Shown here: piece by piece, positions 1 to 33,170 of the stretch
Layout of the letters: the number at the start of each line of letters is the position of its first letter
How positions within the stretch are numbered: the first letter of the stretch is position 1
The notes under the pieces: generated by a model
Told to the model about the DNA's origin: nothing
What the model saw: only the letters and a program-made list of their open reading frames with translations
Database searches by the model: none
Assembly (NCBI GenBank): GCA_016786485.1
Contig: JAEUWD010000043.1
Span: 1-33,170 of the forward strand
Source of the DNA: Bacteriovoracaceae bacterium
GTDB lineage: Bacteria; Bdellovibrionota; Bacteriovoracia; Bacteriovoracales; Bacteriovoracaceae
Direction: 5' to 3'
DNA: 33,170 bases
Made by a program: the position numbers and the translations under genes

Positions 1-260
1 GAACTTAGATAGTGACCCGGTAAGTCGAAAATGATTGTGGGGATTCCAGCTTCCGCCAAGCGAGTTGCCCAGGTTAACTGATCGGATTTACTAGCAGTAT
101 AGCCGTGAGTGAAAATCGCCCGGAAGGGTTTGTTGTTTTGGGCCTCGGCTTTCGGGTAATAAAAACTCAGTGCCTGAACCGTAAAATTTTTTAATTTTAA
201 AATGTGTGGAGTGATTTTTAATGCCACAAAATTCGCCTTTTCTGCGTCCGCAAAAAGCAT
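1..260 (-). CDS. Alpha/beta hydrolase, N-terminal part (cut by window edge)
   Basis: Reading the minus strand from an ATG at 260 gives an open frame of 86 codons that runs off the left edge. It begins MLFADAEKANFVALKITPH. Further in it has a strand-turn motif AIFTHGYTASKSD, then TRLAEAGIPTIIFDLPGH. The HG followed by a helix and a strand ending in DLPGH matches the early beta3/oxyanion-hole region and strand beta4 of alpha/beta hydrolases. The nucleophile elbow (GxSxG) would lie outside the window, so substrate and activity cannot be told. No signal peptide is visible, which suggests a cytoplasmic enzyme. The ribosome binding site is weak. An in-frame stop lies seven codons upstream, so ATG 260 is the only ATG available. 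It is divergent from the tRNA gene. Confidence 0.75.
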   Translation of the reverse strand, partial: MLFADAEKANFVALKITPHILKLKNFTVQALSFYYPKAEAQNNKPFRAIFTHGYTASKSDQLTWATRLAEAGIPTIIFDLPGHYLS

Positions 261-328
261 TGACTTAATCTTTTCAAAACATTAACTTAAGTTTCACATT
301 TTTAGAAGTTGTTAAGTTCTATGATAAT

Positions 329-404
329 GCCCAGGTAGCTCAGTCGGTAGAGCAAAGGACTGAAAATCCTTGTGTCGACAGTTCAATTCTGTCCCTGGGC
401 ACCA
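329..404 (+). tRNA. tRNA-Phe (anticodon GAA)
   Basis: A complete 76-nt cloverleaf can be folded by eye. The acceptor stem is GCCCAGG (329-335) pairing with CCTGGGC (394-400). The D-arm contains AGCTCAGTCGGTAGAGC. The anticodon stem AAGGA/TCCTT encloses loop CTGAAAA with anticodon GAA. The T-arm contains GTTCAATTC. The discriminator is A401 and CCA is encoded at 402-404. It delivers phenylalanine to UUU/UUC codons. It is a single-gene unit followed at once by an intrinsic terminator. Confidence 0.97.
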
Positions 405-410
405 AAAAAA

Positions 411-435
411 AGCCAGTCTTTAGACTGGCTTTTTT
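411..435. terminator. Bidirectional intrinsic terminator of tRNA-Phe
   Basis: An 8-bp perfect stem AGCCAGTC (411-418) and GACTGGCT (423-430) encloses loop TTTA and is followed by a T run on the plus strand. The plus-strand A run at 404-410 gives a U tract for transcripts coming from the right. It can therefore end both the tRNA transcript and that of the minus-strand gene ending at 444, keeping antisense RNA out of the tRNA. Confidence 0.93.
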
Positions 436-443
436 ATTTCAAT

Positions 444-755
444 TTATTCCGTTACAACTCCGGTCGGATTCATTCTTAAAGCACAAGCAAATTTCTCACT
501 AGCATCGGATCTCTGGACAGTCTTAATGCAAAACATGGCGTTGGCATGCTTAGTGTAGTTAGTCGTTTCATCTGTTACATTTGTCACAACTTCGACACTT
601 AATTGTTCATAAAGTATCTTCGCGGCATCTTGATAGATTTCTGTCTGAAGCTCATTGCTATCATGTCCCTTCCAAATAGCTGAGGTACCTCGTCCTAAAA
701 GTTCATGAGCTTGAGCTGGGCCCACAAGTAAGCATAAAAAAATAAATAGTTTCAT
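444..755 (-). CDS. Small secreted protein of unknown function
   Basis: This 103-residue protein starts with a clear Sec signal peptide: MK, then a hydrophobic core LFIFLCLLVG, then PAQA before H17 as the likely cleavage site. The mature part of about 87 residues is hydrophilic and contains two cysteines (in AMFCIKT and KFACALR), which could form a disulfide in the periplasm. A strong Shine-Dalgarno AAGGGAGAG precedes the ATG at 755. I recognise no family. It is a single gene that ends at the bidirectional terminator shared with tRNA-Phe. An 8-bp inverted repeat lies 23 nt upstream of the start codon. Confidence 0.75.
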   Translation of the reverse strand: MKLFIFLCLLVGPAQAHELLGRGTSAIWKGHDSNELQTEIYQDAAKILYEQLSVEVVTNVTDETTNYTKHANAMFCIKTVQRSDASEKFACALRMNPTGVVTE

Positions 756-777
756 AAATTTCTCTCCCTTAATTCTT

Positions 778-814
778 GTTGATGATGTGTTATCTTTGCT
801 AAAAAGTCATCAAC
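778..814. repeat. 8-bp perfect inverted repeat in a divergent intergenic region
   Basis: GTTGATGA (778-785) is exactly mirrored by TCATCAAC (807-814), separated by 21 nt. It lies between the small secreted protein gene (start 755, minus) and the symporter gene (start 884, plus). It could be a regulator site or a hairpin in the leader of the minus-strand transcript. No promoter hexamers were convincing here. Confidence 0.4.
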
Positions 815-883
815 CTAAAAATATCTGCCTAAACCTTAAAAAAAACTTGCGTGAAGAAAAAATATAGTGAATAAACGTCATTT

Positions 884-2275
884 ATGAGTTGGGTTTTTAT
901 TCTATTATATTTGTTTATCCAATTATCCATAAGCTACTGGGTTTCTCTCCGTATTAAAAATGAAAAAGATTATTTTCTGGCCGGCCGTAACATGGGCGTA
1001 CTGCCTATCACTTTCTCCCTCTTTGCCACTTGGTTTGGGGCCGAGACATGTATCGGTTCTTCTGGCGCCATTTACGAAATGGGTCTTTCTGGTGGTCGTG
1101 CCGATCCTTTTGGTTACACCCTGAACTTTTTAATTTTGGGTCTTTTTGTTGCCGTTCCTTTTTGGAAAGGTGGCTATACGACGCTTGCGGATTTTTATCG
1201 CCAACATTTTGGCTCACGCTTAGAAAAGCTTTCAGTTTGGATTATGTTACCAAGCTCGATGGTTTGGGCCGGAGCTCAAGTAAGAGCTTTTGGTGAAGTT
1301 ATTCATGCGACTTCTCCGATTTCAATTGAACTTGCACTTACTATTGCTGCCACTTTCATTATTATCTATTCATTTTTAGGTGGCTTAATGGGAGATATTA
1401 TTTCTGACGTTATCCAGGGAACAATTCTTATCGTGACTATCACGCTTATTTTTATTTTAGTCGTTTCTCAGATTGGTGGTTTTGAAGCTGCTTACAATAT
1501 GATAATGGCCGAACCCGAGCGTTTATCGCTGCTGCGAGGTGATGAGCACGTCATCCAGCGGGTCGATCGTTGGTTAATTCCAGTGATCGGTGCGGTTTTC
1601 ACTCAGGAGCTTATTTCTCGTACCTTAGCTGCAAAAAACGTATCGGTCGCGCGTAAGGCCAGCTTTTCAGCGGGTCTCATGTATTTAGCACTTGGTTCGG
1701 TGCCAGCGTTCTTAGGTTTGATTGGTCCAAAGATTCTTCCTGGTCTTGAAAACTCAGAAACATTTCTGCCTTTATTAGCAGAAAAATTTCTTCCAGGTTA
1801 TTTGTATATTTTATTTACTGGTGCCATGATTGCAGCGATTTTATCAACAGTTGATAGTATTATTCTCGCTCAATCAGCGCTTGTTACTCATAACTTCCTC
1901 ATTCCATTTTTTAAAATTCAAAATGAGAAGAGAAAAGTTCATGTGGCGCGTATGACAGTTGTTACGGCCGGTATTATTGCTTACTTATTTGCTTTAAGCT
2001 CAGATCGAATTTACGACTTGGTGATGATGGCCGAATCACTCGGTACTGCAGGGATTGTAGTGGTTACTATTATTGGCATGATTTACAAGAAAGGTGATGA
2101 ATGGGGTGCTATTTCTGCCATGATTGTTGGTTTTATTGCGATGCCTGTGTACCGCGATTATTTAAATCTTGGAGCTCCGTTTTTCATGTCGATGGCAAGT
2201 TCTTTATTAGTTTATGTGTTGGTCGCGAGTCGTAAGTATCTGCCGTTAAAGTTCAAACGCGGAGCCGTTCTTTAG
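884..2275 (+). CDS. Sodium:solute symporter (SSS family)
   Basis: This is a 463-residue polytopic inner-membrane protein with about 12-13 hydrophobic segments. It carries SSS-family hallmarks. DYFLAGRNMG at residues 29-38 is the loop after TM1 seen in PutP- and SGLT-type carriers. FATWFGAETCIGSSGAIYEMG follows at 47-67. GGLMGDIISDVIQG at 166-179 matches the family signature GGxxGDxxxDxxQ. It most likely imports an organic solute with Na+; the substrate cannot be told from sequence. It is a little shorter than many members (480-550 residues), mainly at the C-terminus. The ribosome binding site is weak. Its last 30 nt overlap the 3' end of the convergent gene ending at 2246, so the final ten codons are coding on both strands. 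Confidence 0.9.
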   Translation: MSWVFILLYLFIQLSISYWVSLRIKNEKDYFLAGRNMGVLPITFSLFATWFGAETCIGSSGAIYEMGLSGGRADPFGYTLNFLILGLFVAVPFWKGGYTTLADFYRQHFGSRLEKLSVWIMLPSSMVWAGAQVRAFGEVIHATSPISIELALTIAATFIIIYSFLGGLMGDIISDVIQGTILIVTITLIFILVVSQIGGFEAAYNMIMAEPERLSLLRGDEHVIQRVDRWLIPVIGAVFTQELISRTLAAKNVSVARKASFSAGLMYLALGSVPAFLGLIGPKILPGLENSETFLPLLAEKFLPGYLYILFTGAMIAAILSTVDSIILAQSALVTHNFLIPFFKIQNEKRKVHVARMTVVTAGIIAYLFALSSDRIYDLVMMAESLGTAGIVVVTIIGMIYKKGDEWGAISAMIVGFIAMPVYRDYLNLGAPFFMSMASSLLVYVLVASRKYLPLKFKRGAVL

Positions 2276-3028
2276 TATAATCTTTAGTTTCCCATGACTT
2301 TGAACCGAGAAACTCACAGCTTGGACAAGACGTTCGTCGTGGATAATGTTTTGTGGTTCTGTGTTTCCTTGAGCATCTAAAGCAAATTGTAAAATGCTAT
2401 CGGCTTCTAGTACGTAGAGATGCTTTTTAGTAAAAGAATATTGTACGTCTTTTGGGTGAATCAGTTGCGTTCTAAGGCCAGAGAGTTCGCGCTTCAGGGT
2501 TAAAGCGTTTTGTTTTTTTCTACCATCGACATTCGCTTCACGCGCATAGAATTTGATTTTACCTTTGCTCTTAATTGTGACCGCCAATTCTTCTGTTTCT
2601 GGAATGACTTTCACATCACTAGCATCGATGAGATCGGCAGATTGAAATTTATAGTAAGGCGCAATGTTACCATCGTACTTAAGCGGATAGGTGTAGATCG
2701 CAGCTGGGGAATTGGCGAGTACGACTACTGTTTGATTTTTTTCATCCACGTCGACCGCATGAATATTTTCTAACAGGGAGTATTCACCAGAAATTTTCCC
2801 TTTGCGGATAGAACTTTCATGGAAAATGATATTAGCGTGAGCGTAAACAATGACTTTGTCACTTTGATAACGTGTTTCAGGTTTCGATTTTGCTTTCACC
2901 AGTTCAAAACATTGAGCTGAAATATTATTCGGGTTTTGTCCGTCACCTAAAATTTTACCTTGCTCAAAACATTCTGAAAGATTTTGAGCGTTCACTGAAA
3001 GTGCTATTAGTAAAAGTTGCGCTAACAC
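2246..3028 (-). CDS. Secreted protein of unknown function, possibly beta-propeller-like
   Basis: This 260-residue protein starts at a GTG (3026-3028). The start is supported by GGAACGAGG a few nt upstream, inside the last codons of the preceding lipoprotein gene, so the two are translationally coupled. The first residues form a short signal peptide, MLAQLLLIALSVNA, with cleavage before QNL. The mature part has two early cysteines (SECFEQG and AQCFELV) that may pair. The rest is a series of short beta-strand units such as IHAVDVDEKNQTVVVLAN, ASDVKVIPETEELAVTI and KDVQYSFTKKHLYVLEAD. This spacing is seen in WD/NHL-type propellers, but no exact family motif is present. It sits directly downstream of the modular lipoprotein and may act with it at the cell surface. 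Confidence 0.72.
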   Translation of the reverse strand: MLAQLLLIALSVNAQNLSECFEQGKILGDGQNPNNISAQCFELVKAKSKPETRYQSDKVIVYAHANIIFHESSIRKGKISGEYSLLENIHAVDVDEKNQTVVVLANSPAAIYTYPLKYDGNIAPYYKFQSADLIDASDVKVIPETEELAVTIKSKGKIKFYAREANVDGRKKQNALTLKRELSGLRTQLIHPKDVQYSFTKKHLYVLEADSILQFALDAQGNTEPQNIIHDERLVQAVSFSVQSHGKLKIILKNGSAFEL

Positions 3029-3031
3029 AAA

Positions 3032-5557
3032 TTACCTCGTTCCTTGTAAATTAATACTGTCGGTATTGCCACCACCATCATCAGCTGTCGCACTTCCTAT
3101 ATCTGTCCCAGATGGTAAGATCCATTGATAAGTAATCCCCACGGTACAATTAGCGAGTGGAGCAAGCGTCGTTCCACTACAGTTATCCGATGGGCCATCG
3201 ACCACAAATTTAAAATCAGCATTGGTAGCATTAATTGTAAGCACGCCGCTGGTCGCATTACCATTATTGGTTAAAGTAAAAGTTTTGGTAACGTCGACAC
3301 CCGGCGAGCCATAATCCCAAGCCGTCTCATCCCAGCTTAAAGTAATGACAGGAGTGAGGTTGACAGTAATACCTGAAGTGGATGGAGCAGAGTAGGTGAG
3401 AATAGCGTTGATTAAAGCTGCGTTTCGAATGGTGCCACCATTCAGTTCGAGTGGTGATACCATCACAATTCCATCGGAGTCAGAATCGAGTGCGGTCGCG
3501 GTATATCTAAAAATTAAATTGGTACTTCCGCTACCTGAAAGATAAGTAGCATAAACGGTACCCGAATCAAGTGTGATGGGAATTCTTGGCGAGCCGGTAA
3601 CATTCACGGCGACCGAAAAAGTGGCGGTGAAATTTAAATTATTACCTAAGATATAATCGCCGTTGGCCGGAGCGCTCATATTCGTAATCGTTGGTTCTGT
3701 CACTTGCCACGCACTTGAAGTTACTACGTTAGAAATAAAACCTGCATTATCGTGAGCTCGTAATGAAGTATAGTAGTCAGTGCCAAGACTTAAACTAAGT
3801 CCCGACATTTGTCGTGAAGTGACGGTCCCGATATTCGTCCACGCCACCACGTCTGTTCCACCTGCACTTGTCCCAATCGCCATTTCGTAATGATTTAAGC
3901 CTGAACAAGCATCAGTCGTTGCACTCCAAGTATGAGTAGGAGAAGTCGCTGTGGAAACACTGGCCGAAGAAATGGTGAAACCTGAAATATTATTGGGAGC
4001 TGAATTATCATAACAGAAAGCAGAACTGTTTCTTGCGGTTGAAGTGTTGGTAGCTTGGTCAGAAGCTCGAACGGTAGCGTAGTAGTTCTGTCCTTCTACT
4101 AGCGTTAATCCCGTCGCGGTCGCACTGGTGTCTGCCCCATCACTCGTCCAAGCTAAAGTTTGTGTTCCTCCGACAGTGGTTCCAATTCCAATTTGATAAT
4201 CGGTAACACCGTTAGCATCGGTTGAAGCTCCCCAAGTAAAACTCGGTGACTGAGTATTGTTGGTTGTGTAGGTCGCTCCAAGAGCAATCACTCCAGGAGT
4301 CGTCGGATTGGTATTATCTAAACGCGCTTGAATGTGCACGGTTGGTGAAACATTTCCAGCGTTTTGCGCCTGAACGTGAATATAATAATTTCCGTTACCT
4401 GTTGCTTGTGAAGCATTAGTCGTAGCGCCAAAAGCTTGGTTGGTGAAAGTAAAAGCTGCGCTAGTATTAATCACGTAACGGTAAGTACAAGGCAAACTAT
4501 CACAGCTCCAAGTCCAGTTTTTAACTTTCGTTGGAACAAGGTCGGCCACGAGTCCGGTCACGTTAACGGCATCAGGTAGCATAAAGCTCGATGATGTCAC
4601 CGCAGTTGTAACGAGGTTTAAATTGTCGCGCGCTCGTACATTCATGTAGTACGTAACACCTTGTTGTAACCAAGGAGTAATAGTGATGAATTGGTGATTG
4701 AGCGCAGTTCCCACGTTAGTCCAAGTAATAATATTACTGCCGCCTATCGTGGTGCTCAAAGAAACTTCATAACGAAGTAATCCTGAACACGCATCAGTGG
4801 AAGCATCCCAACTCAGTTGAGGAGAGTTGGTTAAAAACGCTGTCCCTGTGAGAATAAGATTTGAAGGTAGAGTTGGAGCGGAAACATCATAACAAAATGA
4901 TCCAAAATTTGAGTGCACGCCTGAAACGTTAGTTGCTACGTCGTGAGCACGAATAGAAGGGTAGTAAGTCACACCTTCGCTGAAAGCGACACCTGTAAAT
5001 TGTTCCGTTAAAACCGCTCCATTCGTCGCCCATGCCACGACATCACTCGCACCTGGTGAAGTGCCAAGTGCTGTTTCATAATGATCAACACCGTTCAAGT
5101 CAGTGGATGCGGTCCACGTGATATTCGGTGAAGAAGTTGTGCCGGTATAAGCTAAGGCCACGGCCCCACCTGTTGGATCAGTTGGTGCTGTATTATCGAG
5201 AATGGCCGAAACACTCGTCACGCCCGATTCATTAAGCGATAAATCATCCCAAACTTGCACGTGTAGATAATAAATATCATCACCATTGGGTTGATTGGCC
5301 GTCGTTGATGCCAAGACATAAGGTTCAACCGTGAAGGTGTGAGTTGAAGAAGTATTAATGGCGTAACGATAATGACAATTTCCACCTGAAACGGAATTAC
5401 ATGACCAGTTCCAAGTTTTGGATTGGGTTGGAACAGCGTCGTCGGTTAATGTTGTTACCGCAAAACCTTGAACAGCGGTGCTAATTAAATCACGCGCTCC
5501 ACAAGAAACGAGGAGGGTTAGGCTGAGGATAATATGTGGTAACAAAATTTTACCCAT
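3032..5557 (-). CDS. Large modular lipoprotein with A-B-C-A-B-C Ig-like repeats
   Basis: This is an 841-residue lipoprotein. The signal peptide ends in lipobox LVSC with lipidated Cys19. Residues 31-327 hold three different Ig/Fn3-like modules and residues 332-619 repeat the same three in the same order. Module A has TWNWSC (48-53) and NWTWSC (347-352). Module B has ASTDLNGV (150-157) and ASTDANGV (444-451). Module C has STDACSG (253-259) and TTDACSG (548-554). Cysteines in FCYD (222, 515) and DACSG (257, 551) may form one disulfide per copy. Residues about 620-735 form a different beta-sandwich. Residues 738-841 resemble a choice-of-anchor D domain (FTLTNNGNATSGVLTI; LANCTVGITY). It is probably a surface adhesin or matrix protein; the ligand is unknown. 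The ribosome binding site is weak. Confidence 0.85.
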   Translation of the reverse strand: MGKILLPHIILSLTLLVSCGARDLISTAVQGFAVTTLTDDAVPTQSKTWNWSCNSVSGGNCHYRYAINTSSTHTFTVEPYVLASTTANQPNGDDIYYLHVQVWDDLSLNESGVTSVSAILDNTAPTDPTGGAVALAYTGTTSSPNITWTASTDLNGVDHYETALGTSPGASDVVAWATNGAVLTEQFTGVAFSEGVTYYPSIRAHDVATNVSGVHSNFGSFCYDVSAPTLPSNLILTGTAFLTNSPQLSWDASTDACSGLLRYEVSLSTTIGGSNIITWTNVGTALNHQFITITPWLQQGVTYYMNVRARDNLNLVTTAVTSSSFMLPDAVNVTGLVADLVPTKVKNWTWSCDSLPCTYRYVINTSAAFTFTNQAFGATTNASQATGNGNYYIHVQAQNAGNVSPTVHIQARLDNTNPTTPGVIALGATYTTNNTQSPSFTWGASTDANGVTDYQIGIGTTVGGTQTLAWTSDGADTSATATGLTLVEGQNYYATVRASDQATNTSTARNSSAFCYDNSAPNNISGFTISSASVSTATSPTHTWSATTDACSGLNHYEMAIGTSAGGTDVVAWTNIGTVTSRQMSGLSLSLGTDYYTSLRAHDNAGFISNVVTSSAWQVTEPTITNMSAPANGDYILGNNLNFTATFSVAVNVTGSPRIPITLDSGTVYATYLSGSGSTNLIFRYTATALDSDSDGIVMVSPLELNGGTIRNAALINAILTYSAPSTSGITVNLTPVITLSWDETAWDYGSPGVDVTKTFTLTNNGNATSGVLTINATNADFKFVVDGPSDNCSGTTLAPLANCTVGITYQWILPSGTDIGSATADDGGGNTDSINLQGTR

Positions 5558-5675
5558 AATACTTTATTTTAACACTTTCTCGGGGACAAAAGTTATGCGG
5601 AAAATTCCTCCTAAAATACCCTCTAAGAAAACGGAATTATTGGCTTTTTTGGAATTCGCGACCAACCATTTATGA

Positions 5676-5715
5676 GGCGTTTGTAAGCTTTTTTTTACAA
5701 TTCTAAACAGACGCC
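5676..5715. repeat. Hairpin-forming inverted repeat in a 278-nt intergenic region
   Basis: GGCGTTTGT (5676-5684) can pair with ACAGACGCC (5707-5715) with one G-T pair. A shorter alternative pairs TTGTAA (5681-5686) with TTACAA (5695-5700). It lies between the divergent lipoprotein gene (start 5557) and outer-membrane protein gene (start 5836). The rest of this spacer holds the promoter at 5790-5818 and otherwise nothing I can name. The role may be a leader structure or an operator. Confidence 0.35.
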
Positions 5716-5789
5716 AAGCTTGCTTTGCACCCCATAATTTAAGCACTTGAAATTATTGATTTTTCAGAGGCGGCACCTTTTGCTTTGGC

Positions 5790-5818
5790 TTGAGTGCAGC
5801 ACCTAGCATTTATACAAT
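5790..5818 (+). promoter_or_regulatory. Sigma70-like promoter for the PorV-like gene
   Basis: TTGAGT (5790-5795) and TACAAT (5813-5818) are separated by 17 nt. Transcription would start near 5825, only about 11 nt before ATG 5836. This argues for ATG 5836 as the true start, because an in-frame ATG at 5794 lies inside this promoter. Confidence 0.6.
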
Positions 5819-5835
5819 TAAAGATGGGACGATCT

Positions 5836-6933
5836 ATGAAGTGGTTTTTGTTACTATTTTTAATTTCCTTTGAGTCCAAAGCGCAGCTGCGTTTTGAAGA
5901 CTTTGCGTTCCCTGAATTCGTCACTTCTAGTCGCGCGCTCGCTATGGGAAATGCATACATTTCCAAGGTCGATGATCCCTGGGCCGCTTTCTACAATCCC
6001 GCTGGTCTCGGAACGGTACGCAAGCCCACTTTGCATTTAATCAATTTGCACATTGAAACGAACAACAACATGTTAGACTTAGCTTTCGGCGGAAATATTT
6101 TGGATAATGGAAGCGAAGCTTTTAATTATTTTAGTGAAGATGGATTGCGACAATTATTACAAAATAACCGCGGAAATCTTTTACATAATCGTCTCAATCT
6201 TTTTCCTAATTTTACGATGAGAAATTTGACCGTTGGTTATTTCATGGCCAAGCAACTCCGCGCTTATGTTCCAGTTGATCCTTCCTTTGATATGGAGCTA
6301 GGAGACCGTCTCGATCACGGGCCGATTATTTCGACCAACTTCTCTCTCTGGGGAGGTGTTATGAAATTCGGTTTAAGTATTGCCTATGTTCAGCGTAAAG
6401 AATTACTCAAAACCGATGTGGATATTACTCAGCCACTCGACTCGCAAATTACCAGTGCTTCGTATGACAAAGGTGGCGCAACCATCATGACGGCAGGAAC
6501 CAAATTAACTTTACCCATTATGTGGTTACCAACTTTTTCCGCCGTTTTAAGAAATGCAGCTGCTCAGAAATTTTCCAATGCGAGCGGTGCCGGAGCTCCA
6601 GATGATATTGAGCAAACGGTCGATCTCGGTTTTTCGCTTACTCCACAATTTGGCCGTTCCGTGCGAGTCCATCTCGAGGCCAATGTCAAAGATGTGAAAG
6701 ATAAGTACGATGTCCGTTTCGAAAGACGTGCGATGGCCGGGATGGAAATTGATTTCTCACGTATCTTTTATATTCGTGCTGGATATGGTGATGGTTATGG
6801 TTCGGGAGGTATCGGCTTTAGAACTGACAGTTTCTATTATGATTTAACCACCTACGCCACCGAAGCTACTCCGAATAACTTCCGAGCGATTGAAGATCGA
6901 AGATGGGTTCTTTCCCTCTCAAGCGGTTTCTAA
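5836..6933 (+). CDS. PorV/UPF0164-like outer-membrane barrel protein
   Basis: This 365-residue protein starts with signal peptide MKWFLLLFLISFESKA, cleaved before QLRF. The mature N-terminus carries SSRALAMGNAYISKVDDPWA and then AFYNPAGLG. This is the characteristic opening of the PorV/UPF0164 and FadL-like families: a conserved Ala-Met-Gly-Ala/Asn, then a D-rich turn and NPAGL. The rest alternates polar and hydrophobic residues in strands typical of a 12- to 14-stranded barrel. It ends in Phe (LSLSSGF), a usual sorting signal for the outer-membrane assembly machinery. It may move hydrophobic compounds or act as an outer-membrane partner of a secretion system; the sequence does not decide. 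ATG 5836 is chosen over 5794 and 5824 because of the signal peptide start and the promoter position. Confidence 0.85.
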   Translation: MKWFLLLFLISFESKAQLRFEDFAFPEFVTSSRALAMGNAYISKVDDPWAAFYNPAGLGTVRKPTLHLINLHIETNNNMLDLAFGGNILDNGSEAFNYFSEDGLRQLLQNNRGNLLHNRLNLFPNFTMRNLTVGYFMAKQLRAYVPVDPSFDMELGDRLDHGPIISTNFSLWGGVMKFGLSIAYVQRKELLKTDVDITQPLDSQITSASYDKGGATIMTAGTKLTLPIMWLPTFSAVLRNAAAQKFSNASGAGAPDDIEQTVDLGFSLTPQFGRSVRVHLEANVKDVKDKYDVRFERRAMAGMEIDFSRIFYIRAGYGDGYGSGGIGFRTDSFYYDLTTYATEATPNNFRAIEDRRWVLSLSSGF

Positions 6934-6983
6934 AAAATAGTTACAATACCTTCGAACACCATGTAAAAAATACAATGAATATG

Positions 6984-7012
6984 TTGTAAGTTTAGTGACA
7001 TGTTAGGATATT
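6984..7012 (+). promoter_or_regulatory. Possible promoter for the coiled-coil lipoprotein gene
   Basis: TTGTAA (6984-6989) and GATATT (7007-7012) are separated by 17 nt. Predicted transcription start is near 7020, immediately before the inverted repeat at 7022-7036. The hexamer match is moderate. Confidence 0.4.
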
Positions 7013-7021
7013 TCCTCATGC

Positions 7022-7036
7022 AACCATCCTATGGTT
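7022..7036. repeat. Inverted repeat at the predicted 5' end of an mRNA
   Basis: AACCAT (7022-7027), spacer CCT, ATGGTT (7031-7036) is a perfect 6-bp inverted repeat. It lies directly before the Shine-Dalgarno TAGGGAG of the gene starting at 7051. In RNA it would form a small stem right at the 5' end, which could stabilise the message. As DNA it could be an operator. Confidence 0.4.
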
Positions 7037-7050
7037 AGGGAGTTTTTGTT

Positions 7051-8367
7051 ATGAAAATGTTTATTCATTTGCCTATCGTTTTAGTTCTGTCAGTTCTTGC
7101 AGTTTCTTGTAACGCCTTAAAAGAAGCCGGTGAGAACGCTGAAAAATCGGCTCAGAACTCTGGCCGTGCCGCAGGAACCGGTGAATCACTTCACTATGGT
7201 GCTCAAAGTAAAGAATCAGACGCAAGTTTTTCTGAATACGAAAATAAAATGATCAATGCTGATGAGATGGCCCAGAAAACTCGTTACGCTGCTTCCATGA
7301 TCAAATCTCTTACTTATCAAACTATTTATAAATTAGATGCCATGAAATTCATGACAGATGAACAATTTGAAGCTTATTACGATCTGAAATTAACTGAGGA
7401 CGTGAATAAGGTTTGGCGTGTTATTAACGAAAATCGTCCAAGTTCAGGTAAATTTGAAATTTCGAAAATGAAAGGAAAGGATGGGAATATTAAGGCCATT
7501 GCCCTTGCGCTTCATGAAATAAATCCTCTCTGCGAAGTGGTCGCGGGTCCAAAAATTGGCCGTCAGTGTAGCATGCTTGAAATTATCAAAGATGCTTACC
7601 GTGCGAAATATGTTGAAGGTAAAAGTGTTGAAGAATTAAAAGATTACCAAAAAGTTATTACACGAAACGAAAAAGAATTTATCTATATTCTTGATTTACG
7701 TGTGAAGTTCTTACCAATGGTTGCGATTAAACAAATCTCAAATCTTGATGATGGTCTTTTTACAAAAGTTTCGATGCTCTTAAGTAGCTGGACCCCAAAT
7801 TTTTTAGCTGACGAAGAGTATAACAATGAAGCAGCGGATTCACTGGGGAAACTAGAGGAGCTTTTAGAGATGAAAGCGACTTATGAGTCTGACTATCGTG
7901 CAGCAGAAGCTTCTGGTGATGTTAAGAAATCAGAAAAAGCTAAAAAAGAAATCGCTAAGATTGATAATATGATTAAAAATCGTGAAGCTAAAAACGCGAA
8001 GAATTTAGAAAAAGCTTTAAGCAAGCTTGAAAGCAGTGAAGCAAGTAGTTATGAAAAACCATTAATTCATGACGGGGATTTAGATTTCTATCGAAAAATT
8101 ATGGAAAAAGTTATTGCTGATCGTGATTTCTTAAGAAGTATCGTGCGAGTTTCAGGTGTTGGTGCATACCAAAAAGCTGTTCCTTTACGATTTGCTGAGC
8201 AATCTCCACTTGTTTTAAGATTCCTTAAGAATCTTGATACTTCAGAGTTAGAAAAAATGAGTGAATCTGAATTGGAGAGTAGAGGTTATAGCACGGAAGA
8301 GCGTGAAGCTTTTATCAATTCGTTAAACAATATTTTAAATAATAATAAATATAAATTTTCGAATTAA
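7051..8367 (+). CDS. Coiled-coil lipoprotein of unknown function
   Basis: This 438-residue protein begins with a lipoprotein signal peptide ending in LAVSC, with Cys20 as the lipidated residue and Asn at +2. The mature protein is highly charged and mostly helical. A Lys/Glu/Ala-rich stretch around residues 270-330 (for example SEKAKKEIAKIDNMIKNREA) predicts a coiled coil. Cysteines in NPLCEVV and GRQCSML could form a disulfide. I recognise no family. TAGGGAG with about 8 nt spacing supports ATG 7051. The gene runs convergently into the receiver-domain gene, and the two stop codons share a TTAA at 8364-8367. It may be a periplasmic structural or envelope-stress protein, which is a guess. Confidence 0.75.
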   Translation: MKMFIHLPIVLVLSVLAVSCNALKEAGENAEKSAQNSGRAAGTGESLHYGAQSKESDASFSEYENKMINADEMAQKTRYAASMIKSLTYQTIYKLDAMKFMTDEQFEAYYDLKLTEDVNKVWRVINENRPSSGKFEISKMKGKDGNIKAIALALHEINPLCEVVAGPKIGRQCSMLEIIKDAYRAKYVEGKSVEELKDYQKVITRNEKEFIYILDLRVKFLPMVAIKQISNLDDGLFTKVSMLLSSWTPNFLADEEYNNEAADSLGKLEELLEMKATYESDYRAAEASGDVKKSEKAKKEIAKIDNMIKNREAKNAKNLEKALSKLESSEASSYEKPLIHDGDLDFYRKIMEKVIADRDFLRSIVRVSGVGAYQKAVPLRFAEQSPLVLRFLKNLDTSELEKMSESELESRGYSTEEREAFINSLNNILNNNKYKFSN

Positions 8368-9155
8368 GGTTTTTCCTGGTCACCTTTCATTATACTGAGA
8401 AGGGCCTTGGTTTTATCGTGGACGACAAAGAGATCATTTTCGATTTCAAGTAGGATGTCTTTGTATTGTTCAGGCACTTTTAGTTCAAATTCACGTGTGA
8501 ATTGATCTGAGTCATCGACTAACTTCATATCACCAATAATCGTATAATGCTTAATAACGCCATTAATACTTGATTCAAATTTAATCTGGCGAGCGTAGGC
8601 TTCGATTTTCTCTAAGGAGCTACTTGATATTGTCACCGTGAGTTCTTCTGGGTTTATATTCAAAATGCTGGCTTCTATCATCGTATTAGTGGCCTTGAGT
8701 AGCATCTGAGCCTTGATTTTGCAGAAAGCTCCTAGAATCATTGCAGGGTCTTCTCTGACGTATGCTTTATATGATTCATCCATCGTTTTAGGTCTATCAT
8801 CGATTTCAGTGGTGCTACTGCCACCCAAAACACTAGAAGTTTTTTGTTTTTCAATATTTTCTATGTCTGTATAAAAATCACTTAACATGATTAGTTTATC
8901 ATCCGAATCTAACAGTTTTTTTACTTTCATTTTTTTTAAGAAATTTTGTGCAACTTCATTGGTTAATCGATAATCGCAAATCACATAATCAATGGAAGCT
9001 TTCATCGCAAGCGTAAACGCGTCTTCAAAATCAGTTGCGACAAATACTTTTTTAGCTCCTTGGATGAGTAGAAAACTACGGGCCTTGTCACGTTTTTCAA
9101 CATCCGGCTCGACTAGCAAAATTGTATTTTTATTAATTTTTCTTTGTAGTGACAT
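8364..9155 (-). CDS. Degenerate receiver-domain protein with a novel C-terminal domain
   Basis: This 263-residue cytoplasmic protein starts with a response-regulator receiver fold: strand TILLVEPD (residues 11-18), then IDYVICDYRL with the phosphoacceptor position Asp61, then LIMLSDFY with Ser92 at the usual Thr/Ser site. The acidic pair is E16/D18. The conserved Lys-Pro is not present; the equivalent place reads AYVREDP after a Ser/Thr-rich insert (108-120). Phosphorylation chemistry is therefore probably altered. Residues about 140-263 form an unknown alpha/beta domain with no HTH, GGDEF or enzyme motif. The start codon follows the upstream gene's stop directly (TAA then ATG) and AGGAG lies within that gene, so it is translationally coupled to the trans-envelope FecR protein. 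It is probably that protein's cytoplasmic partner (inferred). Confidence 0.75.
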   Translation of the reverse strand: MSLQRKINKNTILLVEPDVEKRDKARSFLLIQGAKKVFVATDFEDAFTLAMKASIDYVICDYRLTNEVAQNFLKKMKVKKLLDSDDKLIMLSDFYTDIENIEKQKTSSVLGGSSTTEIDDRPKTMDESYKAYVREDPAMILGAFCKIKAQMLLKATNTMIEASILNINPEELTVTISSSSLEKIEAYARQIKFESSINGVIKHYTIIGDMKLVDDSDQFTREFELKVPEQYKDILLEIENDLFVVHDKTKALLSIMKGDQEKP

Positions 9156-12100
9156 TTAGAAACCTGCTCCTACTGAGAAGTTCAAACTAAACTCAGAAAT
9201 TTTAGAACTCTCTTCCGTGGTTAAACTATCATTGAAAGCGTAACCTAAATTGGTAAGTGAGTATTTCATTTTTATCCCTAACCAATAAATCTGTTTATAG
9301 AACCTACGCTCATACCAACCACCATAAGACATACCGTCTTCTGAGTTTGTGACATTTTTTAAAAATTCCAATCCGATGATATCATACAAGTTGCCTTGTC
9401 GATTCCAGCGAAAAGAAATGTCGTGCATATAATAGACATGACTTGTTCGTTCTGTCAGATAATTTGCACCGCTTAAAATGGGATATGAAAAGCGATTAAG
9501 CGCAGGGCCAAAATTCATGAAAAGGCTGGTGCGATTGGTAATAGTGGTGCGGTAGTTAAAAAAGAAACGCGCCACTTCATTGTTAAATTTAAATTCACCG
9601 TGAGCATCGTTAGTAGCATCGTAAAAAACAAAATTACCGTCATTACGGCGATAAGAAAGCCCGTAACCAAAATTTCCTGCTAGAAACTTCGGCCAGTGCG
9701 TGTAGGCGAGGGAAACATTGAGAGCACTACCTTTAGCTTCACCTTCAACAATGCTAGCGTTAGTGGAGGTAAAATCATTTTTAAATGTATTAGTACTAGC
9801 ACCCATGGTTAATTCAATTTCGTATTGATAACCCTTATTAAGTGTAAATTGATAAATTTTACTCGGAACCCCGTGTCCTTTAGCGGGTAATTCTTTAACT
9901 GCTGTGACATTTTCATCTTTTGGAAAATCAAAAGAAGTTACGAGCTGATAGTAATAATTCTTTTTATTTTTTAATTTCAAAACGGCGCGGTTATTCGATG
10001 CTAAATAGACTTGTCGTCCATATTTGAAATTTTCGTCTTCAGCAATAATAATGTAATAACTGAGCGCATCTTCATTTGCTGTCCATTGGAAATAAACATC
10101 GACATCTTGGTTCTGACCTAGGAAGGTATTTTTCGAAGGGTAAATAGGAGTCGGTGGTGGTAAATTCTCATTCGAGAGTATATTAAACTCATAAGTCTCT
10201 GACCACTTGGTTTTTGAATATTTATTAGAACCCCTCACGCGCCAGTAAAAGGTTTTTAAATATGAGGGAGCGGCCACATATCCGTATTGATTTTTTAAGA
10301 CTTTGGTTTCAAATTTAATTTCATCAAAATCATCGTCATGGGAAACTTGTAATTCATATTCATCGACATAATTAATGGAATCCCAATTCATCATAATGGC
10401 GGGCTTAATATCTTCGGTATATTTGTAACGCCTTTTATTTTCAAAACTATGCACTTTAGGTTTTAAATCATCAATAATTGGCTTGATAATCACTTCGGCT
10501 GGTTCAGAGTAGTGACTTGCGATACGGCCCATTTTATCAATCGCTCGTACGCGCCAGTAAAAATTTTTATTAATAAAAAGCTCCAACTCGATCTCATCCT
10601 TTTCTGATTTTAATTTATTAGCATGTTGGAACTGGAGATTATCCGCCAGTTCGATCTGATATGTTTTGGCATACTTGCTTGGTTTCCAACTAAGCGTAAT
10701 ATATTCCGATAAAGTTTTTTTATTTTCTTCATTGAGCTCGACTTCATAGTTGCGCGAAGTATCTGCTACAGGTGTTGCAAAAAAAAGTTTTATACTACCA
10801 GGTTCACTGGCGACACCTTCCATGCCTTTTTTATCAATAGCACGAACACGCCAATAATATGTCCCAACTGAATCGTGTTCCCAAACAAATTTAGTGTCTT
10901 CAATAACCATGTCGACAATGTTCTTGTTAAATTTTTTATCCGGGCCAATTTCTAATCGATATTTTCGTGCACGTTCAACCGTCTCCCACTCAAGCGTAAC
11001 TTCCGTTGTCGCATCAGCACCGTAAGCACTAGGTAAAATCAAATCCAAAAAAAAATTGATAAACTTATTGAAAGTAAACTTCTGCTCAAGCTTATCATTT
11101 TTTAGCTTCGGTGGAGCAGGCGGGGGTGGGTCATCCACTTTGAATGGAATGGCTTCAGTATACTCATTAATAACACCTTTCAGGTTAATGCCTCGAACGC
11201 GCCAATAAAAAGTTTTCTTCTCGTCGGTTTCCCATTCGAAAGTGTGATTTTTCGTTAACTGGAGCAGGACTAGTTCTTCTTGCTTAAAAACTTTATTGGC
11301 CGAAATCTCGATTTGATAATCGGTGAAGGTCGGATTATTTTCCCATTCAAATTTCACTTTAACGGTATTATCAAAAAGCTTAAAGATTTCATTTTTCTGT
11401 GGCTGTAATAATTTAATGGTTTCATCACTCTTTTTTAAGAGGATTCGAAATTTCCCAATCTGTGACCATGTTCGTTCTTTACCCTTGCGGTCGTCTAGTT
11501 TTATCCGCCAGTGATATTCACCTGGGGCCAGGGCATGATTAATAAATGTTTGTGGAACTTTTTCCTGAACCACGATATCGGTGAACTTTTTATCGTGGGC
11601 CAACTCAAAGTCGAAACCACTATCTTTAATATTAAAGACCCATTTAAAGTTAATATCAAAAGACGCTTTTGATAAATCTTCTATGTAGTCAAAAAGATAA
11701 GGGTAATATAAGTCTGTATTACCTTCAGGTAAAATCAGTTGTGGCGGTTCTTCTAAGATAACACTGAACTTGTGTGAAATACTTTCACCAACAATGATAT
11801 TGTTTTTGATAACTTTAATTTTCCAAAAGTAGTTTCCTGACTTTTTAGGTCGTGGTGTTTCAAATTCCGTTTTTGTTGTTTTGTAGCTGAAATACATTTC
11901 TTTAAAATAACGATCGCTAGCGAATTCAAAAAGATAAGAGTCGGCTTCCACTAATGGTGTCCAGTTGTATTGAATTTTTTCTTTTGGTGAAAGAATAATT
12001 TCGTCATTGATAGAAGGTGAGCTGAGTTTTACGGTGTGCTTACTGACGTTACCAATATTATTGCCAGACATCTCAACTGTTTGGTTTTGACCTACGTTTT

Positions 12101-12674
12101 GAGAACCATCAGCAGTATTAAAATTCGCGTTACCTGAAAGAACGTCAACTTTGGCAGCTTGACCATCTTTCATATTTAAATTAATTTCCGCGCCTTCTTC
12201 TGAGCTTAACTCGAAATCATCATTCCCAACCGTTTTAAGTTTTACGTTTTTACCAAGTTTTCCAGAAATTCCGCCGCTGGCGATATCGATACTGGCATTA
12301 GCATCTTTTTTGCTGATAACAACCATACTGTCAGGTTCGATTGTGAAAGTGGAACCGTCATCAAATTTCACCACAACCGAAGAATTTTTCCCGGTGAAGA
12401 TGGTTTCATTTTCAGTCACTCTTTGTTCACTACTGGCGGGAATCCAGACTAAGTCAGAAGGTAATTTCTTTCTAACGTCGTTTTCTGGATCATAAAGGGT
12501 AGCTACCGGGTTTTCTTGTTGCTGGCGTTTCTTGGCCATAATGTTTTGGAATAAAATCTTGTCGTCTAAAATGAGGAGACCCGAAACAAAAAGGAAAAAA
12601 GCTGCCACCGAGATAACAATGTTATCAACTTTTTTTTCTGGATCTTGAAAATCTAAAAAGCTTAACTTAATCAC
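9156..12674 (-). CDS. FecR-domain protein with inner-membrane anchor, Ig-like modules and predicted outer-membrane barrel
   Basis: This is a 1172-residue protein. A charged N-terminus precedes one uncleaved-looking TM helix (about 18-37). Residues about 75-205 form a FecR-type beta domain (VTENETIFTG; VVVKFDDGSTFTIEPDS). Seven Ig/Fn3-like modules follow at about 232-945, most ending in a repeated motif: YFWKIKV, YHWRIKL, FYWRVRG, YYWRVRA, FYWRVRA, FYWRVRG and YYYQLVT. Residues 516-522 form a proline-rich linker. The last 220 residues show amphipathic strands and finish SLNFSVGAGF, with a terminal Phe as in outer-membrane barrels. If both ends are as predicted it spans the whole envelope. The start is GTG 12674 with GAAGAAG upstream; no in-frame ATG is available. 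It is divergent from the histidine kinase and in operon with the receiver protein. Confidence 0.82.
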   Translation of the reverse strand: MIKLSFLDFQDPEKKVDNIVISVAAFFLFVSGLLILDDKILFQNIMAKKRQQQENPVATLYDPENDVRKKLPSDLVWIPASSEQRVTENETIFTGKNSSVVVKFDDGSTFTIEPDSMVVISKKDANASIDIASGGISGKLGKNVKLKTVGNDDFELSSEEGAEINLNMKDGQAAKVDVLSGNANFNTADGSQNVGQNQTVEMSGNNIGNVSKHTVKLSSPSINDEIILSPKEKIQYNWTPLVEADSYLFEFASDRYFKEMYFSYKTTKTEFETPRPKKSGNYFWKIKVIKNNIIVGESISHKFSVILEEPPQLILPEGNTDLYYPYLFDYIEDLSKASFDINFKWVFNIKDSGFDFELAHDKKFTDIVVQEKVPQTFINHALAPGEYHWRIKLDDRKGKERTWSQIGKFRILLKKSDETIKLLQPQKNEIFKLFDNTVKVKFEWENNPTFTDYQIEISANKVFKQEELVLLQLTKNHTFEWETDEKKTFYWRVRGINLKGVINEYTEAIPFKVDDPPPPAPPKLKNDKLEQKFTFNKFINFFLDLILPSAYGADATTEVTLEWETVERARKYRLEIGPDKKFNKNIVDMVIEDTKFVWEHDSVGTYYWRVRAIDKKGMEGVASEPGSIKLFFATPVADTSRNYEVELNEENKKTLSEYITLSWKPSKYAKTYQIELADNLQFQHANKLKSEKDEIELELFINKNFYWRVRAIDKMGRIASHYSEPAEVIIKPIIDDLKPKVHSFENKRRYKYTEDIKPAIMMNWDSINYVDEYELQVSHDDDFDEIKFETKVLKNQYGYVAAPSYLKTFYWRVRGSNKYSKTKWSETYEFNILSNENLPPPTPIYPSKNTFLGQNQDVDVYFQWTANEDALSYYIIIAEDENFKYGRQVYLASNNRAVLKLKNKKNYYYQLVTSFDFPKDENVTAVKELPAKGHGVPSKIYQFTLNKGYQYEIELTMGASTNTFKNDFTSTNASIVEGEAKGSALNVSLAYTHWPKFLAGNFGYGLSYRRNDGNFVFYDATNDAHGEFKFNNEVARFFFNYRTTITNRTSLFMNFGPALNRFSYPILSGANYLTERTSHVYYMHDISFRWNRQGNLYDIIGLEFLKNVTNSEDGMSYGGWYERRFYKQIYWLGIKMKYSLTNLGYAFNDSLTTEESSKISEFSLNFSVGAGF

Positions 12675-12714
12675 TCAACTTCTTCATGCCTTTTATGCCT
12701 AGTATTACGAATGT

Positions 12715-12742
12715 TTGTCACACTCTATAATTATATTATGTA
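12715..12742 (+). promoter_or_regulatory. Possible promoter for the histidine kinase gene
   Basis: TTGTCA (12715-12720) and TATGTA (12737-12742) are separated by 16 nt, in the 121-nt spacer between the FecR gene and the kinase gene. The -10 match is weak and several other AT-rich hexamers are present, so the exact site is uncertain. Confidence 0.3.
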
Positions 12743-12795
12743 TTTGGACATTTACTAGATGAGGAGAGAATTTCATCCCAAGAGAAGAATGAGTA

Positions 12796-15378
12796 ATGTT
12801 TAAAAAAGTTTCGCTAAAATACAAATTACTTCTGTTACTGGTGGCCGCACCAGTATTCACACTACTTAGCTATCTTTTGATGGCGACGGATATTTTTGAA
12901 GAAGATAAGCTTGCTTATATTTACAGTTCCAATCTTACCAATGTAAAAACACTCTCAACTCAATTGAGAAGTGATTTGGAAATTGTTGATAAAACCAAGG
13001 ACGTTATTCTTACTGGTTTCAATACAGAAGTAGAATCATTTGATGTTATTTCGCAAAACACTTTCGATGATGAAAATTCCATTCTTCTTATACAGGTTTA
13101 TGCTAATAAAGGCTTAGCTGATTTAAATCTCGCAGCTGAATTAAAGCAACCCAATTTAAAAGATGAAATTCTCAATTTCGTTGACGCGAATATTAAAACA
13201 GCATTGTCGGAAGTTATTAATAACCAACAAATTGTAAAAGTAGTCAATTCGACTGAAGGTATCTTTTCGTCATTTTCACTCTTGAAAACGCGTCAAGGTA
13301 AAGGCTACTTAGTCGCCACGGTTTTCAAATCAAACCTGATTTTAGAAGCCTTTTATGGTGATAGTCTCTTTAGTAATTATCTCCTGGGTAATGATGGCAA
13401 AATCATTATGGGTAAATCGGAAATTTGGGGGGAAAGTATCTATAACTTCAATTCACTTTCATTCTATAAAAAAATACTGGAAAACAAATTTGATCAGGGA
13501 ACTTTAGAAGCACGAGAATTTGAAAAACCGGAGTTATTAGTTGCATTCACTCGCTTGCCAGATTTAGGCTATACTATTGTCACCGTCCTTGAAAAAGAAT
13601 TTGCACTCCGTGCGTTGTACACCTTAATTATTAAATCTCTCATATTCTTAGTCTTTATTGTTTCTCTCTCTATTATATTAAGTGTTATCGCTTCCAATAA
13701 ATTAACTTCCACGCTTCGCAAACTTTTACTAGGGTCAGAAGAAATTGGTAAAGGGAATTTCGGAGTGCGAATCCAAATTGACTCAGGTGATGAGATCGGG
13801 CGTTTAGGTGAGTCGTTCAACTTGATGGCGACTAAAATTTCTAAACTTTTAACAGAATTAAAGGAATACAGCGAAACCTTAGAATTAAAGGTTCAAGAAA
13901 GAACTGCAGAATTAAATCGTGCTTTGAAGTTACAGGAAGCGATGGTTGATAGTTTAGGTCAAGGATTTTTTATTTTTAATGAGAGTGGTGAGATTCTCCC
14001 CGTTTATTCCAAGGCCAGCGAAAGAATTTTTAACACAACTCCCAGTGGGAAATTTATTGGTGATCTTTTAAATGTTCCTGAAGGTGAAAAAAACTCTTTC
14101 AAAGATTTTTGTCGCAGTATGATCAATGAAGATTTACCATTCCAAGATTTGGCGATTATGGCACCCAACCGCGTAAACCGCGAAGATCGTTCAATCTTTG
14201 TCGAATACAATCCAATTCGCGATGAGAGTTCGAAAATTAGCGGCGTCGTTGTAGTTGCGACGGATAAAACAGAAGAAGTAAAGGCCTTAAAAGAAGCAGA
14301 AAAAGAAAGGAAGTTCGTGGAAATGATTGTTAAGATGATGAGTAATAAAGGACAATTCTTAAAATTTCTGCAAGAAACAAAAAAATATTTAAAAGAAACC
14401 AAGGACTTCGTTTTAAGTGGCGAAGAACCAAAAAGTGGTGAGTTGCGTGAAGACGTTCTCTTTAGAGGAATGCATACACTGAAAGGAAATTCTGGTCTTT
14501 TCCATATGATCGAGGTGCATAAATATGCTCACGAAATTGAAAACCATATTACAGACATTAAAAATTCCCCGGTACCACAAAAAGCCAAAAAGTATGAAAC
14601 ACTTATTATCATGTTAGAAAACATGGAGGATATTTTTAAGAATTTTGTCAGCGCCAATAAAAAAGTGCTTGGTATTAAGTCTTGGAATAACTTTGAAAAA
14701 GCTTTTGAGGTTTCGGTTGATAAACTCCAAACATTCTTAGATAAAATGAAAACCCATAACGTTCACGATGAATTACTCGATAATTTTATGGATACTATTT
14801 ATTCTGAAGCAACTTACAACTTCTTAGCTCAGTATGAAGAATTAACCGAGGAAGTTGCAACTAAGCTTGGTAAAGAAATTAATCCATTACAAATTTTCGG
14901 AGGAGAAATCCGTTTGAATGGTAAAGTTTACGATGAACTATTCTCAAGTTTAGTTCATGCCGTTCGAAACGCGATTGATCACGGGATTGAAAAACCGGAT
15001 GTTCGGGAAGAGCGAGGCAAGCCGCGCAAAGGAACTATTCAATTCTTTGTGGAAAAAATTCAATCTGATAGTGGTACGATGCTGCAAATTATCATGCAAG
15101 ATGATGGGGGCGGGGTTGACCCAGAAAGAATTCGCAAAAAACTTACTAATGATGGTAAAGCAGATGTTATTCAAGGCATGGATGATCAAGAAGTCATCCA
15201 GCAAATCTTTGCGCCAGGCTTTTCAACTAATACAGAAGTTACTGATTTGTCAGGTCGTGGCGTTGGAATGGATGCGATCATGAACGTTTGCAAGAGTTTA
15301 AATGGAACAATTTGGGTGGAATCTGAAGTAAAAAAAGGGACCAAATTCATCATTCAAGTCCCTTTCCGTCGTCAATAA
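12796..15378 (+). CDS. CheA-like Hpt/HATPase sensor kinase with HAMP and PAS domains
   Basis: This 860-residue inner-membrane kinase has TM1 at about 9-30, a periplasmic sensor of about 240 residues (CACHE-like length), and TM2 at about 272-299. A HAMP domain follows at about 300-352 (GNFGVRIQIDSGDEIGRLG), then a coiled coil (353-380) and a PAS-like domain (about 381-495). A Hpt domain is at about 505-620 with phospho-accepting His560 in MHTLKGNSG. The HATPase domain has N-box HAVRNAIDHG (721-730), G1 DDGGGVD (769-775) and G2 GRGVGM (820-825). It ends right after the HATPase, so it lacks the CheA dimerisation (P3) and CheW-like (P5) domains and would not join a chemoreceptor array in the usual way. 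The CheY-like protein encoded just downstream on the other strand is the obvious phosphate acceptor (inferred). AGAGAAG supports ATG 12796. Confidence 0.9.
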   Translation: MFKKVSLKYKLLLLLVAAPVFTLLSYLLMATDIFEEDKLAYIYSSNLTNVKTLSTQLRSDLEIVDKTKDVILTGFNTEVESFDVISQNTFDDENSILLIQVYANKGLADLNLAAELKQPNLKDEILNFVDANIKTALSEVINNQQIVKVVNSTEGIFSSFSLLKTRQGKGYLVATVFKSNLILEAFYGDSLFSNYLLGNDGKIIMGKSEIWGESIYNFNSLSFYKKILENKFDQGTLEAREFEKPELLVAFTRLPDLGYTIVTVLEKEFALRALYTLIIKSLIFLVFIVSLSIILSVIASNKLTSTLRKLLLGSEEIGKGNFGVRIQIDSGDEIGRLGESFNLMATKISKLLTELKEYSETLELKVQERTAELNRALKLQEAMVDSLGQGFFIFNESGEILPVYSKASERIFNTTPSGKFIGDLLNVPEGEKNSFKDFCRSMINEDLPFQDLAIMAPNRVNREDRSIFVEYNPIRDESSKISGVVVVATDKTEEVKALKEAEKERKFVEMIVKMMSNKGQFLKFLQETKKYLKETKDFVLSGEEPKSGELREDVLFRGMHTLKGNSGLFHMIEVHKYAHEIENHITDIKNSPVPQKAKKYETLIIMLENMEDIFKNFVSANKKVLGIKSWNNFEKAFEVSVDKLQTFLDKMKTHNVHDELLDNFMDTIYSEATYNFLAQYEELTEEVATKLGKEINPLQIFGGEIRLNGKVYDELFSSLVHAVRNAIDHGIEKPDVREERGKPRKGTIQFFVEKIQSDSGTMLQIIMQDDGGGVDPERIRKKLTNDGKADVIQGMDDQEVIQQIFAPGFSTNTEVTDLSGRGVGMDAIMNVCKSLNGTIWVESEVKKGTKFIIQVPFRRQ

Positions 15379-15390
15379 ATCAATTAAAAA

Positions 15391-15795
15391 TTACTTATTA
15401 TGCTTATCCCAGCAGAAAACGATCTTCTCTGCTAAGCTTTGCTTTGTCCATGGTTTCAAAAGATAGTTTGAAGCACCTGATTGAACCGCTGAAACAACTG
15501 TATTGCGATCATTTTCGCTGGTTAAAAGTAGGAATGGGACATTTTTGAAAGCCGCTTCTGCACGTGCTAATTTCAAAAACTCGATACCATTTGTTCCTGG
15601 CATCATCAGATCGCTGATAATAAACTTAATATCAGCCGCTTTATCTTTAAGAACTTTAAAGGCAGCCTCTCCGTTTTCAGCTTCATAAATCTGACCTGTG
15701 AAACCAAGGCCTCTAAGATCTTTGATCAAATTTGCTCTCATTGTTGCATCGTCTTCGGCACATAAAAAACCTGAATTTTCCGCCATTTTTCCCAT
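15391..15795 (-). CDS. CheY-like single-domain response regulator
   Basis: This 134-residue protein is a stand-alone receiver domain with all catalytic residues. The acidic cluster is E14-D15-D16 (CAEDD), the phosphoacceptor is Asp62 in FIISDLMMPG, the switch site is Thr92 in LLLTSEND, and the conserved Lys is Lys114 in YLLKPW. There is no output domain, so it signals by protein contact or relays phosphate. A strong Shine-Dalgarno AGAGGTGAT precedes the ATG at 15795. It converges on the Hpt/HATPase kinase gene with only 12 nt between stop codons, which suggests it is that kinase's partner (inferred from position). It is divergent from the FHA-like membrane protein gene. Confidence 0.92.
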   Translation of the reverse strand: MGKMAENSGFLCAEDDATMRANLIKDLRGLGFTGQIYEAENGEAAFKVLKDKAADIKFIISDLMMPGTNGIEFLKLARAEAAFKNVPFLLLTSENDRNTVVSAVQSGASNYLLKPWTKQSLAEKIVFCWDKHNK

Positions 15796-15876
15796 ATATC
15801 ACCTCTTGTCTTGTTGGATTTTACTTAAAGCCTTATCATAATATAACGATGTTAAAAAAAAAACCACCAGCTTGAG

Positions 15877-15906
15877 TTGGAAATTAATCAAAAACTCATT
15901 TAAAAT
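15877..15906 (+). promoter_or_regulatory. Possible promoter for the FHA-like gene
   Basis: TTGGAA (15877-15882) and TAAAAT (15901-15906) are separated by 18 nt in the 130-nt divergent spacer. The start codon would be about 13 nt after the predicted transcription start, and TAGGAG (15913-15918) would lie at the very 5' end. The spacer is AT-rich, so the confidence is low. Confidence 0.3.
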
Positions 15907-15925
15907 ATTTGGTAGGAGATAATTT

Positions 15926-18061
15926 TTGTCATTCGCTTTTTTATTAAATATTCCTTCTCTAAATGATAACCCGATGCATCGGGTTGACAAATTTTTTACT
16001 GTTGGGAGTCAGGAAGGGGATTTGCTTATCAATGATCCTACGGTTGAAGGGAAACACTGTAGCTTTATAGTCAACGATAACGTGGCTTCGGTCATTGACC
16101 ACAATAGTAGTTTAGGGACTTATATCGACGGTCAACGTATTCCTTCTGATCGTTTTGTTATTCTCATGAATGGTGACAAATTAAAAATTGGTGATGTCGC
16201 GGCAGAAGTGAAATTTCAAGAGGGCGACATGTCGGGCAACTTATATTTATATCAACTAGGTTCTCAGGCCAAAGCTGAAGCCAAATCGGTTGAACAATTA
16301 TTTGTTGACCAAATCATTAATGAAGTTGATATGGCCGGTCCAGTCGTTGAAGAAAAACCAGAACCTTCAGGCAAAATTAGTGCGACTCAAATCCTAAAGC
16401 TCCATGCGACTAAAGAAATTTCACCGGAAGATAAAACTTCTGACAATATTCAGATTCCAAAAGAGTTTAAAGCACCTAAGAAAAAGAAAGGTTTTAAACT
16501 GGAATTAGATAATCTTTTTTCCAGCAAGCCAAAGAAAACCAAAGTTCAGAAAGTGAAAGTGATGAAGATTGCTTCCAATTATGGACCCGTCGAGGCGATG
16601 GTTCGATTGTTATCGGTTTTAGTCGAATTAAGTTTTGCGAATTTTCTTTATCATCAAGCCTTATTTGACCTGACTTTCACTTTTGAAGGAATTTTGCTCG
16701 AAATAAAAAATACATTAGCACTACCTGAATTAGATTTTATTTTCACAGATTATAAAGAATTACTAATTACCTTAATGGTCTTTTCTCTTTTACGTTTGAT
16801 CAGTGTTGTCGCTTTTTCAGTGTCATACAGTCAGTTTATTCTTTCGTTTGCTTCACAATCGGACGGTAGTTCACCTCGTTTAGGTGGAATTATTCGTGAA
16901 GGGATTGGTCTTATTTTGTTACCGATTTCGTTATGTTTAGATTGGATTTTAATTCTCCATAAGCCGACGTTAAAAGAGACGCTTTCAAGATATCCGATTG
17001 GACTACAATCAAAAGTTTCAGCGATTGTTTATTCTATTGTTTTGGTGCCGTTGTCGTTAGTCATTTTTATGCTCAATCCTCTCTTGAAAGATTTTTCTTT
17101 AAAAGAAGAATTTGTGGTGAATGTCGAAAAGAAGGCGACTAAACAAAATAACGAAGCTTTAAGTTTTCAAAACTCTTTGTTCTATGAATTGCAAGTTTTA
17201 TCATCGTTTGAATCTGATTTCGAAGTTCTGCCTGTATTCTCCCCACAAGGCGATCTGACCGAAACAGAATTGCTGTTCGTGCACAAAAAAGATGATGTAA
17301 GCTTTAGATTAAGAAAATATGACCATAAAATGTTAGTCAATTTACTCCGTCAATTTCAGCAGTCTGATTTATTTTTTAGCATGAGCTATCCGATGCTAAA
17401 TCAAGCTTTAGAGTCGAATCAATTAAAAAGTGATGTCACAACTGAATTGCAAGATCTCTTTTTAAAATCTTTCGGTCTTAATTTAATGAGCTTGATGGAT
17501 CATGTGATGACACAAGGACCGATGACGAATGCTTATATTAGTTTGCGTGAATCTCTAGTAAAGGAATTGGGAGTTGCTATCTTTGATAAATTTACGATTA
17601 CTAATCAACTTGGAAATGATCATATTCGTATCGATTCTCATATTCCAAAAAAATCTTTTCAGATTTTTTATATTCCACTCTCACTTTCTTCTGGTCCGCT
17701 TTTAAGAGTTGAGATCGTGGCTTCGTATGAAAAGAGTTTGGAGATTGCAAATAACTTTTTTAGTAATACTAAGAAATTACCTAAGATTAATAAAGATGAA
17801 CTGGTAAGCGAAAATACGACTGCAATGGGATTGCTAGATTCGATGAGCAATAATAGTGAACTGGCCGCTTCTCATATTCAAACTTTTTTTACTGAAAAAA
17901 AGAAAACGATTATTGCCACCAATCCCGTCAACTTTGATGATTATAAGCGTTCGGTACAGTCGACTCTTAAATTTATTCAGATTAAAATGAAGCCCCTGAA
18001 AGATGATAAGAAAGTTGCTTGGGAGCAAGCAATTGATACGCTTGAACTTTTGATTAAATGA
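15926..18061 (+). CDS. FHA-fold membrane protein with RDD-like segment
   Basis: This 711-residue protein starts at TTG 15926, fixed by TAGGAG at 15913-15918 with 7 nt spacing. Residues about 20-95 form an FHA fold (FFTVGSQEGDLLINDPTVEG; SSLGTYIDGQRI), but positions that normally bind phosphothreonine are changed. A flexible linker (about 100-215) is rich in Lys and Glu. At least three membrane segments follow (about 276-298, 325-346 and 365-385), with a weaker one near 222-245. The Arg/Asp placement is only loosely RDD-like. The remaining 300 residues form an unknown, probably soluble domain. The gene overlaps the following outer-membrane protein gene by 4 nt (ATGA), so the two are likely made together. 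A role linking cytoplasmic signalling to the envelope is inferred. Confidence 0.78.
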   Translation: MSFAFLLNIPSLNDNPMHRVDKFFTVGSQEGDLLINDPTVEGKHCSFIVNDNVASVIDHNSSLGTYIDGQRIPSDRFVILMNGDKLKIGDVAAEVKFQEGDMSGNLYLYQLGSQAKAEAKSVEQLFVDQIINEVDMAGPVVEEKPEPSGKISATQILKLHATKEISPEDKTSDNIQIPKEFKAPKKKKGFKLELDNLFSSKPKKTKVQKVKVMKIASNYGPVEAMVRLLSVLVELSFANFLYHQALFDLTFTFEGILLEIKNTLALPELDFIFTDYKELLITLMVFSLLRLISVVAFSVSYSQFILSFASQSDGSSPRLGGIIREGIGLILLPISLCLDWILILHKPTLKETLSRYPIGLQSKVSAIVYSIVLVPLSLVIFMLNPLLKDFSLKEEFVVNVEKKATKQNNEALSFQNSLFYELQVLSSFESDFEVLPVFSPQGDLTETELLFVHKKDDVSFRLRKYDHKMLVNLLRQFQQSDLFFSMSYPMLNQALESNQLKSDVTTELQDLFLKSFGLNLMSLMDHVMTQGPMTNAYISLRESLVKELGVAIFDKFTITNQLGNDHIRIDSHIPKKSFQIFYIPLSLSSGPLLRVEIVASYEKSLEIANNFFSNTKKLPKINKDELVSENTTAMGLLDSMSNNSELAASHIQTFFTEKKKTIIATNPVNFDDYKRSVQSTLKFIQIKMKPLKDDKKVAWEQAIDTLELLIK

Positions 18062-19014
18062 TAAAAATAATACTTTCATTCTTTTTTTTATTTTCGGTGA
18101 ACGCATTCTCACAGGATATGTTACCAGATGTTGTTTATGAACTTTCCCATCGAAATCCGATTCATTCTGTCATTTTTTTTCCAGTGAAAGATACTTTCTT
18201 TTTTAAGCTTTCGACCGAGATGTCGACACAAAATTTAGCTTGGGTCGAAACGGTAGGAGATGAAGAAAAGAAATCAACTCGCACAGGAGTTAATCAATAT
18301 ATTGCCTACGGTATAAGTAATCGCCTGACTTTATTTACCCAAAGTTTCTATCAAATCGGTAATAAAGAAGAATTTTCCTTCACTAGCGGAACTGAAACAG
18401 AAATGAAATCGAGTGGAATGAGTGAAGTCGCTATAGGTCTTCGCTGGCGCGCTTTCCGTCAACCAACTTACAAGTTTTATATAGATTTAGAATATCTTAT
18501 TGCTCCTGAGCAAGGTAAGGGGAAGCGCCCTGGTGTGGGGGTGAAAGGTAACAATTTGCGCGGCGGAAGTATGCAATCTTTTGGGATTGATTTTGCCCGA
18601 CAGTTTTCTCATTTCGAATACAAGATTTTTGGAAAATATAAAATGTACGGTGATTACGAAGAAGTAGATGAAGCTTTTGCGCTTTATGAAGGTGAAGCTT
18701 ACAACGAAATATTATTGGGAATTGTCGCTCAATATGAGAGTTTTCACGATTCATTTATTCAACTTGGTTATTCTTATAGTAAATTTGATGAAAATAAAAA
18801 AAATGTCAGCACTTACCTGGAGTCATTAGATAATTTTCACCGTGTGTGGCTAAAGGTTGGCTCACATTTTTACCAAGACCAATTCGCATTTAGCTTAGGT
18901 GTATATGCTGATATGGTTAAAGGGGCGATGGAAACAGGTGGTAATGAATTTGAATCGAAAGGTTCGCTCACCGGTCTTCAATTCGAGCTAATGATAAATA
19001 ATCTTTTTAATTAA
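18058..19014 (+). CDS. Outer-membrane beta-barrel protein of unknown function
   Basis: This 318-residue protein starts with signal peptide MIKIILSFFFLFSVNAFSQ, with cleavage near NAFSQ. The mature sequence is a run of amphipathic strands with aromatic girdles, for example KSTRTGVNQYIAYGISN, RLTLFTQSFYQIG, MSEVAIGLRWRAF and DSFIQLGYSYSKFD. This predicts a barrel of about 12 strands, similar in style to transporter-like outer-membrane proteins. It ends LMINNLFN, so the sorting Phe is next to last rather than terminal. The start codon overlaps the stop of the FHA-like gene (ATGA at 18058-18061), which implies translational coupling and joint function. Its stop codon shares TTAA (19011-19014) with the convergent regulator gene. 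Substrate and exact fold are unknown. Confidence 0.75.
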   Translation: MIKIILSFFFLFSVNAFSQDMLPDVVYELSHRNPIHSVIFFPVKDTFFFKLSTEMSTQNLAWVETVGDEEKKSTRTGVNQYIAYGISNRLTLFTQSFYQIGNKEEFSFTSGTETEMKSSGMSEVAIGLRWRAFRQPTYKFYIDLEYLIAPEQGKGKRPGVGVKGNNLRGGSMQSFGIDFARQFSHFEYKIFGKYKMYGDYEEVDEAFALYEGEAYNEILLGIVAQYESFHDSFIQLGYSYSKFDENKKNVSTYLESLDNFHRVWLKVGSHFYQDQFAFSLGVYADMVKGAMETGGNEFESKGSLTGLQFELMINNLFN

Positions 19015-19952
19015 GGTTGGAGCAGCTTAAGGATTTTAGGTTTCAGTTCTTCTAAACTCCCGATAAATTCAATTTGTGGGGAGTGAGGCATTTTCTTTGC
19101 AATTTTATCATCACCACCAATCCAAATTTTAATTTTTTCATTTAATTTATCTTGGAGTTCCTCTAAGTAGATTTTTAACGTTTGTTTGCTAATGCTTTCG
19201 TAATAAGGGCTTACACCAAGGACGATGTAATCCACACGTATCGCATTTGCGGCTTGGGCCAAAGCCTCAGCTGGTAAATCACGACCAAGATAAAAAACAT
19301 CAAAGTTATAATGACAAAAAATAAGGCTGGCACACAGAATACCGAAAGCATGACGTTCATCTGTTGGAGTGGCCAAAGCGATTTTAATTCGATGTTTAGA
19401 CTTTTTTATATAATGAGTGTGGATGATTTGCCCCACATGAAATTTCACGATGGCCGAAAGACTATGCTCTTGGGCGATGGAAAAAGTTCCTGCTTCAATC
19501 TTTCTACCTACGTTCTGAAAAAGAGGTAAAATTAATTTCAGTGCCAGATCTTCTGAGGATAAATTATCCCGTGCTTTTTCCATTTCATGAGAGATGATAT
19601 CTAACTTAAATGTCGAAAGTGCCATGAGAATATTTTTTAAAATTTCATCAGGAGAAATTAAATTTTTTGATTTTTTTATATTTGAGAATTCATTAGGTGA
19701 ATTTTTTTGAAACTTCTGAATAAGCTGTTTTAACTCTTTATCATTCAGATTGGCCACCTGGCTAATAGAACTCCCAAAGTTAGTTAATTGAGAAAGTAGA
19801 CTTAATCTTTCAATGTCTTGTTCTGAGTATAAACGCCGCCCATTTTCACTTCTCTTTGGGACAATTGCTTGGTAACGTTTTTCCCATGCTCGAATGGTAT
19901 GGGGAGAAACACCTGAAACTTGTGCTGCGACCTGTATGTTAAAATATTCCAT
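19011..19952 (-). CDS. MerR-family regulator with cobalamin-binding domain (CarH/LitR-like)
   Basis: This is a 313-residue cytoplasmic regulator. Residues 1-70 form a MerR winged-helix domain (FNIQVAAQVSGVSPHTIRAW; RYQAIVPKRSENGRRLYSEQ). Residues about 100-180 form the helical cap typical of B12 photoreceptor regulators, with the EH pair of the W-x9-EH motif at E162-H163. Residues 188-313 form a B12-binding Rossmann domain: ERHAFG with His201 as the likely lower cobalt ligand, Ser248 in LGVSPY, and a GG at 279-280. The W of W-x9-EH is Ile152 here, so light sensing through adenosylcobalamin may be changed or lost. It faces acetyl-CoA synthetase across a 64-nt spacer with two perfect inverted repeats, so control of acs and of itself is likely. 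No clear Shine-Dalgarno was seen. Confidence 0.88.
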   Translation of the reverse strand: MEYFNIQVAAQVSGVSPHTIRAWEKRYQAIVPKRSENGRRLYSEQDIERLSLLSQLTNFGSSISQVANLNDKELKQLIQKFQKNSPNEFSNIKKSKNLISPDEILKNILMALSTFKLDIISHEMEKARDNLSSEDLALKLILPLFQNVGRKIEAGTFSIAQEHSLSAIVKFHVGQIIHTHYIKKSKHRIKIALATPTDERHAFGILCASLIFCHYNFDVFYLGRDLPAEALAQAANAIRVDYIVLGVSPYYESISKQTLKIYLEELQDKLNEKIKIWIGGDDKIAKKMPHSPQIEFIGSLEELKPKILKLLQP

Positions 19953-19955
19953 TCT

Positions 19956-19970
19956 ATGTCAGTATGACAT
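19956..19970. promoter_or_regulatory. Perfect inverted repeat, candidate MerR-type operator
   Basis: ATGTCA, spacer GTA, TGACAT is a perfect 6-3-6 inverted repeat. It is 4 nt upstream of the regulator's start codon and just before the -35 of the acetyl-CoA synthetase promoter. The position fits autorepression of the regulator and control of the divergent gene. Confidence 0.5.
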
Positions 19971-19971
19971 T

Positions 19972-19999
19972 TTGATTTTTAAATGTACAAATTTATAAC
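19972..19999 (+). promoter_or_regulatory. Promoter of acetyl-CoA synthetase gene
   Basis: TTGATT (19972-19977) and TATAAC (19994-19999) are separated by 16 nt. Transcription would start near 20006, leaving a leader of about ten nt. The spacer does not show the 19-nt length typical of MerR-activated promoters. Confidence 0.5.
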
Positions 20000-20000
20000 A

Positions 20001-20018
20001 ATAAAAGGTACCTTTTAT
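20001..20018. promoter_or_regulatory. 18-bp perfect palindrome spanning the acs start codon
   Basis: ATAAAAGGTACCTTTTAT reads identically on both strands. It covers the predicted transcription start, the AGG of the ribosome binding site and the first two bases of the ATG at 20017. Bound by a repressor it would block transcription. Folded in RNA (7-bp stem, GUAC loop) it would hide the ribosome binding site. Confidence 0.55.
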
Positions 20019-21936
20019 GAACAGAACATACGAACCTAAGAAAGCTCCATCAGCTCAAAAAAACTATCTTAAGACTTATGAACATTCTCTAAAGCATAAC
20101 CATGATTTTTGGATGGAAACCTCGAAGCGTTTGGATTGGATAAAAGCACCTACTAAGTCCCTTGAGGGTAACTATGAACAAGTGAATTTTAAGTGGTTTG
20201 ATGATGGTGTTTTAAATGTTTCTATAAATTGTATTGACCGACATTTGCCGACCAAAAAAAATGAGGTGGCTCTTATATGGGCCAAAGATGAATTGGGCGA
20301 ATATGAACGAATCACTTATCAGCAACTTTCTGAAAATGTTGGTCGCTGCGCCAACATGCTTAAGTCGCTGGGAGTGAAAAAAGGTGATCGTGTTTGCTTG
20401 TATCTGCCAATGATCCCTGAACTCGTCTACAGTATGCTGGCCTGTGCACGTATCGGAGCGGTTCATTCCATTGTCTTTGCAGGTTTTAGTGCCGAGTCTC
20501 TGCGTGGTCGTATCGAAGATGCGAAATGTAATATCGTTATTACCGCTAACGAAGGTAAGCGCGGTGGAAAGTTAATTCCACTGAAGCAAATTACCGATGA
20601 TGCTATCGCAGGTTTTGATTTTGTAAAAAATGTGATTGTGGTTCATCGCACTGATGCCAAAGTGAATTATCAGAAAAAAGATGTAAAATATGAAGAGCTG
20701 GTGGTGAAACAATCGGCTGAATGTAAACCAGAATCGATGAAGGCGGAAGATCCACTTTTTATTCTCTATACATCGGGTAGTACCGGAAAACCGAAAGGCT
20801 TGCTTCACACGAGCGCTGGTTATTTACTATATGCCTCATACACACATGAATTAGTTTTTAATTATAAGCCAGGACAAATTTATTTCTGCGCTGCTGATAT
20901 TGGATGGGTGACAGGTCATAGTTATATTGTCTACGGACCACTTTCTAATGCGGCCACTTCTGTCATTTTTGAATCAACACCGCTTTATCCAGCGGCCGAT
21001 CGTTATTGGAAAATTATTGATGATTTGAAGGTTCAAATTTTTTATACCGCACCGACGGCGCTCAGAACGCTCGCCGCCCAAGGTGATGAGTGGCTGAACA
21101 CTTCCAAGCGTTCTTCATTAGAAGTTTTAGGAAGCGTTGGAGAACCGATTAATCCAGAAATTTGGGAGTGGTATTACCATAAGGTCGGTCATGAGAAATG
21201 CTCACTGGTTGATACTTGGTGGCAAACGGAAACGGGTGGTATTCTTATTTCGCCTATTCCGGGGGTAACGAAGATGAAACCGGGTTCAGCCACATTGCCG
21301 TTGTTCGGAGTTGAACCGATCATTGTCCAAGCGGAAAATGGTAAAATTCAGACCGAAATAGAAGCACAGGGTGCCTTATGCCTGAAACGTTCATGGCCAG
21401 GCCAAGCTCGCACCATTTACGGTGACCACGAAAGATTTATTCAAACTTATTTTTCACAATATAAAGGCTTCTATTTTACTGGTGACGGTTGTAATCGCGA
21501 TGCTGATGGTTTTTATTGGATCACCGGTCGTATCGATGATGTCCTCAATTGTTCTGGGCATCGCCTAGGCACAGCGGAAATTGAAGGAGCGATTGTCGAA
21601 AATAAAAACGTCGCAGAAGCCGCAGTTGTTGGTTATTCTCACGATATTAAGGGAACTGGGATTTACGCTTACGTAGTTTTACAAAAAGGCGTCAAAGCTT
21701 CGGACGATATCATTAAAGAAATTAAAGCTTCAGTTCAGAAGGGCATTGGAAAATTCGCCTCACCAGATATCGTGCATGTGACGACTGGTTTACCAAAAAC
21801 CCGCAGCGGGAAAGTCATGAGAAGAATTTTGCGTAAAATTGCTTGCTCTGAATTTACTGGTTTGGGCGATATATCTACACTTTCAGAACCAAACGTAGTT
21901 GAGTTGCTGATCGAAGAACGAAAAAAGATTAAGTGA
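20017..21936 (+). CDS. acs: Acetyl-CoA synthetase
   Basis: This 639-residue cytoplasmic enzyme activates acetate with ATP and CoA through acetyl-AMP. Motifs in order: the phosphate-binding loop [11 protein letters not shown] (251-261), [19 protein letters not shown] (291-309), the acyl-binding [11 protein letters not shown] (398-408), the hinge region [21 protein letters not shown] (503-523), and [11 protein letters not shown] with catalytic Lys599. The length matches Acs (about 650 residues). The WWQTETGG site and the absence of propionyl-specific features favour acetate over propionate, though small acids may also be used. Lys599 is the usual site of regulatory acetylation; no acetylase is nearby. 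The gene faces a cobalamin-type MerR regulator, and the start codon lies in an 18-bp palindrome. Its 3' end overlaps the convergent TPM-domain gene by 8 nt. Confidence 0.95.
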
Positions 21937-22570
21937 AATCTTGCCAGAAGATTCGATTCTCAATTTGATTCGGCAGGTTTTGAATAACCTTTTCTGGAAA
22001 ATATTTTTTGATTTGTGCTTCTAGCAATTCAATCGAACGGCTTAAGCCAGTGAAAAAGTGCTTTTGCTTAAATTCCCCCTGTAACATCAGCACCATTTCA
22101 TTTAATTCTTCTTGGGTCATTTGCTGAGCAATTTTTTTACCCACAAGCAATTTGATTTTTCTCTCAAGCAAAGAAATGTAAAGCAAAATATGGCCGTTAT
22201 GATCTTGTGAACTTCCTAAGAGGTAAAATACTTCAATCGATTTCTCGTCTACTTCGCGCAGTACTTCAACCGTTGAGAGAAAGTATTTTTTCAAAAACTT
22301 TAATTTACCAATGAAAGCAAAGAACACAAAAAAGAGAAATTGTAGAATAATTGGGTAAAAACTAAATTCAAATTCGAAATAAAAACTAATACAAAAACTG
22401 CAAATAAAAGACAAGATAACCGCAAATCGTAAAATGGCCGCAGGATACTGGTCACTGCTTTTGGCGATACAAAGAACTAGTTCGCTACCTGTGTTAGATT
22501 CAAAAGCCTTGATTTTATTTTCAATTTTTTCTTCCTCATCAGAAGCTAAGAATTTTCTTTTCCAATTCAT
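21929..22570 (-). CDS. Membrane-bound TPM-domain protein (second TPM gene)
   Basis: This 213-residue protein has a split TPM-type domain. An N-terminal part ([20 protein letters not shown]) resembles the first helix and strand of the TPM/YgcG fold. Two or more hydrophobic segments follow ([20 protein letters not shown]; the stretch [17 protein letters not shown]). The cytoplasmic or periplasmic tail carries [22 protein letters not shown], like strands of the same fold. It ends an apparent lemA-TPM-TPM operon. ATG 22570 is chosen because its A overlaps the TAA of the previous gene (TAATG) and GGGGAG lies 6 nt upstream. An upstream TTG at 22576 would be too close to that site. The function of this second member is unknown; it probably acts in the envelope with the first. 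Confidence 0.75.
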
Positions 22571-23454
22571 TACCAACTCCCCGAGGCGCCACCACCACTA
22601 AAACCACCACCACCTCCGCCCCAGCTGGAACGTCCACCCAATCCCCCCATACTTCCGCCGCGATAACCACTGCGACGCCCATTTGTAAGGAGATAGAATA
22701 GAAAATTATTGAGGCCAACTAAACCGATAAAAAAACCAAAAGTAATGGTGAGTACCAGCACGCCTACGCTGAGCGTGCCCAGTAGTAACCAGATTAATCC
22801 TGTGGCACTAAGTGAACCAAAAAGACCTTTACTAAAAACTCCCTGACCGAAAATGCGACGGTAGAGAGGGTATAAAATCATCAGAAAAATAAGGAACGGA
22901 AAAAAATAGAGACTATTTTGATGGTATTCCTGCCGAACGGAATAAGCTGGTTTCTTGGTTTCAACGACTTGCTCGATGGCAAAATCAGTTTTTTTAGAAA
23001 TTTCTTCTACCACTAAACCAATACCGTAGCCATATTGGCGATTTTTAAAGTTTGGCACGAGATACTTATAGATCATGTCAACTGCTTCCACGTCAGTGAT
23101 AGCACCTTCGAGTCCTTGCCCAACTTCGATACGAATCTTGCGATCTTTAATCGCAATCACAATCATAATCCCGTCATCTTGTTTCTCACGGCCGATTTTC
23201 CATTTTTCCGCTAATTGAATGGAGTATTCTTCAATCGGTACACCTTCGAGACTATCGATGGTTAAAACCTGAATTTGCGGTCCACCTTTATTATAAAGGT
23301 TTTCGATCATGCTCGTGAGTGCAGCTTTTTCCTCGCTACTCATTAGTCCAACTTGATCTTCGACCGCTTGTCGAAGCGTTGGAAGTTCAAGCGAGAAAGC
23401 ATTTGCCATCAGGCATGAAAACAAAAAGAAAATCGGGAGGAAACGATTTAGCAT
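22570..23454 (-). CDS. TPM-domain secreted/membrane protein, YgcG family
   Basis: This 294-residue protein has a signal peptide (MLNRFLPIFFLFSCLMANAFS) and then a TPM domain (about 25-160). The domain contains LYNKGGPQIQVLTIDSLEG, AEKWKIGREKQDDGIMIVIA, KIRIEVGQGLEGAITD and the helix following. Two hydrophobic segments near 185-245 anchor it to the membrane. The C-terminus is the Gly/Ser-rich tail typical of YgcG proteins (GGGGGFSGGGASGSW). The family is often encoded beside LemA, as here: the lemA stop is 2 nt before this start, so the genes are coupled. TPM proteins in other organisms have been linked to membrane quality control and phosphatase activity; no catalytic claim is made here. Confidence 0.9.
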   Translation of the reverse strand: MLNRFLPIFFLFSCLMANAFSLELPTLRQAVEDQVGLMSSEEKAALTSMIENLYNKGGPQIQVLTIDSLEGVPIEEYSIQLAEKWKIGREKQDDGIMIVIAIKDRKIRIEVGQGLEGAITDVEAVDMIYKYLVPNFKNRQYGYGIGLVVEEISKKTDFAIEQVVETKKPAYSVRQEYHQNSLYFFPFLIFLMILYPLYRRIFGQGVFSKGLFGSLSATGLIWLLLGTLSVGVLVLTITFGFFIGLVGLNNFLFYLLTNGRRSGYRGGSMGGLGGRSSWGGGGGGFSGGGASGSW

Positions 23455-23456
23455 AC

Positions 23457-24026
23457 TTAGAATTGAACTTGCGGATTAGCAGTTTCAGCTTCGCTAATCG
23501 AAAATTGTGGTTTCTTTTCGTGATGAAAGAAAATCATATTTGCTAAATTCGTAGGAAAAACGCTAATTAAATTATTAAATTCTTTAACGCTTTCAATGTA
23601 TCTTCTTCGTGCAATAGCGATACGATTTTCCGTTCCTTCTAATTGAACTTGAAGTGCTTGGAAATTCGTATTGGCCTTAAGGTCAGGATATTTTTCGACC
23701 ACTACCATTAATTTGCCTAAAGCTTGCGTCAGTGAATCTTGTGATTTTTGGTATTCTTTAAAAGTGTTGTTGTCGATTTTATTCGTCGAAATTTCTACCT
23801 GTGAAGCTTTTGAACGAGCAGTAACAACGGCATTCAAAGTTTCAGCTTCGTGTTTTGCGTAACCTTTAACCGTTTCAACTAAATTAGGAACGAGATCAGT
23901 TCTTCTTTTATATTGGTTTAAAACTTCGGCCCAAGTCGCTTCCACTTCATTCACAGCAGTTGGGATAGATTGAACGCCACAAGATGTAATCGTTAGGGTT
24001 AAGAGAATTAAAAAAATCTTTTTCAT
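23457..24026 (-). CDS. lemA: LemA family lipoprotein
   Basis: This 189-residue protein starts with MKKIFLILLTLTITSC. Unlike many LemA proteins, which have a plain TM anchor, this one has a lipobox (TITSC) with Cys16 as the likely lipid site. The LemA four-helix core follows: YKRRTDLVPNLVETVKGY, HEAETLNAVVTARSKA, then YPDLKANTNFQALQVQLEGT and NRIAIARRRYIESVKEFN, with ending FPTNLANMIF. These are diagnostic motifs. ATG 24026 is chosen because AGGAGG lies just upstream; a TTG six codons earlier would put that site inside the gene. It leads an apparent operon with two TPM genes. The U tract of the rpsT terminator ends only 15 nt before its start codon. Confidence 0.93.
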   Translation of the reverse strand: MKKIFLILLTLTITSCGVQSIPTAVNEVEATWAEVLNQYKRRTDLVPNLVETVKGYAKHEAETLNAVVTARSKASQVEISTNKIDNNTFKEYQKSQDSLTQALGKLMVVVEKYPDLKANTNFQALQVQLEGTENRIAIARRRYIESVKEFNNLISVFPTNLANMIFFHHEKKPQFSISEAETANPQVQF

Positions 24027-24041
24027 AGTACCTCCTAAAGG

Positions 24042-24074
24042 CAAAAAAAAACCGAAGCATGGGTAGCTTCGGTT
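24042..24074 (-). terminator. Intrinsic terminator of rpsT, abutting lemA
   Basis: On the minus strand a 9-bp perfect stem (AACCGAAGC with GCTTCGGTT, loop 7 nt) is followed by a run of eight or nine U residues. It follows the rpsT stop at 24105 by about 30 nt. The U run reaches to 15 nt before the lemA start, so little room is left for a separate lemA promoter. Confidence 0.92.
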
Positions 24075-24104
24075 CTTTTTAAATTTTAGTCAATACTAAG
24101 CGAA

Positions 24105-24368
24105 TTAAGATAGTTTTTTAATTTGAGTCGCGATTCTTGAAGTTCTACGAGCAACTTGTTGCTTCTTAATAACATTCGTCTTCGCCATTTTACCTAAAGC
24201 TGATTGTAGCTCTGGTAATAGTTTAAGCGCTTCAGTTTTATTTTTGTCTTCAATAGCTTTTTTAATTTTTTTAGTTAGCGTTCTCATTTTAGAAAGCTTA
24301 ATTTTGTTACGAGCTCTACGAACGATAGTTTGTTTTGCTCTTTTTTCTGACGACTTGTGGTTTGCCAC
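24105..24368 (-). CDS. rpsT: Ribosomal protein S20
   Basis: This is an 87-residue, strongly basic protein that binds 16S rRNA early in 30S assembly. It begins (V/M)ANHKSSEKRAKQTIVRRARN, the standard S20 opening, and has KLLPELQSALGKMAKTNVI in the C-terminal half. The length equals that of typical S20. The frame is open further upstream, but the start is GTG 24368: AAAGGAG lies 6-7 nt before it and the S20 family begins exactly here. A GTG start is worth noting because E. coli rpsT uses a weak start codon (UUG) in its autoregulation. It is transcribed from the promoter at 24405-24433 and ends at a strong terminator. Confidence 0.97.
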   Translation of the reverse strand: MANHKSSEKRAKQTIVRRARNKIKLSKMRTLTKKIKKAIEDKNKTEALKLLPELQSALGKMAKTNVIKKQQVARRTSRIATQIKKLS

Positions 24369-24404
24369 TCGATGCTCCTTTAAATACTTAATATTCGAGG
24401 GCAT

Positions 24405-24433
24405 TTTATAAAACATTCCTAGTTTTATGGCAA
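24405..24433 (-). promoter_or_regulatory. Strong promoter of rpsT
   Basis: On the minus strand TTGCCA (24433-24428) and TATAAA (24410-24405) are separated by exactly 17 nt, a near-consensus sigma70 promoter. The leader to GTG 24368 is about 30 nt and holds a strong ribosome binding site. Confidence 0.8.
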
Positions 24434-24463
24434 GCATTAAAAAAACCGCTAAGGGAAATTGTG

Positions 24464-24492
24464 TTGACCTCTCGTAAGCAAAAAAGCATATT
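24464..24492 (+). promoter_or_regulatory. Promoter of the acyl-CoA operon
   Basis: TTGACC (24464-24469) and CATATT (24487-24492) are separated by 17 nt, upstream of the dehydrogenase start at 24535. The -35 is near consensus and the -10 is moderate; a TATTAA lies 2 nt further on. Confidence 0.5.
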
Positions 24493-24534
24493 AAAATTTA
24501 ATTCTAACTCATTGAAATTGCACAAGGGGTCAAA

Positions 24535-25386
24535 ATGTCAGACATCAAATCGATTGGGGTTATTGGGGCCGGTCAAATGGGAAGAGGAATTGCTCAAGTG
24601 GCAATCCAAGCTGGATTTGGCGTTATCTTGTACGATATCGCAGAAGAATCTATCACTAAAGGTGCCGATTTCATCAAGAATCAACTGAATAAAGGCGTCG
24701 AAAAGTCTAAGTGGAGCGATGCTGACGCTAAAAATGCACTTAAAAAACTGACAGTTTCGACTAAACTCTCTGATCTTTCTCAGGTGGATTTAGTGATTGA
24801 AGCTGCTACTGAAAATAAGAAAATCAAATTTGAACTTTTTAAAAAGCTGGATGAAGTGGTGAAAAAAGAAGCCCTTCTCGTCAGTAATACATCTTCCATT
24901 TCGATCACTGAAATTGCCGCTCAAACGAAGCGCCCGGAAAAAGTGGCGGGCATGCATTTTATGAACCCTGTTCCAGTTATGAAATTAGTCGAAGGTATTA
25001 AAGGCTTAGAGACTTCCGCTGAGACCTTCACCGCGATTGAAGAAGCTTCGAAGAAAATGGGTAAAGTTTTTGTTGCTGTTAAAGATATGCCAGGCTTTGC
25101 AGTTAACCGTATTCTTATGCCGATGATTAACGAAGCGGTTTATGTTCTTCACGAAGGTATTGCATCAGTGAAAGACATTGATGCTGCCATGACTTTGGGA
25201 ACGAATCAGCCTATGGGGCCACTAACTTTGGCCGATTTTATCGGCTTGGATACTTGTTTAGCGATCATGGAAGTTCTCTTCGATGGATTAGGTGATACTA
25301 AGTATCGTCCTTGTCCGCTCTTGAAACAATATGTGGCCGCGGGTCGCCTTGGCCGCAAAAACGGAAAGGGTTTTTATGAGTACTAA
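24535..25386 (+). CDS. hbd: 3-hydroxybutyryl-CoA dehydrogenase
   Basis: This 283-residue NAD(P)-dependent cytoplasmic enzyme interconverts 3-hydroxyacyl-CoA and acetoacetyl-type 3-ketoacyl-CoA. The N-terminus is a Rossmann nucleotide site, [16 protein letters not shown] (GxGxxG at 11-16). The catalytic pair is His141 in [10 protein letters not shown] and Glu153, 12 residues apart as in the family. [12 protein letters not shown] precedes it. The end is the usual [14 protein letters not shown]. The length matches the short-chain Hbd/PaaH type, without a hydratase fusion. AAGGGG lies 6 nt before ATG 24535. The next gene starts inside its last 11 nt, so the two are translationally coupled. It forms an operon with enoyl-CoA hydratase and acyl-CoA dehydrogenase, giving three of the four steps of a short-chain acyl-CoA cycle. 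Confidence 0.95.
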
Positions 25387-26170
25387 TTTTCAATTTTTAA
25401 AATACGAAGAAAAAAATCAGGTCGGTTTTTTAACGCTTAATCGTGAAGATAAACTAAATGCTTTAAATGAGAAAGTGCTCCAAGAATTACGAGAGTTTCT
25501 AGAAAATTTTATTCATGAACCAAAGCCTATCAATGGTCTTATTTTCACCGGAGCTGGCGAGAAATCTTTTATTGCAGGTGCGGACATCGCTTCGATGAGT
25601 GAAATGGATGAAAAGAAAGGTGAAGCTTTTGCGACATTAGGTCAGCAAGTCACTTTTTTATTTGAAGCACTCAAGATTCCCGTTATTGCAGCTGTAAACG
25701 GTTTTGCTCTTGGTGGCGGCTGTGAAATGTCGCTGGCATGTGACTTTATTTATGCGACTGAAAATGCTCGTTTTGCTCTGCCTGAAGTGAGTTTGGGATT
25801 AATTCCTGGTTTTGGTGGAACACAACGATTAGAAAATGTGATTGGCCGAAACTATGCCCGTGAAATGGTCTACACTGGTCGAATGATTAATGCTGAAGAG
25901 GCCTTGCGCATTGGTTTGGTAAATAAAATTTTAAAAACGAAGGCTGAATTATTGCAAGCAGCTGAGGAGACGATCAAAGAAATTGCTCAAAAATCTCCTT
26001 ATGCCGTTGGGATTGCCAAAAAAGTTATGAATAATGGTAATGATCTAACGATTGCTGAAGGTTTAAGATTGGAACGTGAAAGATTTGCTGCTATTTTTAA
26101 CTCATACGATATGAAAGAAGGGACAAAGGCCTTTGTTGAAAAACGCAAGGCAAGCTTTAAAGGAAAATAA
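25376..26170 (+). CDS. Enoyl-CoA hydratase (crotonase family)
   Basis: This 264-residue cytoplasmic enzyme hydrates trans-2-enoyl-CoA (crotonyl-CoA) to 3-hydroxyacyl-CoA. The oxyanion-hole region is [12 protein letters not shown] (about 63-74). The second site is [17 protein letters not shown] with Glu117, and [19 protein letters not shown] carries Glu137. The two Glu residues are 20 apart, as in true hydratases (rat Glu144/Glu164), so hydratase rather than isomerase activity is favoured. ATG 25376 is chosen over an earlier in-frame start at 25331, because that frame lies deep in the previous gene and AAAGGG sits 5 nt before 25376. The start overlaps the hbd stop by 11 nt. The next gene begins 1 nt after its stop. 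Confidence 0.95.
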
Positions 26171-26171
26171 A

Positions 26172-27308
26172 ATGTTGGATGAGAACTACAGCGAATTGCG
26201 AGACCTGGTGAAGAAATTTTCCGACTCTGCCGTTGCACCGATTGCCGCAAAAATTGATTCTGAAGGTGAAATTCCTAAAGAACTCAGAAATCAATTAGGC
26301 GAAAATGGCTTTATGGGTTGTTATATTCCTGAGGAATATGGCGGCGCTGGCATGGACTATCTTTCATACGCCATTTTAGTTGAAGAAATCTCTCGTAGCT
26401 GTGCTTCGACAGGAGTTCTGATTTCGGCCCATACTTCGCTTTGTAGCTGGCCGATTCTTGAGTTTGGAACCGAAGAACAAAAGAAAAAATATCTACCCAA
26501 ATTAGCTTCTGGTGAGTGGACAGGTTGTTTCTGTTTGAGTGAGCCCAATGCTGGGTCAGATGCAGGATCATTAACGACGACAGCGATTGATAAAGGTGAT
26601 TATTACGAACTTAATGGTGTTAAAAACTGGATTACAAATGGTAAGGAAGCGAATGTCGCTATCGTTTTTGCCAAAACTCGCAAGACCGATGACTACAAAG
26701 GGATATCAGCCTTCATTGTCGAAACGAGCTCTCCTGGATTTAGTATTATTAAAATCGAAGATAAATTAGGGATTAAGGGCTCATCAACTGCTCAATTGGC
26801 CTTTGATAAGATAAAAGTCCCAAAAGCTAACCTTTTAGGGCCATTAGAGAAAGGTTTTAGAGTTGCGATGGCGACGCTTGATGGCGGTCGAATGGGGATT
26901 GCGGCCCAGGCGCTGGGGATTGCTCGCGGGGCCTTTGAGTATGCAAGAAAGTATTCGATGGAACGAATTCAGTTCGGTCAGCCGATTGCTAAACTTCAGG
27001 CCATTCAATTTATGTTGGCCGATATGAGTACGAAAATCGCTGCCGCCAGATTGATGTTATATGACGCAAGTACTAGAAAAGATAAGGGTTTACCCTTCGC
27101 AAAAGAAGCTGCTCAAGCCAAACTTTTTGCTTCAGAAGCTGCCATGTGGATTAGCACCAAGGCTATTCAACTTTGCGGCGGAAACGGCTATACCAAAGAA
27201 TATCCCTTGGAGCGTTTCTTTAGAGATGCCAAAATTACCGAGATTTATGAAGGTACTTCTGAAATTCAGCGTATAGTTATTGCGTCATACGAGTTAAAAG
27301 AGATCTAA
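26172..27308 (+). CDS. Acyl-CoA dehydrogenase, short-chain (butyryl-CoA type)
   Basis: This 378-residue FAD enzyme oxidises acyl-CoA to enoyl-CoA and passes electrons to an electron-transfer flavoprotein. Motifs: CFCLSEPNAGSDAGSLTTTA (119-138) at the flavin, RIQFGQPIAKLQAIQF (265-280), QLCGGNGYTKEYPLERFFRD (333-352), and the C-terminal EIYEGTSEIQR with catalytic base Glu360. The position and context of that Glu match short/medium-chain butyryl-CoA dehydrogenases rather than the isovaleryl or long-chain types. The start at 26172 has AAGGA upstream and follows the hydratase stop by 1 nt. No etfAB genes are in this window. Which direction the cycle runs (fatty acid degradation or butyrate formation) cannot be told. 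Confidence 0.94.
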   Translation: MLDENYSELRDLVKKFSDSAVAPIAAKIDSEGEIPKELRNQLGENGFMGCYIPEEYGGAGMDYLSYAILVEEISRSCASTGVLISAHTSLCSWPILEFGTEEQKKKYLPKLASGEWTGCFCLSEPNAGSDAGSLTTTAIDKGDYYELNGVKNWITNGKEANVAIVFAKTRKTDDYKGISAFIVETSSPGFSIIKIEDKLGIKGSSTAQLAFDKIKVPKANLLGPLEKGFRVAMATLDGGRMGIAAQALGIARGAFEYARKYSMERIQFGQPIAKLQAIQFMLADMSTKIAAARLMLYDASTRKDKGLPFAKEAAQAKLFASEAAMWISTKAIQLCGGNGYTKEYPLERFFRDAKITEIYEGTSEIQRIVIASYELKEI

Positions 27309-27377
27309 AACATTGGCAAAATTTGCGAGTGGTGTTAGTTTATTTCGTCTATGATTTTCGATAAATGGAGAAAGCTT

Positions 27378-28331
27378 ATGGGAAAAAAAGCAGCAAAGAA
27401 AGCGGCACCTAAAAAAGTTGCAAAAAAAGATAATACAAAAAAAGTAAAGGCCGCGAAACCTGCGCTAAAAGCGAAAGCTCCTGCCGTTAAAAAAGAAAAA
27501 GTTAAAGCGGCCAAGGAAGCCGTTAAAGAAAATAAAAAAGTAGCAGCAAAAAAAGCCGCTCCTGTTAAAGCTGAGGCGAAGAAAGCTACTGCTCCTTCGA
27601 AAAAAGCCGTAGCGGTTAAAGAAGCAAAAGTTGAAGCGAAAAAAGCCGCTGGAAAAAAAGCCGCTGGAAAAGTTGAAGCAAAGAAAGGCAAAAAGAAAGC
27701 TAATGATGAAGAATTAGACGAAGAGGTTAATACTAAGGCCAAAAATTCTGATGAAGAAGATGAAGATGGTTTTGGTGCTGGCGATTTCGAAAAAAATATG
27801 AAGCTTGAGCTTAAGCGTGCCAAAGAAGCTGCCAAAAAAAGCAAGCATGATGATGCAAAAGAAATCCAAGGCAAAATCAAAACAGAAATCCAAGGTTTGA
27901 TTGAAGATTTCAGTTGGGGAGATATCAAAGATGCTATCGCTTCAATGGAGTTTTTCATTGATGATAAGTCAGATGAATGTGTCGAGAATGGTTGTGATAA
28001 CTTGAAATCAACGGCTCAGTATTGTCGACTGCACTACATTGCAAACTGGAGCAAAATTAAGAAGAAAGCAGAAATTTTATCAGCTGGTAAACTACAAGAT
28101 ATTATCGAAGAACTAGTTAAAAAATACCCTCTTAATTACATCGAAAGCATTATGAACGATTTTGCTGATGATAAAGAATTCTTTAAAGCATTGAATGAAT
28201 TAAATATCGCTGCTGACTTAGAATTTGAAGACGAAGCAGAATTTGTTGATACAGAAGAAGAAGATGATGATGATGTTATTATTGAAGCTGGTAAATTCAG
28301 TGGAAGCACTGAAGCCTTCGAAGAAGACTAA
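27378..28331 (+). CDS. Histone H1-like Lys/Ala-rich protein with CCCH zinc-finger-like motif
   Basis: This 317-residue protein begins with about 110 residues of Lys/Ala/Pro repeats (MGKKAAKKAAPKKVAKK and so on), like H1-type tails of bacterial nucleoid proteins, and should bind DNA or RNA. A short acidic stretch follows, then a folded domain from about 137. Residues 201-219 contain C-x4-C-x9-C-x2-H (CVENGCDNLK; YCRLHYIANW), a pattern like small zinc fingers with a CxxHY ending. A helical region (about 225-278) precedes an acidic tail (DTEEEDDDD). ATG 27378 is chosen because GGAG lies just upstream; an in-frame ATG at 27351 has none. Likely roles are chromosome compaction or RNA binding; the exact function is unknown. 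No clear promoter was found. Confidence 0.8.
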   Translation: MGKKAAKKAAPKKVAKKDNTKKVKAAKPALKAKAPAVKKEKVKAAKEAVKENKKVAAKKAAPVKAEAKKATAPSKKAVAVKEAKVEAKKAAGKKAAGKVEAKKGKKKANDEELDEEVNTKAKNSDEEDEDGFGAGDFEKNMKLELKRAKEAAKKSKHDDAKEIQGKIKTEIQGLIEDFSWGDIKDAIASMEFFIDDKSDECVENGCDNLKSTAQYCRLHYIANWSKIKKKAEILSAGKLQDIIEELVKKYPLNYIESIMNDFADDKEFFKALNELNIAADLEFEDEAEFVDTEEEDDDDVIIEAGKFSGSTEAFEED

Positions 28332-28334
28332 AAT

Positions 28335-28793
28335 TTACTGATTTTTTCTAATATCTTCTTTTAAAATATTTTCAGCCTCTAATGATAATGCCACATTTTC
28401 GCGCGTGACTTTATAATAGATGACATCTTTTTTGTGTTTGGTTTCCTGCCAATTTGGTTCGAAATCATCCCAGTCTTTGTTTGAAAAATACTCATCAAAG
28501 AAAGCTCCGGCCAAATCGACAAGGACATCGAGAATTTTATCGGTTTTAGTTTCTTTTGTAATATCGACTGACAGAAAGCATGAAACTGGTAAGACACTAG
28601 TATCAGAATTATCCACCCAGGAAGCGACAATCAGTAGCTCGTCATTATAAATTTTGCCATAGAGGTCAAAACTTTTATTCTGCGCTACGCACTCAGCTTC
28701 AAAAGTCTGGTTAAGGATGATAACAATCTCTTCTTGCCACTCAGCAGGGATGTCAATCCCTTCATTAATGTCGTGTTCTTTTCTTGAAAACAT
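28335..28793 (-). CDS. Conserved-looking small cytoplasmic protein of unknown function
   Basis: This 152-residue acidic soluble protein has no signal peptide or TM segment. It alternates strand and helix: EEIVIILNQTFEAECV, KSFDLYGKIYNDELLIVASW, SVLPVSCFLSVDITK, then the helix KILDVLVDLAGAFFDEYF and DVIYYKVTRENVALSLEAENIL. The pattern suggests a small alpha/beta fold. I recognise no family. The ATG at 28793 is chosen; a TTG at 28799 is also possible. The ribosome binding site is weak. Its stop is 3 nt from the stop of the histone-like gene, and its start region overlaps the thiolase promoter region on the other strand. Confidence 0.65.
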   Translation of the reverse strand: MFSRKEHDINEGIDIPAEWQEEIVIILNQTFEAECVAQNKSFDLYGKIYNDELLIVASWVDNSDTSVLPVSCFLSVDITKETKTDKILDVLVDLAGAFFDEYFSNKDWDDFEPNWQETKHKKDVIYYKVTRENVALSLEAENILKEDIRKNQ

Positions 28794-28814
28794 ACGCAAC
28801 TTTTACAACAAAAT

Positions 28815-28844
28815 TTGATGACTATCAACCGCTTACTGTATACT
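28815..28844 (+). promoter_or_regulatory. Promoter of the thiolase gene
   Basis: TTGATG (28815-28820) and TATACT (28839-28844) are separated by 18 nt. Transcription would start near 28851, leaving a leader of about 11 nt that contains AAGAGGTGAT. This supports ATG 28862 and excludes an earlier in-frame ATG at 28784. Confidence 0.65.
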
Positions 28845-28861
28845 GGGTAAAAGAGGTGATT

Positions 28862-30022
28862 ATGGAAGTCTATTTGAGTGCTGGTCAGCGGACCGCGATT
28901 GGTAGTTTTATGGGGAGTTTAGCGCAAGTTTCTGCGCCGAAGTTAGGTGCCGTAGCGATTGAAGCTGCCCTTAAAAAAGCTCATTTTGAGAAAAATGATG
29001 TGCAAGAAGTTTTCATGGGACACGTGGTTCAAGCTGGAGTAGGTCAGGCGCCGGCCAGACAAGCAGCCTTGTTTGCTGGTCTTTCAGATGCGACCCCTTG
29101 TACGACAGTAAATAAAGTTTGCGGTTCAGGTTTACAGGCCGTAATCCTTGCGGCGAAGTCGATTATGCTGGATGGGATTGATGTCGCAATCGCAGGTGGA
29201 ATGGAGAACATGTCGCTCGCTCCAGGTTTACTTCCTTTCTATCGCTCAGGTTTTAAATTTGGAACATCAGAAATAAAAGATTCAATGCAATGGGATGGCT
29301 TGTGGGACGTGTACAGTAATCGTCCGATGGGAAATTGTGCGGAAGAAGCCGTCAAGAAATATAATCTGACTCGTGAGGCGCAGGATGAATTTGCAATCAA
29401 TTCATTTAAGCGTGCACTTGAAGCACAGAAAAATGGTTCGTTCCAAAATGAAATATCAGCAGTTGTGATTAAAGATAAAAAAGGTGATATCAGTATCACG
29501 AGCGATGAAGGCCCAAGCAAAGTTAATTTTGAAAAGTTGCCAAAACTTTCTCCCGCTTTTGAGAAAGATGGAAGTATCACAGCGGCGAATGCTTCAACTA
29601 TCAATGATGGTGCAGCTGCGATTGTTTTAACTAGTGCTAAACATAAATCAAAAGCACAATTTCGTATTGTCGGTTGGGCCTCACATGCTCAAGCACCAAC
29701 TTGGTTTACAACCGCGCCAGTCGAAGCAATGAAGAAAAATTTACGTCAGTGCAAACTCAATATTTCACAAATTGATTTGTTCGAAATCAACGAAGCTTTC
29801 GCTTGTGTCACCATGGTTGCAATGAAAGAACTTGAAATTCCGAGCGAGCGGGTCAACATTTTTGGGGGGGCGATTGCCCTTGGACACCCAATTGGTTGTT
29901 CTGGAACCAGAATTTTAGTGACTTTAATGAATGCAATGGAGAAGAAGGCGGCAAAAATGGGTTGTGCGGCCATATGTATTGGCGGCGGCGAAGCATTGAG
30001 TATCATAATAGAGAGAGTATAA
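28862..30022 (+). CDS. atoB: Acetyl-CoA C-acetyltransferase (thiolase)
   Basis: This 386-residue enzyme condenses two acetyl-CoA to acetoacetyl-CoA or performs the reverse cleavage. The catalytic residues are in place: nucleophile Cys87 in TTVNKVCGSGLQAV, His342 in GGAIALGHPIGCSGTR, and the second Cys372 in CIGGGEA. FEINEAFA (307-314) is also diagnostic. The length is typical for biosynthetic or degradative acetoacetyl-CoA thiolases. A strong ribosome binding site (AAGAGGTGAT) precedes ATG 28862. It completes the short-chain acyl-CoA cycle with the operon at 24535-27308, although it has its own promoter. The promoter for the next gene lies over its last codons. Chain-length range cannot be read from sequence. 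Confidence 0.94.
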   Translation: MEVYLSAGQRTAIGSFMGSLAQVSAPKLGAVAIEAALKKAHFEKNDVQEVFMGHVVQAGVGQAPARQAALFAGLSDATPCTTVNKVCGSGLQAVILAAKSIMLDGIDVAIAGGMENMSLAPGLLPFYRSGFKFGTSEIKDSMQWDGLWDVYSNRPMGNCAEEAVKKYNLTREAQDEFAINSFKRALEAQKNGSFQNEISAVVIKDKKGDISITSDEGPSKVNFEKLPKLSPAFEKDGSITAANASTINDGAAAIVLTSAKHKSKAQFRIVGWASHAQAPTWFTTAPVEAMKKNLRQCKLNISQIDLFEINEAFACVTMVAMKELEIPSERVNIFGGAIALGHPIGCSGTRILVTLMNAMEKKAAKMGCAAICIGGGEALSIIIERV

Positions 30023-30023
30023 T
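29996..30023 (+). promoter_or_regulatory. Promoter inside the 3' end of the thiolase gene
   Basis: TTGAGT (29996-30001) and a perfect TATAAT (30018-30023) are separated by 16 nt. Transcription would start near 30030, 18 nt before the start codon at 30048. It allows the cyclic-nucleotide-binding gene to be made apart from thiolase. Confidence 0.7.
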
Positions 30024-30047
30024 TTTCTATTAGGATACAAAGAGAAC

Positions 30048-31106
30048 ATGGCGACCCCAGCAGCTTCGGCAAACTCAAAATCTGGTTTACGAAAACTTGC
30101 TCCAGCGGAAGTTTTATTTAACGATGGTGAACCAGCGGATTCACTTTTCATTATTCAAAAAGGTCAGCTTCGACTTTATAAACCTAAAGGCCGTGGCTTC
30201 GTTGAAATTGCTGTTCTAAGAACCGGAGAAGTTATCGGTGAGATGGCATTCTTCGATGATGATGGTGGCGGAAGAAGAAGTTGTTCAGCTGCCGCAATGA
30301 CCAGTTCTGAAATTATCGAAATTTCGTTCACAGCATTTGCTAAAACCATGTCGAGTTTAAATCCTTGGTTTAAAACAATTATTAATACACTGGCCAATCG
30401 CTTACGAAAAACTAATGCGAGAGTGAAAGAACTCGAATCAAACAGCGTGGCGATTGATTACGGTACCGGTAAACAGGGTGAATATGAATTCATGAAGCCG
30501 CTTGAGCTCGTGAAAATGTTAGGGGCTTTTTTCTTGGTACTTAAGGCCCACGGAAAAACTCATCCGATGGGAACTATTCTCGATAAGAAAACGCTACTTT
30601 TTTACACCAGCGATATCTTTAGTCTATTGGAAGTGAAGCTTGATTCACTGTTGCTGCTTCTGCAACAACTCGAGCACGTTTTGATTGATGATAAGGGTGA
30701 TGGCGAAGCTACGATTTTAGTAAAAAATATCGAAATGATTCGACATATCTTCCTGCATTTAAATACTGAGCGTTTCTTGGAAGAAGGCAAAAAACTCAAA
30801 GTTAGTTCACAGTGTGAAATGTTTTTAGAAAAAATTTCTGAACATATCAAAAAAGTGAATCCAAACGTTGAGGCCATCGAAATTGTTATCAATCCAATTC
30901 TTAAATTTTTTGAAGAGCGTAGTATGAAAATTGGCATTGCTAATTTAGCGGATGCTCAAAATTATGGAATTTGTGCCGAACCATTGGTCGATGATACGGG
31001 CACGGTCAGATTACAAATTGATGTTGAGAAATTAAACAAGTCATTACCGATCATTAAATTCAACAGCATGATGAAAAAAGCTAATCAAGAAAAAACTAAT
31101 TATTAA
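30048..31106 (+). CDS. Cyclic-nucleotide-binding domain protein without HTH
   Basis: This 352-residue soluble protein has a CRP-type cyclic-nucleotide-binding domain at about 15-125: LAPAEVLFNDGEPADSLFII, QKGQLRLYKPKGRGFVEIAV, then GEVIGEMAFF and an insert DDDGGGRRS. The phosphate-binding cassette normally reads GE(L/M)A...R(S/T)A. GEM and an Arg (R76/R77) are present, so ligand binding is possible though the cassette is longer than usual. Helix ANRLRKTNARVKELE follows. There is no winged-helix DNA-binding domain; residues 140-352 form a helical region of unknown type (LELVKMLGAFFLVLKAHGKT). It is therefore a ligand-sensing adaptor rather than a CRP-like activator. AAAGAGA is a moderate ribosome binding site. 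The stop codon abuts that of the VWA lipoprotein gene. Confidence 0.85.
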   Translation: MATPAASANSKSGLRKLAPAEVLFNDGEPADSLFIIQKGQLRLYKPKGRGFVEIAVLRTGEVIGEMAFFDDDGGGRRSCSAAAMTSSEIIEISFTAFAKTMSSLNPWFKTIINTLANRLRKTNARVKELESNSVAIDYGTGKQGEYEFMKPLELVKMLGAFFLVLKAHGKTHPMGTILDKKTLLFYTSDIFSLLEVKLDSLLLLLQQLEHVLIDDKGDGEATILVKNIEMIRHIFLHLNTERFLEEGKKLKVSSQCEMFLEKISEHIKKVNPNVEAIEIVINPILKFFEERSMKIGIANLADAQNYGICAEPLVDDTGTVRLQIDVEKLNKSLPIIKFNSMMKKANQEKTNY

Positions 31107-32582
31107 TTACGGAGTGTTGGTTGCGATCGACGTGAAGTAATAGTCAATCTTATCGCCGTTTGAAATAACCGCTGTCCCATTTAATTTAATTGCATAACCT
31201 GTTTGATAAATCCCTGGCTCAACCGGTGTACGATCAGCAGCTGATTTGATCAAAATGTTGCCGCTAAATTCACCATAGTAACTCCAACCATTCACCATAC
31301 TTTCTGGAATTTGAGTTCCGTTTTTAAAAATAGCAATGGTGCTAGTATTTGGTTGGCGATCAAGAACGATAAATCCTCGATATTCTGGTGGATTTTGTAA
31401 TTTGACATACACACACTCAGGGAAGGTGGCTTTACAATTTCCAAAAAGCTCAACCAAGTAACCTGTGTATGGCTCGGCTGGCTGACCCGCTGGAGGGATA
31501 GGACTTTCACGAGTGTTTTTATTATTATAGAAAACGTTATCGTAACGGAAACCGTTCGTTAAATCATTACGAGTACATTCATATCCATTGCTTTTTACGA
31601 CTCTAATTTGAGTTGTATCAAAAGTATTAGTAGTTGCTACTGGCCACCAGTTGTAAATATGTGGAACTGTCACTTGAGAAATATTCTGACTTGCAGACTG
31701 GAAGACGTTGGCCAAGCTTTGTGAACATAAGTTAAAAGAATCAGCAATCGAGCCTGAAGTCACGTTACTATTGGTTGAGTAGTTATAGATTTGTCTTGAA
31801 ACATCTTTGTACCGAACAGCATTTATCATTCCGTTGCCGCAAGAAGAGTGAGGGACAATTGTAATGAAACGGAATTGTTCACTTCTTAAAAGACTTGGTT
31901 TCGAAGCATCACCTGATGGAAGTGAATCATAATATTTACGAGTAAATTGTTTTAATTGTGTCACTCGTTGTGTTTGTAATGCAGTGGTTGCTGGAATATC
32001 AAGATATCCACCAGAATAAATAGCCTCATTATCATCACCGTTAGAAACTAAAAGAACATGAGTATATGCACCTTTTCTGAAAACAGTATCATTAGCATTA
32101 CTGCGGTGGTTAGCATTGATGATATCAATTGCTCGTTTAACCCCAAATTCACTTGAACCACCAACGAGCTGACTAAAAGGCTGGATGTCAGTCGCAAGCT
32201 TTTCAGCAGAACCAATATAGTTAACTAAAGTTGAGGCAATCGGTTTACTTGCTACGACTGGAAAATTGGTAAGATTTTCATTTGTTGATTCTGGAATCAG
32301 TGGAGCGACCATCGCACGGTAGTCAAAGTCATCAGAAACTTGTGTCAGCGTATTGGCCATAGCTTGTCTTAAGGCATCGTTAAGATGATAAACGCTGGCC
32401 GAATTATCAATTAAAAATAAAATATCAACCGGTGGTTTCACTAAGGTGCTAGCAGAGCAACCTTGTACTTGATACTGAACAATCGGATCGACACCAACAC
32501 TACCACCTTGTGAACTCGCACCGAATTCTTCAGTGTTACAGCTGATTAACAATAAGAGTGGTAACAGAAGCCATTTTTTCAT
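31107..32582 (-). CDS. VWA-domain lipoprotein
   Basis: This 491-residue protein has a lipoprotein signal peptide (MKKWLLLPLLLLISC, lipidated Cys15; Asn at +2). A von Willebrand A domain begins near residue 52 with VDILFLIDNSAS; D59-x-S61-x-S63 is the metal-ion-dependent adhesion site (DxSxS). VWA core strands follow (DFDYRAMVAPLI; YTHVLLVSNGDDNEA). The C-terminal part (about 330-491) is beta-rich and holds cysteines in GYECTRN, FGNCKATFPECVYV. A surface or periplasmic binding role, such as protein or matrix contact, is typical of the domain; the partner is unknown. GGAG lies 8 nt before the ATG at 32582. The gene abuts the convergent cyclic-nucleotide-binding gene with no space between stop codons. 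Confidence 0.88.
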   Translation of the reverse strand: MKKWLLLPLLLLISCNTEEFGASSQGGSVGVDPIVQYQVQGCSASTLVKPPVDILFLIDNSASVYHLNDALRQAMANTLTQVSDDFDYRAMVAPLIPESTNENLTNFPVVASKPIASTLVNYIGSAEKLATDIQPFSQLVGGSSEFGVKRAIDIINANHRSNANDTVFRKGAYTHVLLVSNGDDNEAIYSGGYLDIPATTALQTQRVTQLKQFTRKYYDSLPSGDASKPSLLRSEQFRFITIVPHSSCGNGMINAVRYKDVSRQIYNYSTNSNVTSGSIADSFNLCSQSLANVFQSASQNISQVTVPHIYNWWPVATTNTFDTTQIRVVKSNGYECTRNDLTNGFRYDNVFYNNKNTRESPIPPAGQPAEPYTGYLVELFGNCKATFPECVYVKLQNPPEYRGFIVLDRQPNTSTIAIFKNGTQIPESMVNGWSYYGEFSGNILIKSAADRTPVEPGIYQTGYAIKLNGTAVISNGDKIDYYFTSIATNTP

Positions 32583-32765
32583 TTTATTTACTCCGACTCA
32601 TATAACCTATCGGATCGTTTCGTAAGAAATTAAGTGAATAAAGATTGATGGATGGTTTTGGTCGGGTATGAGTAACAAAAGGCAAAATTTTCATAAAGTA
32701 TGAGAGAATGGAATTACTCGATATTATAAAGATATAGTAAAATCGAAGAGTTGAAGGAAATAAAC

Positions 32766-33170
32766 ATGTGGTACTACGTCGATGGTAAGGAAAGAAAAGG
32801 TCCAGTTGATGAATCAATGCTTCAGCAGCTTTTTCAATCTGGTCAGTTAAATGATGATTCTTACGTTTGGAAAAACGGTTTTGCTAACTGGACAAAAATT
32901 AAAGATGTTACCGAACTTTCTTTTTCGCTACCGTCGCAAATAGGTGCCAGCACAAGCGCTCCGTCGTTATTGGAATTAGTGGCAGATAAGAAAAATATTT
33001 TTATTCGGATTGGTGCTGATCGCGGGTCAATTCCTAATGACTATGGTCCCTTCAGTATAGATTTGCTTAAAAGATTATTTAATGAAAAAAGAATTAACGC
33101 TCGCACCTTGGTTTTTACCACAGGTCTATCAAACTGGACGCTCTTAGGTGACTTTGCTGATTTCCAAGAA
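32766..33170 (+). CDS. Tandem GYF_2-domain protein, N-terminal part (cut by window edge)
   Basis: An open frame of 135 codons runs from ATG 32766 to the end of the window. It begins MWYYVDGKERKGPVDESMLQ, then LFQSGQLNDDSYVWKNGFAN and W. This is the GYF_2 pattern: aromatic start, GP, a helix, then a hydrophobic strand ending in W. A second copy follows at about 90-135: NDYGPFSIDLLKRLFNEKR, then TLVFTTGLSNWTLLGDF. GYF_2 domains are small protein-interaction modules, often fused to membrane or PilZ-type domains, but the partner domain here lies outside the window. AAGGAA lies 7 nt before the start. No signal peptide is seen, so it is probably cytoplasmic. The 183-nt spacer to the VWA gene holds no feature I can name with confidence. 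Confidence 0.8.
   Translation, partial: MWYYVDGKERKGPVDESMLQQLFQSGQLNDDSYVWKNGFANWTKIKDVTELSFSLPSQIGASTSAPSLLELVADKKNIFIRIGADRGSIPNDYGPFSIDLLKRLFNEKRINARTLVFTTGLSNWTLLGDFADFQE

Follow-up and report, generated by a model that had tools for sequence, protein, structure and literature searches.

A FecR-Ig-barrel protein paired with a membrane sensor in Bdellovibrionota, a candidate precursor of two envelope proteins

We analyzed a stretch of 33,170 nucleotides (hereafter the window) from the genome of Bacteriovoracaceae bacterium (assembly GCA_016786485.1, contig JAEUWD010000043.1, positions 1 to 33,170). It carries a large gene encoding a FecR domain, a series of Ig/Fn3-like modules and a C-terminal barrel on one chain, which we call the FecR-Ig-barrel protein. 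The features of the locus are the following (residues are those of this protein, and a slash marks the putative cut).

8364-9155 (-): receiver-like protein, encoded immediately downstream of the FecR-Ig-barrel gene on its strand, kept in the ortholog locus
9156-12674 (-): whole FecR-Ig-barrel gene, 1172 codons, GTG start
9159-9848 (-): predicted outer-membrane barrel, about residues 943-1172, model strands starting at residue 905 (AlphaFold2, Foldseek, VIA-align)
9849-11006 (-): Ig/Fn3 modules 4-7, residues 557-942, approximate limits, the last one poorly modelled (AlphaFold2, Foldseek, VIA-align)
11007-11132 (-): proline linker with embedded signal-peptide-like segment, residues 515-556 (motif, alignment, AlphaFold2 disorder)
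near 11019 (-): candidate cut after residue 552, AYG/ADA (SPase-I-like motif)
11133-12038 (-): Ig/Fn3 modules 1-3, residues 213-514, approximate limits (Pfam, AlphaFold2, Foldseek, VIA-align)
12129-12404 (-): FecR domain, residues 91-182 (Pfam PF04773)
12564-12623 (-): N-terminal TM helix, residues 18-37, signal anchor without SPase site (hydropathy, site scan, AlphaFold2)
12796-15378 (+): divergent partner sensor, with TM, periplasmic Cache-like domain (weak), TM, HAMP, PAS, Hpt and CheA-like ATPase
15391-15795 (-): single-domain response regulator beyond the sensor, a possible target (Pfam)

The receiver domain of the downstream protein is diverged and lies below the Pfam cut-off, and its C-terminal portion matches no assigned domain. 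Farther away, the window encodes a protein (5794-6933, plus strand) resembling the PorV/PorQ proteins known in type IX secretion, with an NCBIfam PorQ match (E-value of 2.7e-9) that scores far below the cut-off, and an FHA-domain protein (15926-18061, plus strand) weakly similar to TagH and to the cytoplasmic domain of YscD.

The large open reading frame is real, and has a full-length relative at 43% identity in a different genus. The Pfam profile PF04773 matches residues 91-182 with an E-value of 9.6e-5 and 23.2 bits, slightly under the cut-off of 24.0, compatible with the FecR-type domain proposed in an earlier note on this DNA. The match to Ig_Rha78A_N exceeds its Pfam cut-off. We modelled the full chain with AlphaFold2 using 25 family members as input (mean pLDDT of 73.8). 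The model has a helix at residues 12-36, then the beta-rich FecR region, then a row of Ig/Fn3-like modules. Residues 213-835 form Ig/Fn3-like strands, residues 534-555 are disordered, and residues 835-903 are of low confidence. The top-listed Foldseek structures for the full chain are all Ig/Fn3-rich arrays, and the barrel emerged with VIA-align. Given the Pfam match, the modelled strands and these arrays, the seven Ig-like modules of the earlier note are a fair count, and the model as a whole reproduces the anatomy that it had described.

The C-terminal region, noted before as strand-rich, was modelled as twelve long antiparallel strands (residues 905-1171). VIA-align fits residues 903-1172 to the outer-membrane barrels of autotransporters (AaaA, EspP, NalP and others) with Z up to 18.6, in alignments of about 230-238 residues with rmsd of about 3.4-4.2. 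This fit and the final Phe of the protein argue for a membrane barrel, as had been proposed. The strand count is uncertain, because the first model strand overlaps the last Ig module as judged from the sequence. When the C-terminal domain was folded alone with two sequences, the pLDDT was 49 and the Foldseek matches were barrels with E-values above 0.01; we therefore prefer the full-chain model for the barrel.

At the other end, a single TM helix ahead of the FecR domain, which is presumably on the periplasmic side, looks uncleaved. The Kyte-Doolittle value of the helix is 2.5 across 19 residues, and a strict site scan found no credible SPase I site behind residues 18-37. An earlier, loose scan for AxA had matched within hydrophobic cores and failed to separate anchors from signal peptides, hence the adoption of the stricter one. 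The strict site is found in 5 of the 77 family N-termini; among the controls, it is found in 10 of the 73 first TM helices of partner sensors, which are true anchors, and in 6 of the 9 signal peptides of split barrel genes (see below). With this low frequency in the family, we rejected a cleavable N-terminal signal peptide. The claim of an uncleaved helix, with no signal peptidase site after residue 37, was thus upheld.

The FecR-Ig-barrel gene and the sensor are a conserved gene pair of the Bdellovibrionota. Using the FecR protein as bait within the same GTDB family, we found a related sensor beside the FecR gene at nearly every fetched locus. The reverse scan, with the N-terminal region of the sensor as bait across 84,980 species, returned 47 loci, 46 of which carry the FecR family according to its profile; the only one without it is a 6-kb contig. 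In some loci, the FecR gene is near the sensor without being immediately adjacent (e.g., L101-L103, L087, L091). The named loci belong to Bacteriovoracaceae, Halobacteriovorax, Bdellovibrio and Pseudobdellovibrio-type genomes, and a few MAGs carrying the locus are labelled just Deltaproteobacteria or Proteobacteria. A genome scan with the single sequence of the FecR-Ig-barrel protein gave no matches; the scan with an alignment of partner N-termini worked. A profile of the FecR N-terminal region had matches in 185 of the 241 genomes, representing 106 of the 141 genera sampled in the phylum.

The sensors have a common membrane module and different outputs: Hpt/HATPase in the window (a CheA-like kinase) and in L071, SpoIIE phosphatase in L034 and L072, class III cyclase in L055, and HisKA-HATPase-receiver in L098. 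The window genome has a second copy of the gene pair, on contig 46, with a SpoIIE-type sensor. Most partner-sensor relatives have such an output, followed by homologues of the ATPase-like and STAS-like genes of this paralogous locus, for which we found no Pfam match and whose names rest on inspection. This resembles RsbU-type partner switching (SpoIIE phosphatase, anti-sigma-like ATPase, STAS), whereas the output of the window copy is an Hpt/CheA-like kinase. In four Bdellovibrionaceae loci (L083, at 5439-11503, L086, L088 and L089), a barrel-less FecR protein of 715 residues is flanked by a SpoIIE-type sensor on one side and a PAS-Hpt-HATPase kinase on the other, and thus both outputs are present at one locus.

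Between Ig modules 3 and 4, the linker, predicted to be disordered, contains a segment resembling the end of a signal peptide (approximately residues 536-555 in the window), found in 36 non-redundant fused relatives. It consists of a hydrophobic core, Pro or Ser at position -5, a small residue at -3 and Ala at -1. The segment is FLDLILPSAYG/ADA in the window, LIISSAHA/QND in the paralog of the same genome, and ISSANA/AED (L036/L084), LIPSAYA/ND (L043/L121) or LIPSAYA/ED (L045) in other relatives. These 36 proteins were collected with a motif profile and the sample is thus biased toward the pattern: in it, position -1 is Ala in 35 proteins and Gly in the window, -3 is Ala, Val, Ser or Thr in all 36, -5 is Pro or Ser in 31, and 22 have an acidic residue at +2. 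When 28 fused proteins (mean identity of 22%) were aligned over their full length without using the motif, the -1 column had 27 Ala out of 28 and was tied third among 898 columns. The strict signal-peptide-like pattern is found at the site in 26 of the 36 proteins, against 9 of the 17,422 other positions of the same proteins. Hence, the features of an SPase I substrate (hydrophobic core, helix breaker near -5, small residues at -3 and -1) are present in the family consensus, with a core that is short and usually has Asp or Asn at -9.

The site tends to accompany the barrel. A simple rule for OMP-like C-termini, which misjudges some short proteins and is used here for a broad association only, places the site in 33 of the 45 proteins with such an end against 1 of the 25 without, and in this sole exception (L034) the end is barrel-like and carries a short tail. 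Among 1184 ORFs from all loci, the matches of the motif profile with E-values below 1 outside the FecR family were only the starts of the second genes of two split loci, L055 and L067. We also considered that the barrel half might arise from translation starting internally, and rejected this: of 30 upstream regions, 4 have an ATG and 15 have no ATG, GTG or TTG at all, and this scarcity of start codons makes internal initiation unlikely.

In nine loci, the barrel seems to be encoded by a second gene with its own signal peptide (L037/L081, L055, L067, L069, L071, L075, L076, L080 and, less clearly, L120). The second gene of L067 aligns with the fused proteins starting where its signal peptide ends (against the window, query residue 16 aligns with residue 549, E-value 6e-7); the barrel that it encodes and that of L066 are homologues (E-value 1.8e-9). 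This junction falls within a few residues of the embedded site in L121, L043, L047, L051, L044, L048 and the window. The first genes of L055 and L067 end at the same point of the linker, as do the barrel-less proteins of L059, L063 and L064. The second genes of L037, L069 and L071 have little similarity to the fused outer-membrane halves, and thus serve as parallels in function, not as proof that the junction is the same. The signal peptide that one would look for at the N-terminus of a barrel protein is absent there, and an SPase-like site is found internally, aligned with the signal peptide of a split gene. Since the family tree is poorly resolved, we make no claim on the number of fusion or splitting events. 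In L046, the FecR-family sequence looks broken, with an N-terminal-like piece at the contig edge (1-519, minus strand) and a C-terminal piece (3070-5427, plus strand) behind a STAS-like start, which may be caused by an assembly error or a rearrangement.

The reading that we favor, with a confidence only modestly above even, is that of a precursor putatively cut at the linker to give two proteins, FecR-Ig in the inner membrane and Ig-barrel in the outer one, the first of which would modulate the paired sensor. The gene would then provide the envelope arm of a signalling module that consists of two genes in Bdellovibrionota. The N-terminal helix would anchor a single precursor in the inner membrane, across which the rest would be exported, in the order FecR and three Ig modules, signal-peptide-like segment, four Ig modules and outer-membrane barrel. 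After export, a cut of the signal-peptidase-I type, suggested by the sequence pattern at the site and by the boundaries of split genes, may occur in the linker at about residue 552. It would yield the two proteins in equal amounts, and the two halves would meet in the periplasm. From the gene pairing, we infer that the FecR-Ig half would contact the divergently encoded sensor and modulate its periplasmic domain, so that the state of the outer membrane or envelope would control the kinase output or, in the relatives, a phosphatase or cyclase. Outer-membrane integrity, envelope spacing and cell contact are candidate inputs. The embedded site is more than 500 residues away from the N-terminal helix and presumably already on the periplasmic side, an unusual geometry for signal peptidase I. 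Hence, the short core may dock at the inner membrane, or a different protease that shares this preference may act.

The earlier note had proposed a single chain spanning the envelope, fixing the distance between the membranes or relaying force or signal. Anchor and barrel are indeed encoded by one gene, and the near-obligatory pairing with a membrane sensor strengthens the idea of a signal relay. The conserved SPase-I-like site in the linker and the matching boundaries of split genes make a membrane-spacing role doubtful for the mature protein. We consider it possible, though rather unlikely, that the chain stays uncut and inserted in both membranes, bridging them as a tether or tension sensor, with the AxA segment acting as a docking helix or hinge. 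Such a chain has both membrane parts, and the FecR domain and seven Ig modules would probably be long enough to span the periplasm. The Gly at -1 in the window and the absence of the site from six fused proteins (L039, L040 and L041, which are from one genome, L095, L104 and L058) leave this reading more open. A docking helix, however, does not explain the near-invariant small residues at -3 and -1 together with Pro or Ser at -5, nor does it account for the split genes, in which the break and a signal peptide are found at that very point.

It is also conceivable, but improbable, that the C-terminal half is an autotransporter whose 12-stranded barrel would export the Ig modules to the cell surface. 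The best fold matches are indeed autotransporter translocator barrels. However, barrels of similar size match each other widely, and the match is thus not proof of function; no plug helix was modelled ahead of the barrel, where residues 835-903 are of low confidence, and the last Ig module almost directly joins it. Finally, a reading of the N-terminal helix as an ordinary signal peptide, with a large outer-membrane protein as the sole mature product, is hardly credible: cleavable signal peptides are normal for outer-membrane barrels, but no SPase site lies behind this helix, the family resembles the true anchors of the partner sensors, in several relatives the helix is preceded by about 15-30 residues, and the first genes of split loci keep it without any barrel.

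As for the module with its putative precursor, the elements are already known: FecR domains, HAMP sensors, SpoIIE phosphatases, outer-membrane barrels and polyproteins such as FbcH. The FecA-FecR-FecI system also has a periplasmic FecR domain on one N-terminal TM helix, an outer-membrane barrel as partner and an inward signal. Here, the barrel is on the same chain with Ig modules in between, and next to it is encoded a membrane sensor whose output is a kinase, phosphatase or cyclase. We recognized no sigma factor or TonB-dependent receptor beside the FecR-Ig-barrel gene, whose neighbors are the HAMP-Hpt-CheA-like kinase and receiver proteins. FbcH, the cytochrome b/c1 precursor of Bradyrhizobium, is a polyprotein cut at an embedded signal sequence to yield two envelope proteins, both of them subunits of the same inner-membrane complex, and it is a polytopic protein that precedes its embedded signal. 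In the FecR-Ig-barrel protein, the halves would go to separate membranes and the domains ahead of the embedded signal are periplasmic. Proteins of the VirB10/TrbI type have an inner-membrane helix and also reach the outer membrane as a single chain; VirB10 is part of a secretion machine and crosses the outer membrane with helices, whereas a barrel is predicted here. Type Va autotransporters (NalP, EspP, AaaA) have a C-terminal outer-membrane barrel of the same general fold, at low identity to ours, which also differs in lacking a modelled plug helix and in having Ig modules that are probably periplasmic.

Our searches of the open-access literature uncovered neither a FecR-Ig-barrel module described for Bdellovibrio-like bacteria nor a polyprotein whose embedded signal serves two membranes. 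To our knowledge, envelope or cell-contact sensing by predatory and other Bdellovibrionota is poorly known, and a conserved module in which an outer-membrane barrel is joined to a periplasmic FecR-Ig arm and to interchangeable sensor enzymes is a direct candidate for it. If the protein is cut, both membranes would be supplied by a single bacterial polyprotein, which would fix the stoichiometry of the halves; if it is not, a single chain tying both membranes would be equally unusual. We are evenly divided on the broadest version of the claim, namely that these are phylum-wide polyproteins in which an embedded signal peptide sends the halves equally to two membranes, to make an envelope-spanning sensor with exchangeable cytoplasmic output.

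Two kinds of genes recur next to the FecR-Ig-barrel gene. The first, seen in several genera, immediately follows the fused gene in convergent orientation and codes for a Gly-rich protein whose C-terminal segment is hydrophobic (minus strand in L008 3034-3873, L014 3214-4059, L017 3022-3870, L018 3118-3603, L023 3217-4032 and L025 2728-3606; plus strand in L021 2-826); this protein might be a third component or a ligand. In other loci, the gene that comes next encodes a related putative lipoprotein (..CTDGGGGSTIEESLDDAFETD.. type): L015 (3-842, minus strand), L019 (3856-4653, plus strand) and L022 (2995-3780, plus strand).
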